Positions 1 through 64,000 of a DNA stretch of 64,000 nucleotides are shown piece after piece; within the stretch, counting starts at the first letter, position 1, and each line of letters opens with the position of its first letter. Source of the stretch: Geobacteraceae bacterium GWC2_55_20. GTDB taxonomy: Bacteria > Desulfobacterota > Desulfuromonadia > Geobacterales > Pseudopelobacteraceae. Made by a program: the position numbers and the translations under genes. The DNA lies in the NCBI GenBank assembly GCA_001802125.1, contig MGZK01000154.1:26162-90161 (forward strand), read 5' to 3'. The notes below the pieces were generated by a model that saw nothing but the letters and a program-made list of their open reading frames with translations, ran no database searches and was not told the origin of the DNA.

Positions 1-1
1 A

Positions 2-1084
2 CTGATCGGCGGTTATGAGCCGGCCAAGAGCTTCGTGCTGAAGGCGATCGAAAACGGCAAGCATATCGTCACCGCCAACAAGGCCCTTCTGGCGCTGCAT
101 GGCAACGACATCTACTCCGCCGCCGCCCGCAAGGGGGTCGAGGTGCAGTTCGAGGCTTCCGTCGGTGGCGGCATTCCGGTACTGACCGCGATCAAGAGCA
201 ATCTGGCGGCCAACCGTTTCGGCAGCGTCTTCGGCATCATGAACGGCACCTGCAACTATATCCTGACCCGCATGACCCAGGAAGGGGCCGACTTTGCCGA
301 GGTGTTGCAGGCGGCCCAGGATCTGGGCTACGCCGAGCCGGACCCGACCTTCGATATCGAGGGGGTTGACACGGCCCACAAGCTGGCGGTGCTGGTTTCG
401 CTCTGCTTCGGCACCCGCATTGATTTCAACGCTATCTACACCGAGGGCATCACCAGCATCAGCGGACTGGATGTGAAGTTTGCCAAGGAGTTCGGTTATC
501 GCATCAAGCTGCTGGCGATCGGCAAGTTTTGCGACGGACAGGTGGAAGCCCGCGTGCATCCGACCATGATTCCGCTGCACAACCCGCTGGCCGATGTGAA
601 CGGGGTCTTCAACGCCATCCGCCTGACCGGTGATTTTGTCGGCCCGGTGATGTTCTACGGCCGCGGCGCCGGACAGAACCCGACCGCCAGCGCGATTGTC
701 GGCGATCTGATCGGCCTGGCCCGCAGCATTCAGGCCGGAGCCGGGCGTCGCATGGCTCCGCTCGGTTTTCTGGATGCCTCGGTAACCGACCTGCCGATCA
801 AGCCGATGGCCGAGATCGTCAGCAAGTACATGCTCCGTTTCAGTGCGCTGGACAAGCCGGGAGTGCTGGGAGCCATCGCCGGATCGCTGGGCAAGCACGG
901 CATCAGCATCGAGTCGATGGTCCAGACCGCCCATGAGGCAGATGACTCGGCCCCGGTGCCGATCGTGATCATGACCCACGAAGCGCGGGAAGGTTCAATA
1001 CAGCTGGCACTGTCGGAAATCGACCAGCTGGACATTATCTGCCAGAAAACCGCTTTCATTCGGATTGAGGACAATCTGGAATAA
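2..1084 (+). CDS. hom: Homoserine dehydrogenase, 5' end truncated by window edge
   Basis: Frame is open from base 2; contains [34 protein letters not shown] and a C-terminal ACT-like domain ([27 protein letters not shown]). Confidence 0.95.
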
Positions 1085-1109
1085 TACTGAAATTATTTGG
1101 GAGGGAACC

Positions 1110-2465
1110 ATGAATACCAAAATTCTGCTCAGCGAAGATCAGATCCCCAAACAGTGGTACAACATCATCCCCGATATGCCCGGCCCGCTGGCGCCGGTCA
1201 TCAACCCCCAGACCCTCAAACCGGTCACTCCGGAGGACATGCTGGCGATTTTCCCCATGTCCCTGATCGAACAGGAGATGTCGCCCAACCGCTGGATCGA
1301 TATCCCCGACGAAGTTCGCGACATCTACAGGCTGTGGAGGCCGTCGCCGCTTTTCCGGGCGCATCGCCTGGAGAAGGCGCTGGGAACCCCCGCCAAGATC
1401 TATTACAAGTACGAGGGCGTTTCGCCGGCCGGTTCACACAAACCGAACTCGGCCATCCCCCAGGCCTACTATAACAAGCAGGCCGGCATCCGCCGCTTGG
1501 CAACCGAGACCGGCGCCGGCCAGTGGGGCAGTTCGCTGGCCCTGGCCTGTTCCATGTTCGGTCTGGAATGCACCGTCTATATGGTCAAGGTTTCCTGCAG
1601 CCAGAAGCCTTACCGCAAGAGCATGATGCAGCTGTGGGGGGCGCAGGTGATCCCGTCGCCGTCCGAATTCACCAATGCCGGCCGCGCGATCCTGGCCCAT
1701 GATCCGGATTGCCTCGGCAGCCTGGGAATCGCCATCTCGGAGGCGGTTGAAGATGCCGCCAGCCATGCCGACACCAACTATGCCCTCGGCAGCGTGCTGA
1801 ATCATGTCTGTCTGCACCAGACCGTGATCGGCCAGGAGGCCCAGGCCCAGATGAAGATCGCCGGGGATTATCCTGACGTGGTGATCGCCTGCTGCGGCGG
1901 CGGCTCCAACTTCGCCGGACTGTCCTTCCCGTTCATCGCCGACCGGGCCAACGGCAAAAAAGTGCGCTGCGTGGCGGTGGAACCGGCTTCGTGCCCGACC
2001 CTGACCAAGGGGGTCTATGCCTTCGATTACGGCGATACCGCCAAGATGGCGCCGATCTCGATGATGTACACCCTGGGCCACGACTTCATGCCCCCCGGCA
2101 TCCATGCCGGCGGTCTGCGCTATCACGGCGAGTCGCCACTGGTTTCCCAGCTGTACCACGCCGGCCAGATCGAGGCCAAGGCATACAAGCAGAACTCCTG
2201 TTTCGAAGGCGCGCTGCTGTTTTCGCGCTGCGAGGGGATTGTCCCGGCGCCCGAGTCCTCCCATGCCGTGCGGGCCGCGATCGACGAGGCGGTGCTGGCC
2301 AAGGAGGAAGGCAAGGAGCGGACGATCCTGTTCGGTCTCTCCGGCCACGGCCAGCTGGACATGGGCGCCTATGACGCCTATCTCTCCGGCAACCTGGAAG
2401 ATTACGAGTATCCGGACGAGATGGTCAAGCAGGCGCTGGAACGGCTGCCCAAAATCAGCCTGTAG
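1110..2465 (+). CDS. trpB2: Tryptophan synthase beta-like protein, TrpB2 type
   Basis: [53 protein letters not shown] at 1110 preceded by gggagg. Confidence 0.92.
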
Positions 2466-2486
2466 GGGCGAATCTCGTATTCGCCC
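2462..2486. repeat. Stop-codon-overlapping palindromic repeat, copy 1
   Basis: GTAGGGGCGAATCTCGTATTCGCCC; TAG stop of trpB2 lies inside. Confidence 0.75.
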
Positions 2487-2528
2487 GAATCAATTTCGCG
2501 TTTCCACATAAATACATTGGATGCCGAT

Positions 2529-2798
2529 ATGATCACTGAAAACGACAGAGCGATTATCATGCAGTGTGCGAAGAAGTACAACGTCTCGTCTGTTGTTGTA
2601 TTCGGGTCATCACTTGATGAAAGCGGAGATGCTCATGATATCGATCTTGGCGTGAAAGGCCTTGACCCAGGGCTGTTTTTTAAATTTTACGCCGAGTTGT
2701 TCAAGCGTTTATCAAAGTCGGTTGACCTTGTCGATATTAGCAGGAAAACTCTCTTCAACGAGCTTGTGGAGGAATCCGGAGTTCGTATCTATGGATAA
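2529..2798 (+). CDS. mntA: MNT-domain nucleotidyltransferase (MntA-like antitoxin)
   Basis: GS-X9-DxD signature (GSSLDESGDAHDIDLGV); overlaps the following HEPN gene by 8 bp. Confidence 0.8.
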   Translation: MITENDRAIIMQCAKKYNVSSVVVFGSSLDESGDAHDIDLGVKGLDPGLFFKFYAELFKRLSKSVDLVDISRKTLFNELVEESGVRIYG

Positions 2799-3219
2799 TC
2801 TGCCAAAACAGATAGCTGCAGAGGTGGAAAATGTCGGGTTTGCTCTTCGAAATCTTGAAGAGACCATGGGACGGCAGGTCAAGACTGTTGTAGAACTGGC
2901 CGCCATGGGTACCTTTCTGCACAATATTTATAACGGGATCGAGAATATTCTTAAACAGTCCTTGAAATTGAACAAGATCCAGATGGCCAGGGGAGAAAAC
3001 TGGCATAAAGAGTTGCTAACCCTGTCTGTCACGAACGGTATCATAAGCGAGGGTTTGTCGGATGAACTTTACGAGTACCTGACGTTCAGACATTATTTTG
3101 TGCATGCTTATGGTTTCATGCTTGAAGAAGCGCCACTGGAGCCTTTGGCTCAAAATATTCCAGGGATCTGGTCAAAGTTTATATCCGAGGTGGCGCAAAG
3201 TTTCGGAGTCAATCTTTAG
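2791..3219 (+). CDS. hepT: HEPN-domain toxin (HepT-like)
   Basis: RX4HXY motif (RHYFVHAY); adjacent to MNT partner. ATG at 2791 chosen over the longer ORF start. Confidence 0.8.
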   Translation: MDNLPKQIAAEVENVGFALRNLEETMGRQVKTVVELAAMGTFLHNIYNGIENILKQSLKLNKIQMARGENWHKELLTLSVTNGIISEGLSDELYEYLTFRHYFVHAYGFMLEEAPLEPLAQNIPGIWSKFISEVAQSFGVNL

Positions 3220-3260
3220 TAAATTCTTTCAGATCTTTTTCCATGTTCCATGAGTCAGGC

Positions 3261-3881
3261 ATGATCAAAATCAAAATCTGCGGCATAACCAACATCGAGG
3301 ACGCCCTGGCGGCGGTGGAAGCCGGGGCCGACGCTCTCGGCTTTGTCTTTTACAATAAATCCCCGCGCAACATCTCTCCCGAACAGGCCGCCGCGTTGAT
3401 CCGCCGTCTGCCCCCCTTTGTGCAGACGGTCGGGCTGTTCGTCAACGAAGAGCTGGCGGTTGTCAACGGCATTGCCGACCGCTGCGGCCTTGACATCGTG
3501 CAGTTGCACGGGGATGAAACCCCCGAGTACTGCAGCGGCGTCAGACGCCGGTTGATCAAGGCTTTCAGGGTGAAAGACGAAACCTGCCTCGACCTGATCG
3601 ACGACTATGATGTCGCCGCCTGCCTGCTGGATGCCTGGTCGCCCAGCGCCTACGGCGGCACCGGGAAAACCTTCAACTGGGAGATTGCCGCCGCTGCTGC
3701 GGCTTCAAAGCGTATCATCCTGGCCGGGGGGCTGACTCCGGGAAATGTCGCCGCTGCGGTAAGAGCGGTCCGCCCCTATGCGGTGGATGTCTCCAGCGGC
3801 GTTGAAGCGGCGCCGGGCAGAAAAGATCACAAAATACTTCAGCAGTTCATTGAAGCTGCCAGGATTTCGCATGAAGAGTAA
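3261..3881 (+). CDS. trpF: Phosphoribosylanthranilate isomerase
   Basis: KICGITNIEDA, GFVFYNKSPRNI, QLHGDE, LAGGLTPGNV, DVSSGVE. Confidence 0.95.
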   Translation: MIKIKICGITNIEDALAAVEAGADALGFVFYNKSPRNISPEQAAALIRRLPPFVQTVGLFVNEELAVVNGIADRCGLDIVQLHGDETPEYCSGVRRRLIKAFRVKDETCLDLIDDYDVAACLLDAWSPSAYGGTGKTFNWEIAAAAAASKRIILAGGLTPGNVAAAVRAVRPYAVDVSSGVEAAPGRKDHKILQQFIEAARISHEE

Positions 3882-5358
3882 AGAGCAAAAGATAGCACAT
3901 TATGACAGCATCGCCCACGAGCGCGACGGGTGGCGTTCGAGAAACAGTTATTATTATAAAAAACTTGAAGGACTGCTCGCTTCTCTGGTTCCCCAGGGTA
4001 AGAAGATCATCGAGATCGGTTGCGGCACTGGCGAACTGCTGGCGGCACTCAAGCCGTCGTCAGGCGTCGGCCTGGACTTCAGCAAGAGTATGATCGAGAT
4101 TGCGCATAACAGATTTCCTTCTCTGCGCTTTAGCTGCCAGGATGCGGAAAACATCTTGGAAAACGAAACCTTCGAGTATGTCATCATGTCCGATCTGGTC
4201 GGTGAGCTGACCGATGTTTGGGTATCCTTTCAGGAGTTGCACAAGCTGACCGACGCGAGCTCGAGGGTCGTGATCACCTACTACAACTACCTGTGGGAAC
4301 CGGTACTGCGTCTGGCGGAAAAACTCGGATTTCGAATGCCACAGGATTACCAGAACTGGCTCTCGCTGGACGATATCGAACATGTCCTCAACCTTAACGA
4401 TTTTGAGGTGATCAAAAAAGGGTGTCATACCCTGATTCCGGTCCACATCCCGCTGATTTCCAACTTTGTCAACAAATTCGCATCACTGGTGCCCGTGCTG
4501 AAAAATCTCTGCCTGATTCAGTATATTGTAGCCAAACAGGCGCCGTTTATCTCCCGCGACAATATTCCAAATCTGAAGGTCTCGGTGATCATCCCCTGCA
4601 GAAACGAGATGGGCAACATCGAAAGTGCCGTGGAAAGAGTTCCGATGATGGGAGCGGCAACCGAACTGATCTTTGTCGATGGCGAATCCAGCGACGGTAC
4701 CGTTGAAAAAATCGAGGAGATGATTCTCAAGTACAACAACACAAAGGATATTCGCCTGATCCATCAAACAGCTCCGGTCTCCGAAGGCAATCCATCAGGA
4801 GAGCACTCCCTGACCCCACCTAACAAGATGCTCAAGCTCGGCAAGGGGGATGCGGTCCGTAAAGGCTTTGAAGCCGCCACCGGCGACATCCTGATGATAC
4901 TGGACTCGGACCTGACCGTCCCCCCCGAGGATCTTCCCAAATTTTATGACGCGATTGCCTCCGGCAAGGGAGAGTTCATCAACGGCACTCGCCTTGTCTA
5001 CCAAATGGAAAAACAGGCCATGCGAACACTCAATCTCTTCGGCAACATGTTCTTCAGCAAGGTTTTCACCTGGCTACTCGATCAGCCGATCAAGGATACT
5101 TTGTGCGGAACAAAGGTACTATTCAAGCGGGACTATGAGAACATCAAGGCCAACAGGAACTACTTCGGCGATTTCGATCCATTTGGGGATTTCGACCTGC
5201 TCTTCGGCGCCGCGAAACAGAATCTGAAGATCGTTGAAGTGCCGATCAGATATCGCATGAGGACCTATGGCGACATCAAGATCGAACGCTTCAAGCATGG
5301 ACTGATACTGTTAAAAATGAGCTTGATCGGTTTGAGAAAGCTGAAGTTGATTTCCTGA
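3871..5358 (+). CDS. Bifunctional class I methyltransferase + GT2 (dolichyl/polyprenyl-phosphate mannose synthase-like) glycosyltransferase
   Basis: N-terminal KIIEIGCGTGELLAAL (SAM site); C-terminal VIIPCRNEMGNIE, FVDGESSDGT, GDILMILDSDLTVPPEDLPKF. Overlaps trpF by 11 bp. Confidence 0.85.
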   Translation: MKSKEQKIAHYDSIAHERDGWRSRNSYYYKKLEGLLASLVPQGKKIIEIGCGTGELLAALKPSSGVGLDFSKSMIEIAHNRFPSLRFSCQDAENILENETFEYVIMSDLVGELTDVWVSFQELHKLTDASSRVVITYYNYLWEPVLRLAEKLGFRMPQDYQNWLSLDDIEHVLNLNDFEVIKKGCHTLIPVHIPLISNFVNKFASLVPVLKNLCLIQYIVAKQAPFISRDNIPNLKVSVIIPCRNEMGNIESAVERVPMMGAATELIFVDGESSDGTVEKIEEMILKYNNTKDIRLIHQTAPVSEGNPSGEHSLTPPNKMLKLGKGDAVRKGFEAATGDILMILDSDLTVPPEDLPKFYDAIASGKGEFINGTRLVYQMEKQAMRTLNLFGNMFFSKVFTWLLDQPIKDTLCGTKVLFKRDYENIKANRNYFGDFDPFGDFDLLFGAAKQNLKIVEVPIRYRMRTYGDIKIERFKHGLILLKMSLIGLRKLKLIS

Positions 5359-6098
5359 TGAGTATGTCCGTGCATGGAAACGATACCCGACTGGAAAATG
5401 AAATCCGGCATGGCGCGTTCATTGCCGACAATCCCGGCACGATCTGGAACTGGGAATCCCCGGCCGGAAAAATCAGATGGCGCCGACGCGCAGCCATGCT
5501 GTCCGGACATATTACCCCTGGCATGATGGTACTCGAACTGGGCTGCGGAGCAGGCTATTACACCAAAGAGCTGGTCCTGACCGGCGCAGATATCAGCGCC
5601 ATCGATATCTCACCGGATCTGCTGGCATTGGCAGAGCAAAATGTATCTTCGGACCATGTCACCTTTTTGCGTGAAAACGCCTATGCCATGGGATTCGAGA
5701 ACGAATCCTTCGATACCGTGGTCGGCAGTTCCGTACTCCACCACCTGGATGTGAAGCCAGCCATCCGTGAGATCCACCGGGTTTTGAAAAAAGGGGGCAG
5801 CATGGTGTTTACCGAACCAAACATGCTGAACCCGCAGATCATGCTGCAAAAGAACATACCGTATCTCAAGGAGCGACTAGGCGATTCTCCGGACGAAACC
5901 GCCTTCTTCAAATGGCAGCTAATACGACTGCTCAAAAACCACGGCTTCAGGGAGATAACGGTGGAACCATTTGATTTTCTGCATCCTTCAATTCCCCGGG
6001 TGCTGATTCCCGCCTTCGAACGGCTCAATACCTGGCTGGAACATACCCCGTTCCTGAAAGAGATCGCCGGTTCTCTCTTCATTCGGGCACACAAGTAA
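5358..6098 (+). CDS. Class I SAM-dependent methyltransferase
   Basis: VLELGCGAGYYTKEL, DTVVGSSVLHHL, IREIHRVLKKGG. Confidence 0.85.
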   Translation: MSMSVHGNDTRLENEIRHGAFIADNPGTIWNWESPAGKIRWRRRAAMLSGHITPGMMVLELGCGAGYYTKELVLTGADISAIDISPDLLALAEQNVSSDHVTFLRENAYAMGFENESFDTVVGSSVLHHLDVKPAIREIHRVLKKGGSMVFTEPNMLNPQIMLQKNIPYLKERLGDSPDETAFFKWQLIRLLKNHGFREITVEPFDFLHPSIPRVLIPAFERLNTWLEHTPFLKEIAGSLFIRAHK

Positions 6099-6104
6099 CA
6101 ATCA

Positions 6105-7718
6105 ATGAATACCTGCCATCTCACCAAATCCCAATTTGTCGTATTTGCATGTGTCACACTCGTGTGCGCATTTTGGTTAGACCTTTTTACAGCCATCCCC
6201 CAGCGCTGGGACGCCGTACCGACTTTCGACACCGTTTTTTTCATAAAACTGGCTGAGAACATCCTCAAGTTCAAGGAATTTGGCTGGATCGGGTATCATG
6301 AACCTTGCTTTTATCCGCTGCTAACGGCTTTCCTGACGATCTTTACGGGCGACCTGTATGTCTCCGCCGTGACTATTTCAAAGGTTTCGACAGTGCTGCT
6401 GCCGGGGGTCGTCTATCTGTTTGCCCGGGATCTCTTCTCGGACAGGGTTGGACTCAGCGCGGCTCTCCTGATGCTGTTCTTTCCTCACATGAAGACGATT
6501 TCCGGGAGCAGCCAGTCTGAAGCTCTCTATGTGTTCCTGATTACCTGTTCGGCAACTCTGCTCTGGAAGTCGTGGAAAGGTGCCTCCGCTCCTGTGGCCG
6601 TCTGCGCCGGCATTTCCTTTGCCGCTGCCTATCTGACGCGATCCGAGGGAATCTTCACCATGCTGTTCCTGATTGCCTTTCTGGTCATCTTCGGAAGGTC
6701 GGTGGGACATCCACGCGCTGCTGTTCAAACCACGGGAATAATCCTGATAACGTTTGCCATTATATGCACCCCCTATATTGGCCACCTCAGCAAACATTAC
6801 GGATCGCTGACCATCGGAACAAAAACCAGCGGCATCTATTTCTGGGTGCGTGACAAGTGTTTTCATGATCCGGACCCGGAGCGCACCGAATGGGGACTGT
6901 CTCCTCAGGGAGAACTCAATCTGATCTCCATGAAGTCTCAGGACCTGCTGGCATACTGGAGAAGGGACATCCCGCGCAGCATCAACGTCTATCTGAAGAA
7001 TTTTTCGGAACAGATCCCGGGCAGAATTCCCAATGACGGCGGTATCAAACACTATCCCCAGATTTATCCGGTGTATCTTGCCATACCACTCGTGGCGGGC
7101 CTGATCCTTCTCTACCGCAGGTGTGCATCATTCATTCCGGCCGGATATCTTCTCTCCGGTTTTCTGCTGCTCTTCATCTATCCGCTGCTGACAGGCGGCT
7201 GGTGGCGGTATCTCATAAACTTGCTGCCCTTTTTTCTGATTCTGTCGGCAATGTCCCTGGACGAAATCGCTACGAGCATCTTTCACGACAAGAGGTCACG
7301 TCTACTCCTTGCGGTTGCAGTGGCTTTGACAACCGTCTATCATATCTGGATTGTTGCCTGGCAGCCTGTGCCACAGAACGTCGTCAGCTATCAAAGCAAC
7401 AAGAGCTCGGTAGCCGAAGAAACCAGAAAGGCCGGCGCCTGGGCACGGCGGATCCTGCCTGCCGATGCAAGCTATATGGCGCAATGGACCCGGCTACCCT
7501 TCTATCTTCAGGGACGGTGGATCGCCATGCCGGAGGCCGACCTGGATGGAGTGCTGTATTATGCACGCAAAAACGCAGCGGCATATCTGCTCATCGAATC
7601 AGACGATGCCCTGACAGTAGCACAACTGACTAAGTTAGGCATACCGGGAGTCACTTACGTCGGAACCTATGCCAGCCAGACTATCAGCTACTACTGTACG
7701 CTCCTGCAGCTAAAGTAG
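6105..7718 (+). CDS. GT39/ArnT-like membrane glycosyltransferase
   Basis: Polytopic hydrophobic protein with early acidic loop (PTFDTVFFIKLAENIL), YHEPCFYPLLTAF and RSEGIF segments typical of PMT-fold enzymes. Confidence 0.7.
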   Translation: MNTCHLTKSQFVVFACVTLVCAFWLDLFTAIPQRWDAVPTFDTVFFIKLAENILKFKEFGWIGYHEPCFYPLLTAFLTIFTGDLYVSAVTISKVSTVLLPGVVYLFARDLFSDRVGLSAALLMLFFPHMKTISGSSQSEALYVFLITCSATLLWKSWKGASAPVAVCAGISFAAAYLTRSEGIFTMLFLIAFLVIFGRSVGHPRAAVQTTGIILITFAIICTPYIGHLSKHYGSLTIGTKTSGIYFWVRDKCFHDPDPERTEWGLSPQGELNLISMKSQDLLAYWRRDIPRSINVYLKNFSEQIPGRIPNDGGIKHYPQIYPVYLAIPLVAGLILLYRRCASFIPAGYLLSGFLLLFIYPLLTGGWWRYLINLLPFFLILSAMSLDEIATSIFHDKRSRLLLAVAVALTTVYHIWIVAWQPVPQNVVSYQSNKSSVAEETRKAGAWARRILPADASYMAQWTRLPFYLQGRWIAMPEADLDGVLYYARKNAAAYLLIESDDALTVAQLTKLGIPGVTYVGTYASQTISYYCTLLQLK

Positions 7719-7770
7719 CAGCAGCGCGGACTGTATGCGGAATGAAACTGTACTTAAACGAGGTGATACT

Positions 7771-7872
7771 TTGAAATCCCCGGACAAAACCGGCCACTTC
7801 GGCAGTCGTTACGTTCCAGAAACCCTGATGCAGGCCCTGTTGAAATTGAAAAAAACACAAAGAGCCCTTTAA
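7771..7872 (+). pseudogene. Decayed 5' fragment of trpB
   Basis: Translates as [33 protein letters not shown], matching the intact TrpB N-terminus in this window ([31 protein letters not shown]), then a stop. Confidence 0.8.
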
Positions 7873-8560
7873 TAAAGTCAAGATCTGCAGCATATTCAAG
7901 TCCCCCCTCCCCCCTTCCCATGCAAGCCCGTTCCAAAAGGCTTCGGTGGTGTGGGCTTTCCAATAACTTCTAACTTCCCCGAAAATTCCATTCGACAAAA
8001 TTACGATGGCTCACACTTCACTGGAACGAAGTACAAATTTAATATTATTCAACGCCCTTTCTGATATTCGGGATGGTTTCTGTAACAGGCACGTTCAGCT
8101 AATACATGTTCGTATATTTTGTTGCTGGCATTTCGCTGGCTGTACGTCATTTAGCGTACACAAAACAATTACCAAAAAGACAACTAAATTTATAATTCAA
8201 TATTGTAGCTATGTTGCCAGACACATATCAGCGACAATGAAATATGCTTCGCTAAAAAACTAGTAAAATAGCTAGTTCTCTGATAAATACGAGTAACTGA
8301 ATATTGTGTTCCCATAACGACCTGCACATTTATCAATGGAGCTGTGGTAGCAGCCTGCTAAATGATTCTCCATAGGCATTTGCTAACAGTTTTGGTGATT
8401 CTACTGTTAGCTCATCTGCCTCAATATTGCCAGAAAGCTGATAGATGACAGAATAAGTCCCAGCAATCGCTACTTAAGCAATGTGGATAATCTACGTACA
8501 TCGATTGTGTTGTATCAAAAAAGAGTTTTTTAATCGCCAACAAGACAAAAGGAGGAGCAA

Positions 8561-10543
8561 ATGACGAAATTACAGAAAGAATATTGCTTTATCTGGAGGG
8601 GAATGCTGAGGTCAGGAATTAGGTGGTCACTGTTAGCGGTCGTAATTGCGTGGATGTATCCGATCTGCGCGAGGGCAGAGTTCACATTTTCGTCGCCGGT
8701 CAAAGTGAGCGACGATTCCATTGGTATGAAGACAAATGTGGATCGTTCTGGAAAGGCTACGGCTTCCGGAGGAGGCGCAATATACACCACTTGGATCGAC
8801 TGGCGCAACTCGCGAGGCGGGTGGGACAGCGACATTTACATTGCCAAGAGCACCGACGGCGGAAAAACTTTCGGGCCGAACGTACGGGTTACAAATGCTA
8901 CTGGTAATAATAACTATCCCAGCATCGCCGCAGACTCGACCGGACGCTACGTTTTTGTCGTCTGGCATGGATCAGCACACATCTACTTCGCCCGCAGCAC
9001 CGATGGTGGCGTCACGTTCGAAACACCAATCCGCGTCGACACTAACTATTGCGATCCATACCAGGGACGGGGAACCGTCACCACCGACAAGACTGGAAAC
9101 GTGTACGTCATATGGGAAGAACGGGGAGGATGTGGTTTTCCAGTTGGTGTCTATCTCGCAAAAAGCACGGATCACGGCGCCAGCTTTGCCGACAAGATTC
9201 TTGTTAGCCTCCCCTCAATGTCCGGGTTGGTATTGCTGGCCACTGACATCTCCGTAGACGATGCCGGCAACGTCTACGTAGCGTGGATGGATAATTACTG
9301 GCCTACCGCCCACATAGTCCTTTCGGCCAGCACCAACGGTGGTGCAAATTTCACATCACATGTGACGCTTGATCCTTCCTGGGTCGGACAGACATACCCA
9401 CAAGTGGTTTCCAGGGGAGACGGCGAGGTGTTGGTGACATGGAACGGCCGTATTTCCCACTCATCTGACCGAGGGCTGAGCTTTTCCCCCCCCACGCGGC
9501 TTGGCGATACTTCGGCGGGCCTCCCAGGGCTGGCTAAAGACACGAAGGGAAATTTCTACGCCACCTGGATTGAGTCCTCAACAGGGGTAATCGACATCCG
9601 GATGAGCAGAAGCACCGACGGCGGCAGGATTTTTGAGCCATCGGTCAAGGTCAACGACCGCCTCCTCGGGACTCCAACCCCTAATATGCTTCCTGTCAGC
9701 CCATCGATTGCAGCTAGCGATGAAGGGGAAGTAGCCATTACGTGGACCGATACCTACAATGGCAATAATGCTATCTACGCCGCTTCGAGTGCCACCGGCG
9801 ACATCACTCCGCCAATCTCCGTCGCCACGGTCGCAGGAACGTCCGGCGCCAACGGATGGTACACTTCCGGCGTAACGGTGACTCTTTCGGCAACAGATGA
9901 CTATTCCGGGGTGGCTCGAACGGAATATAGCTTCGACAGCTCCACCTGGAACTTATATACAGCCCCAATCACCATCTCTACTGATGGGCTCGTATCCGTA
10001 TTTCTTCGGGCCGTTGATGTTGCCGGGAACGTCGAGCAGCCCAAACAACTCGATATCTCGATTGACGCGACACCTCCCACGATTACCTTCGGCGGCATTG
10101 CCGACGGTGCTGTCTATACGTTTGGAGCCGCCCCCACGCCCTCATTTACCCCTTTCGACGCTGTCTCCGGCCTCGCGGGCTCGTCCGCCACATTGACTGG
10201 CGGCAATGGAACCGGCTTCGGATCCTTTACTTATACGGTCACCGCTGTCGATGTAGCCGGAAACACCACCACCAGCTCAGTAAGCTATTCCGTCAACCCC
10301 ACACCCGGTGCAATCTCCACGTTAATCGATTCGTTCCTTGCCTCGGGCGCTATCAACAATAGCGGGATTGCGACAAGTTTGAAAACAAAAATGGATGCTG
10401 TACAGGCTGCCGGAGACGCTGTTGCTAAAGCCAACATCATCAATGCCTTCATCAACCAATTGGCTGCACAGTCCGGCAAACAAATCACCGTGGAAGCTGC
10501 CACGATCCTGACCGCCGCTGCAAAATTGCTACTCATTCCATAA
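8561..10543 (+). CDS. Secreted BNR/sialidase-like repeat protein with Ig-like and FIMAH-like C-terminal regions
   Basis: Signal peptide; repeated S(T/S)DGG asp-box motifs (KSTDGGKTF, RSTDGGVTF, SSDRGLSF, RSTDGGRIF); C-term ISTLIDSFLASGAINNSGIATSLKTKMDAVQAAGD. RBS aaggagg. Confidence 0.75.
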   Translation: MTKLQKEYCFIWRGMLRSGIRWSLLAVVIAWMYPICARAEFTFSSPVKVSDDSIGMKTNVDRSGKATASGGGAIYTTWIDWRNSRGGWDSDIYIAKSTDGGKTFGPNVRVTNATGNNNYPSIAADSTGRYVFVVWHGSAHIYFARSTDGGVTFETPIRVDTNYCDPYQGRGTVTTDKTGNVYVIWEERGGCGFPVGVYLAKSTDHGASFADKILVSLPSMSGLVLLATDISVDDAGNVYVAWMDNYWPTAHIVLSASTNGGANFTSHVTLDPSWVGQTYPQVVSRGDGEVLVTWNGRISHSSDRGLSFSPPTRLGDTSAGLPGLAKDTKGNFYATWIESSTGVIDIRMSRSTDGGRIFEPSVKVNDRLLGTPTPNMLPVSPSIAASDEGEVAITWTDTYNGNNAIYAASSATGDITPPISVATVAGTSGANGWYTSGVTVTLSATDDYSGVARTEYSFDSSTWNLYTAPITISTDGLVSVFLRAVDVAGNVEQPKQLDISIDATPPTITFGGIADGAVYTFGAAPTPSFTPFDAVSGLAGSSATLTGGNGTGFGSFTYTVTAVDVAGNTTTSSVSYSVNPTPGAISTLIDSFLASGAINNSGIATSLKTKMDAVQAAGDAVAKANIINAFINQLAAQSGKQITVEAATILTAAAKLLLIP

Positions 10544-10604
10544 ACTTCCTACCGACAGTAGTTACAAAAAAGGGAGAACCGAAAGGGCCTTCCGTGAAAT
10601 TGTT

Positions 10605-10638
10605 GACAAAGTCCTCGCCAAATGGCGAGGACTTTGTC
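10605..10638. terminator. Perfect 16-bp inverted repeat hairpin, possible terminator
   Basis: gacaaagtcctcgcca-aa-tggcgaggactttgtc; no strong T tract follows. Confidence 0.5.
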
Positions 10639-10788
10639 ATATTAGCGTCCGTAACAAAATGAAATAGATTTGACTCGCATATCCGCCGAAGAACAGGCGA
10701 ATGTATCGCTGGTCTCAAATTCCACTGCCAAAGGGTCCACCTAACTGCAACTATATGGTGGCATTTTACCAGGTATAATGCTGATCCC

Positions 10789-11757
10789 ATGCACCCGGCC
10801 ACTTCTGACAAACCCACCTGCAGATTTTGCGGATCCGCCGAACTCCATGAAACCATAGGGCCGGTTTTACGTTCTGGAGCGTTGTGCAGCGTTTTTTTTT
10901 GCGACCAATGCAGCATCGGTATGACCTGGCCACAACCGGATGCAGCAACCCTTGTGCGGCTCTACGCGCCGGGAGAGTACCGGGCCGACCGGGGCAAGCG
11001 TTTCATTGCGCCGATCGAGTTTCTTTTCGAGCTGCACAAGAAGTGGCTGATCTGGCGCATCAACAGCAGCATGAAATCCGGCAGGATGCTGGATGTGGGC
11101 TGCGGCAGCGGCTTTCTGGCCTCGCTTTTCGCCGGCGCCGGCTGGGACGTGACCGGAGTGGAGCGTGATGACGATACCGCGATCCATGCCAGGGAAACCT
11201 ACCGGATCGCGGTCGTGACCGATATCGACCATGCCCGGGGACCTTTCGACCTGATCATGGTCAATCACGTGCTGGAACACCTGGACGATCCCCTGCGGAT
11301 GCTGGAAAAATGCAGGGAACTGCTTGCTCCCGGCGGCAGGCTGATCATCGCCGTGCCGAACTTCAGTTCGCTGCAGGCCAAGGTCGGAGGCGCCGGCTGG
11401 TTTCACCTGGACATGCCGTTTCACCTGTACCATTTCAGCGAGCAGGGACTGGTCGGCCTGCTGCATAAAGCCGGCTTCAGTGTGGTTGAAAGCTCGCATG
11501 CCGATTGGATCCAGAATATCTACGGCTGGCTGCAATCGCTTCTGAACCGGGCCGGCATCTCCTATAATGCCCTGTATGATCTTTTGCGAATGAGGGGGAG
11601 GGGCATCTCCGCATCCGCATGGAGCTCGCTTCTGTGCTGCCTCTGGGCGGTCCCCCTGGCCTTGCTCGGGATCTGCGTCGAACGGGTGTGCCGCACCGGC
11701 GGAGTCATCCGCTGCACTGCGGTCGTTGCAGACAGGGACAGTAAGGTGCAATTGTAA
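10789..11757 (+). CDS. SAM-dependent methyltransferase with N-terminal zinc-binding-type motif
   Basis: CRFCGSAEL...FCDQCSIG and MLDVGCGSGFLASLFAGAGW, VNHVLEHLDDP. Confidence 0.8.
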   Translation: MHPATSDKPTCRFCGSAELHETIGPVLRSGALCSVFFCDQCSIGMTWPQPDAATLVRLYAPGEYRADRGKRFIAPIEFLFELHKKWLIWRINSSMKSGRMLDVGCGSGFLASLFAGAGWDVTGVERDDDTAIHARETYRIAVVTDIDHARGPFDLIMVNHVLEHLDDPLRMLEKCRELLAPGGRLIIAVPNFSSLQAKVGGAGWFHLDMPFHLYHFSEQGLVGLLHKAGFSVVESSHADWIQNIYGWLQSLLNRAGISYNALYDLLRMRGRGISASAWSSLLCCLWAVPLALLGICVERVCRTGGVIRCTAVVADRDSKVQL

Positions 11758-11799
11758 GTTACCGTTTGACTAACTACGTTGGAAGTAATTGGAGCCGCT

Positions 11800-12990
11800 A
11801 TGAAATATCCTGACAAGAACGGACACTTTGGCCAGTTCGGCGGGCGCTATGTCCCCGAAACCCTGATGCCGGCGCTGCTGGAACTGGAACAGGCCTACGG
11901 GCATTACCGGCATGACCGGGAATTCAAACAGGAATACGAATATTACCTGCGCCAGTACGTCGGTCGGCCGAACCCGCTCTACTTCGCGGAAAAGCTGACC
12001 GGAAAACTGGGCGGGGCTAAAATCTACCTCAAGCGGGAAGACCTGAACCACACCGGCGCGCACAAGGTCAACAACACGATCGGTCAGGGGCTTCTGGCCC
12101 GGCGGATGGGCAAGAAACGGGTCATTGCCGAGACCGGCGCCGGCATGCACGGTGTGGCCACCGCCACGATCGCAGCCCTGTTCGGCATGCAGTGCGAGGT
12201 GTTCATGGGCGAGGAGGATACCCATCGCCAGGCGCAGAATGTTTTCCGTATGAAGCTTCTTGGTGCCAAGGTAACGCCGGTCACCGCCGGAACCGCCACA
12301 CTCAAGGACGCCATGAACGAGGCCATGCGCAACTGGGTCACCACGATCCATGAAACCTTCTATGTGATCGGCACCGTGGCCGGCCCGCACCCTTATCCGA
12401 TGATGGTGCGCGATTTCCAGTCGGTGATCGGCCGGGAGGTCAAGCGACAGCATGTGAAAGTCGAGGGGCGTCTGCCCGACTACCTGGTGGCCTGTGTCGG
12501 CGGCGGCAGCAACGCGCTGGGACTGTTCTACCCCTTTCTAAAGGACAGTGCCGTCCGTATGATCGGTGTCGAGGCTTCCGGATACGGCATCGAAACCGGC
12601 AAACACGCTGCTCCGCTCTGCGCCGGTTCACCCGGCATTCTGCACGGCAACAAGACCTATCTGCTGCAGGACCAGCATGGCCAGATTACCCATGCCCACT
12701 CAATCTCGGCCGGCCTGGATTATCCCGGCGTCGGCCCGGAACACTCCTGGTTGAAGGATACCGGCCGGGCCGAGTATGTTTCCATCACCGACGATGAAGC
12801 CCTGGAGGGATTCGGTACCCTCACCCGCCTGGAGGGGATCATACCGGCCCTGGAGTCGTCCCACGCCATCGCGCAGGTCATGAAGATGGCTCCGAAATTA
12901 AGCCGGGACACAACCATGGTGGTCTGCCTGTCGGGGCGCGGTGACAAGGACATGCACACCGTGGCCGAGGCGATGGGAGTGGAGTTCTGA
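11800..12990 (+). CDS. trpB: Tryptophan synthase beta chain, TrpB1 type
   Basis: [55 protein letters not shown]. Confidence 0.97.
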
Positions 12991-13080
12991 AAGTTGCACG
13001 CAGCTGGGTACTTATGGAATGTATCGCTCTGAAAAGCCGTTGCGGCTTTCAGTTGCGGTTTAAACCCTTTTAGTCTCGTT

Positions 13081-13107
13081 AAAGCCGGTAATCACCGGCT
13101 TTTTTTG
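13081..13107 (+). terminator. Rho-independent terminator after trpB
   Basis: aaagccggt-aatc-accggctttttttg. Confidence 0.85.
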
Positions 13108-13195
13108 TTTGACCAACACCGGGCTTTCGACTATATATACTCCCGTTTTATTCTTCAAAACCATAAATCTCTAATCATAACCAAGGAGGAGTGAA

Positions 13196-14200
13196 ATGCA
13201 TCTCGTTGACCAGATCAAGGAAAAGGCCAGGAAGAACCTGCAGACGGTAGTATTGCCCGAGAGTTACGACGAGCGGATGCTGTTCGCCGCCGAGAAGATC
13301 GTCAAGGAAGGGCTGGCCAAAATAGTCATCCTGGGCGATCCGGCCAAGATCCAGGCCGAGGCCGCTGCGAAAGGGGTCAGTCTGGCTGGCGTGGAGCTGC
13401 TCAGTCCTGCCGCTTCGCCCAAGCTGGAGCAGTATGTGGCCGACCTGGTCGAACTGCGCAAGAGCAAGGGCCTGACCGCCGACGAGGCCCGCAAGCTGCT
13501 GACCGCCGAGGACAACCTGTATTACGCCGGCATGATGGTGCGCAACGGCGATGCGGGCGGCGAAGTGGCCGGCGCCACCGGAACGACCGGCAATGTGCTG
13601 AAAGCCGCCTTCCAGACCGTGGGACCGGCCAAGGGCATCAAGACCGTTTCCTCCTTCTTCTTGATGATCACCAAAACCCCCAGCTTCGGCGAGAACGGTA
13701 TCGTGCTGTTCGCCGACTGCGCCGTCAACCCCAACCCGGATGCCCAGGCCCTGGCCGAGATCGCGGTGGCGACCGCCGGCAACTGCAAGGCGTTTTTGGA
13801 TGTGGAGGCCCGCGTGGCCATGCTTTCGTTCTCCACCAAGGGGAGCGCCAGCCACGCCGACTGCGACAAGGTGCTGCAGGCGCTGGAGATCGCCAAACAG
13901 ATCAAGCCCGACATGCAGGTGGACGGCGAGCTGCAGGCCGATGCCGCGCTGCTTCCCAAGGTCGGCGAGAAGAAGGCTCCCGGCAGTAGCGTGGCCGGTA
14001 AGGCCAACGTACTGATCTTCCCCGACCTGGACGCCGGTAACATAGCCTACAAACTGGTCGAGCGCGTGGCCGGGGCCGAAGCGGTCGGCCCGATCATCCA
14101 GGGACTGGCCAAGCCGGTCAACGACCTCTCCCGCGGCTGCTCGGTGGATGACATCGTCAACGTGACCGCGATCACGGCCGTGCAGGCGGCACAGGGTTAA
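13196..14200 (+). CDS. pta: Phosphate acetyltransferase
   Basis: VVLPESYDERMLFAAEK, FSTKGSASH, VDGELQADAAL, NVLIFPDLDAGNIAYKL. Confidence 0.95.
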   Translation: MHLVDQIKEKARKNLQTVVLPESYDERMLFAAEKIVKEGLAKIVILGDPAKIQAEAAAKGVSLAGVELLSPAASPKLEQYVADLVELRKSKGLTADEARKLLTAEDNLYYAGMMVRNGDAGGEVAGATGTTGNVLKAAFQTVGPAKGIKTVSSFFLMITKTPSFGENGIVLFADCAVNPNPDAQALAEIAVATAGNCKAFLDVEARVAMLSFSTKGSASHADCDKVLQALEIAKQIKPDMQVDGELQADAALLPKVGEKKAPGSSVAGKANVLIFPDLDAGNIAYKLVERVAGAEAVGPIIQGLAKPVNDLSRGCSVDDIVNVTAITAVQAAQG

Positions 14201-14221
14201 ACAACCTTTTTGCCGAATACC

Positions 14222-14270
14222 AAACTAAACTGGCCCGTCAGGATATCATCCTGACGGGCCAGTTTAGTTT
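14222..14270. terminator. Perfect 23-bp-stem hairpin downstream of pta
   Basis: aaactaaactggcccgtcaggat-atc-atcctgacgggccagtttagttt. Confidence 0.7.
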
Positions 14271-14399
14271 GGAGTAGATAACGGTATGATTTTTTCAATA
14301 TTTATCTTGCAAATAGAACTGCTTTTGTAAACAATGTGCAGACATGCTAATGTTATTATATTGTAGATAGTTAACTGGTTATAATTAGTGGAGGGTGCT

Positions 14400-17300
14400 A
14401 TGAAATTTTATAATTCTGCAGTGAAATGGTTGCTGTTTGCAGTTTTTCTGTTTACAGCCGCGACTCCGGCTTTTGCCGGAACAGTGACAGGCACCGCCAC
14501 GGGTAATGTCTATCAGTATCATGACCTCACCCTGCCGAATCCCCAAAGCGGCCTAAGACTCGTTCTGTCAAGTTCCGCGCCCACGGATTTTTACCTATAC
14601 ACCGGTACTAATCATGCTGCTGGCGGCCTTGTCTCGGGCGGAAGCAGCACCAACAAAACCCTGCACACCCTGCTGATTACTGCTGCCACCCTCGCCAATG
14701 GCGGCAGCTATCATGTCCGCATACGCACGGCAAGTGGTACCGGCGCCAGCCTGACCTACTATTTTACCGATGATATGACCTATGCCCGAGACCTGACCTG
14801 GGATACAGGCGCTTCTCCCGGCGGCACCAATATCGTCAGCCAGCCGGATACGGCCGGCGGGGACTATCTCTTTAAAATAGTCACCCCGGCCTCAACAGCC
14901 TCCGGAGCCTGGCGAACCGCGCTGGCGGTTTCGAGTGGCGAGGCGGACCTGGTCGCCCATAAGAACATCGTTACAACCACTACCAAAACCTCGGCCCAGA
15001 TTGGTTCCGACGGCTTTGTGCTTGCTCCCGGTGCCACAGCGACCCAGTTTGCAGCTGCCCAGACCTGGTACCTGCGGGTCAAGGCCCAGCCGGGCGCCAC
15101 CTGGCAGCTCTACAGCGGTGATATTTATGTCCAGAATCTGGGAACGATAGCCGCAGATAACTCCAGCAGCAGCCTGCCGGTCACCGTGGGGCCGGAAGGA
15201 ACCTACTATTTCAGGACCACTGCCGATGCCGCCACCCCGGCCTGGCGCTTGTGGCTGAACGGCGCAAATCTGCCGCTGCTGATCGCCAGAAACAGCGCTC
15301 CGGTCACCGGCGTTGCAACCACCTATCAGCAGAGCGAAACCGGCCAGATGCTGCTGGTTCCCCCCTATCTGACTGCCACCGATGCCTATTTCGTAGGTGT
15401 TACCGCCGTGCCTGGAACCGTATTCAGCTTCAATTCCCAAAAACAGCCGATCATTGACCTGGCGCATGGAGCAACCATAGCGAACAGCGTTACCGGTTAC
15501 GGTTACATCACCTACCGGGTTGAAGTGCCGCCGACCGAGGTGGCCTGGCAGGTGGATCTCAAGCGCACCTCGGCTGCCGGAAATCCGGAATTGTACCTGC
15601 GCAGCGGTTCCGTACCCAATGTACGCAACAACAGCGCCCTGTCCGAGTCCGTTGCCGGCATTGATGACTCCATTACAATCGTGCCGGTCACCGGCATCAA
15701 TCCGACCGGAACCTGGTATGTCACGGTCATGGGAAGCGGCAGCTTCGATTATTCGCTGGTCAACAGGGCGCCGTCAGTGACCGCTATTCCCTACCTTACC
15801 GCTCCCGCCAGCATCACCAACGATGAGTCTACCCGTTCGGGGTGGCGCTACTACCGCGTAACCGACCCGGCCTCATTTCTGGGCAAGCTGGGGTGGCAGA
15901 TCGAACTGGACCAGGCCCACCGTACCGGCTATGAAATCGCCATCCGGCTTAACGTCGCTCCGGGGCGCTGGTCCTCTCGATCCAACGATTCCGCGACTGC
16001 GGTCGAATACAGCACCATTCACCGCAACAGCACCTCCGGCATTTTCCAGGATCCCAACCACCAGGCCGATAACTGGTACATCGGTATCTATAATCCTGCC
16101 CAGGCGCTGGGGGCGTTCCAGCTGACAACCAGCGAGATTGCCCCGGCGGTGACGGATCTTTCCCTGGGAACTGCAGCGATTACCGATCAGGATATTTCCA
16201 CCTGGCAATGGTTCAAATTCGTGGTGCCCAACGACCCGGATCTGAAGGGATGGGATCTGCGGCTGAAGACTGCCGCGGGCAATCCGCAGATGGTGGTCCG
16301 GCGCGACCTGCTGCCGGATACCTTGACCACATCGACGGGGTGCGCCGCCGGCTCGCTGTACAAATGCAGCACGTGGCCAAGCCTGGCTCAGTGGGCTGCG
16401 GGCGCCTTAGCGGGTGGCGGCGGGCTGGATTGGACCGGACGCCGCTATGTGAGCGGTACCACAAGCGACATGAACAGCTATCTAATCATGGGGATGGGAA
16501 GCCCGTTGGAGGCCGGCACCTACTATGTGGGGGTTGCCCGTCAAACCGGCAGCACAAACACCAGCCCCATGAGTTATACCCTGGAGAGCCGTGGTATTGG
16601 CCTGGCCGGCAGCACATATCCTGTCCGGATTACGGAGCTGGCCTTCAGCGGTGGTGTTGCCACCGGAACCGGTCTGGCCCCCCGGGAAGTAGAATGGTAC
16701 CGGGTGAACGTACCGGCCGGTTCAGCCAGCTGGTCACTCAATCTGATACCGACTGTGGGTGAGGCGATGTTGGCGCTTCGTCAGGGGGCTCTGCCGAATA
16801 TTACCGCGTCACTCACTCTGGACAGTTTCTCTGAAACGGGAGCCGGAACAGTCCGCCACAAGAACGGCGCTGAATATTTCTACAAGTATGCCATTACCCC
16901 CGGTTCATCCATCACCAGCGGAGATTACTACATTGCGGTCATCAGTGAAGGGCAGACCAACCCTGCCAGCACCAGCGTCATCGGAACTGGGACCGTCAAC
17001 TATACCCTGACCAGCGTCGGCGCCATGCCGGTCGATAGCACGCTGCCGCCGACTACGCTGACCACGGCCGCTCCCATGACCTGGGGCTCCCAGGCGCTCA
17101 CTTATGGTTCCCAGAAGGCCTATCGCTTCCGGGTTCCGGCCGGACTTGACAGCATCGAGGTACGGCTGAACAACAAGACCGGCAATCCGCTGGCGGCAAT
17201 CAGGCGGGATGACATCGACAGCGGTAAACTGCCCTCACAGATGATTGTATCGGGGCAATATCCCGAAGCAGAGGGCGGTTATGCAGACTCCTGGCGCAAC

Positions 17301-20300
17301 ACGTCCACCGGCAGTATCATAACCATCGCTTCGCCGGTCGCAGGTGATTACACCATCACCGTATTTGCAGATTATGTTAACGCCACCAATTCCGACGCTT
17401 CTTATGATCTGGAGATCGCCACTGTGGTCCCGGATGATCTCGCCTTTGATCTTGCGACCTCCAGCAGCGTCGCGGTCACCAACCAGGATTACCAGACCTG
17501 GCGCTATTTCCGGGTGGTTATTCCGGATGATCCCGGCCTGAAGGGGTGGGACCTGCGGCTGAAAACCACCGCTGGTATGCCGTACCTTGTGGTCAAAAGA
17601 GATACGCTGCCGAATTCATCGACCACATCAGCCGGCTGTGGCTCGCCATCGGCGGTCTACAACTGTAGTACCTGGTCATCCGGCAGCCAGTGGCCTGCCG
17701 GAAGCGGCAGCACCATTGACTGGACTGCCAGGGGAAATGCCTCCGTCGGAGTTGCGGACAAAAACAGCTATCTGATCATGGGCATGGGCAGTCCGCTGGT
17801 GCCCGGAACCTACTACATCGGCGTTTCGAGTCTCTCGGGAACCGCTGCAATGACGTACACGCTTGAAAGTCGCAGCATCGGCATCGGCGGAAGTTATCCG
17901 ATACAGGTAACTGATCTGCCTTTCAATGGCGGAGTGGCAACCGGCTCCTCCCTGGCGCCGCGTGAGGTCGGCTGGTACAGGATTGCGGTGCCGGCGGGAG
18001 CAGCAAGCTGGTCGCTGAATCTGGCGCCGGAAGGAACCGGTGAGGCTCTGCTGGCTCTGCGACAGGGGCGCCTGCCGAATATAAAGGCTTCTACCTCCAT
18101 GACATCGGATAACGCCACGACCTTCAGCGGCACCATCAGGCGGAATGCCGGTACGGAATACTTTTACAAATTCCCGGCACCCGGCGGAGCATCAATCACC
18201 AGCGGTGATTACTACATCGCCGTCATCAGCGAGGGGCAAAGTCCGGCCAACACCAGCACCATCGGCAGCGGCACGGTCAACTACACCCTGACCAGCATCG
18301 GCTCCATGCCGATCGAGGACAAGACCGCCACCCCGCTCAGCTCCAGCGCCCCGGTCAGTTGGCCCGCCCAGGCCCTGCCTGCCCGTTCGGAAAAGGTATA
18401 CCGTTTCCGGGTGCCGGCAGGCATTGACAGTCTGGAAATGCGGCTGCTAAACAAGACCGGCACTCCGCTCTATGCTGTTCGCAGGGATGCGGCCGGCAGC
18501 GGCAAAATTTCCCTGGTTACCGGCGGCAACCAGGAAGGGGGCGAATCTCCCACGATGCAGAATGTTACCAGCATCACTCCGGCCACGGAGGGTGATTATA
18601 CCATCACCATCTATGCCGGCAGCGCCGCTGCAACTTTCGATCTGGAAATCGTCGGCACTGGAGCGGGGTCGCTGACGTTCGCCAACGGCATCCAGACGGT
18701 GGCCGCCCAGGCGGCCGACACCTGGAAATATTTCCTGGTTACCGTGCCGGCGGATGCATCACTGAAGGGATGGGATCTGCGCCTGAAGCCGAGTTCCGGC
18801 AATCCGTACATGGTGGTACGGCGTGATCTGCTGCCGAACACGCTTGTTACGTCGAGTGGCGGCTGCGGGCAGCTGTATCAATGCTCGTCATGGCTGAGCG
18901 GCGCCCAGTGGGGGACCTCCACGCGCAACGACTGGACCGCTCGTTCAAATTTATCCGCTCCCAACGTGCCCGACTACGGCAAACAGCTGATCATGGGCAT
19001 GGGAAGCCCGCTGGAACCGGGAACCTATTACGTCGGTGTGGCGCGCTACACAAGCAGTACGGACACGACGCCGCTCAGTTACACCCTGGAGAGCCGTGGG
19101 ATCGGTATCGGTAATGACAGTGGCGGCACTGCCTGGCCGATCCAGATAGCCGATCTTCCGTTTGCAGGCGGTACTGCCGCAGCGGTCGGACTGGCCCCGC
19201 GCGAAGTCGGGTGGTACCGGGTGGCCGTGCCGGCTGACGCTGGCAGCTGGTCCCTGAATCTTGTGCCGAGCCTGGGCGAGGCCATGTTGGCGGTCCGCCA
19301 AGGCAGGCTGCCCAACATAGCGGCGACTAACAACAGCATCTACACCTCCGACCATGCCACGGACTTCAGGGGTGCGGTGCGTCATCAGGCCGGCCGTGAG
19401 TTCTTTTACAAATACGCGACAGCCGGACAGGCTGCCATCACCGGTGGCGAGTACTATATCGCCGTCATCAGCGAGGGGCAGAACCCGCCCGACGACAACA
19501 CCATCGGCAGTGGTCCGGTCAGCTATAGCCTGACCAGCGTTGGCACCATGCCGCTCAGTGATGCTACGGCAACGCCGGTCGGGGCGCTCACGCCGGTGGC
19601 CTGGTCGGCCCAGTCGGTTCCGCTGGGGCAGCAGAAGGTCTACCGTTTCCGCCTTCCAGCCGGGCTCTCCTCGGTTGAAGTCAAGCTGAACAATAAAGTT
19701 GGCAACCCGATCATGACCATCCGCCGCGATGCTGAAGGGGCGGGTAAAATCCCGGATGTGGCAACGGCGCTACCGAAGCCGCATGAAGGCGGCGATGCCA
19801 TTGTCTGGCGCAACCGTGCCGATGGCGACGATACCGGCGGCTCAAGTTACATCACCATCGCCTCGCCCGCTGCCGGCGACTACACGGTTATGATCGCCGG
19901 CGATTCGGAATTCGTGGTGCAGAGCATCGATCCGTTTACCGGGTGGCGAACCGGTGACCTTGTTCTGGTCGATGCCTCCTTTGATCTGGAGGTTCGTGCG
20001 ATGACGCCGGAGCCACTGCCGTTCACACCGGGCAGTTCTGTCAGCGGCACGCTCGGCAACGGTCAGTCGGTTTACTACCGGTTCGATGTGCCGCCCACGG
20101 TTAACGGCAATCCGTTGCTGGCCTGGCTGCTGAAGTCGGCTACAACCAACGGCGCCACAAGCCTCAGGGTCCGGCCGGGTCAGGTGCCGGGAGATGACAA
20201 CAGCGGATCGGTAGTCAGTTCCAACAGAACCGTGGCCATCGTCCCCCCGGTATTGACACCCGGAACCTGGTACGTGGAGGTCAAGGGAATCGGCTCGACG

Positions 20301-22193
20301 GCCTATACCCTGACGAGCGATATCGTCAGTGCTGACCCTGCAAAGCATGGTCGCAGCTGGACCATGCCTGCCAGGATCGGCAGTTTTACCCAGCCGGGCG
20401 TGTCGGCGCCGTTCTTCGGAGATTCCGGTGTTGCCGATGACGGCAGCCCTCTCCCGGGCGACCAGGGGATTGATCTGGAGCTTGACGGCTGGCACTACTA
20501 CCGCATCACGGTGCCGGATAACAACAGTGGTCTGCTGCGCACGGAACTTTCGGTCCTCAATGGCCGCCCCCAGATATATCTGCGGGCCGGCGCCGTTCCC
20601 GGTATCGATCACTTTGCCAACCAGGCCGATCCGAACCAGCCTCCGGCCCAGGGTCAGGCCAACGCCTACGACTACTCCAGGACACCAACCAATGCCCTTG
20701 GCTCCCTATATAACAACTGGGTACCACTGGACGGCAGGAGCGCGACACAGCTGGCTCCGGGAGAGTGGTGGGTCGGTGTTCGCTCCCAGATCGTCAACAG
20801 CCGTTACCGGCTGAAGGTTTCGGTCGGTGATGTGCATAATGCCGGTGGCCAAAGACTGGACACGGTCGGGTACGTGCAGGATCTGCCCCAGGATGGCGGC
20901 AGTTTCACCGCCCAGACCCTTTTGGCGGATGACATGCGCTACTACCGGGTGGAGGTGCCGCAGTCATCAACAACATTGGGCAGCAGTACTCCGCTTTCCT
21001 GGAATATTAGCCTGAATCAGACTCTGGGCGATGTGGTGGTGTTTATCCGCGATTCGCTCCCGCCGGGGCAGGGCTCTGACGGCAATGTTGATTACGTTGA
21101 GAATGGCTGGTGGAGTGTTGCCGATGCCATAGCTGCCCACACCGCCGCGGCAAGCACCTACTTCCAGGACTGGTACGACGACAACAGTATCGAGAGCCCC
21201 AATCCGTATGCGGTGATCGATGCCAACGGCGCCACCACCATCAGCCTGCCGCCGGTGGAACCGGGCAAGGTCTATTATCTTGGTGTCTACGCACGCACCG
21301 GCTCTACCTTTGACATCTCTTCATCCATCGGCGCTGAGCGGTTGGCGCTTGCGGGGGTAATCCCCTTTACAAACGGCACGGTGGCGGTATCGCTTGCAGC
21401 GGGAGAAGAACGTCTCTATCGCGTGGATGTGCCTGCCAATGCCACGGTCTGGCAGCATACAGGTTCCACTAACAGCAGCGCCTGTCTCTTTCTGCAACAG
21501 GGGACAGCGCCGCCGTCGTCCGGCGCACACTGGGCCGGGTGCGGATTTAGCAGTGCCCTGACCCGGAACCTGGACGGTTTCCCCTGGCAGCCGGGTCATT
21601 CCTACTACATGCGGGTACGGAATACATCGGCCGGATCATTGTCACTCGGTTTTACAATGAATGGCCAGATCGCAGACCCTGATCAGGTCTTGAATGTCAC
21701 CGTTTCCGGTAGCGGCGCTGGTACCATTACCAGCACACCGGCCGGCATCGCCTGCACATCGGGCACCTGTTCGGCTCCATTTGCGCCTGGAACCACGATC
21801 CAGCTCAGCCAGACTCCGGATGTCTACTCGACCTTCGGAGGATGGGGAGGAGATTGCGCCGGAACAGGTTCATGCAGTGCCTCAATGACGCTGACACGGA
21901 ATGTAAGCGCAAGTTTTGTGCTGGCTCCTTTGATCAAAAATCAGGAGAGCGGCACAACCTACAGCCTGTTGCAGGACGCCGTCAATGCGGCCGGTTCCGG
22001 CAATACCATCAAGGCCAGAATTACACCAGATGCTCTCACGGGTGGCTTGACCCTGAACCGCCCGGGTGTCAGCCTCGTCCTTAAAGGCGGCTTCAGTGCG
22101 GATTTCCTGAGCAATTCAGGTTTTACCGCCATACAGTCGCCGGTAATCATTGGTGATGGAACACTGACTGTTGAAAGGGTAATCGTTGAGTAG
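14400..22193 (+). CDS. Very large secreted repeat protein (pre-peptidase-C/beta-sandwich-like repeats, about 2597 aa)
   Basis: Signal peptide; repeated TWYVTVMGSG/TYYVGVA-type beta motifs; three about 1.2-1.3 kb internal repeats (LKGWDLRLK at about 16.24, 17.54, 18.76 kb). RBS gagg. Confidence 0.85.
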   Translation: MKFYNSAVKWLLFAVFLFTAATPAFAGTVTGTATGNVYQYHDLTLPNPQSGLRLVLSSSAPTDFYLYTGTNHAAGGLVSGGSSTNKTLHTLLITAATLANGGSYHVRIRTASGTGASLTYYFTDDMTYARDLTWDTGASPGGTNIVSQPDTAGGDYLFKIVTPASTASGAWRTALAVSSGEADLVAHKNIVTTTTKTSAQIGSDGFVLAPGATATQFAAAQTWYLRVKAQPGATWQLYSGDIYVQNLGTIAADNSSSSLPVTVGPEGTYYFRTTADAATPAWRLWLNGANLPLLIARNSAPVTGVATTYQQSETGQMLLVPPYLTATDAYFVGVTAVPGTVFSFNSQKQPIIDLAHGATIANSVTGYGYITYRVEVPPTEVAWQVDLKRTSAAGNPELYLRSGSVPNVRNNSALSESVAGIDDSITIVPVTGINPTGTWYVTVMGSGSFDYSLVNRAPSVTAIPYLTAPASITNDESTRSGWRYYRVTDPASFLGKLGWQIELDQAHRTGYEIAIRLNVAPGRWSSRSNDSATAVEYSTIHRNSTSGIFQDPNHQADNWYIGIYNPAQALGAFQLTTSEIAPAVTDLSLGTAAITDQDISTWQWFKFVVPNDPDLKGWDLRLKTAAGNPQMVVRRDLLPDTLTTSTGCAAGSLYKCSTWPSLAQWAAGALAGGGGLDWTGRRYVSGTTSDMNSYLIMGMGSPLEAGTYYVGVARQTGSTNTSPMSYTLESRGIGLAGSTYPVRITELAFSGGVATGTGLAPREVEWYRVNVPAGSASWSLNLIPTVGEAMLALRQGALPNITASLTLDSFSETGAGTVRHKNGAEYFYKYAITPGSSITSGDYYIAVISEGQTNPASTSVIGTGTVNYTLTSVGAMPVDSTLPPTTLTTAAPMTWGSQALTYGSQKAYRFRVPAGLDSIEVRLNNKTGNPLAAIRRDDIDSGKLPSQMIVSGQYPEAEGGYADSWRNTSTGSIITIASPVAGDYTITVFADYVNATNSDASYDLEIATVVPDDLAFDLATSSSVAVTNQDYQTWRYFRVVIPDDPGLKGWDLRLKTTAGMPYLVVKRDTLPNSSTTSAGCGSPSAVYNCSTWSSGSQWPAGSGSTIDWTARGNASVGVADKNSYLIMGMGSPLVPGTYYIGVSSLSGTAAMTYTLESRSIGIGGSYPIQVTDLPFNGGVATGSSLAPREVGWYRIAVPAGAASWSLNLAPEGTGEALLALRQGRLPNIKASTSMTSDNATTFSGTIRRNAGTEYFYKFPAPGGASITSGDYYIAVISEGQSPANTSTIGSGTVNYTLTSIGSMPIEDKTATPLSSSAPVSWPAQALPARSEKVYRFRVPAGIDSLEMRLLNKTGTPLYAVRRDAAGSGKISLVTGGNQEGGESPTMQNVTSITPATEGDYTITIYAGSAAATFDLEIVGTGAGSLTFANGIQTVAAQAADTWKYFLVTVPADASLKGWDLRLKPSSGNPYMVVRRDLLPNTLVTSSGGCGQLYQCSSWLSGAQWGTSTRNDWTARSNLSAPNVPDYGKQLIMGMGSPLEPGTYYVGVARYTSSTDTTPLSYTLESRGIGIGNDSGGTAWPIQIADLPFAGGTAAAVGLAPREVGWYRVAVPADAGSWSLNLVPSLGEAMLAVRQGRLPNIAATNNSIYTSDHATDFRGAVRHQAGREFFYKYATAGQAAITGGEYYIAVISEGQNPPDDNTIGSGPVSYSLTSVGTMPLSDATATPVGALTPVAWSAQSVPLGQQKVYRFRLPAGLSSVEVKLNNKVGNPIMTIRRDAEGAGKIPDVATALPKPHEGGDAIVWRNRADGDDTGGSSYITIASPAAGDYTVMIAGDSEFVVQSIDPFTGWRTGDLVLVDASFDLEVRAMTPEPLPFTPGSSVSGTLGNGQSVYYRFDVPPTVNGNPLLAWLLKSATTNGATSLRVRPGQVPGDDNSGSVVSSNRTVAIVPPVLTPGTWYVEVKGIGSTAYTLTSDIVSADPAKHGRSWTMPARIGSFTQPGVSAPFFGDSGVADDGSPLPGDQGIDLELDGWHYYRITVPDNNSGLLRTELSVLNGRPQIYLRAGAVPGIDHFANQADPNQPPAQGQANAYDYSRTPTNALGSLYNNWVPLDGRSATQLAPGEWWVGVRSQIVNSRYRLKVSVGDVHNAGGQRLDTVGYVQDLPQDGGSFTAQTLLADDMRYYRVEVPQSSTTLGSSTPLSWNISLNQTLGDVVVFIRDSLPPGQGSDGNVDYVENGWWSVADAIAAHTAAASTYFQDWYDDNSIESPNPYAVIDANGATTISLPPVEPGKVYYLGVYARTGSTFDISSSIGAERLALAGVIPFTNGTVAVSLAAGEERLYRVDVPANATVWQHTGSTNSSACLFLQQGTAPPSSGAHWAGCGFSSALTRNLDGFPWQPGHSYYMRVRNTSAGSLSLGFTMNGQIADPDQVLNVTVSGSGAGTITSTPAGIACTSGTCSAPFAPGTTIQLSQTPDVYSTFGGWGGDCAGTGSCSASMTLTRNVSASFVLAPLIKNQESGTTYSLLQDAVNAAGSGNTIKARITPDALTGGLTLNRPGVSLVLKGGFSADFLSNSGFTAIQSPVIIGDGTLTVERVIVE

Positions 22194-22280
22194 CCTGTTT
22201 CAGGTCCGGTGTAGGGCCGGAACAACAAGTTTTGACCGGTTCCTCCAACACTGCTAGAATCATCACAGGAGGATACTGAT

Positions 22281-22628
22281 ATGCTGCGGTTTGGAGCTTT
22301 AATCATACTGTTGACAGCGCTGGCGCTTCCTGCTTATGCCGAAAATCCGGTCAAGGAGGGGGGCAGGGAAATCGGGCAGGGGGTCAAAAAGATCGGCAAG
22401 CAGACCGGCCAGGTCTTCAAGGAGGGGGGCAAGGAGGTTGGTCAGGCGTTCAAGTCGGGGGGCAAGGAGATCGGGCAGGGATTTAAAAAGATTGGCAAGG
22501 AAACCGGCCAGGCCCTCAAGGAGGGTGGCCGGGAGTCCGGGCAGGCCGTAAAGAAGACCGGCCGGAGTATCGGCGACTGGTTCCGGGATCTGGGGCGCTC
22601 TTTCAGGGATTTCTTCAGGCGCGGTTGA
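22281..22628 (+). CDS. Small exported protein made of eight tandem 11-residue repeats
   Basis: Signal peptide MLRFGALIILLTALALPAYA then VKEGGREIGQG/VKKIGKQTGQV/FKEGGKEVGQA... RBS acaggagg. Confidence 0.8.
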   Translation: MLRFGALIILLTALALPAYAENPVKEGGREIGQGVKKIGKQTGQVFKEGGKEVGQAFKSGGKEIGQGFKKIGKETGQALKEGGRESGQAVKKTGRSIGDWFRDLGRSFRDFFRRG

Positions 22629-22649
22629 GTTCGGTAGTTTCCGGTCCGG

Positions 22650-23054
22650 TTACAGGTCTCCGGTCATCTCCTGGAGCAGGTACAGCTTGGGATTCACGCT
22701 GCGTACACACTCCACGACCTCTTTGAACATCTCCTCATCCAGGTTGCACTCCTCCTCGATGGCCTGGAACCATTTGAAACCCTTGGGAAGTGTCGTCAGC
22801 GCGCCATCTCTGGTCAGCATCACGTCCACCATGTCGTTGACCCTGCCCTTGGCTTCCCAGGGGTCGCGGTAGTTGAACTGGCGTGCCACCACATGCAGAC
22901 CCATGCCGTTGGTAAAAAGCGCCTTGACCTCGAAGGAGAACTCCCGCGGAGCGCTGTAGCTGTCGGTGCGCCCGGAGCGCATCATTACCTCGGCGCCAGC
23001 TTCCGTCAGCACCTCACCGACCGATTCGGCGGTCATCGATTTTATTTCACTCAT
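22650..23054 (-). CDS. Conserved-looking hypothetical protein, next to VWA/MoxR genes
   Basis: 134-aa ORF ending 2 bp before the downstream VWA ORF region; same strand and tight spacing. Confidence 0.65.
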   Translation of the reverse strand: MSEIKSMTAESVGEVLTEAGAEVMMRSGRTDSYSAPREFSFEVKALFTNGMGLHVVARQFNYRDPWEAKGRVNDMVDVMLTRDGALTTLPKGFKWFQAIEEECNLDEEMFKEVVECVRSVNPKLYLLQEMTGDL

Positions 23055-23056
23055 GC

Positions 23057-24229
23057 CTAAACCTCCAGTCTCATTTCAACTCCCCAGGGCGCCGGTTTTT
23101 CGCCATCACCGGTCAGAATCCATAAGGTGGGAAACTCCATCTGTTCCGGTACCGGTCCGATGCCGTCGGTCAGGTAGATCACCGCTGACGGCAGTGGCCG
23201 CATGCTCCTGGCATGTTCGAATACCGGCCGCAGGTCGGTGAATCCGCCGCCGTCGTAGCGCTGCAGGACGCAGGACGAGCCGCTGAAACTTTCAATGCGC
23301 TGGATGCGGCTGTTGGCGTAAAGCACGGTGATGCGCGACTCACGCCCACGGGCGATCTGCAGCAGTTCTCGGGCAAAGGCCTCGCGTACTTCGACGATGT
23401 TGGTGGAGTCGCTGACGTCTATCCCCACCAGCAGGTTTAGCCGGCGGCGTTTGCGAATACCGGGGGTTTCGTGCTGGAAGCGGCGGTGCTCGCGCATCCA
23501 GGTGCTGGTGCGCCCGGTACGTCCGGCGGTGGCCACGAACTGTTGCAGCACCATGCGCCAGGGAATCGGAGAGGGTTTGATCAGCGCGTTCACCACCGTT
23601 TCAAGCCCGGGGGGGATGTCCCCGTCGCTCCCGCGCAGGCTCTCCCTGGTAACGGCCCTGACGGCCTCTTCGGCCAGCGCCGCAGGAGTGCTGTCGGCGT
23701 CGCTCCAGAGGGCGTGTTCATCCAGAGTGACATGTGCCGTCGTGGCATGGCCTTCCCCGGCAGCTCCGCGCTCCGCGGTCTCGGCGTCGCCGTAGCCGCT
23801 TCCGTCCAGATTGCCGGTGTCGAAAGGGGGCACCAGGCTGGCATAGTACTCCTCCGCCGCCAAACCGTCCTCCATGCCGTAAGCTCCCGGCAGCAAGGCG
23901 TCTTCCGGCAGGTCGCTTATGGCCGGATTGATGGCCAAGTCGCAGGCGATGTCCCAGTCGTGCAGGTTGCGCCCCTTGCGACGCAGCATGTGCAGATGCA
24001 GCAGGTGCGTGACCATGTGTTCCAGAAGGGCGCGTTGCCCTGGTGCGGCCAGCAGGTCGAAGCGGGCGGGGTCCACCGCCAGGATCGGGATGCCGTCGCG
24101 GATGGTTACGCCGGCCGCCTTCCCTGACAGAGCTCGCAGTTCACGGCGCAGGTTGAGGATGAAATGCCCGTAGAAGGGGCGCTCGCGCAGTAGTCGCACA
24201 ACCGCGTTTTCCAGTCCGCCGGTCGGCAT
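23057..24229 (-). CDS. VWA-like / DUF2201 putative metallopeptidase-domain protein
   Basis: MIDAS-like DVSDS, GGGFTDLRP and YLTDGIG; N-terminal HMVTHLLHLH and DWDIACDLAINPAI. Confidence 0.75.
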   Translation of the reverse strand: MPTGGLENAVVRLLRERPFYGHFILNLRRELRALSGKAAGVTIRDGIPILAVDPARFDLLAAPGQRALLEHMVTHLLHLHMLRRKGRNLHDWDIACDLAINPAISDLPEDALLPGAYGMEDGLAAEEYYASLVPPFDTGNLDGSGYGDAETAERGAAGEGHATTAHVTLDEHALWSDADSTPAALAEEAVRAVTRESLRGSDGDIPPGLETVVNALIKPSPIPWRMVLQQFVATAGRTGRTSTWMREHRRFQHETPGIRKRRRLNLLVGIDVSDSTNIVEVREAFARELLQIARGRESRITVLYANSRIQRIESFSGSSCVLQRYDGGGFTDLRPVFEHARSMRPLPSAVIYLTDGIGPVPEQMEFPTLWILTGDGEKPAPWGVEMRLEV

Positions 24230-24234
24230 CGGAT

Positions 24235-25296
24235 TTAACGGGCTTCCTCTGTGATGGTCCGGAGGGCGTCCAGGATCACGGCGTCATGCTTGTCCTGGGC
24301 CAGCAGCATGGCCACCTCGGGAATCTTGAGCAGGGATTTGACGAAGCCGAAACGCAGGTCGCGCGGCAGCACGGCGATATAGGCCACCAGGTGGGCTTCC
24401 TGCTCCGCTTCCAGCACGGGAGCTGCCTGGAGTGTGGCGATCAGGTCATTTACCGTGGCGGCCTGGACGTCATCCCGCTGGGCGCTGGCCCGCTCATATA
24501 CCTGGTCCCAGTCGTTGAGCACTTCCGCCGCCGTCAGCGGCCGACCCCGGCGGTCGGCCAGCCAGCGCATGAACATGATGGCGGCCTCCTTGCCGACGAT
24601 GCCGGCATAGACCTCCATCTCCAGGTCGCCGGGAAAACGGCAGTTTTTGCGCAGGATGCTGACCATCTCCCAGCCCCGTTCGCTTGGCTCCACCTGCAGG
24701 TCCATCGGCAGCCCCTGCCTGGCCAGCATGCCCTGGTTTCCGGCCAGGAAGCGGCGCACATCGCCGTCCAGATCACGTTCGACCGCATAACGCGACCAGC
24801 ACTGGTGGTCGGTTTCCACGAAGAGCATCACCATCCGGTCGATCAGGGCCCGGTCCAGTGTTGCCACCTGGTAGGTACCGTCGGGCGGGTTGATGCTGAC
24901 GACGACCTTGTGGCGTTTTGACAGCTGGTGAGTGTGCAGTGAGCGCAACATCCCCTCGGCCGGCGGCTCCACGAACTGGAATATGGCCTGCAACGTATCT
25001 TCCTGCTGGGCCCGGTTCAGTTCATCGCAGTGGATCAGCGTCGGCGGAGCGTCATCTAAAGGCATCCAGGAGGGGCGGGACCAGTGCATGGTGTCGCCGT
25101 CCCGGAACGGAATCCCCACCAGGTCACCCACCTCCATCTGCCCCAGCCGCAGTGATACATACTTCCTGTCGATAGCCCGGCAGGCCTGGATGATGCCGGC
25201 GGTTTTCCCGACCCCGCGATGGCCGACCACGCAGGGGGTCAGATCGGTTTTGGTGATAATTTCCCGGACCACTGTTTTCATCTGTTCTATGTTCAT
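24235..25296 (-). CDS. MoxR-like AAA ATPase
   Basis: Walker A GHRGVGKTAG, Walker B LIHCDELNRA. Confidence 0.85.
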   Translation of the reverse strand: MNIEQMKTVVREIITKTDLTPCVVGHRGVGKTAGIIQACRAIDRKYVSLRLGQMEVGDLVGIPFRDGDTMHWSRPSWMPLDDAPPTLIHCDELNRAQQEDTLQAIFQFVEPPAEGMLRSLHTHQLSKRHKVVVSINPPDGTYQVATLDRALIDRMVMLFVETDHQCWSRYAVERDLDGDVRRFLAGNQGMLARQGLPMDLQVEPSERGWEMVSILRKNCRFPGDLEMEVYAGIVGKEAAIMFMRWLADRRGRPLTAAEVLNDWDQVYERASAQRDDVQAATVNDLIATLQAAPVLEAEQEAHLVAYIAVLPRDLRFGFVKSLLKIPEVAMLLAQDKHDAVILDALRTITEEAR

Positions 25297-25309
25297 GCAC
25301 GTCCCCGCA

Positions 25310-25984
25310 TTAGCTGTATTGCAACGGATCTTTCAGACCCGCCTCGGCGAACCCCTTCAGCCGCAGACGGCAGGAATCGCACTCTCCGCACGACAACCCC
25401 GTTGGGGTCGGATCGTAGCAGGAGTGGGTCAGGCTGTAATCCACTCCCAGCGCCAGGCCGGCCTTGATGATCCCGGCCTTGGTCATGCTGATCAGCGGAG
25501 TGTGGATTTTGAAGCGGGAGGTCCCTTCGACACCGGCCCTGGTGGCCAGGTTGGCCATCTTCTGATAGGCCTCGATATACTCCGGCCGGCAGTCCGGGTA
25601 GCCGGAGTAATCCAGCGCGTTGACGCCGATATAGATGTCTGCTGCCCCCAGAACCTCGGCCCAGCCCAGCGCAAAGGAGAGAAAGATCGTGTTGCGGGCC
25701 GGGACGTAGGTTACCGGTATGTCATTGCCGACCCCTTGCTTGGGGACATCGATTTCGGCTGTCAGGGCGCTGCCACCCATAAGGCGCAGATCGAAGTCCA
25801 CCACCAGGTGCTCCGCGGCTCCCAGGCGCACTGCGTTGGCCTTTGCCACCGTAAGCTCATGGCCATGCCGCTGTCCGTATGAAAAACTGATCGCATATGG
25901 GGTAAACCCCTCTGCTGCCGCCATAGCCATGCAGGTGCTGGAATCAAGGCCGCCGCTGTAAAGTACCACCGCTTTTTGCTGCAT
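25310..25984 (-). CDS. queC: 7-cyano-7-deazaguanine synthase
   Basis: [14 protein letters not shown]; zinc ligands [23 protein letters not shown] at 25984 chosen. Confidence 0.95.
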
Positions 25985-26138
25985 AATCCACAGTCTCCCG
26001 TTTTGTCCAATTAAATGGACTGGAATGAGTTCAGCCAGGCAAGTTGCTGTTATGAATGGGTGTTTTTCCGGGGTGCAGCCAGCTTGCGCAAATAATTGTT
26101 CATACTTTGGCTGGTTTGTAAAGGATAATCGCATGGAA

Positions 26139-26160
26139 AAGGCCGGACGAATCCGGCCTT
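26139..26160 (-). terminator. Rho-independent terminator after MCP gene
   Basis: aaggccgga-cgaa-tccggcctt with T run on the minus strand. Confidence 0.7.
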
Positions 26161-26210
26161 GATTGAACATGTGCTATAAAATCCGCTGCTGCGGCGTCTC
26201 AATTGACGAA

Positions 26211-27389
26211 CTATAGTTTGAACTGTCCCACCAGACGCCTGAGCTCTTCCGATTGCCTGGAAAGCGATGCCGAAGCGGAGGCCGTTTCGGTCGCACCCCT
26301 GGCGGTCTGCTGGACCACGCTGGTTATGCGCTGGATGTTGTCGGTTATCTCTCCGGTGGTTGCGGTCTGCTGTTCGGCCGCGGTCGTGATCTGGTTGATC
26401 TGCATGCTGACGTCGTTAATCTGCAGGAGTATCTGTTCCAGGGCCTGACCTGACCTGATGGAACATTCAGTCCCTTTCTCAACTTCCGAAACTCCCTCCT
26501 CTATGGCGGCCACCGCTCCGCTGGTTTCGCGCTGGATGGCCTTGATCATTTCTCCAATTTCCCGGGTCGCGCGGGTGGTCCGCTCCGCGAGGGCACGGAC
26601 CTCGTCAGCCACCACGGCGAAACCTCGCCCCTGTTCTCCCGCCCGCGCGGCTTCTATGGCGGCGTTGAGCGCCAGCAGATTGGTCTGGTCCGCGATATCC
26701 TCGATGGTTCCGATGATCTGGCCGATCTGGTCGGAGCGCGAACCCAGATCCTCGACGGTTTTTGCCGCGTCCGTGACACGGCTGGCAATGCGCTCCATTC
26801 CGTCGATGGTCTGGCGAACTACCTCGGCTCCGTTCCTGGCGGCATCACTGGCAAGATTCGAACTTTCCGCCACGCTCAGGCAGTTGCGGGCGATGTTGGC
26901 GGATGTGGCCGCCATTTCCTCGCTGGCAACGGCAACCGTGTGGGTCTGGCTGGCAACATCCTCGGTCCCGGAGGCGATCTGGTCCGCGCTGGCATGGAGC
27001 TGGCCGGACGCCATTGCAACCTGTCCAGATGTTTCCGAAATCTGCGAGATGATTCCGCGCATGGTCGTCTGCAGGCTGCCGATGGAGCGGATGATGCTGC
27101 TGATTTCATTGTTGCGTTTGGCGGCGATTACCTGGGTCAGGTCTCCTCCGGTCATCTTGGCCAGGTAACCCATGATGCGGGTGAGTGCGTCGTTTACCGA
27201 CCAGAACAGCAGCCCACTGAAAAACATCCCCAGCAGGACGAAGATCGCGGTGGAAATCACCGCGAATGACGTGGAATAGGAGCGTCCCACCACGACCGCA
27301 GAAACTATGCAGAAACTGTAACAGAGACACAGGAACAGGATTCGTGTGCGGATCTTCAGGTGCATGTACATGTCAATTATGAAATTCAT
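26211..27389 (-). CDS. Methyl-accepting chemotaxis protein
   Basis: Signalling hairpin [50 protein letters not shown]. Confidence 0.95.
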
Positions 27390-27629
27390 GTTGTATGCCC
27401 ACCTCCCATGGTTTAGTCCGGATAACGATTGAAAGAGTTAATAAAATTACCGCTGCAACCGAGTAATGGTCATAAGATATATATTAAATTACAGTCGCTT
27501 GCTGCCCTTAATTAATAACATAATCAGGCCCGTATTACAAATATTGTTGAATGAAAACATATTCCGGATTGCATTTTCAGCAGTTTCAAGTACAATAAAT
27601 CGAATTATTTACCCGTGAGGAGAAACTGA

Positions 27630-27938
27630 ATGAAACGCATGATTATTGTTATAGCCGCATTTGCCCTGGTTACCCTGATTACCGTTGCTGCCCAGGCCGA
27701 GAGCAAGGGCGGGAAGCTCTTCAGTCAGAAATGCTCCATGTGCCACGTTGTCAATGGCAAGGGTGGAGCGATCGGCCCGGATCTGACCAGGATTCACGCG
27801 AAGCTGAAGGAAAAGGAAATCCGGGCAAAGCTGGAAAACCCCAAAAAGTCCAATCCCAACAGTTCCATGCCATCATTCAAGACTCTTCCCAAGGCTGACA
27901 TGGATGCCCTGATGGGATACATCAAGACACTGAAGTAG
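27630..27938 (+). CDS. Small periplasmic c-type cytochrome
   Basis: Signal peptide, CSMCH heme site, C-terminal Met (SSMPSF). Confidence 0.9.
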   Translation: MKRMIIVIAAFALVTLITVAAQAESKGGKLFSQKCSMCHVVNGKGGAIGPDLTRIHAKLKEKEIRAKLENPKKSNPNSSMPSFKTLPKADMDALMGYIKTLK

Positions 27939-27955
27939 GCGGGAACTACCCAGTC

Positions 27956-27983
27956 AAAGGCCTGCCGGATGGCGGGCCTTTTT
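27956..27983 (+). terminator. Rho-independent terminator after cytochrome c
   Basis: aaaggcctgccggatggcgggccttttt. Confidence 0.75.
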
Positions 27984-27996
27984 CATTTGAGGCGCT

Positions 27997-28284
27997 ATGC
28001 GACTGAAAGACGATCAGATACGGCGGCTGGCCGAGAAGGTTTATAATGATCTGCAAAAGGATGGCTTGATCTCGGTCCGTGGCGAACGGACTGCCGCGAT
28101 CGAGGGGATTTTCAGCGCCATCAGGCAGAACTTTGATGCGGAACAGGTGTTGGAACGGGATGCAGAACGGTTGCTGGACGAAACCATCGCGGCCATGGGG
28201 CGTGGCGCCGCCGATATTGACCGCCGGCGAATGCTGAAGATGATCAAGGACAAGTTGGCCAGGGAACGGAAAATAGTTCTGTGA
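27997..28284 (+). CDS. DUF507-like protein
   Basis: MRLKDDQIRRLAEKVYNDL start and general DUF507 layout. Confidence 0.7.
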   Translation: MRLKDDQIRRLAEKVYNDLQKDGLISVRGERTAAIEGIFSAIRQNFDAEQVLERDAERLLDETIAAMGRGAADIDRRRMLKMIKDKLARERKIVL

Positions 28285-28294
28285 GGTGTTGAGC

Positions 28295-28555
28295 ATGTCA
28301 TTATCGGAAGATCGTATTTCAACCATTGCTCATCAGATCGTCAAACATATCTGGCGAAACGACCTGGCCGATGTAACTGACGATAGCCGGGCGCTGGCCA
28401 GGGTCAAACAATCCCTGGAAGCTTTCTTCGGCTCCATGAACGAGATCGAGGATGCGGTGCGCGCAAAACTGCGCAACAAGGCCCCCGGCAGCCGTGACTA
28501 TGACGTCTTGTATCAAAAGTTCTACCATGACGAGATGGTCCGGAGAGGTCTGTGA
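28295..28555 (+). CDS. DUF507-like protein (second tandem paralog)
   Basis: MSLSEDRISTIAHQIVKHIW; C-term RDYDVLYQKFYHDEMVRRGL. Confidence 0.7.
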   Translation: MSLSEDRISTIAHQIVKHIWRNDLADVTDDSRALARVKQSLEAFFGSMNEIEDAVRAKLRNKAPGSRDYDVLYQKFYHDEMVRRGL

Positions 28556-29088
28556 AAGCCAGATTCCTTGCCGCGCCGTTTTTGCTGCTGCTCCTGCTTC
28601 TGGCGGGATGCGCCGCATCGCCCAAAACCAGAAGTTACGGATTTCTTGACCCGCGCCTGGAGCGCGAGGTGCTGTACGTTGTTCCCTTTGATGCAACGCT
28701 GGTTCCGCCCGACTTCGGCGGCCCGATTTTCGATCAGTTCGTGGATATTCTCAATGCCCGTCGCAAGCAGACCAGGGTCGGACGTTTCGTTATCCTGAAA
28801 GAGGAACTGAAAGAGGTCGAGCCGGTCTGGCTGATCAAGCAGAATTATGTGTCCGGCGACATCTGGGGCTATGTGGAAAGCTCGGGCTGCTGCTCCACCG
28901 ACATGAAGGTCAAGTCCCGCATATATCTCTACGAGCCGGGTAAAAACATGCCGACCCTGGAGGTGTTCGTGCCGGTCGAGGGCTTTTTCGAGCATGACCG
29001 CTCGACGCTGGCGGCCGCCAGATCCCGCATGGGCAAAAAGCTGGCCGAAGAACTGGCGGACGCGGTGCTCAGGAAGCTGACTCCATAG
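28552..29088 (+). CDS. Lipoprotein of unknown function
   Basis: GTG start; lipobox LLLAGC after hydrophobic signal. Confidence 0.75.
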   Translation: MKARFLAAPFLLLLLLLAGCAASPKTRSYGFLDPRLEREVLYVVPFDATLVPPDFGGPIFDQFVDILNARRKQTRVGRFVILKEELKEVEPVWLIKQNYVSGDIWGYVESSGCCSTDMKVKSRIYLYEPGKNMPTLEVFVPVEGFFEHDRSTLAAARSRMGKKLAEELADAVLRKLTP

Positions 29089-29148
29089 CAGGATTGCATT
29101 CGTCAGAGCGGGCCAACCGTAACCGTATCCAATTTGAACAGACTTCTG

Positions 29149-29177
29149 GCCATGGGCTGACAGCCCACGGCTTTTTT
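29149..29177 (+). terminator. Terminator-like hairpin between lipoprotein and slt
   Basis: gccatgggct-gac-agcccacggctttttt. Confidence 0.65.
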
Positions 29178-29193
29178 CACGAAAGGCATCCGC

Positions 29194-31284
29194 ATGTTGT
29201 TTCTTTCAAGATCGATTCTGATTTCTCTTGCAGCATCAGCGCTAGTTTCTTCAACCATCATACCGTCCGGCGCCGATGAGCTGTTGTCACGCGCAGCCGG
29301 ACTGTTCCGCGAGAAGGATTATACTGCGGCCTTTACCTTGGCCGAGAAATCGGCCAATTCGTTGCAACGCTCATTCTTGAGGGGAACCGCCGCGTTGCGG
29401 GCCGGTAAACCGGCCGAAGCGGCGCCGCTGCTGCTTGAGGCGGAACAGTCGCTGCCGTTGCTTGCGGACTACAGTACGCTCTACCTGGCCGAAGCTTTGA
29501 TGCAACTGAAAAAATATCCAGAGGCGGCTTCCAGGGCGGCTTCGATCCCTAAAGCGTATCCCGCTTCCCAGCTGCTGCGCCGCTCTGAAAAACTCTACGC
29601 CGACATCCTGTTCGAAAGCGGAGACTACAAGGGGGCGCTCAAGGCGTTCCAGTCCTTTGTTGAAAAATACCCCGCCGGATCCGATTCGGTCGATGCGGTC
29701 TATCAGACCGCCAGCTGCAGGGAAGAGCTCGGAAACCAGTCCGGAGCCGTGCAAACCTACCGGAGTATCTGGATCAACAACCCGGTCACCCCACAGGCGC
29801 AAAAATCCGGGGAGAGACTCAGGGCGCTGGAAAAATCCGGATTCAGAGTCAGCCCCTACAGTGCGGACGAGCTGCTCAAACGCGCTTCATACCAGTATTC
29901 GCGGAACGAATTTACAGCGTCCCTCAAAACACTGGGTTCGATAGAGCTTAAAGACCAGCCCAGGGATGTGCTCTGCAGGATTGATCTGAAAACCGGCGTG
30001 GCTCAGTACCGGCTTAGACAGTATAAACAGGCGGAAAAACACCTTGCCGCGGCCATGTCAAGTCCGCTGCCCGGAGTCGCTTCCGAAGCCCGGTTCTGGA
30101 TGGCCAAGTCGCTGGAACGTCAGAACCTGAATGAGCGTGCCCTGGCGATTTATGCCGAGCTGGCCGCCGAGGGGCGCAAACAGGAATATTCCGACGACGC
30201 CATTATGGAGGCCGCCGGTCTGAAACGCGGCCTGGGGCAGTATGCCGCCGCGGCCGGACTTTATGGACAACTGGTCAAGTCGTTCCCCGATTCCAGATTC
30301 ATGACAAAGGCGGTCTGGGAGGCGGGCTGGTGCTCGTACCTGTCGGGAGACTATCCGGCGGCGATTGAATCGTTCAAAATGGTACTTAAGGATGATGCCC
30401 AGCGCGAGAAGGCGCTCTACTGGCTGGGACGCTCTCTGGAAAACAGCCGCGCTGACGATGCCGCTTCGTGGTACCGCATGCTGCTGGATGAATTCCCGGC
30501 CGGGTTCTATGCCACCTGGCACCGTGAACAGAAGGGGTTGAAAGACTCCCGTGAACCCCTGGGGTCGCGAAATCCGCTGGCGGAGTTGCCGTTGCCGGCC
30601 GGATTTGAAAAACCGCGCCTGCTGGCGTCGCTGGGGTTGGCGGAGGAAGCCCGCCGGGAGATGTTTGCCGCTCGAAAGAAAGCCGGTGACAAGAAGGGGC
30701 TGACGGCGGGGGTTGCCAGGGTCTACCTGGAGATGGGGGACTACAGTTCGGCGATTTCGCTCTTCATGCAGAGTCGCCAGGTGGCCTGGGAAAAGGGAAC
30801 ATTACCGTTCTGGACCGCCGGTTACCCCCTGGCCTATACCGGCCTGGTCCGTCAAAGCGTGGCCGAGAACGGTCTTTCCGAGGGGTTGGTGTATGCGCTG
30901 ATTCGCGCTGAGAGCGGTTTTTCCCCGGCGATAAAATCACACGCGGGAGCAATCGGGCTGATGCAGATGATGCCGGCCACCGCTAAACAGACCGCGCGGG
31001 AGAAGGGGGCTTTCAATCCGTTGCGCCTGACTTCGCCGGAGTACAATATCAAGCTGGGAACAAAGCATCTGCGTGATCTGATGAATGAGCAACAAGGGGA
31101 TGTGATTCACGTTGCGGCGGCCTATAATGCCGGATCAGGGGCGCTGAAACGCTGGAAGACGAATCTGAAGGGTCTTAAGAAAGATGAGTTCATCGAGAGT
31201 ATCCCCTATCGGGAAACTCGTGATTACGTCAAGAAGGTCTACGCCTCCGCGGCTACCTACCGCCAGCTGTACGGCCTGAAGTAG
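29194..31284 (+). CDS. Lytic transglycosylase (Slt-type) with TPR-like N-terminal region
   Basis: ALIRAESGFSPAIKSHAGAIGLMQMMPATAKQTA; AAYNAGSGAL. Confidence 0.9.
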   Translation: MLFLSRSILISLAASALVSSTIIPSGADELLSRAAGLFREKDYTAAFTLAEKSANSLQRSFLRGTAALRAGKPAEAAPLLLEAEQSLPLLADYSTLYLAEALMQLKKYPEAASRAASIPKAYPASQLLRRSEKLYADILFESGDYKGALKAFQSFVEKYPAGSDSVDAVYQTASCREELGNQSGAVQTYRSIWINNPVTPQAQKSGERLRALEKSGFRVSPYSADELLKRASYQYSRNEFTASLKTLGSIELKDQPRDVLCRIDLKTGVAQYRLRQYKQAEKHLAAAMSSPLPGVASEARFWMAKSLERQNLNERALAIYAELAAEGRKQEYSDDAIMEAAGLKRGLGQYAAAAGLYGQLVKSFPDSRFMTKAVWEAGWCSYLSGDYPAAIESFKMVLKDDAQREKALYWLGRSLENSRADDAASWYRMLLDEFPAGFYATWHREQKGLKDSREPLGSRNPLAELPLPAGFEKPRLLASLGLAEEARREMFAARKKAGDKKGLTAGVARVYLEMGDYSSAISLFMQSRQVAWEKGTLPFWTAGYPLAYTGLVRQSVAENGLSEGLVYALIRAESGFSPAIKSHAGAIGLMQMMPATAKQTAREKGAFNPLRLTSPEYNIKLGTKHLRDLMNEQQGDVIHVAAAYNAGSGALKRWKTNLKGLKKDEFIESIPYRETRDYVKKVYASAATYRQLYGLK

Positions 31285-31305
31285 GGGCGATCCTCGTGAT
31301 CGCCC
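31281..31305. repeat. Stop-codon-overlapping palindromic repeat, copy 2
   Basis: GTAGGGGCGATCCTCGTGATCGCCC; TAG stop of slt lies inside. Confidence 0.75.
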
Positions 31306-31356
31306 TTTATTGGCATTATACAATAGCGGATTAATATAAACTCTGCCCCTACGTAA

Positions 31357-31677
31357 TCATAATTGCACGTAGACCACCGACACCCGCTCCAGATATTCCG
31401 TAAGGCGTTGTAACTGGGCGCGGATGGTTTCCGGGTCAGCCGCCAGGGATGCGGTCTCAATAATTTCACCGATCTCAGAAATCTCATCGAAGCCGTAACT
31501 GCCGCCGGTTCCTTTCATGCGATGTGCCAGCAGTCTGATCTGGTCATAGTCTTTCTCGCCCAGAAACTGTTGGATCAGAATGCAGTCGTTCCTCCTGCTT
31601 TCGAGAAAATCCGGCACAATCGGGCGCAGGACATCATCGATCTCCACCGCGAAATTGTCCCTGCCATTATTATTCAT
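31357..31677 (-). CDS. Hpt-domain phosphotransfer protein
   Basis: RLLAHRMKGTGGSYGFDEI. Confidence 0.8.
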   Translation of the reverse strand: MNNNGRDNFAVEIDDVLRPIVPDFLESRRNDCILIQQFLGEKDYDQIRLLAHRMKGTGGSYGFDEISEIGEIIETASLAADPETIRAQLQRLTEYLERVSVVYVQL

Positions 31678-34165
31678 ACGGGATTCCTTTTAGGTGAGTT
31701 GATAGACACCGCACCACTGTTTTTTTCTTGAACGGTTTCGCGACATGGTCGTCGCAACCCGCTTCAAGGCAGGCCCGGATATCGGACTCGTAGGCATGGG
31801 CAGTCAGGGCGACAATGGCCGTTTTTTTGCGCTGGCTGCCCTCTTCAATCTTACGGATCATGCGGGTTGCCGTAAAACCATCCATTACAGGCATCTGGAT
31901 ATCCATGAAGATCAGGTCGTAACTGTTTTTTTCGAACAAATCAAGCGCTTCCTGTCCGTTTGCGGCTTCATCCAGCAATAATGGCATCTTGAGCAGCAGC
32001 AGCCGCAAGAGCACCCTGTTCTCCTGGGAATCATCCACCAGCAGGATCCGCTTTGTTTCTCCGTCTGCCAGCGGCTGGTAAGGAGAGTCCGCACCGCCGG
32101 ATTCGATTGTATTGGCATCCGTGCCGGGCCCGTCCGGTTTTTCAGGTTTACCGAACATGACAGTAAAAGTGAAGGCACTTCCCACTCCCGGCATACTCTC
32201 CACCATGATGCTTCCATTCATTGCTTCAACCAGTTTGCGGCTTATGGCCAGTCCCAGGCCGCTTCCGCCGTAGCGGCGGGTGATGGAGGCATCGGCCTGG
32301 GTAAAACTCTCGAAAATCATTTTGAGCTTGTTCTGGTCGATACCGATGCCGGTATCCCTGACTTCAAAGGTCACCGGAATCTGCCCGTCCTGTTCGTCCG
32401 CGCTGGTTACCGATACCTGGATGGAACCGTTGACATCGGTAAACTTGATCGCATTGGAGAGCAGGTTGACCATAACCTGGTGAAGCCGCATCTGATCTCC
32501 CACAAGCAGGCGGGGCACTTCCGGAGCCATGTCCATGTTCAGCCGGATCTGCTTTTTGTCGGCGCCCCTCCCCAGCATCAGCATCACACGTTCCATGGTG
32601 TCCGGCAGGTCGAACGGCCGCTTGATTATCTCAAGCTGGCCGGCCTCGATCCGGGACATATCGATCAGATCATTGATAAGTACCAGCAAACTTTCACCGG
32701 CCTGCCGGATCATGGTCAGGCAGCGTTGCTGCTCGGGGGTATGCAAGTCTCCGTCGAGATATTCCGCTCCGCCGATAATCGAGTTGAGCGGCGTCCGCAT
32801 TTCATGGCTCATGTTGGCCAGGAACTCCGACTTGGCCTTGTTGGCTGATTCCGCGGCATCGCGCGCCGCCTGCAGTTCTTCGGTTTTTTTCTTGCGCTCG
32901 GCGACTTCCAGGCGCAACCCCTCGTTTCCTATTGCCAGTTCCGCGGTGCGGGAGGCCACGATCTGTTCCAGGTTGCGGTTGATCACTTCCATTTCGGTCT
33001 GCTTCTTGTGAAGCGCTGCCTGCACTTTTTTCAGGTTGCTTATGTTCTGGGCCGCGCAGATGACGGCCTGAGGGTTATATGAATCATCCTTCATGACCGC
33101 CATGGAAAACAGCATCGGAATGTATTCGCCGTTGGACTTGCGGCAGGCGCATTCTACTCCCTGTACACGGCCATCGGACAAGGCCCGCTTGAATGCGGGA
33201 TACATGCAGAGCGGGGCGTCATGTTCCCCGAATTCCTCGATCCGCCTTCCGACGATATCTCCTGCAGGATATTCGAACAGTTCGCAATAGGCCCGGTTGA
33301 CGCTCTGAACCACCCCTTCGGGCGAAATCACGATCAGTACGTCGTTCATGCTGTCAATCATCTTTTCCATGTATTCGCGTGAGACCGTGGTACTGCGCAG
33401 TTTTTCGGTCATGTCGTTGAACGCGGCCGCCAGCTGTCCGATCTCATCCATCGACGTGACCGCTATGGGTTGGTCCAGTTTGCCGGTGCTGAAGCGCTGT
33501 ACGCCCCTGGTCAACAGTGTTATCGGTCGTGTGATCGCAGCTGCAAATGCGATCGCCACGGCGATGCCCAGAGCCAGTATGACAAGCACAAACGGGAGCA
33601 TCTTTAGCAGCACGCCATGCACATTCTTCTGCACGATCGAGTCATACAGCCCGATATGAACCGTCCCGAGAGCCCCCCCCCGGATCGGTACCGAGATGTC
33701 ATAAATCGGGCCTGCGCTTGAATCGAGCTTGAGGAAGTTTTCGTTGGTTCCGGCTGAATTCAGTTGTGCCTGCGAGATCAGGTCTCTCAGTATATGGGTT
33801 TCGAAGGTGTGGGTAATCAGCTCCTGCCTGGAGTTGACGATGTAGATGTATTCGATGTCACTGTCAATCTTGCGATAGTCGTTGACCAGCAGTTTCAGGC
33901 TGACGCTGTTTTCGGTAATCAGGGGAACTTCGGAAACCTGGGCTATATAGCGGGCAATCGAGAGCCCGCGTTTGTGGATTTCATCTTCAAAGCGGTTGTG
34001 CAGTTCATGGTTCACCAGGATGCCGAGAGCGAAGCCGACAAGCAGAATCAGCAACGCCGTGCCGGCAACGAATTTTCTGCGCAGGGACAATGACCGCATC
34101 AGGGCTTTTTCCCCTGCTTTTTGCAGGATATTGCCATCGAACAGAGGAACTGCAGGCCCAGGCAT
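31670..34165 (-). CDS. Hybrid sensor histidine kinase (HAMP-PAS-HisKA-HATPase-REC)
   Basis: [66 protein letters not shown]. Confidence 0.93.
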   Translation of the reverse strand: MPGPAVPLFDGNILQKAGEKALMRSLSLRRKFVAGTALLILLVGFALGILVNHELHNRFEDEIHKRGLSIARYIAQVSEVPLITENSVSLKLLVNDYRKIDSDIEYIYIVNSRQELITHTFETHILRDLISQAQLNSAGTNENFLKLDSSAGPIYDISVPIRGGALGTVHIGLYDSIVQKNVHGVLLKMLPFVLVILALGIAVAIAFAAAITRPITLLTRGVQRFSTGKLDQPIAVTSMDEIGQLAAAFNDMTEKLRSTTVSREYMEKMIDSMNDVLIVISPEGVVQSVNRAYCELFEYPAGDIVGRRIEEFGEHDAPLCMYPAFKRALSDGRVQGVECACRKSNGEYIPMLFSMAVMKDDSYNPQAVICAAQNISNLKKVQAALHKKQTEMEVINRNLEQIVASRTAELAIGNEGLRLEVAERKKKTEELQAARDAAESANKAKSEFLANMSHEMRTPLNSIIGGAEYLDGDLHTPEQQRCLTMIRQAGESLLVLINDLIDMSRIEAGQLEIIKRPFDLPDTMERVMLMLGRGADKKQIRLNMDMAPEVPRLLVGDQMRLHQVMVNLLSNAIKFTDVNGSIQVSVTSADEQDGQIPVTFEVRDTGIGIDQNKLKMIFESFTQADASITRRYGGSGLGLAISRKLVEAMNGSIMVESMPGVGSAFTFTVMFGKPEKPDGPGTDANTIESGGADSPYQPLADGETKRILLVDDSQENRVLLRLLLLKMPLLLDEAANGQEALDLFEKNSYDLIFMDIQMPVMDGFTATRMIRKIEEGSQRKKTAIVALTAHAYESDIRACLEAGCDDHVAKPFKKKTVVRCLSTHLKGIPYE

Positions 34166-34412
34166 GTCAAAAGCCCTGTGGAGATTTTTCCGGAGATGAT
34201 TTTCATTGATGGCTTCAATTGGTTATCCGGGTTTCAACCGTTGATAATTATGAGCGAGGTTTCCATACAGTCGGCTATATTAACATCGTTTTCAGGGAAA
34301 ACAAGCGCGGTTTCAAAATCTTGCCGCCATCCCGCGCCGCTCTGCCTTGAAATGGCCGGTTCCGTGTGGTACAACGGCTGAGTTATTTTCATAAGTGAAA
34401 GGTTTGACAACA

Positions 34413-37025
34413 ATGGCGGAACAGACTCCGATGATGCGGCAGTACCTGGAAATAAAGTCGGGCTATCCCGATGCGATCCTGTTCTTCCGCATGGGGGATT
34501 TTTACGAGATGTTTCTGGATGATGCGCTGGTGGCGTCCCGTATTCTGGATATCGCGCTGACTTCCCGCAACAAGGGGAGCGGCGACGAGATTCCGTTTTG
34601 CGGCATCCCGTTCCATTCCGCCGCCCCCTATGTCGCCAAGCTGATCGAGGCCGGCCACAAGGTTGCGATCTGTGAGCAGGTGGAAGATCCCAAGCAGACC
34701 AAGGGGATCGTGCGCCGCGAAGTGGTCAGGGTCGTTACTCCCGGCCTGCTGATCGAGGCCGAGAGCCTCACGCCGGGTGAAAACAACTATCTTCTGGCGC
34801 TCTGCCGCAGTGCCGCCGACGTCTGGGGTTGCGCCGGCCTGGATGCGTCCACCGGGGAGTTCCGGGTGACCGAGCTGCCGGGCGTGGCGGCGGCGCTGGC
34901 CGAATCGGTCTGCATCAATCCCCGTGAAATCCTGCTGCCGGATGATCTGGAACTGGAGAGTCTGCCGGCGGAGCTGCGGGCTTTTTTTGCTGAAAAGATC
35001 GTTTCGCGCGCGCCGGCCTGGGTCTATGACCGGGATTACGCCGCCGCGCAACTGTGCGGCCATTTTCAAGCGGCATCGGTCGAAGCGCTCGGGCTGGAGA
35101 ATATGCCGGTTGCCTTGCCTGCCGCCGCCGCCGCGCTCTATTACCTGCGCGAGAACCGCAAGAGCGCCCTGCCGCATATTCGCGACATCCGTGTCCACCA
35201 GCGCCACGAACACCTGGCTCTGGATCCGGCCACCCGCCGCAACCTGGAGATCACCGCCAGCATGGCCGAGGGGAAGCGGAGCGGATCGCTCCTGGGCTGC
35301 CTGGATCGTACCGGCACCGCCATGGGAGCCAGGCGCCTGAAGCAGTGGCTGAGTTATCCCCTGGTAGGCGCCGAGCCGATCAGGCAACGCCTGGATGCGG
35401 TGGAGGAACTGCTGGAGTCGCACGATGCCCGTGAGGAGCTGGCGTCACAGTTAAAGAACATTGCCGACCTGGAACGCTTGAACGGTCGCATCGGCATGGC
35501 CGGCGCGGGCGGCCGGGATCTGCGCTCCCTGCACGACTCGCTGGTCCGTCTGCCGGCGCTGCTGGAGCTTTTGTCACTGCTCCAATCCGGGCTGCTGCGC
35601 TCGCTGTCCGCGGCGCTGGATCCGCTGGAGGATCTGCGCGAGCTGATTGCGGCCGGCATCGTCGAAACGCCGCCTTTCTCGCTGCGCGAGGGGGGCATCA
35701 TCGCCGCCGGCTACCACGCCGAGCTGGACGAACTGCGTTCGATCAGCAGCGAAGGCAAGGGTTTCATCGCCCGGCTGGAGGCCCAGGAACGAGCCCGCAC
35801 CGGCATATCGACGCTGAAGATCCGCTACAACCGCGTGTTCGGCTATTCGATCGAGATTACCAAGAGCAACCTGGCGTCCGTGCCGGAAAATTACATCCGC
35901 CGGCAGACCCTGGCCAACGCCGAGCGCTATATCACCGAAGAGCTGAAGAGTTACGAGGAAAAGGTGCTGGGCGCCGAGGACCGCATCTGCGATCTGGAGT
36001 ACACCCTGTTTCAGGAGATCCGCGAACGGGTGGCCGGTCAGGCCGGCCGCATCTCCCGCACCGCCGATGCTCTGGCAAGCCTGGATGTGCTGATATCGCT
36101 GGCGCTGGTGGCCGGAGAGCGCAACTACTGCAAGCCGGTTGTGGACGAATCGGACGTGATCCAGATCAGTGAGGGGCGTCATCCGGTCATCGAAGCGATG
36201 AAGCTGGGCGAACGCTTCGTTCCCAACGATACCCTGCTGGATGGCAACGATAACCAGCTGCTGATGATCACCGGCCCCAACATGGCCGGTAAATCGACCT
36301 ACATGCGCCAGGTGGCGCTGATCTGCCTGATGGCCCAGTCGGGGAGCTTCGTTCCGGCCACTTCGGCCCGCATCGGGATCGCCGACCGCATCTTCACCCG
36401 CGTCGGCGCCGGCGACAACCTGGCCCGCGGCCAGTCAACCTTCATGCTGGAGATGATGGAAGCGGCCGGAATCCTGCGTAACGCGACGCCGAAGAGCCTG
36501 ATCGTGATGGATGAAATCGGCCGTGGCACCTCGACCTTTGACGGGGTTTCGATCGCCTGGGCCGTTGCGGAGTATATCCACGACACCCCCTCATGCCGTG
36601 CCCGGACCCTGTTTGCAACCCACTACCACGAACTGACCGAACTGGCGACGACCCGCGAACGGATCAAGAACTACACCGTTGCGGTCAGGGAGTGGAACGA
36701 CCAGGTCATCTTCCTGCGCACGATCATCCCGGGCGGAGCGTCGCACTCCTATGGAATCCAGGTGGCCCGCCTGGCCGGGATGCCGGCCGACGTGATCGAG
36801 CGCTCCAAGGAAATTCTGCAGAATCTCGAAAGCGGTGAATTCGAGGAGGGTGCGCCGCGCCTGGCCAAGAGCCGCAAGAGCCAGCCCAAACAGGATCTGC
36901 GCCAGTTCTCGCTGTTTGAAACCGGTGAGGATCTGTTGCGGCAACGCCTGAAGAAACTCAATATCGCCACCCTGACTCCATTGGAAGCGCTTAACCTGCT
37001 GGATGAGCTCAAGCGGATGGCATAG
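34413..37025 (+). CDS. mutS: DNA mismatch repair protein MutS
   Basis: [63 protein letters not shown]. Confidence 0.98.
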
Positions 37026-37376
37026 CCGCTTGTTTGATCCGTATTTTTTATTATCACCCCCTGCCATGAGTTGCCCCTTCCCGCTCTCCCGCCTTGTCAG
37101 TGCCCTGGCAGTAATAGCCAACTCCTTTTAATTTATCAGGTTTTAGTGCGCCTAAGATCCTTGTTATCCCGGAGCATTTTGCTTTTGTCACATTTGTTAA
37201 AAACCGGGCATATAAATTGCTTAATTAGATTAGTAAAACTTTGCAACGGATGTCCAGGCCTGACAGAATCACTATAAGACAACTGCCCGGGAAAAAAGCG
37301 GTGCGCTGATCAAGTGCAATGCCCACGGCTGTTACGCTAAATAGCGGATGAATCGGCATATTTTACGGTGGTGGCG

Positions 37377-39707
37377 ATGATGAGAAATATTTCCATACTA
37401 ATGGTTTTGATTGGAGCGGTATTCCTCACCCTGTCGTTTCAACCGGCAAGGGTTATCTGGAAAAGTGTCTGCGGCCGGTTCCGCGGCAATTGGCTTTTCA
37501 TCCTCAACCTGATGACCTTCTTTCTTCTGGGATACCTTTTTTTCGTGGCGGTGCTCTCCTTCAACCTCAGGTTTCCGCTTGAGATGGTGACAGGTGGCGT
37601 TTTTCTGGGTGGCGCGGTTTTTGTCTACATAATTATCAATCTGTCCCAAAGCACTTTTACCGCGCTTAAAAAAGCCGAGGAAGATGTCAAGGCGCTTAAC
37701 GAGTCACTTGAGCAGAGGGTTTCGGAGCGTACGCAGGAACTTAAAAATCAATACGAGTTTAACCATACCGTGCTGGACAGCATTGCCGACCCGATATCCA
37801 TCATCGATGTTAAAACGTTCTGTATAGCAGGCGCCAATCGGGCATTTCTGGAAGAATGCAACCTTACGGAAGAAGAGGTGATCGGTAAAACATGTTATGA
37901 GATCTTACACCACAGATCGTCTCCCTGTACCCCGCTCCATGATTCCTGCGCCCTGATGGAAACCATGTTCAACGATGATCATGCCACGACTGAACACGCT
38001 CACTGCGCCCCCTCCGGAGAAAAGAGCCATTTTGAAGTGTTCACATCACCCATCAGGGATAAACGCGGGAAGATTGTTCAGGCTGTTCATATCCAGCGGG
38101 ACATCACCGAGCGTAAACAGTCCGAAGTGGAGCTGCGCGAGAGCAGGGAGCTGCTGCGGGTTGTTGTGGAAGGCACGTCGGATTCGGTCTATGTCAAGGA
38201 TCTGGAAGGACGTTACCGTCTCTTCAATACCGCCGCATCCCGTGTGACCGGCAAGAGTGCCGGTGAAGTATACGGCCGGGATGATACCTTTCTCTTTCCT
38301 GTTGAAGAGGCCAGGGTCGTGATGGCAGGGGACCGTGCAGTAATGGATGCCGGAAAGACCATGACCTACGAGGAGCGGCTTACCTCGGTGGACGGGGAAC
38401 AGTTGATCTTTCTCTCTACCAAGGGTCCGTTGTACGATCAGCAGGGCAACGTCAGCGGCCTCTTCGGCGTTGCCAGGGACATTAGCGATTTGAAGAAAGC
38501 GGAGCTGGAGCACCTGGATTATGAACGCAAGATTCTGCATGCTCAAAAGCTGGAAAGCCTGGGGGTTCTGGCGGGCGGCATAGCCCATGATTTCAACAAC
38601 CTTCTGACCGTCATCCTCGGGAATATGGAACTCGCATTAATGAGGGTATCCGATGATTACCTGGCCAGCACAAGCATCGAGCAGGCCATGCAGGCCGGCC
38701 GGCATGCGGCCAATCTCACCCGGCAGATGCTGGATTACGCCGGCAAGGGAATGTTTGTCCTGAAAGAGGTGGACATTAACGATGTCGTCCGTGCAAACGC
38801 CAGCTTTTTCAGGGCATCGGTTACAAGAACAATCAATCTCGAAATAGTCACCCCACCGGTCGTTCTGCCGATAAAAACCGATGAGGGGCAGATCCAGCAG
38901 GTCATCATGAACCTGTTGATCAACTCCTCCGAGGCGATAGGTGACGGCTACGGCACCATTGTACTTCGTACAGGCATACAGGAGTGCGATGCTGACTATT
39001 TGAGCTTCAGCAGGCTCGAGGAAAAACCGCCGGCCGGCAGATTTGTTTACGTGGAAGTGTCGGACAATGGTTGCGGAATGGACGAAGAGACCCGGCAGCG
39101 GATTTTCGAACCGTTCTTTACCACCAAATTCACGGGGCGGGGATTGGGGATGGCCGCGGTGCTGGGGATTGTCCGCTCACAGAATGGCGCCATTATTGTA
39201 AAAAGTGAAGAAGGGAACGGTTCGACCTTCCGGGTATTGTTCCCCGAATGCAACGACATGGAAGCGCCGCCGGAGATTGACAGGCCGGCCGTTCATGTCA
39301 AAATGCCCACCGTGTTGAACGGAAAGATACTGGTCGTGGACGACGAGGATCATGTGCGTGAGCTGTGCATGCAATTCGTTACGCATCTCGGTTTCGAGGC
39401 GATTGGCGTGGCTGACGGAAACCAGGCGTTGAAGACCTTGAGTGACCATGGCGGCGATATTGCCCTGGTGATCCTCGACCTGACAATGCCGGTGATGGAC
39501 GGTGTGCTTACATTCCGTGAGCTGAGACGCATACGGCCGGATGTGCTTGTCATTCTTAGCAGCGGGTGCAATATGGAAGATGTGTCCGGGCGTTTCATAA
39601 ACGACAGACCAGCCGGATTTATACAGAAACCATTCCAGATACATGATATGAAGGATAAGATCGCGCAGGTGATCAATGGGGGATGCGATCTCTACGAAGC
39701 AGCTTGA
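37377..39707 (+). CDS. PAS-domain hybrid histidine kinase with C-terminal receiver
   Basis: GGIAHDFNNLLTVILGN, SDNGCGMDEETRQRIFEPFFTTK, VVDDEDHVREL, LVILDLTMPVMDG. Confidence 0.9.
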   Translation: MMRNISILMVLIGAVFLTLSFQPARVIWKSVCGRFRGNWLFILNLMTFFLLGYLFFVAVLSFNLRFPLEMVTGGVFLGGAVFVYIIINLSQSTFTALKKAEEDVKALNESLEQRVSERTQELKNQYEFNHTVLDSIADPISIIDVKTFCIAGANRAFLEECNLTEEEVIGKTCYEILHHRSSPCTPLHDSCALMETMFNDDHATTEHAHCAPSGEKSHFEVFTSPIRDKRGKIVQAVHIQRDITERKQSEVELRESRELLRVVVEGTSDSVYVKDLEGRYRLFNTAASRVTGKSAGEVYGRDDTFLFPVEEARVVMAGDRAVMDAGKTMTYEERLTSVDGEQLIFLSTKGPLYDQQGNVSGLFGVARDISDLKKAELEHLDYERKILHAQKLESLGVLAGGIAHDFNNLLTVILGNMELALMRVSDDYLASTSIEQAMQAGRHAANLTRQMLDYAGKGMFVLKEVDINDVVRANASFFRASVTRTINLEIVTPPVVLPIKTDEGQIQQVIMNLLINSSEAIGDGYGTIVLRTGIQECDADYLSFSRLEEKPPAGRFVYVEVSDNGCGMDEETRQRIFEPFFTTKFTGRGLGMAAVLGIVRSQNGAIIVKSEEGNGSTFRVLFPECNDMEAPPEIDRPAVHVKMPTVLNGKILVVDDEDHVRELCMQFVTHLGFEAIGVADGNQALKTLSDHGGDIALVILDLTMPVMDGVLTFRELRRIRPDVLVILSSGCNMEDVSGRFINDRPAGFIQKPFQIHDMKDKIAQVINGGCDLYEAA

Positions 39708-39748
39708 ACAAACCCTGCCGGTCTTCAGACATAAGGGGAATCATCCGG

Positions 39749-40396
39749 ATGCAACATTTCAGCGATGGATACTGGGAGCGGCTCAAACCGTATCTGGCCG
39801 GAACCACGGCTCTGGAGGTCGGCTGCGGCAACGGCGCGCGTACCCGGGAGATAGCGCCTTATTTCAAATCCCTGACCGGCATGGATCCCGGACCGCTTCT
39901 GATCGCGGAAGCCAGACGGAACAATTGCCTCGATAATCTTGTCTTCCAGGCCGGATCGGCGGAAGATTTGCCGTTTCCAGACGGCAGTTTCGAGGTCGTG
40001 CTCTTCCCGCTGTCGTTCCACCACATAGCGCCGGAGCTGATGCGTCCGGCCATTGCCGAGGCCGTGCGGGTGCTCACGCCAAAAGGCAGTGTGATTTTTA
40101 TCGAGCCGGAAAACGAAGGAAGCTTCATTGCCGCCGAACTGTTGTTCGGCTGTTGCGATGGCGATGAACGCAGGCAGAAGGCGCTGGCCTACTACACCAT
40201 GCTCACGTCGGAGCAGCTGACCGAGGTGTGCGAAATGCGTGGTGAATCATTTTTTCAGTTCGATTCGGAGCAGGATTTCCTTGAGAACATAGCCTGGCTG
40301 GAAGGTACCCGCTCCGCGCTGGCCGACTATCTGGCGTGCCACGACTACAGGCTATCCGCAAAAAGAAGGATCAACGTGTTCAGGAAGGCGGCCTGA
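39749..40396 (+). CDS. Class I SAM-dependent methyltransferase
   Basis: ALEVGCGNGARTREIAPYF; start uncertain (ORF opens at 39683). Confidence 0.8.
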   Translation: MQHFSDGYWERLKPYLAGTTALEVGCGNGARTREIAPYFKSLTGMDPGPLLIAEARRNNCLDNLVFQAGSAEDLPFPDGSFEVVLFPLSFHHIAPELMRPAIAEAVRVLTPKGSVIFIEPENEGSFIAAELLFGCCDGDERRQKALAYYTMLTSEQLTEVCEMRGESFFQFDSEQDFLENIAWLEGTRSALADYLACHDYRLSAKRRINVFRKAA

Positions 40397-40463
40397 TCAC
40401 GCAAACTGTTGCAACAAATCCCAGCAAAACTGCTCACGGAACCTGAATTGCAATCAGAATTTG

Positions 40464-40496
40464 TTCCCCCTCCATTGAAGGAAGGGGATTTTTTTG
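40464..40496 (+). terminator. Imperfect hairpin with T run
   Basis: ttccccctccattgaaggaaggggattttttt. Confidence 0.55.
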
Positions 40497-40656
40497 CTGC
40501 TTGAAAAAAGGATGTCCGTGCCGATTGGACAAGCGGATTGTCAATCCACAGGCAATAAGTGGAATAAGAACGGTAACAGTTGAAAAATACGGATATTTCT
40601 GATAAAAGGGCGAGTTACTTTTTCAATCTTATCCAGATGATACGACAAGCGAACCC

Positions 40657-41916
40657 ATGAACCGATACTTTCACATACTGATCTGCCTCCTGGTTGCCTG
40701 CCTGATGCTTCCTTTGCCGGCCATTGCCGCCAAGAAGAAAAAAAATGTTTTCAGTGAGCATACCTCGGCTTCGATCCGCCCCCCGGCGATCCTGAATGAG
40801 ATGAAACACTGGTCCAATCCGGATTATACGCGGGTTTCTCTCGAACTGGACCGGGATGTTACCTGGGAGACCCATGAACTGGGCAAGGGGAGTCCCGGCA
40901 AGCCGGGCCGTGTCTACATCGATCTGAATCGCACCAGGCTGGGCAAGGGCGTGCGGGATATCACCATCGGCGACGGATTGCTGAGGGGGGCGCGTGTTGG
41001 ACAGTATAAGACCGACGTGGTCAGGGTAGTGCTCGACACCGAGAATATCAAGGATTTCAAGGTATTTCCCCTCTCGGATCCGGCCCGCCTGATAATCGAT
41101 GTGCGCGGTGAGCGGCGCACGGAAATTTCCCGTCTGGAAGACTCGATCAGCATCATGCCGGAAAAGATGGTGGTGCCGAAGCTGGAAGAGCCGCCGCCGG
41201 TTGTCGAAAAGAAATCCAAACCCGCCAGAAGAAAGGTGATCTCCAAGATCCGCCGTGTTGTCGTCGATCCCGGGCATGGCGGCCATGATCCGGGCGCGGT
41301 CGGACCCAGCGGCATCCAGGAAAAGGACGTCGTGCTGGCGATCGGTCTCAAGCTGAGGGCTTTATTAAAGGAAGAGCTGGGGCTGGATGTGGTGATGACG
41401 CGTTCGACCGATGTCTTCATTCCCCTGGAGGAGCGCACCGCGATCGCCAACAAGGTCAATGCCGACCTGTTCCTGTCGGTGCATGCCAATGCCGCTCCCA
41501 ACCGTTCGGCGGCCGGCATAGAGACCTATTACCTGAACCTGGCCAAAACCGACAAGGTGGCGCAACTGGCCGCCAAGGAGAACGGGACTTCACTGGAAAA
41601 GGTCAGCGTGCTGCAGGCGATTCTGTTCGATCTGATGGCCAACTACAAGCTGAATGACTCCGCACACCTGGCTGATGAAGTGCAGAAGTCCCTCTACAAG
41701 AAAATCCGCGCGCGTTACAGCGATGTCAAAAATCTGGGTGTCAAGCAGGGTCCCTTCTATGTTCTGGTGGGAGCGACAATGCCGAGCATCCTGGTTGAAA
41801 GCGCGTTTCTCTCCAATGCCCAGGAAGAATCCCGCCTTAAAGAAGCAGCCTACCAGGAAATAGCCGCCGAAGGCATCCTGGAAGGGGTGCGCAGCTATAT
41901 CTCCAGCCTGAAATAG
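40657..41916 (+). CDS. N-acetylmuramoyl-L-alanine amidase with AMIN domain
   Basis: VVVDPGHGGHDPGAVGPSG, SVHANAAPNRSAAGIETY, ILVESAFLSNAQEE. Confidence 0.92.
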   Translation: MNRYFHILICLLVACLMLPLPAIAAKKKKNVFSEHTSASIRPPAILNEMKHWSNPDYTRVSLELDRDVTWETHELGKGSPGKPGRVYIDLNRTRLGKGVRDITIGDGLLRGARVGQYKTDVVRVVLDTENIKDFKVFPLSDPARLIIDVRGERRTEISRLEDSISIMPEKMVVPKLEEPPPVVEKKSKPARRKVISKIRRVVVDPGHGGHDPGAVGPSGIQEKDVVLAIGLKLRALLKEELGLDVVMTRSTDVFIPLEERTAIANKVNADLFLSVHANAAPNRSAAGIETYYLNLAKTDKVAQLAAKENGTSLEKVSVLQAILFDLMANYKLNDSAHLADEVQKSLYKKIRARYSDVKNLGVKQGPFYVLVGATMPSILVESAFLSNAQEESRLKEAAYQEIAAEGILEGVRSYISSLK

Positions 41917-41921
41917 TTGTT

Positions 41922-42464
41922 TTATTGCCTTTTGGTGAGTGCTTCGACGATAGTCAGGCGTTCCGGGCTTTCTACGGTTTCCGACTGGGATAGGTAGAGG
42001 GCGTTGACCGCGACCAGCAGCGTGTTCAGCTTGTCCAGGTCGATTACGCTCGAACCGCTGACTGATTCGGCTTCGCTCAGGTTGAGCGGACAACAGTCGC
42101 TCTTGCGAAGGTTGTCCTCGGTGTAGGTGATCGGCAGTCCATGGGTGCGGCAGATGATCGGGCGGGCACGGTACAGCAGGCAGCGGTGGTGCGACAGCAG
42201 AGGGCAGCGTTCGCTGCCGGCGTGGAGGTCAACGTGTTGCCGAATCTCTTGCGCTTCCTGTTCCGGCAGTTCCTCCAACGCGCCTCGAAGCGCGGCGGCT
42301 TCCACCGGGAAAAGCGTTATCGCGGTGCAGCAGGAACTGCACCCCTCCGAACAGGTGATCTGATCCGCCAGGGATGCTTTTATCGCACCGCAGAGCGCAT
42401 CGATTCTTGCCACCAGCTGTTTATAGTTGTCAAGTAAGCCGGACATGCCTGACAGGTAGCACAA
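41922..42464 (-). CDS. YkgJ-family cysteine cluster protein
   Basis: CSEGCSSCCTAITLFPVEA, CPLLSHHRCLLYRARPIICRTHGLP. Confidence 0.8.
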   Translation of the reverse strand: MCYLSGMSGLLDNYKQLVARIDALCGAIKASLADQITCSEGCSSCCTAITLFPVEAAALRGALEELPEQEAQEIRQHVDLHAGSERCPLLSHHRCLLYRARPIICRTHGLPITYTEDNLRKSDCCPLNLSEAESVSGSSVIDLDKLNTLLVAVNALYLSQSETVESPERLTIVEALTKRQ

Positions 42465-42586
42465 TCCGAAGAAAATTAAAAGTGCAATCCTGAGCTGATA
42501 AACGATTTATCTCCGCTATTTCACCGCCTTTGCCATGTCCATGTGTTCTCCTGCTTGATTGCTACCGGTGAAAATGTTACAAATCC

Positions 42587-45500
42587 ATGATGAATGATTC
42601 CGCGCCACATCCGCAACTACCTTCCCCTTTGAAGCTGCTTCAGCAAGTATTACCGGGCGAGCTCTATCTGCTGGCTTCCAGGTCACACATCATGCAGGCC
42701 ATCAATAAATGCGATGTAAACATGGTTGTCCGGGCCGAATGGAATACCCCCGATAAGACTATTCTGACGCTGGCCTGCATGGATGGCGCGAATGTTACGA
42801 TAAGCGAATATGGCCGGATCTCGATTTATTGCGACTGTCGGCACTGGACACCGGATGCGCAGTGCCCGCATACTGTTATCACCTGGATCCAGCTAAAACG
42901 TCTGCTGTCGCCCGGTTCTTTTCCCCACGTCAGGATCAGCGGTCAGGTGTTGCGGGATCTGGCCGGCCTGGCGGGAATTTCCGGCCTGGCCCCGCTTGAA
43001 CAGATAGACGATGCCGTTGACCCACGCCCGCCAATAATGATGAGCCGTTCGAGAATGGCAGATGAAGATGCCTTTGTCCCGGCCGGGAGTTTTAGTCCGC
43101 CAGGAATTCCGCTGGATCGAAAACGGATCAGGCTGGTATTGGAAGATTCTTTCGGCCGGCTGTGTGGTTCGATCAAGCATGATTCGGAGCAGCTTCACCG
43201 CTGGACAAACGGTGTGCCCCCCGATATTGCCGAATGCCTGCAACGACTGCCCTATTACGAATCAAAAATCCAGTATCTCTCCACTTTCATGTTGTTGACC
43301 AATGGTTCTTATCCGATCGTATACCGCGACCTGTCCGGCGTCGAGACCCCCCTGGCCATCCGCGCCGATTTGCCGAAACGCGCCTGTCTCACCTTCGCGC
43401 TGGCGGACGGACTGATTGTGATATCCCGTACGATCGACGGCAACAACCCCTTGCCCGAAAACTTCATCACATCCCATGAACTGCTGCTCGATCCGGACGC
43501 GGGCATGATCCATCCATTGTTGAACAGGGAAGTCTGGACGGTTTGGGACAACATCCAAGACAAGCTGCTGAACGAGGAGGAGTATGATGAATTCGGCGAT
43601 TTTGACGGGGATGGCAACACAAACTGCGATTTTGATGACGGCTACGATGACAGCTATGATGATTTTGATTCCAATGCAGAGGGACCGCTGCAACGCGGAG
43701 CAAACCGGATTATTGTAACTCCGGAACAATTCAATGCACTGGCCTTGAGGCTTGATCCGCGGATGCTGCCTGATTTCAGCGAGTCGGTGATCTTCTATCA
43801 CGATGCCGCTGTTGCCGACATCTCCAGGTGCGTACCGCCGACCTACCTGCTGGAATTACCGGCCACACTGGAAACGCCTGTCATTGAAATGGTTCCGCTG
43901 GTGGCATGCGAGACCCGCCTGTACAGCTTTGCCCATGATCTGTTCCGTTTTTTCGATCCGCGCTACCGTTCCGGTCTGTCCGGGCCGCTCAAGGCAAAAA
44001 AACGGGTGCGAACGATCATGGAGACCTGTTTTGAACTGGCCACCGCTGAAACACCATCTGCCCGCAAGAACCTGATCAGGAGCGCGCTCAGCGGCCCGGA
44101 CTACGTCAAGCGCCGTGTCAAAAGCGATGCGCGCCAGTTGTTGACGGCAATGGCCGAGGAGAGCATACGGCAGCCGCTGATGGTGCAAGCCGCCAATGAC
44201 GGCTGGATCTTCGCCAAGGATGATCGTCTGTCGCAGATCCGCATGCTGCAAATACTTTACGAACTGTTCGGAGTGGATGCCTTTGATAGCGGCAGCCGCC
44301 CAGGTGAGCTCAACGTCAGGCGTGATGATCTGCTGCCACTGCTTCCGGATCTGGCCGGACGGCTCCAGCGGGGCGGATTTCTGCTCCTGCTGGGGAATGA
44401 GCCTCTTCAGACCGCGAATTGGGACTTTGCCCTGGATGCCACCAGCAGCTCGCTGGACTGGTTTGAGCTGCGTCCCGAGATCCGCTGCGACGGAGAGCTG
44501 CTGAAAGAGGAAGAGTTGCAACGTCTGGCATCGGCCGGCATCCTGCAGCGCGATGGCCGGATGATACTTCTCGACGATATCAATGCACGGATCCTGGCAA
44601 TGCTGACCGGTACGGCCGCTTCCGGCAAGCGCCGCAAAAAGGGAGAGCAGCAGGCGGTTCGCATCCCGCGCCTGCAGATCCTGGACTGGCTGCGGTTACG
44701 CCGCCATGGGGTCACGGTGCGCCTTGCGCCGGACGATGCCAGGGTGATGGAGAGCCTGTTGAACTTCGACTCCGTTTCCGAACGTCCTCTGCCGTCCGGA
44801 CTGATTGCCACATTGCGCCCCTACCAGCGCGACGGTTACCGCTGGCTCGGATTCCTCTACGAACACCGCTTTGGAGCCTGTCTGGCCGATGACATGGGAT
44901 TGGGCAAGACCGTTCAGGGGATCTCGCTTCTGGCCGGGATCGCCGATGGAACGATCAACTCCGGAGCCGGGCCGGATATGCCGCACCTGATCGTGGTGCC
45001 GCCATCGCTGCTGTTCAACTGGGAGAGTGAGCTGACCAGGTTCTTCCCCGGCGCATCGCTGATGAGCTATACCGGATCGGGCCGCTCGACCTCCGGTTTT
45101 GCCGGCTGCGATATTGTCCTTACCAGCTATGGCATCGTCCAGCGCGATATCGACAAACTGACCGAGCTGCGATTCAATGTGATCATTTTCGATGAGGCCC
45201 AGACCGTCAAGAATCTGCAGGCGGCCACCAGTGGCGCGGTGCGTCGGCTGAACGGCGCCTTCAAGCTGGCCCTGACCGGTACTCCGGTGGAGAATCGCGT
45301 CGAAGAGTACTATGCGATCATGGATCTCTGCCTGCCCGGTCTTTTGGGGACGCCCGAGGAATTCAGCCGTACCATCGGAAACAGGGGGAAGGTGGGCATT
45401 GACACGCTGCTGAACCGGACACGCCCGTTTCTGCTCAGGCGCAATAAACAGCTGATCGTGGCCGACCTGCCGGACAAGATCGAAACCGATATTCACCTGG

Positions 45501-46198
45501 AGTTGTCACCCCGGCAGAAGGTTTTTTATCAGCGTACCGTGGAAGAGGTGCGCAAGCAGATCGAAGAGGCCTTTGCCAACCGTTCGCCGGGCCAGGCCCG
45601 CATCATAGCGCTGACCGCGATCCTCAGGCTGCGGCAGATCTGTCTGGCCCCGGTGCTGGCGCTGCCGGGCGCTCCCGACTCCTCTCCCAAGCTGGAGTTC
45701 CTGCTGGAACAGCTGGCCGAACTGCGCGACGAAGGGCACTGCGCGCTGGTTTTCTCGCAGTTCACCAGCTATCTCGATATTGTCGAAGCCGGGCTGAAAA
45801 AACATGGCTTCCTCTATCTGCGCCTGGACGGCTCCACGCCGGTGCCGCAGAGAAAAAATCTGGTGAACTCCTTCCAGAACTCCGAGATTCCGATCGTATT
45901 CCTGATCAGCCTGAAAGCGGGGGGCAAGGGGCTCAACCTGACCCGCGCTACCTATGTCTATCATCTTGACCCCTGGTGGAATCCGGCCGTCGAGAACCAG
46001 GCTTCCGACCGAGCCCACCGCATCGGGCAGACCCGCCAGGTCACGATTACCCGCCTGGTGATGCGCCACACGATCGAGGAGAAGATGATGCTGCTGAAGG
46101 AGCAGAAGCTGAAGTTGTACAAGGCGATTCTGGATGAGGGGGCGGCCGACGGAGGCGCCGGGCTGACCAGGGAGGATTTCGACTTTCTGCTGGGGTGA
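42587..46198 (+). CDS. SNF2/RapA-type helicase with SWIM-like zinc finger
   Basis: CDCRHWTPDAQCPH near N-term; DDMGLGKTVQGISLL, DEAQTVKN, LTGTPVENR, SLKAGGKGLNLT, QASDRAHRIGQTRQV. Confidence 0.93.
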   Translation: MMNDSAPHPQLPSPLKLLQQVLPGELYLLASRSHIMQAINKCDVNMVVRAEWNTPDKTILTLACMDGANVTISEYGRISIYCDCRHWTPDAQCPHTVITWIQLKRLLSPGSFPHVRISGQVLRDLAGLAGISGLAPLEQIDDAVDPRPPIMMSRSRMADEDAFVPAGSFSPPGIPLDRKRIRLVLEDSFGRLCGSIKHDSEQLHRWTNGVPPDIAECLQRLPYYESKIQYLSTFMLLTNGSYPIVYRDLSGVETPLAIRADLPKRACLTFALADGLIVISRTIDGNNPLPENFITSHELLLDPDAGMIHPLLNREVWTVWDNIQDKLLNEEEYDEFGDFDGDGNTNCDFDDGYDDSYDDFDSNAEGPLQRGANRIIVTPEQFNALALRLDPRMLPDFSESVIFYHDAAVADISRCVPPTYLLELPATLETPVIEMVPLVACETRLYSFAHDLFRFFDPRYRSGLSGPLKAKKRVRTIMETCFELATAETPSARKNLIRSALSGPDYVKRRVKSDARQLLTAMAEESIRQPLMVQAANDGWIFAKDDRLSQIRMLQILYELFGVDAFDSGSRPGELNVRRDDLLPLLPDLAGRLQRGGFLLLLGNEPLQTANWDFALDATSSSLDWFELRPEIRCDGELLKEEELQRLASAGILQRDGRMILLDDINARILAMLTGTAASGKRRKKGEQQAVRIPRLQILDWLRLRRHGVTVRLAPDDARVMESLLNFDSVSERPLPSGLIATLRPYQRDGYRWLGFLYEHRFGACLADDMGLGKTVQGISLLAGIADGTINSGAGPDMPHLIVVPPSLLFNWESELTRFFPGASLMSYTGSGRSTSGFAGCDIVLTSYGIVQRDIDKLTELRFNVIIFDEAQTVKNLQAATSGAVRRLNGAFKLALTGTPVENRVEEYYAIMDLCLPGLLGTPEEFSRTIGNRGKVGIDTLLNRTRPFLLRRNKQLIVADLPDKIETDIHLELSPRQKVFYQRTVEEVRKQIEEAFANRSPGQARIIALTAILRLRQICLAPVLALPGAPDSSPKLEFLLEQLAELRDEGHCALVFSQFTSYLDIVEAGLKKHGFLYLRLDGSTPVPQRKNLVNSFQNSEIPIVFLISLKAGGKGLNLTRATYVYHLDPWWNPAVENQASDRAHRIGQTRQVTITRLVMRHTIEEKMMLLKEQKLKLYKAILDEGAADGGAGLTREDFDFLLG

Positions 46199-46211
46199 GG
46201 CGGGAATCATC

Positions 46212-46372
46212 ATAAACGGCAGTTAACCGCCGAGAAAAACGGATGCACGCCGAGAAAACCAGGACTTACATCAAAAAAGTTGATCACCTTATGGGTTAAA
46301 TCAGTATTTTGTTCAAGCTTTTGATTTCTCTGCGTGTATCGGCGTTCATCGGCGGTTAACTGCTTTTTCTGG
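46212..46372. repeat. MITE-like dispersed repeat, copy A
   Basis: About 160 bp with CAGTTAACCGCCGA inverted termini; inverted homologous copy at 58085-58269. Confidence 0.75.
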
Positions 46373-46387
46373 CGAGAAGTGGTCTGC

Positions 46388-47455
46388 TTAGCTCTCGCTC
46401 TGCGCCTTCAGCGCTTCCATCTGGTAATGCGCCCGCAGCGCATCGGCAATCTCGGCGATGTCTCCCGCCATGATCGAATCCAGGCGGTAAAGCGTCAGTC
46501 CGATGCGGTGGTCGGTCATGCGCCCCTGGGGGAAGTTGTAGGTGCGGATGCGTTCGGAACGGTCGCCGGAACCGACCTGCTGTTTGCGGTCCGCGGCCAG
46601 CTTGTCGTTATGGGCCTGCTGGATCGTGTCCAGGATGCGGGTCTTGAGGACCTTCATTGCCTTGGCCCGGTTCTTGATCTGGCTGCGCTCTTCCTGGCAG
46701 GCCACCACCGTGCCGGTGGGGAGGTGGGTGATGCGCACGGCCGAGTCGGTGGTGTTGACGTGCTGGCCGCCGGCCCCGGATGAACGGTAGACATCGATCT
46801 TCAGATCGGTCGGGTTGATGTCGATATCCACGTCCTCCGCCTCGGGCATGATCGCCACGGTGCAGGCGCTGGTGTGGATGCGTCCCTGGGCTTCGGTCTC
46901 CGGGACGCGCTGCACGCGGTGGGTGCCGGATTCGTACTTGAGCTTGGCAAAGACCCCTTCTCCCTCGACCGAGGCGATGATCTCCTTGAAGCCGCCCCGC
47001 TCGGACTCCGAGGCCGAAATGGTCTCCACCCGCCAGCGGTTGGTGTCGGCAAAGCGCGAATACATGCGGAACAGGTCGCCGGCGAAGAGCGCCGATTCAT
47101 CGCCGCCGGTGCCGGCGCGAATTTCCAGGATGACGCTCTTGTTGTCGTTGGGGTCCTTGGGGAGCAGCAGCAGCTGGATGTCGGCTTCAAGCCGGTCCTG
47201 CTCGGCTTCCAGAACCTTCAGCTCCTCCTCGGCCATCTCCTTCATGTCCGGATCGGCCAGCATCTCGCGGTTTTCTTCAATCTCGCCCAGTACCTTGCGA
47301 TAGCGGCGGTAAGCCGTCACCAGATCGGTCAGGTCGGAATGCTCGCGGGAAAACTTGCGGAACTCGGGCTGGTTGGAGATGACCGACGGGTCGGAGAGCA
47401 GTGCTTCCAACTCCTGGTAACGACGCTCCAGTTCTTCTATCTTGTCTAGCAACAT
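46388..47455 (-). CDS. prfA: Peptide chain release factor 1
   Basis: [25 protein letters not shown]. Confidence 0.97.
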
Positions 47456-47510
47456 ACCGGTTCAATCCATCACCGCGGAGTGATCCGATCGGAGTCCGCG
47501 GTGTCTCTAT

Positions 47511-48386
47511 TCAGATGATCTTGTTCAGCGGATACTCGATGATGCCCTCGGCGCCCAGTTTTAAAAGCTCGGGCACGACGCGCCGCACCTCTTTCTCGGA
47601 CAGGATGCTCTCGATCGAGAGCCAGTCGGAGTTGTAGAGATGGGACACGGTCGGGTTCTTCAGGCTGGGCAGCACGCTGGTGATTGCTTCGATCTTGTCG
47701 GCCGGCACATTCATCTTGAGGCCGACCATGCCTTCGGCGGCCAGAGAAGATTTCAGCAGCGTGGCGATCTGCTCGATCTTTTCGCGTTTCCAGGGATCGG
47801 CCCAGGCGGATTTGCTGGCCAGAAGCACCGGCACGGACTCCATCAGCTCGCAGACGATGCGCAGGCCGTTGGCCTTGATGGTCGAACCGGTTTCGGTGAC
47901 TTCGACGATGGCGTCGCACAGCCCGTCAACAACCTTGGCCTCGGTCGCGCCCCAGGAAAACTCTACGTTGACCGGGATATCCCGCTCCGCGAAGTAGCGC
48001 TTGGTAAAGCCGACCAGTTCGGTGGAAATGGTAGCGCCGTGAAGATCCTCCGGTTTTTGCACCTTGGAGTCGGCGTTGACCACCAGCACCCAGCGGGCGG
48101 GGCGGCGTGATACCTTGGAATAGACCATTTCACAGACTTCGACCACATCCGAGTCGTTCTCGCGCACCCAGTCCCGGCCGGCGATGCCTGCGTCGATCGT
48201 TCCGCGCTCGACATATTTGGCCATCTCCTGCGGCCGGATCAATTTGCAGTTCATCTCAACGTCATCGACGCCAGGGAAATAGCTGCGCGACGAGATGCTG
48301 ATCTGCCACCCGGCTTTTTTGAACAGGCCGACGGTTGCATCTTCCAGACTCCCTTTCGGGATACCGAAGTTCAAAAGGTTGCTCAT
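47511..48386 (-). CDS. hisG: ATP phosphoribosyltransferase (long form)
   Basis: [52 protein letters not shown]. Confidence 0.92.
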
Positions 48387-48412
48387 TTACACCCCTCCAA
48401 AAATATGCTGGT

Positions 48413-48790
48413 TTATTTTTTATAGACTTCGTTGGGGTCGAACAGCGGGTTGCTGTGCTCCACCCATTCGCCGTTCTCCCATTTTACATAGAAACAGCTG
48501 CGGTTGCCGGTGTGGCAGGCGGCCGGTCCGTTCTGCCTGACCTTGATGACCACGGTGTCGGCGTCACAGTCGGTCAGGACTTCCATCACGTCCTGGGTGT
48601 TGCCCGACTCCTCGCCTTTCATCCAGTACTTGTTGCGGGTACGGCTGAAAAACCAGGTCTTGCCGTCCTTCAGGGTCAGGTCCAGGGTCTTCTTGTCCAT
48701 GAAGGCCACCATCAGCACTTCGCCGTTCTGGTAGTCCTGGATGACGGCGGGAATCAGCCCGCCCATTTTATCAAAATCAATCTGTATCAT
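48413..48790 (-). CDS. hisI: Phosphoribosyl-AMP cyclohydrolase
   Basis: VLMVAFMDKKTLDLTLKDGKTWFFSRTRNKYWMKGEESGN, DCDADTVV. Confidence 0.96.
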   Translation of the reverse strand: MIQIDFDKMGGLIPAVIQDYQNGEVLMVAFMDKKTLDLTLKDGKTWFFSRTRNKYWMKGEESGNTQDVMEVLTDCDADTVVIKVRQNGPAACHTGNRSCFYVKWENGEWVEHSNPLFDPNEVYKK

Positions 48791-48819
48791 ACGTATCCTC
48801 CATGTGGGTTGATAACAAA

Positions 48820-48846
48820 AAACGCCCTGAAAATATCAGGGCGTTT
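48820..48846 (-). terminator. Terminator after tRNA gene
   Basis: aaacgccctga-aaata-tcagggcgttt followed by T run on minus strand. Confidence 0.75.
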
Positions 48847-48854
48847 CGGGAAGT

Positions 48855-48931
48855 TGGTGGCGGTGCAGGGATTCGAACCCCGGACCTAGCGAATATGAGT
48901 CGCTTGCTCTAGCCAACTGAGCTACACCGCC
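48855..48931 (-). tRNA. tRNA with CAT anticodon, probably elongator tRNA-Met; CCA encoded
   Basis: GGCGGTGTAGCTCAGTTGGCTAGAGCAAGCGACTCATATTCGCTAGGTCCGGGGTTCGAATCCCTGCACCGCCACCA folds as cloverleaf. Confidence 0.95.
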
Positions 48932-49214
48932 GTTTATCTCAGCATTATGCTGAAAAATAAAACATATTTGTCATGTTTGCCGAGCCGGCAAACGTGTCTG
49001 TTTATGCCGAAGGGATCCTAAAAAAACAGATCGACTTTATAGATCGTTTTTTTATCTTTGTCAATAAAAAAGGATTGCGGCTATTGTGGCATGACATGTG
49101 CCGTCCAGTTGCAACGGATCGGATTTGTTCCAGCCGGGCGCATGAGAATGTCACGCACAGATCTTTAGTGGTGTTTGATCCGGTTTTTTGATAGGTTTCG
49201 GATATTGTTTCCGC

Positions 49215-51764
49215 ATGGTAGATAGTTTGGAGGATGGTATGCCGGAAGATGTTCAATGCAGTTACGAACTTCTGAAACAGCGCTGCGACGAGCTGTCCAG
49301 GATCAACAGTAAACTTGAGTCCGAGGTCGGGGAATGCAAAAAGGAGTTGAAGCGATCGAAGGAGACCTGGGAGGAGACTTTCAATTCCGTCAATGACCTG
49401 ATTTATATCCTGGCGGCCGACGGCACGATCGTGCATGCCAACCGCTCGATGCTGGAACGGCTCGGCTTGACGCTGGACAAGATCATCGGCCGCGGCTGTT
49501 TCGAGGTGGTGCTCGGCTCCACTGAACCACCGCCCGAATGCCGCAAGCTACTGTATTTTGATAATAGTGTCTCGCACTCGGTGGATCTCTATATTGAACA
49601 TCTGAAAGGCTATTTCACCGTCACCGGCGCTCCTTTGCTGAATCCGGCGGGAGTGCGGGCCGGTTCCGTGCATGTCTGCCACGATATAACCGAACGCAAG
49701 CTGGCCGAAGACGCTCTGCTGCAGAGTGAACGCAACTACCGGGAGCTGATCGAGCATGCCCGTACCGTCATCCTGAGATGGGATGTGAACGGGGAAGTTA
49801 CCTATATCAACGATTTCGGTGAAAGATGCTTCGGATACAAGCGCGCCGAGCTGTTCGGGCGTCACCTGGTCGGCACGATCGTCCCGGAAACGGATACGGC
49901 CGGCAAGGACTTGCGGCAGATGATAGACAGCATCATCCATTCTCCGGCCGATTATCACGAGAACGAGAATGAAAATGTCACGCGCGACGGGCGGCGGATC
50001 TGGATGCACTGGAGCAACACCGCAGTGTGTGAAAAGAACGGAACCCTGGTGGAAATATTGAGTATCGGCACCGATGTTACCGAACGCAAGGTAGCCGAAC
50101 AGCAGCTCTTCGAGACCCACCAGTATCTGGAGAAGGCGGTGCATCGCTCCAGTGAGCTGGCAGCGGAAGCCGCCCGCGCCAATGCCGCCAAGAGCGAATT
50201 CCTGGCCAACATGAGCCATGAACTCCGTACTCCGATGAACGGGGTGATCGCCATGGCCGGCCTGCTGTCAACCACTCTTTTGACCGGAGAACAGCGCAAC
50301 TACGTCGGTGTTATCCGCAAGAGCGGCAAACACCTGATGACAATCATCAACGATATCCTCGATTATTCCAAGATTGAAGCCCGCCGGATGGGGTTGGAGG
50401 AGGTCTCCTTCAATCTGGCCGAAGTGATGAATGAATTGATGCCGCTCTTGCAGGCTGGCGCCGATGAGAAGGGGCTCCATCTGCACTGCATGATCGATCC
50501 GGATGTGCCGGCCATTGTCAGGGGAGACCCGGCCAGGCTGCGTCAGATACTGCTTAACCTGGCAAGTAACGCGGTGAAATTCACCGAGCAGGGTAATGTT
50601 TCGGTACGGGTAGCGGTTGATTCCAGGGAAGCGCAACAGCTGGTACTGCGCTTTACCGTGAACGATACCGGTATCGGCATAGCCGCGGAACAGCTGCCGC
50701 TGATATTTGATCCATTCACTCAGGCCGACAGTTCGACTACACGGCGTTTCGGAGGCACCGGGCTGGGGCTCTCCATTTCCCGGCAGCTGGTTGAGCTGAT
50801 GGGGGGCGAACTGGATGTTACCAGCCGGGAAGGGGAGGGGTCTGTTTTCAGCTTTACAGCTCGCTTTAAGATGATTCAAACCGGCGAGGTTTCCCTTCTG
50901 GCCGAAGAGCAATTCAATGAGCTGGTCAAGCATTCGGTGGCTTTTTCCGAGCAGCGCGGGAAATACAAAATACTGGTGGTGGAAGACAATCCGATCAACC
51001 AGCGGGTTGCGGGGGCATTGCTGGAAAAGGCCGGATTCAGCTACACCCTGGTCGAGAGCGGCTATGAGGCTCTGCAGCGGCTGGAAAACGAACCCTATGA
51101 TCTGGTGCTGATGGATTGCCAGATGCCCGGTCTTGACGGCTATGAAACCACCTCGCTGATCCGTTCCGCAAATGTTGCGGTAATCCGGAATGATATGCCG
51201 ATTATCGCCATGACCGCCAACGCCCAGGAAGGTGATCGGGAAAAGTGCCTGGAGGCGGGCATGGACGATTATATTGCAAAGCCGATTGAACTTTCACAGT
51301 TGATACCCTTGATTGAAAAATGGCTGCCGCCGGCGGATTTTATCTCAAGCTGTGAGCAGCCCGGGAAGCGGCCGCACATGCACATGCTATCCAGGGCCGA
51401 TGTCGAGACCGGTGAGCTGCCTGTCTTTAATGAAACTGACTATCTGCGCCGAAATCTTGACGACCGCGTCCTGGCTAAGGACGTTCTGAACATCTTCGTC
51501 AGGAGCACACCTGGTTATCTGGCCGTTCTGAAGGAAAACCTGGCCGAGGGCGATTTTGTCGGGGTACGCAAGCAGGCGCATGCCGTCAAGGGAGCCTGTT
51601 CGACGGTCGGAGCCGAGCAGATGTGGGAAACCGCTTTGAGGCTGGAGCAGGCCGGCAAGACGGGAAACCTGGCATCAGCCGGATTGTTGGCAGAACAGTT
51701 GCAAATGGATTACAAGCGGCTGGAGGACGAGCTGAGGGAGAGCGGATGGCTGCAACCGGCTTGA
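49215..51764 (+). CDS. PAS hybrid histidine kinase with REC and Hpt domains
   Basis: [72 protein letters not shown]. Start uncertain (ORF opens at 49188). Confidence 0.9.
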
Positions 51765-51838
51765 ACGCGGCCAAATGCTGTACAATCGAGATGCCGAAGC
51801 ATCGATAATATTCCGGCCTGAGTCGCCTGGGGGTTTAA

Positions 51839-53284
51839 ATGTCGCAGATGAAAAAGCACGAATCGGGGCATTCAATACTGATCGTCGATGACGACGCAGA
51901 GTTTCTTGACGGCACTCGCCGTGCTCTTCTTTCCAACGGTATCGCCAATGTCACCTCGTTGCAGGATAGCTCCCAGGCGCTGCATGCTCTTGCCACCGGC
52001 GCCCATAACGTGCTGTTGCTGGACTGGGTCATGCCGGACCCGTCCGGCGCCGACCTGCTTCCGGAAATAGTGCGCCTGTATCCCAACATACCGGTGATTA
52101 TCATGACCGGAGTACGCGATCTCGAAAACGTGGTCAGTTGCATCAAGCAGGGCGCATACGATTACATTACCAAGCCGATTGATACGACCCGGCTGGTATA
52201 TATCGTTCAGAATGCCGTTAAAAGCAACGAGCTGATCGTCAGGAACCGCAAGCTCACCGGGTTTCTGCTGGGCGAGCCGCTTTCAAGCCCCGAAAGTTTC
52301 AGCGAGATCATCACCTGCAGCGAGAGGATGTTGTCCATTTTCAAGGTGATCGAGACCCTGGCGAACTCGCGCCAGCCGGTATTGATCAACGGCGAAACCG
52401 GGGTCGGGAAGGAGCTGATCGCCAAGGCGATCCATCGTTGCAGCGGGCTTAAAGGGCGGATGATAACGGTCAACGCCGCGGGGCTGGACGATACCATGCT
52501 GGCTGACACATTGTTCGGGCACAAAAAAGGCGCCTATACCGGCGCCAGCGAAAGCCGGGACGGCCTGATCGAGCAGGCCAAGGGCGGCACACTGTTTCTG
52601 GATGAGATCGGCGATCTCAGCAACGCTTCACAGATCAAGCTGCTGAGGCTTTTGCAGCAGAACGAATATTACCGCCTCGGCTCCGATGTGCTCCACAAAA
52701 GCGACGCCCGGATCATTGCCGCCTCCAATGCAAACTTCCCGGCGCTGCTCGCTTCCGGGGTGTTCAGGAGTGATCTCTACTACCGGATCAGCGCCCACTC
52801 GCTGCAGATTCCGCCATTGAGGGAGCGGCGTGAGGACATACTGCTGCTGGTCGAGCATACGATCAAGGAAGTCGCGGAATCGATGCAGCGGATGCCGCCG
52901 CAACTGCCGATGAAACTGCGCAAGGCGCTGTTTTCCTATGATTTCCCCGGGAATGTACGGGAACTGCTCAACATGGTCCACAATGCCGTTACCTATAATC
53001 GCACCGAGACGCTGACGCCGGATGATTTTCCGGACCTTGCTCCCGGTACCGCGGCCTGTTTAAAGATCGTTCGTAAAATCGGAAACAATCAGTTTGCCCT
53101 GAATGGTTTCTTCCACGATTTTCCCACTGTTGATGAAGTTCTGGCCCTGCTGGTGGAGGAAGCGATCAACCTGTCCAACGGCAACAGGACTGTGGCTGCC
53201 AAAATGCTGGGGGTAAGCCGCCCGACGCTGAAGAAAAGGCTGGAATTGGCAGCTGAAAAGCGTTTCGAAGATGATCCGGAATAG
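51839..53284 (+). CDS. Sigma-54-dependent response regulator (NtrC family)
   Basis: LIVDDDAEFLDG; ETGVGKELIAKAIH; LFGHKKGAYTGASESRDGLIEQAKGGTLFLDEIG; C-terminal HTH. Confidence 0.93.
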   Translation: MSQMKKHESGHSILIVDDDAEFLDGTRRALLSNGIANVTSLQDSSQALHALATGAHNVLLLDWVMPDPSGADLLPEIVRLYPNIPVIIMTGVRDLENVVSCIKQGAYDYITKPIDTTRLVYIVQNAVKSNELIVRNRKLTGFLLGEPLSSPESFSEIITCSERMLSIFKVIETLANSRQPVLINGETGVGKELIAKAIHRCSGLKGRMITVNAAGLDDTMLADTLFGHKKGAYTGASESRDGLIEQAKGGTLFLDEIGDLSNASQIKLLRLLQQNEYYRLGSDVLHKSDARIIAASNANFPALLASGVFRSDLYYRISAHSLQIPPLRERREDILLLVEHTIKEVAESMQRMPPQLPMKLRKALFSYDFPGNVRELLNMVHNAVTYNRTETLTPDDFPDLAPGTAACLKIVRKIGNNQFALNGFFHDFPTVDEVLALLVEEAINLSNGNRTVAAKMLGVSRPTLKKRLELAAEKRFEDDPE

Positions 53285-53306
53285 CGGGGGGTGAAGGAAA
53301 CGCCGT

Positions 53307-54890
53307 TTATGCGGGATCTTCGGGATTCAGCGGGAGATGCACGGTAGCCACGGTGCCGGCGCCCTGCTCGGAGTCGATCGACAGGCGTCCCTTGTGTTCT
53401 GATACGATAAATTTGGAAATGTAGAGGCCGAGTCCGCTGCCACCCTTGTCAATCCTGGTGGAAAAAAACGCCTCGAAAAGATGTTTTCTGACCGTGGGTG
53501 AAATGCCCTCCCCCTGGTCGGTCACGATTATCAGCACCTCGTTTGTTTCGTAGAAATGCTCGGTGCGCACCGTAACCATTCCCTTGTTGTTCGGCATCGC
53601 CTGCATCGCATTCAGGAGCAGGTTTACCACCACCTGTTCCAGCTGGTGCTGGTTCCCGGTTATTTCAGGCAGGCTGGGCGCCAGGGTCGGTGTGATGGAA
53701 ATCTCGCCCTGGCGGCCATAGGCGCGGATGATCGTGAGCGCCTCCTCGACAACACGGTTTACCGAGACCCCGGGGCTAAGCTCGTTGCGTTCTCCCAAGT
53801 TATAGGCGCGCAGGTCCTGTATCACCCGCTCGACCCGCTCGGCGTTGTTGAGGATGGCCTCGTTGGCTCCCTTGATCTCTCCCTTGGCCACACCGAATGG
53901 CAAGCCTCCCAGGGTGAAGTCCCCCTCCTCTTTGGTCACCTGCTCCAATATCGGCAACGCATCCTTCCAGGAACCGGCCAGATGCTGCGCCGCCAGCTTG
54001 ATCACGCCGTTGGGGGTGTTGATGTTGTGGGCAATGCTGGAAATCAGCAGACCGAGGGATGTCATGCGGTTGGTCTGGATCAGCTTGGCCATGATCTTCC
54101 GGCGTTCTTCCTGCACCTCCATCCGCATCGCCCTGACCAGTTCCTCCTGCAGGTTGCGATTTTCAATCTCGCGCTCTTCCAGAGCCGCAGCCAGCCGGTT
54201 GACAGCCAGTGCTGCCCGTCCGGCCTCGTCGTCCTTGTCGATAATGATCTTCGCTGAAAAATCCCCCCCCATCATGCTGTTTAGCCCCTCGGTGAGGGTA
54301 TTGAAGGATCGTGTGACCCGTTTCAGCACCGGGTAACAGCCGGCCACCACCGCAATCCAGAACAGCAGCGCTATGCCGCCGGTTTTGAAAATGGCGGAGC
54401 GGATCGCTTCCGCGCGGTCACCGGTATCGATGGAAACCGTTACGGATCCCAGCAGAACCGGCGATGGGCGCGAAGCTCCGCTCAATGCGGCTTCGACGGT
54501 CGGACTGGCGCTGTCGGTCGTAACCCGCGTGGTTGATGAGACATGGCTTGTTCCGGGGGGTACGGCCGGAGATGTTAAATCCACCAGCGTCCTGGTATTG
54601 CTGCTGGTGATGAGTATTCGCGCCACTTTAGGTGTCGAGAGGATCTCGTGCGCGCGGCGGTCCAGTTCCGGCACGTTTTCCGAGTAGAGCGGCAGCGTAA
54701 TGCTTCTAGCCAGCAGCGAGGCCAGCAGCCGGGCTTTTTCGAGGGAACGCTCCTGGTAGTTGCGGATTTCACCCGTGATGATCAGTAACACGAAAGCGGC
54801 GAAGATGACGCCGGTGAATAGCGTGAAGATCAGGAACAGCCTGCTGCGGAAACTGGTCAGGAATCGTCTGTAGCGGTTTGGGGAGTTCAT
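53307..54890 (-). CDS. Membrane sensor histidine kinase
   Basis: N-terminal TM, HAMP-like region, SIAHNINTPNGVIKLAA, DQGEGISPTVRKHLFEAFFSTR, GLGLYISKFI. Confidence 0.88.
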   Translation of the reverse strand: MNSPNRYRRFLTSFRSRLFLIFTLFTGVIFAAFVLLIITGEIRNYQERSLEKARLLASLLARSITLPLYSENVPELDRRAHEILSTPKVARILITSSNTRTLVDLTSPAVPPGTSHVSSTTRVTTDSASPTVEAALSGASRPSPVLLGSVTVSIDTGDRAEAIRSAIFKTGGIALLFWIAVVAGCYPVLKRVTRSFNTLTEGLNSMMGGDFSAKIIIDKDDEAGRAALAVNRLAAALEEREIENRNLQEELVRAMRMEVQEERRKIMAKLIQTNRMTSLGLLISSIAHNINTPNGVIKLAAQHLAGSWKDALPILEQVTKEEGDFTLGGLPFGVAKGEIKGANEAILNNAERVERVIQDLRAYNLGERNELSPGVSVNRVVEEALTIIRAYGRQGEISITPTLAPSLPEITGNQHQLEQVVVNLLLNAMQAMPNNKGMVTVRTEHFYETNEVLIIVTDQGEGISPTVRKHLFEAFFSTRIDKGGSGLGLYISKFIVSEHKGRLSIDSEQGAGTVATVHLPLNPEDPA

Positions 54891-55116
54891 TCCGGAATCC
54901 TGCCGCCGGGCATGATCAGGAAAAGAAGGCTATGTGGAAGGATTCGGGCATACATGTTGCGTACTGATAGCATGTTCCGTGCCGTCTTGTCCACAGCGTC
55001 ATGAACGGTCCGGATCATTCCCGCGGTATTGCCGGGCATGTTCCATTTAATTAATATTGTTGCGTAATGCCGGGAGGGCCGGCCGGTTCCCCGGTGTTTA
55101 TCGCGAGAGGTAGGGT

Positions 55117-56376
55117 ATGGATTTATCTGGTTTCATAAAAATTTACCACGGTTCCGGTGAAAATGACCTGTTTCTGATCTATTCCACGTTGCGGGGAACG
55201 CTGCTGCAGGTCTCGCGCAGCGTGGCCGATGCCTTGCAGGGTGGTGGCCTTAAAGGACCGGAACAGGAGATAATGGTCTGGCTCGGCATTCTGGTGCCTG
55301 ACGCTGAGACCGAGAAAAGGCAAGTGGCCGGGTATTTTGACTGGGCCAATGCCAATGCGCGCCGGTTCACGGCGCTGGTGACCCTCAATCAGGACTGCAA
55401 CCCGGTCGGCCCAGGTGGCCATGGGAATCGTCCTTGCGCAATAGAACATATGAGCGAAGCGACCGCCGGCCTGCTGGTGGAAAAAATCCTGAAAAAGCCG
55501 ATGGCGGCCGGCCGGGAAGTGCTGCTGGAGTTCCGCGGTGTCGAGGCGTTGCTCTCGCTCCCGCTGATCCGGAGGATTGCCGGGCCCCTGCGCGAAGCCG
55601 CCGTTGCGAACGGAACGGAGTTCTCCTTCGACCTGGTGACCGGCGGCCGGCTGCTAACCCGTGATGTGGTCGAGGATCTGCTGCCGCTGGGGCTGGCGGG
55701 AGCCAGGGTCAACATCGACGTTCCCGCCGGCTGTGGGGATTATGGCGTTGTCCTGAATAATATCAGGCAGGTCTGCGATCTGCTCAAGATCCGGGTCATG
55801 GGGCGCTTCACCCGCGAAAACCACCGCCGTGTCCCTGAACTGCTGGATCTGCTGGAACAGGGCGGGATCACGCCGGACATGATCCAGATGGTACAGTTCT
55901 CGCCGCTGGTCCCCGGTGACGAGACCGCCGGGACGGGTGCTTTCCCGTCCGGGTGCGCCTGCGGCGGTGAACCGTGGCAGACGGAAGCCTCGCTGCAACT
56001 GCGCGGGGAAATCCTCGGAAGGGGCTGGAGTACCCCCAAGCCGAAGCTGGCCGACTGCATGGTGGAGCTTGAAAACGATCTGGTGGTGGACCGGGACGGG
56101 TCGCTCTACAAATGCCCGGCCTTCATGGGCAGGGACGACATGAAAATCGGCAGCCTGACAGGCGGCATCGAGGATTACCGCAAATCCCACAACCTGGGTG
56201 TCTGGAAGAACGGGACATGCCTCGAATGCCCCTATCTGCCGCTCTGCTTCGGCGGCTGCCGGTTCATGCAATACCAGCGCAGCGGCGCGATAGACGTCGT
56301 CGATTGCCGCAAGGAATACTTTGACGCGGTGCTGGAGCGGATTGTCAGGCAGGACATCGAGTTCAGGCGCAAATAG
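55117..56376 (+). CDS. Radical SAM/SPASM-like protein (geopeptide-maturase-like architecture) with degraded radical SAM motifs
   Basis: SPASM-like CPAFMG...CLECPYLPLCFGGCRFM retained; expected CNxxCxxC position reads CNPVGPGG. Confidence 0.7.
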   Translation: MDLSGFIKIYHGSGENDLFLIYSTLRGTLLQVSRSVADALQGGGLKGPEQEIMVWLGILVPDAETEKRQVAGYFDWANANARRFTALVTLNQDCNPVGPGGHGNRPCAIEHMSEATAGLLVEKILKKPMAAGREVLLEFRGVEALLSLPLIRRIAGPLREAAVANGTEFSFDLVTGGRLLTRDVVEDLLPLGLAGARVNIDVPAGCGDYGVVLNNIRQVCDLLKIRVMGRFTRENHRRVPELLDLLEQGGITPDMIQMVQFSPLVPGDETAGTGAFPSGCACGGEPWQTEASLQLRGEILGRGWSTPKPKLADCMVELENDLVVDRDGSLYKCPAFMGRDDMKIGSLTGGIEDYRKSHNLGVWKNGTCLECPYLPLCFGGCRFMQYQRSGAIDVVDCRKEYFDAVLERIVRQDIEFRRK

Positions 56377-56453
56377 ATTGCGCGCATGAAACAGGGGGGG
56401 GTGCAGGTTTTTTTACACTTTTTTAACCGGCTGAAATCATTGGTGAAATCCGA

Positions 56454-56553
56454 CTTTTTTCAAAAAGTGTAAAGAAACTTTCCAACTCTTAAAAGCATTG
56501 TAATATCAAGGCGTTACGCTGCTTTTTTCAAAAGTTGTAAAGATTCTTTCCAC
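56454..56553 (+). promoter_or_regulatory. Two direct operator-like repeats (third inverted copy at 56406-56428)
   Basis: CTTTTTTCAAAAAGTGTAAAGAAACTTTCCA and CTTTTTTCAAAAGTTGTAAAGATTCTTTCCA. Confidence 0.5.
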
Positions 56554-56977
56554 TTTTTTTTCCCGGAACAGGCTCCCCAGTTCACCAAGCATCCGGATTT
56601 TTATCCTCAAGATCCTCATCCGCAAAATTTTGATCGCCCCGACACATTAGCCTCCCGCAATGTTGCGCCAAATGTAGGCGCCTCCAGGCGACGACTCAAC
56701 GAAATTCAGGTGTATCAAAAACCAGACATCATCCACTCCGGTGAATGATACATCCTGGACAACATTCCGATATTATTCGGCGTTTGTTGCGTGAGACCGT
56801 TTTTCCAAGATGGAATTACAGTTGGATTCCCCGCGTTTCGTACAGAAGCACCTGATTTCTCCCTTCCCCCCGAACGTCTCCGCCCGAGTGAATATCTGCA
56901 TCTCTCGCTGAAAAGGCGAGGTTTGGCACTATCTGTGTAATCACTCGTCCAGTACTTCGAAAGGAAGGATACGGAAC

Positions 56978-57250
56978 ATGGAATGCAAAACAAATTCATT
57001 CGCGGGCGAACTGATTACTGCGCCCTGGTGGGTTATCGCCGCAGTCTGTGTGATCGGCAACCTGCTCATCTGGCTGGTAATCCCGGAATACATCGAGGTC
57101 AGCAGGCTGAGCGGAAACATCGATGGCGAACTGATCGGCAGATACGCTGCTGCCCAATCGACGGTTTCAAAGATATTCAATCTCGCGATGGTGGTTTTCT
57201 ACATCTTTTCCCGCTTTAACAATCTATTGCTGCATAAACAAGTGAACTAG
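56978..57250 (+). CDS. Small two-TM membrane protein
   Basis: Hydrophobic WWVIAAVCVIGNLLIWLVI and IFNLAMVVFYIFSRF; RBS ggaag upstream. Confidence 0.6.
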   Translation: MECKTNSFAGELITAPWWVIAAVCVIGNLLIWLVIPEYIEVSRLSGNIDGELIGRYAAAQSTVSKIFNLAMVVFYIFSRFNNLLLHKQVN

Positions 57251-57284
57251 CCCGATGGGGCTGGTCACGGTAGGGGGGACAGGA

Positions 57285-58004
57285 ATGGCCGCAAACCATA
57301 AAAGACCGTTGGAAGACATCTCCGCTATTGCCAGGCGCCTGACCTGGAAATCAAACCTGATACTGGCGCTGATTGCTTATGTGGCGCTGCATCTGGCGGC
57401 AGAGGTCAAGCTGCAGCATCCGGTCCCAATCGACCGGATCGGCGGCTACGTGCTGAAACAGCTGCTGATTACGATGGCGATGTTCGGCCAGTACATTCTG
57501 CCGGCAGCCTTGCTGATCGCGGCGCTGGTCTCCCTGGTCCGTTTCCGGAAGCAGCAGTCGCTGTACGAAGGAGTTGCGCTCAGCCAGGATATTGCGGCGC
57601 TGACCAGCCTGGCCTGGCCCGAATTCGAGCTGTTGCTGGCCGAATATTTCCGGCGTTGCGGCTACAGTGTCGCAACCACCTTCGGCGGAACCGACGGCGT
57701 CGTGGATATGAGGCTGACGATGAGCGGCGAACGCTATCTGGTCCAGTGCAATCAGTGGCGGGCCTACAAGGTGGGTGTGCGGCCGGTGCGCGAATTTTAC
57801 GAAGAGATATCCGCTGTTGGGGCGGCGGGTGGGTATTTTGTAACCTCGGGCGAGTTCAGTGCCGAGGCGGCGGAGTTCGCCGGCGGACTGAATCTGCTGC
57901 TGATAGACGGCAAAAAGTTTCTGCGCATGATCAATGACCAGCGGGTGCCGGCAAAGGTAGACAGGGAGGTTGCTCCCGTCGAGAAGGTGATGGCCACGCA
58001 GTAG
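57285..58004 (+). CDS. Membrane-anchored Mrr-like restriction endonuclease-fold protein
   Basis: Two TM segments then WPEFELLLAEYFRRCGYSVATTFGGTDGVVDMRL...YLVQCNQWRAYKVGVRPVREFY. Confidence 0.75.
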   Translation: MAANHKRPLEDISAIARRLTWKSNLILALIAYVALHLAAEVKLQHPVPIDRIGGYVLKQLLITMAMFGQYILPAALLIAALVSLVRFRKQQSLYEGVALSQDIAALTSLAWPEFELLLAEYFRRCGYSVATTFGGTDGVVDMRLTMSGERYLVQCNQWRAYKVGVRPVREFYEEISAVGAAGGYFVTSGEFSAEAAEFAGGLNLLLIDGKKFLRMINDQRVPAKVDREVAPVEKVMATQ

Positions 58005-58084
58005 AGCGCATGACCTTTTTTCCGGCCAGCTCCATGGGAGGATGTATTGGTCCACGAAAGACACTAAAATCACGAAACATTAAC

Positions 58085-58269
58085 CCGGAAAAAGCAGCTA
58101 ACCGCCGATGAACGCCGAAACACGCCGTCAGAAGTAGGCGCTTCTAAGCGAGAAATCAAAAAGCTGGAACAAAATACCGGTTTAACCCATATGGTGATTA
58201 ACTTTTTTGATGTATGTCCAGCTTTTACCGGCGTGCATCCGTTTTTCTCGGCGGTTAATTGCCGTTTAT
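58085..58269. repeat. MITE-like dispersed repeat, copy B (inverted relative to copy A)
   Basis: Reverse complement matches 46212-46372 over nearly its whole length, with one extra about 25-bp segment. Confidence 0.75.
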
Positions 58270-58617
58270 GGATTTAAAGGTTATAGCCGCGTCGTCGCGT
58301 GAGATCCTTGTTATTATTGATGTTATTCGTTGACAGTCAGGTTTTTCAGTAGTAGCGTGAGAAAAATTTTATGTTATGTGGTGGACGATGAAGAGTGACA
58401 GGGAACATGGGGGATTATGGGACCGCTTTGCCGGCATTTGCTGGCGGGCGGTTTTTTTGTGTGCGATAGGGATTTGTTCTTTTAGTTTTACAGCTACTTA
58501 GCAACTTGGAAGCCTGACCATGGTGGGCCCCTGACTCTCGCGGAACCCTCTTGCTTGAAGAGGTCATGAAAGGTGCGTTGGGCTAAATAATTCAGAATTT
58601 ACCGGGAGGGTGGCACT

Positions 58618-59175
58618 ATGGTCTATGAATACAGCATTAATGGCAGACTTTTGAAGACTGGGGATGTCATATCCACCAAGGACGGAACGAACTCCATCAA
58701 GTCGCTTGGTTTTCTGGTTCTTGGCGCAGCTATCCCCGGTGATATTGACCATTCTGTCCTCTATGTGGGGCCGGGCGGGCTGTGTGTGGAAGCGGGAATC
58801 TTCGGGGTCACCAGCTTTACTGCAGGCGAGACATGGAATTCAGATGAAACATTTGCCGCACGCGGTCTGTTGGACACTTTTGTGGCGGCGTCATCCGTGC
58901 TGAGCGGTCATGGCTTGTCAAGCGATGAAGAGGATACGGCCAGGAGCTTCGTGCGCGCCTATGCATTAGGCTGCGTCGGTAAGCCATACAACCTGGATTT
59001 TCTCCACCCGGACAATGAGCGCGCCATGTACTGCAGCCAGCTTGTCTATCTGGCGTACAAGAATGTGGGAATAAATCTCAACGTGGGGAACTCAGGTACA
59101 TCCACCAGATGGAGTGACACGATCGTCTTTCCGCAGGAGATTTTTGACAACACAACAGAGATTCAGAAAAGTTGA
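58618..59175 (+). CDS. YiiX-like permuted papain-fold (NlpC/P60 superfamily) hydrolase
   Basis: His motif DIDHSVLYVG precedes Cys motif MYCSQLVYLAYK. RBS gggagg. Confidence 0.65.
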   Translation: MVYEYSINGRLLKTGDVISTKDGTNSIKSLGFLVLGAAIPGDIDHSVLYVGPGGLCVEAGIFGVTSFTAGETWNSDETFAARGLLDTFVAASSVLSGHGLSSDEEDTARSFVRAYALGCVGKPYNLDFLHPDNERAMYCSQLVYLAYKNVGINLNVGNSGTSTRWSDTIVFPQEIFDNTTEIQKS

Positions 59176-59202
59176 ACTTAAAACATTAATGGGAGGTAGG
59201 GC

Positions 59203-60213
59203 ATGAACCTCGAATTTCACTACTGGATTACCGGCATCATTGCTGAACGAGCAGGTTTCATAGATGATGAACCACAGATCATCGCCTATAGTTCGCAGTA
59301 CGTTGATGATAATGACTTTGAAATTTTAGTTTTCGATGATGAACTTGACGTCGTTCCCTCCTACATCAGTCAGGTCAGCCAAACCATGAACATCCTTCTG
59401 CCACGTAAGGATATCATGAGAATCTACCCTCTCTTTCACTTTATCCCCGGTGACCAACCGCAAATTTCAAATCGACAGGATGGTCGAAGTCACCCGATGA
59501 ACACGACACCGGACAGCTCCTATGCCAACACACTGATGCAGTACACCCTCAAAAATGCAGCTTCAAGATACAAAGCTGGTGACAAGGGGGGGCTCTATCG
59601 TCTTGGGGTTATGACACACGCCTTTGTGGATACCTGGGCTCATCAAAATTTCATCGGATGGTTCGATGATTTCAATGCAATAGGTTCAAATATTATCCCT
59701 GATATCGGTCATGCCGATGCTTTGCACCACCCGGACTGGGTCGGTCATCGCTGGAACGATCAAAGACTGAAAGTCTATGATGTTGACAACATATCTCGTT
59801 TTCTGGGTGCGGCCCGAAAAACATATGCATACTTCGCTGATTTTAGACAACAGGTCACTGGAAAAACACTTGAGAATAACTGGGCAGGACTGGAAAGCGA
59901 CTTGAAAATAATCTTCGGAAACAGCTACAGCGGAGATGACGAAATAGGGGCGGATGCCAGGCTAGCACAGTATAAATGTATCTCAAAGATGCTTACTGGA
60001 TACGATGAACATGAATGGTTGAGTAATGCAACGGATCAAGATCGGGTCTTCAATGGAGCAACTGACGGCTACGACCAGAAGTATGTCTGGAAGGATGCCA
60101 ACAGTAAGGCGAATACCGACTGGCACAGGTTTCAGGAGGCGGTCAAGGATCATGTGATTACAGCAACAAATGTTCTCAGGCCTGTGTTTGCACAAGCTGG
60201 GATTGTGCTCTGA
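59203..60213 (+). CDS. DUF6765-like protein, possible PLC/P1-nuclease-type metal hydrolase fold
   Basis: MNLEFHYWITGIIAERAGF, IAYSSQYVDDN, HAFVDTWAH (HxxxDxxxH). RBS gggagg. Confidence 0.65.
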   Translation: MNLEFHYWITGIIAERAGFIDDEPQIIAYSSQYVDDNDFEILVFDDELDVVPSYISQVSQTMNILLPRKDIMRIYPLFHFIPGDQPQISNRQDGRSHPMNTTPDSSYANTLMQYTLKNAASRYKAGDKGGLYRLGVMTHAFVDTWAHQNFIGWFDDFNAIGSNIIPDIGHADALHHPDWVGHRWNDQRLKVYDVDNISRFLGAARKTYAYFADFRQQVTGKTLENNWAGLESDLKIIFGNSYSGDDEIGADARLAQYKCISKMLTGYDEHEWLSNATDQDRVFNGATDGYDQKYVWKDANSKANTDWHRFQEAVKDHVITATNVLRPVFAQAGIVL

Positions 60214-60375
60214 AGTCGTGTTTTTTCATGACTCGAATGGCCTAGCTTACTAGCATTGAGGTTGGTTATTATTGCTGGCCAGTTGTTGCTACAGACACTG
60301 TGAATTCAGTTTTGTGATTTGCATCATTACGCATCCAGTAGCAAAAAAAAAGCAATAATAATTGGCGGGTGAAAT

Positions 60376-61170
60376 ATGTTCGATGAACAGTTCCCTGAAT
60401 GGAATAATGATGATCAACAGTATTCAGTAAAAGCACTTAAACAATGGGTGGTTACAAATACTCAAAAGCAGATCGACTGGTATGAAACGAGAAGAAAACC
60501 CAGAAGATTGCTTGCACAAGGGGTGAGAGGGCTCGCCCTGATTCTTGCAACCTTGGGAGCCCTTTGCCCACTCTTGGCGCCAGTTGTAACGATAAATGGC
60601 TTGAAGTTGCCTGAACTTGGCTACGCATTTCTTGCAGTTGGAGCTGCTTTAATCCCCTTTGACCGGTATTACGGGTTTTCCAGTTCTTGGATGCGATTTT
60701 CCAGTACGCAGCTTTCATTAGAAATGCTGTTGCGTGAGTTTCAGTTCGACTGGATACTGTTACAATCGCAAGTCTTCTCGGCCGGGACATCAATACAGAA
60801 GCTGAAAGAATTTACGGGGAAGGTAGATGGGATCATTAAACAGGAGACGGATGCTTGGATCACTGACTTCAAGAACAATATCGCAGAACTGGAGAAAATG
60901 CTGAAGGCCGGTGCAGAGGAAAGGAAACCGGGTGCGATCAAATTGATGATTCCGAATGCTCGCGATTTTCAGAGAATATCCATTTCTGTGGACGGAGCAT
61001 TTAACAAAGAGATGGAAGGCGTTACGGAGACTCTAATCGATTCTATCAGCCCCGGACGACACGAGGTCTCCTTGTCTACTGTTGATAAATCGGGGAGTGA
61101 GCATAGGGAAGCAAAGGTGGTGGATGTCACGGCAAGTACGACAGTATCAGTTGATGTTACTATTCGCTAG
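60376..61170 (+). CDS. SLATT/DUF4231-type 2TM protein with C-terminal PEGA/Ig-like tail
   Basis: WYETRRKPRRLLAQGVRGLALILATLGALCPLLAP...LGYAFLAVGAALIPFDRYYGFSSSWMRFSSTQLSLE. Confidence 0.65.
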   Translation: MFDEQFPEWNNDDQQYSVKALKQWVVTNTQKQIDWYETRRKPRRLLAQGVRGLALILATLGALCPLLAPVVTINGLKLPELGYAFLAVGAALIPFDRYYGFSSSWMRFSSTQLSLEMLLREFQFDWILLQSQVFSAGTSIQKLKEFTGKVDGIIKQETDAWITDFKNNIAELEKMLKAGAEERKPGAIKLMIPNARDFQRISISVDGAFNKEMEGVTETLIDSISPGRHEVSLSTVDKSGSEHREAKVVDVTASTTVSVDVTIR

Positions 61171-61423
61171 GTTGACGGGTACTGTAATATTCAAACAGTG
61201 CGGAGCGGTGGTTACTGGAAATGTTGATGAGCCATTGACTATGCTTGGACCCGCTGAACAACTGGACGCTTTGGTGGAAATCAGAAATAAAATTTCCCGT
61301 GTCCTGGCGATTTAGCAACCATGTAAATTGAAGGATCATTCGATAGGAGGTGTAAGTGTTCACAGAATCTCAATTTAGAACGAGGCATGAGGGGAACGGT
61401 GTTATTTGTTTTTCTAATTCACT

Positions 61424-61517
61424 CAATAGATAAATAGATAACAGCGTCCCGCCGGACGTTTCCAATAGATAAATAGATAACAGCGTCCCGCCGGACGTTT
61501 CCCCGCCGGACGTTTCC
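61424..61517. repeat. Tandem repeat: two exact 39-bp units plus 16-bp partial
   Basis: caatagataaatagataacagcgtcccgccggacgtttc twice, then cccgccggacgtttcc. Confidence 0.95.
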
Positions 61518-61547
61518 AGGCACGGTGGGGCGTTGAGACCCAACCCT

Positions 61548-61619
61548 TGGAGATTGACGGTGTCGGAGCTACACATCTGACAGTGGAGATTGACGGTGTC
61601 GGAGCTACACATCTGACAG
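61548..61619. repeat. Tandem repeat: two exact 36-bp units
   Basis: tggagattgacggtgtcggagctacacatctgacag twice; inverted related copy at 61647-61669. Confidence 0.95.
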
Positions 61620-61884
61620 AATCACCCAAAAATGGCAAATTGTGTAATGTGTAGCCCCGACACCGTTAGACTACAAAATAGCGGAGGGGTCTTGAAAATG
61701 GAAATTCGGCCTCAAATTCTAAATTCAAGGGCAGCCCCCTAATCTGTTTCATTTGGCGGACAAGGCTCGAATGGTGATCAGGGAGATAGAGATAAACAGC
61801 TGGGCAGATCTACAGAAACTCGTGTGCGACAATCCCAGGAAGTTTCTGTTCGGTTGATTTTGAGCCCAATTCAAGGGGGAAAAT

Positions 61885-62691
61885 ATGGCAAAAGTTAATT
61901 TCACACCGGCGCTACGCAAGGAGTATGAAGACCTCTTCAACGGCTGCATTATCAAACCGGAAAAAACAGCTGCTGTAGAGGCGATCATTGGTAAGTTGTT
62001 GGCAAAGCAGTCGGTCTATCAAGCAGTCGGCGATCCCCTCGGCATTCCGTGGCACTTCATCGCAGTGATTCACAACATGGAGGCGAGTCTCAACTTTACC
62101 CGACACCTGCACAATGGCGACCCGCTTACAGCCCGTACGGTACAGGTCCCAAAAGGAAGGCCGGTTAAAGGAACTCCTCCCTTCACTTGGGAAGAGAGCG
62201 CTATCGATGCTCTGACCATGCGAGGTCTGGGCAAAGTTACAGACTGGAGCCTGCCCGGAACCCTCTATCAGCTGGAAGGGTACAACGGCTGGGGGTATCG
62301 GCTGTATCATCAACATGTCCTTTCCCCTTATCTCTGGAGCTATGCCAATCACTACATCAGCGGCAAATACGTTGCCGACGGCACTTGGTCCGACACGGCA
62401 ATATCACAGCAATGCGGCGCGGCGGTACTTCTACGAAGGATGGCTGAGCACGGCCAGATCAGTTTTGTCGACCAACCTGCACTGGAAGCTGGTTCACAGC
62501 CGCTGGTGGTGCCGTATTCCATGCATAAGTCCAGCGATCCAGCGGAGGTAGCCAAGGCAGAGGCGTTGCAGAGGTGGCTGAACACTTTCCCCGGAATTTT
62601 CGTCAAGGTGGACGGCGTGCCAGGAGAAAAAACGTCGAATGCCTACAAGAGTGTAACTGGTGGATATTTGCCGGGGGATCCGAGGGCATGA
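61885..62691 (+). CDS. Lysozyme-family protein with peptidoglycan-binding-like C-terminus
   Basis: GDPLGIPWHFIAVIHNMEASLNFTRHLHNGDPL; TLYQLEGYNGWGYR; LQRWLNTFPGIFVKVDGVPGEKTSNAYK. Confidence 0.75.
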   Translation: MAKVNFTPALRKEYEDLFNGCIIKPEKTAAVEAIIGKLLAKQSVYQAVGDPLGIPWHFIAVIHNMEASLNFTRHLHNGDPLTARTVQVPKGRPVKGTPPFTWEESAIDALTMRGLGKVTDWSLPGTLYQLEGYNGWGYRLYHQHVLSPYLWSYANHYISGKYVADGTWSDTAISQQCGAAVLLRRMAEHGQISFVDQPALEAGSQPLVVPYSMHKSSDPAEVAKAEALQRWLNTFPGIFVKVDGVPGEKTSNAYKSVTGGYLPGDPRA

Positions 62692-62724
62692 AGGTACTCA
62701 CGCACGTCTTTGACTGGAGGATAT

Positions 62725-63825
62725 ATGCCGCCTCGTAATGACAGCGTTTTTTTCGTCAGTTATGCTGGTGAGGATTTAAAATGGGCGCAATGGATTGTTT
62801 GGGAGCTTCAGAACGCCAAGCCTCGTTATCGCTGCATCGCTCAGTTCAAGGACTTCACGCCAGGAATGAGCTTCATACAAAAGATGCGCGAAGCTGCCGA
62901 ATCTGACTGCACTATAGCAGTCTTTTCACCACATTACTTTAGCTCCAGGTATTGCCAACAGGAACTCGACGCGTCGCTTACCGGTGATGTAACGAGGCTC
63001 CTTCCAGTACGAGTAGAACCATGCGACCCGGGCCAATTTCTTCAAAATCGTATTTATATTGATTTGGTGAACAAGTCCATCGATGACGCAAGAAACTCAC
63101 TTTTGAGTGGCGTGGAAGCTTACCTTACAAGCACCAGAAAGCTCAGCGACAAGCCCGCCTTTCGGCAAAGGCCAGTTTTCCCAGGTCCCATGCAGGACGA
63201 AACCTCACATAATAAACCAGTTATTCCCACAGTTGCTGAAGGGCCACTTAAAGTCCTTTTTCTGGCTCCACAAGTGGGGGGGCTTTCCCCGAGCTCTCAA
63301 TTGCAAAAAATGAAACGTTGCTTGGAACAGGCGCGGTTCCCCAAATCCATTATTTTTAAAGGCGTATTCAAGGTACACGTGACGTCGCTATTCCAGGAAT
63401 TGAATAAAGAAGCTCCACATGTTTTCCATTTTAGCGGAAAGCAAAACGGTGGCGACATTCTGATGCGCACGGAAAACGGCGGTCTGACCACAGTTCAGGA
63501 TACAGCACTTGCAGGGATGTTCCAGTCACTTGATAAAGGTTTGAAACTTGTGGTCATCGATACATGCTTTTCGTTGCGCTGTGCATCCACCATCGCAAAG
63601 GTTGTGCCTTGTGCAATAGGAGTAAAAGCCGAGATCTATGAGGATGACGCTACGACGTTTTATGGCATCTTCTACCAGGCTGTTGCCTCGGGACGCTCCC
63701 TTAAGGATGCAGTAGCGCAGGCAAGAACCTCACTGAAATTCGCAAAAGTTCCCGAGGAACAGATTCCCCAATTATGTTGCCGTGAAGGGGTCGATCCCGC
63801 TCAAATATTCTTGGTTGATCACTAA
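62725..63825 (+). CDS. TIR-domain protein fused to CHAT/caspase-like domain
   Basis: FFVSYAGEDLKWAQWIVWEL...SPHYFSSRYCQQELDASL (TIR); HVFHFSGKQNGG...LKLVVIDTCFS (His/Cys dyad-like). Start uncertain (62710 or 62725). Confidence 0.8.
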   Translation: MPPRNDSVFFVSYAGEDLKWAQWIVWELQNAKPRYRCIAQFKDFTPGMSFIQKMREAAESDCTIAVFSPHYFSSRYCQQELDASLTGDVTRLLPVRVEPCDPGQFLQNRIYIDLVNKSIDDARNSLLSGVEAYLTSTRKLSDKPAFRQRPVFPGPMQDETSHNKPVIPTVAEGPLKVLFLAPQVGGLSPSSQLQKMKRCLEQARFPKSIIFKGVFKVHVTSLFQELNKEAPHVFHFSGKQNGGDILMRTENGGLTTVQDTALAGMFQSLDKGLKLVVIDTCFSLRCASTIAKVVPCAIGVKAEIYEDDATTFYGIFYQAVASGRSLKDAVAQARTSLKFAKVPEEQIPQLCCREGVDPAQIFLVDH

Positions 63826-63898
63826 GTCAGTTGCACAATTAACGAGCGTACCTTGTCCATGACGTTGTGGAATTAATTCATTGCGAGAGGAGAACCAT

Positions 63899-64000
63899 AT
63901 GGCTGCTGATAAAACCCTGGTCGTATTCGTCCATGGCTGGAGTGTCACCAATACCAACACCTACGGCGGATTGCCGGTCAGGCTGGCTAATGAGGCCAAG
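63899..64000 (+). CDS. Alpha/beta hydrolase, truncated by window edge
   Basis: MAADKTLVVFVHGWSVTNTNTYGGLPVRLANEAK (HGW oxyanion-type motif). Confidence 0.55.
   Translation, partial: MAADKTLVVFVHGWSVTNTNTYGGLPVRLANEAK

Follow-up and report, generated by a model that had tools for sequence, protein, structure and literature searches.

A low-GC cassette in a Geobacteraceae bacterium joins TIR-CHAT, SLATT and endolysin-like lysozyme genes and suggests a possible self-lysis system

The window, the whole 64,000-nucleotide stretch of contig MGZK01000154.1 from Geobacteraceae bacterium GWC2_55_20 that was analysed, ends in a group of + strand genes preceded by a dispersed repeat. The features are given below, with the basis of each assignment in brackets.

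58080..58275, no strand: dispersed repeat of ~190 bp (DNA search of the same genome; copies match at up to 91%)
58618..59175, + strand: putative C92 permuted papain-like amidase (YiiX/YaeF type), 185 aa (Pfam PF05708)
59203..60213, + strand: DUF6765 protein, 336 aa, putative metal-dependent hydrolase (Pfam PF20551)
60376..61170, + strand: SLATT_2 membrane protein, 264 aa (Pfam PF18183, NCBIfam SLATT_2)
61424..61676, no strand: intergenic direct repeats with an inverted copy (repeat search)
61885..62691, + strand: LYZ, endolysin-like lysozyme, 268 aa (homology, conserved E66, weak fold matches)
62725..63825, + strand: TIR-CHAT protein, 366 aa, or 371 aa from TTG 62710 (Pfam TIR_2, CHAT alignments)
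63899..64000, + strand: 5′ end (34 codons) of a PlaB/DUF7379-like α/β-hydrolase gene (short homology)

ORF analysis of the window confirmed these genes, all on the + strand, which an earlier note on this DNA had listed as six consecutive genes, most with a strong ribosome binding site (RBS) of their own. Five are complete, but the sixth, the α/β-hydrolase gene, is present only in its first 34 codons: the contig stops at 64000, and neither an overlap nor a continuation of this gene was found elsewhere in the assembly. The RBSs are indeed clear for most genes (GGGAGG, GGGAGGT, AAGGGGG, TGGAGG and AGGAG), with the SLATT site (GGCGGG) being weaker. Gene packing is uneven. The C92 and DUF6765 genes lie 27 nt apart, and LYZ, TIR-CHAT and the lipase start follow one another closely, each with its own RBS, but a 714-nt gap carrying direct repeats splits SLATT from LYZ, so that two or three transcription units are probably present. 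The repeats in this gap comprise two copies of 39 bp, two of 36 bp and one inverted copy; the interval 61400-61720 was considered as a mobile element and rejected, as the own-genome search returned no further full copies.

The repeat at ~58080-58275, directly upstream of the cassette, had been called mobile-repeat-like, and it does occur in some 25 dispersed copies across the genome. It is a boundary marker and no functional part of the cassette. The cassette itself is an AT-rich segment (48% GC versus 57%), and its low GC and flanking repeat fit mobility. A TM-Mrr gene sits just upstream, and this Mrr-like gene gave the only PADLOC match; the PADLOC models matched none of the five complete cassette proteins, and no STAND/NTPase sensor is visible in the cassette up to the contig end. 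The dispersed repeat and low GC, the repeat-bearing gap and the neighbouring TM-Mrr gene all favour a serious rival to any functional cassette, namely independent accretion, in which separately mobile C92-DUF6765, SLATT and LYZ-TIR-CHAT-lipase units were gathered in a hot spot by the dispersed repeat and share no common mechanism. The close spacing of LYZ, TIR-CHAT and the lipase start argues against accretion, which we consider somewhat improbable while granting it an appreciable chance of being right.

The YiiX-like, DUF6765, SLATT and TIR domain calls made earlier are all supported by Pfam (E-values of 2.2e-7, 6e-62, 8e-19 and 2e-27, respectively). In the C92 protein, the match to PF05708 (Peptidase_C92) covers residues 104-155, the protein has neither a signal peptide nor a TM segment, and the motifs ‘DHSVLYVG’, with the His, and ‘YCSQLV’, with the Cys, were found by eye. 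DUF6765 matches PF20551 over residues 1-322 with 210.5 bits (cut-off 26.6). Eight residues, H6, D35, H79, H139, D143, H147, H170 and D178, are invariant in 44 relatives, and we take the order of these His and Asp residues to be the one expected for PC-PLC; we infer a putative metal-dependent (PLC/P1-nuclease-like) hydrolase. Searches of DUF6765 against PDB profiles gave chance-level matches only, and its AF2 model (pLDDT 43) was too poor and was not used. The enzyme activities of both proteins are putative. The SLATT protein scores 68.7 bits with Pfam PF18183 (cut-off 25) and 116.8 bits with NCBIfam SLATT_2 (8e-34; cut-off 40), has a hydrophobic segment at residues 53-71 and a C-terminal beta-sandwich-like tail, and is predicted to be a pore or membrane effector.

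The most likely start of the TIR-CHAT protein is ATG 62725, because the alternative TTG 62710 lacks an RBS. Its N-terminal half matches Pfam TIR_2 and keeps the TIR glutamate (RYCQQE85 in the 371-aa numbering), and it is a putative NADase. The C-terminal half is homologous to CHAT, being 31% identical to a CHAT protein that Pfam does recognise and matching 8tl0 in the PDB (‘CHAT domain-containing protein’; E 3e-7), but it scores below the Pfam threshold, and the earlier CHAT call holds as homology rather than as an intact peptidase. Alignment with CHAT proteins and 8tl0 shows that Cys286 is kept and that the catalytic His is replaced by Lys (K244). The same replacement occurs in the closest relative, from genome G063, and thus in both close TIR-CHAT copies, whereas L022, L023 and 8tl0 keep GHG. 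The loss of the catalytic His means that the CHAT half is probably not a protease, which weakens the suggestion that it processes the other effectors. Downstream, the truncated gene at 63899 probably encodes a PlaB/DUF7379-like phospholipase, judging from alignments of 27-28 aa with PlaB of Legionella lytica and with a homologue from Photobacterium, which show 61-67% identity; on the homologue, the Pfam DUF7379 match is weak.

LYZ had been assigned to a lysozyme family, and homology and structure comparison bear this out, although no model in Pfam, NCBIfam, PADLOC or PHROGs matches it. The protein is related to muramidase-like proteins of phages and plasmids, among them 32 IMG/VR copies with 33-54% identity. 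The catalytic-type E66 is invariant in 33 relatives and H63 is conserved; the C-terminal tail reads ‘WLNTFPGIFVKVDGVPG...GYLPGDPRA’. The AF2 model of LYZ has a pLDDT of 86.8, and its fold matches are weak and nearly all to goose-type lysozymes or lytic transglycosylases (MltE), with only a chance match among PDB sequences. LYZ is, from these comparisons, a member of a phage-endolysin-like muramidase family with an intact catalytic Glu and predicted activity, and its predicted location is the cytoplasm.

Scans of viral sequences with the single LYZ or DUF6765 sequence returned no match, and a scan with the LYZ alignment found homologues on 80 IMG/VR contigs, which lack caspase/CHAT genes. In some of the contigs read (e.g. 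L199), a small TM (holin-like) ORF lies just upstream of the viral LYZ. On a plasmid-prophage of Rhodoplanes, a homologue also adjoins genes annotated as tail genes, and another is present in a Bradyrhizobium phage genome. That LYZ homologues are phage endolysins would suit a decayed prophage lysis module, the lysozyme and its neighbours, lying beside unrelated genes. However, no structural phage genes lie beside LYZ, no cassette gene matches PHROGs (which also misses two viral LYZ copies), and the cellular LYZ copies form clades separate from the viral ones and keep all invariant residues, making a decayed module very unlikely. The region as a whole was also considered as a prophage and rejected, as it has no phage genes. 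In the tree, the window LYZ groups with the copies of G278 (in a caspase operon), G485/G594 (paired with DUF6765) and G424, with support of 98/93.

The exact cassette is unique: all six genes together were absent from every other genome searched (396-genome phylum samples, 98 relatives and plasmids), and relatives of DUF6765, LYZ and TIR-CHAT are nearly absent from close genomes. Sub-combinations, on the other hand, recur. The DUF6765-LYZ pair is found in G485 and G594, two genomes of another family, and G278 carries on one strand an abH-caspase, a caspase, LYZ, a TM protein, a DUF900 hydrolase and PLA1 (phospholipase A1). CHAT occurs with DUF6765 in G135, a LYZ protein lies near a TPR-CHAT gene in G484, patatin accompanies LYZ in G577, and G073 combines DUF6765 with a TM protein, a PG-binding/CHAP-like protein and a phage lysozyme. 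On alphaproteobacterial plasmids (S. meliloti, Caulobacter, R. ruizarguesonis, R. leguminosarum and Paroceanicella), LYZ is found with CHAT, caspase, trypsin, NucA or lipases. The TIR-CHAT gene of G063 adjoins genes for a DUF7379/LCAT-CHAT-TPR-S protein and a TIR-NACHT protein, indicating that the pairing of TIR-CHAT with a DUF7379-type lipase recurs. LYZ also stands alone in G541 and beside Vsr/Dcm-like genes in G493.

In an HMM comparison, caspase-fold genes were found at 6 of 16 cellular LYZ loci versus 1 of 48 comparison loci (p = 6e-4; p = 2e-3 with the window left out). Pfam counts place caspase (4) and CHAT (3) at the top of the LYZ neighbours and neither among the control families listed, but these lists omit single-member families, and the HMM comparison is preferred for this reason. 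Local HMMs gave no signal for patatin enrichment near LYZ, probably because the seeds are too divergent. The idea of TIR or caspase-fold proteins tied to envelope-damaging enzymes gains support, because its sub-combinations recur independently; the full order occurred in none of the other genomes searched. Across unrelated loci, LYZ is linked with DUF6765, lipase and caspase-fold genes more often than background, which also counts against accretion. In favour of accretion are the unique composition and the different contexts of the nearest DUF6765 (G048) and TIR-CHAT (G063) relatives. The G048 protein (68% identity) sits in a non-conflict operon beside a glycyl-radical enzyme. DUF6765 as a dedicated conflict gene was rejected, because its copies in the phylum mostly adjoin such an enzyme or have no recurrent partner, and conflict neighbours are absent for most of them.

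The view that no named system has this composition holds for the exact gene set, but lysozyme effectors in such systems were already described. In the NucA/trypsin System 3, lysozyme and papain-like wall hydrolases (EAD1-linked) are reported as effectors beside peptidases (Kaur et al., 2020; PMC7159879, section 32), and its description fits the loci on plasmids of S. meliloti and Caulobacter that carry the cassette's lysozyme family. The window differs in having no NucA, trypsin or STAND genes (Pfam, up to the contig end) and no EAD match with general Pfam models; it has TIR-CHAT, SLATT, DUF6765 and a PlaB-like lipase instead, and its host is not an alphaproteobacterium. TIR, SLATT 2TM and α/β-hydrolase effectors occur together in GAP1-N1 GTPase-centred systems (PMC7159879, section 28), but the window lacks a GTPase/GAP1 component, and lysozyme and DUF6765 are not reported in that section. 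Conflict-system CHAT proteases (PDB 8tl0) share the homologous domain and the catalytic-type Cys, and differ in the catalytic His and in lacking the N-terminal TIR fusion. Phage holin-endolysin cassettes likewise combine a cytoplasmic endolysin-type lysozyme without signal peptide and a small membrane protein, but the window has no phage genes, has SLATT and no recognised holin, and adds TIR-CHAT and a lipase.

Lysozyme, amidase and phospholipase activities are also typical of effectors that bacteria export against other bacteria by type VI or similar systems; on this reading, SLATT or another protein would provide immunity or delivery. In R. jaguaris, LYZ and a TM gene adjoin a T6SS Tle1-like phospholipase, a locus that also counts among the recurring sub-combinations. 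We think export improbable: the cassette contains neither secretion-type markers nor PAAR, VgrG or eCIS components, obvious immunity genes are likewise missing, and TIR, CHAT and SLATT are cytoplasmic or inner-membrane conflict domains.

We favour, at close to an even chance, a horizontally acquired conflict (defence/programmed-death) cassette with self-lysis as its output. Of the complete cassette proteins, only SLATT has a signal peptide or TM segment, and the recurring sub-combinations, the caspase-fold enrichment at LYZ loci and the published lysozyme and TIR-SLATT precedents speak for this reading. Against it count the absence of the full set from the other genomes searched, the mostly conflict-free surroundings of DUF6765, the LYZ copies of G541 and G493, the 714-nt gap, the lack of a visible NTPase/STAND sensor and the inactive-looking CHAT. 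The trigger would come from the TIR domain, or from the NAD-derived signal it makes, once an invader has entered, and the degenerate CHAT domain would serve as a recognition or partner-binding scaffold and not as a protease. SLATT and the lipid hydrolases (PlaB-like and perhaps DUF6765) would then breach the inner membrane in a holin-like manner, whereby the cytoplasmic lysozyme and the amidase could reach the peptidoglycan, and the cell would lyse before the invader finishes its cycle. A broader proposal, which we regard as rather unlikely, is that a class of immune or suicide systems has domesticated the phage holin-endolysin strategy, with TIR and a dead CHAT controlling a SLATT ‘holin’, PlaB-like/DUF6765 hydrolases and a cytoplasmic endolysin, such that the infected cell bursts.

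Known suicide defences mostly starve or poison the cell through NAD loss, nucleases or pores. The self-lysis model would assign testable functions to the uncharacterised DUF6765 and to a lysozyme family that is so far unclassified, and the pairing of LYZ with caspase/CHAT, with DUF6765 or with phospholipase can be searched for systematically. If the model is true, membrane attack together with a former phage endolysin would be a phage exit tool turned into a bacterial defence.

The ORF calls bear out the six plus-strand genes of the earlier note; the lipase is counted as a seventh gene. The segment is laid out as follows:

58080-58275, dispersed repeat of ~190 bp just upstream of the cassette, present about 25 times in the genome with identities of up to 91%
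58618-59175, + strand, C92 (permuted papain-like, amidase-type), 27 nt before the next gene
59203-60213, + strand, DUF6765, 162 nt before SLATT
60376-61170, + strand, SLATT two-TM membrane protein, 714 nt before LYZ
61424-61676, repeats within the 714-nt gap: two perfect direct pairs (39-bp and 36-bp tandem) and an inverted copy
61885-62691, + strand, LYZ (endolysin-like lysozyme family), about 33 nt before the better TIR-CHAT start at 62725
62725-63825, + strand, TIR-CHAT, 73 nt before the lipase
63899-64000, + strand, start of the lipase gene, truncated at the window end

The contig has 90161 bases, of which the window takes up 26162-90161; both thus end at the same base. The last 141 bases overlap no other contig of the same assembly, and a search of the assembly with a homologue for the rest of the cut lipase gene matched only its first 27 codons. 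The cassette has a GC content of 48.3% versus 56.7% upstream, and elsewhere in the genome the 61424-61676 repeats have partial matches only. With the low GC, the dispersed repeat and the spacing of genes and repeats, the segment looks horizontally acquired and probably comprises two or three transcription units. A gene on this strand at 57255-58004 shortly precedes the cassette; its product carries two TM segments at the N terminus and an Mrr_cat nuclease domain, and it may be part of this accessory island.

Pfam supports the C92, DUF6765, SLATT_2 and TIR_2 assignments. The CHAT call stands as homology, since the domain is 31% identical to a Pfam-recognised CHAT from the G135 genome (locus L022) and matches PDB 8tl0 (E 3e-7). 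Intact CHATs align as HFSGHG or HFIGHG, while the window copy and an 82% identical TIR-CHAT from genome G063 read HFSGKQ at the same place, with Lys at the His site, so the window CHAT is probably not a protease. Both copies retain the CHAT Cys (DTC), and the TIR Glu (YCQQE) is also retained. Of the cut lipase, 34 residues are encoded; a stretch of 27-28 aa of them shows 61-67% identity to PlaB of Legionella lytica and to a Photobacterium homologue, the latter with a weak DUF7379 match. The G063 TIR-CHAT gene adjoins a DUF7379/LCAT-CHAT-TPR-S protein and a TIR-NACHT protein, so TIR-CHAT occurs twice (window and G063) with a DUF7379-type hydrolase. The G063 conflict island (L020:2241-16600) encodes in a row the DUF7379/LCAT-CHAT-TPR-S protein (1814 aa), the TIR-NACHT protein (1533 aa), a ThsB-like TIR and TIR-CHAT.

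Among 44 diverse DUF6765 members, H6, D35, H79, H139, D143, H147, H170 and D178 are invariant, in an order that we take to be that of the tri-zinc phospholipase C/P1 nuclease ligands; the family may carry such a ligand set, a reading that neither a PDB profile search nor a poor structure model confirmed. Most copies in the phylum lie in glycyl-radical-enzyme operons or have no recurrent partner. The glycyl-radical enzyme adjoins DUF6765 in loci L016, L025, L079, L082-L086, L091 and L095, frequently accompanied by its activase and by an SCP2-like protein; this uncharacterised operon possibly acts on lipids or sterols. In G135 a CHAT is a neighbour, and G073 groups DUF6765 with a TM protein, a PG-binding/CHAP-like protein and a phage lysozyme. 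A conserved trio of a lipoprotein (~220 aa), a ~90-aa protein and DUF6765 occurs in G135 (L022:1009-3138) and on three gammaproteobacterial plasmids (L045:7031-9074, L047:6061-8065, L048:6060-8065); one of the trios is preceded by CHAT and another by a YLATT 3TM protein. In G062 (L128:6186-8019) DUF6765 is broken by a frameshift or stop, and the next protein is, by eye, NucA-type-endonuclease-like. Given these mixed contexts, DUF6765 is a recruited putative enzyme, not a conflict-locus marker. Among the papers searched, none dealt with DUF6765.

The lysozyme-family call held as homology to phage and plasmid proteins but gained no HMM support, LYZ having no match in Pfam, PADLOC or PHROGs and none above cut-off in NCBIfam. 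Homologues occur on alphaproteobacterial plasmids, in a Bradyrhizobium phage, on a Rhodoplanes plasmid next to tail genes, and in 80 retained IMG/VR loci. E66 is invariant across 33 aligned sequences, as are 26 further positions. An AlphaFold2 model (pLDDT 86.8) gave only weak PDB matches (each E above 1), nearly all to goose-type lysozymes or lytic transglycosylases. LYZ was found in 10 of 396 phylum genomes. In the tree, nine of ten cellular copies from the window's phylum form one clade (support 99/93), the window copy being nearest G278, G485, G594 and G424 (98/93); G484, the remaining one, clusters with Paroceanicella. The LYZ neighbourhoods are:

G278, one strand: abH-caspase, caspase, ORF6N, LYZ, TM protein, DUF900 hydrolase, phospholipase A1
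G485 and G594: DUF6765 then LYZ directly (G485 LYZ has a C-terminal tail common to the window LYZ)
G577: patatin, small lipoprotein, 104-aa protein, LYZ
G484: TPR-CHAT near LYZ
G541 and G493: no neighbour of these kinds
S. meliloti plasmid: trypsin-NucA-LYZ fusion, alpha/beta hydrolase, CHAT, S8
Caulobacter plasmid: trypsins, AAA ATPase
R. ruizarguesonis plasmid: caspases, CHAT, patatin-like
R. leguminosarum plasmid: caspases
Paroceanicella plasmid: S8, patatin
R. jaguaris plasmid: Tle1-like phospholipase

With HMMs that left out each locus's own sequences, 6/16 cellular LYZ loci contained caspase-fold genes, against 1/48 DUF6765 comparison loci (Fisher p=6e-4; p=2e-3 without the window), where the LYZ set spans several phyla, the comparison set represents a single phylum and the HMM seeds were taken from these loci. 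Viral LYZ loci had none (0/80). A DUF1353 gene adjoins LYZ in a phage contig (L174:5507-6555) and lies near it in alphaproteobacterial caspase/trypsin loci (L034, L037), which suggests a phage pair carried over jointly.

Among the systems described by Kaur et al. (2020; PMC7159879) are NucA/trypsin systems of Alphaproteobacteria that carry EAD1-linked lysozyme and papain-like wall hydrolases, and GTPase-centred systems with TIR, SLATT and alpha/beta hydrolase effectors. None of the papers searched describes the cassette's own gene combination. No second complete cassette was found in the genomes searched, and the accretion of unrelated genes therefore stays a strong rival explanation, set beside pairings that do recur. 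The cassette proteins lack export signals, and among the complete ones only SLATT has a strongly hydrophobic segment. We favour TIR-triggered self-lysis, in which SLATT and the lipases would attack the membrane and the cytoplasmic wall hydrolases would then gain access to the wall. The parts, the missing export signals and the recurring pairings are observations; what sets lysis off, in which sequence the proteins act and that the cassette serves against phage are inferences.
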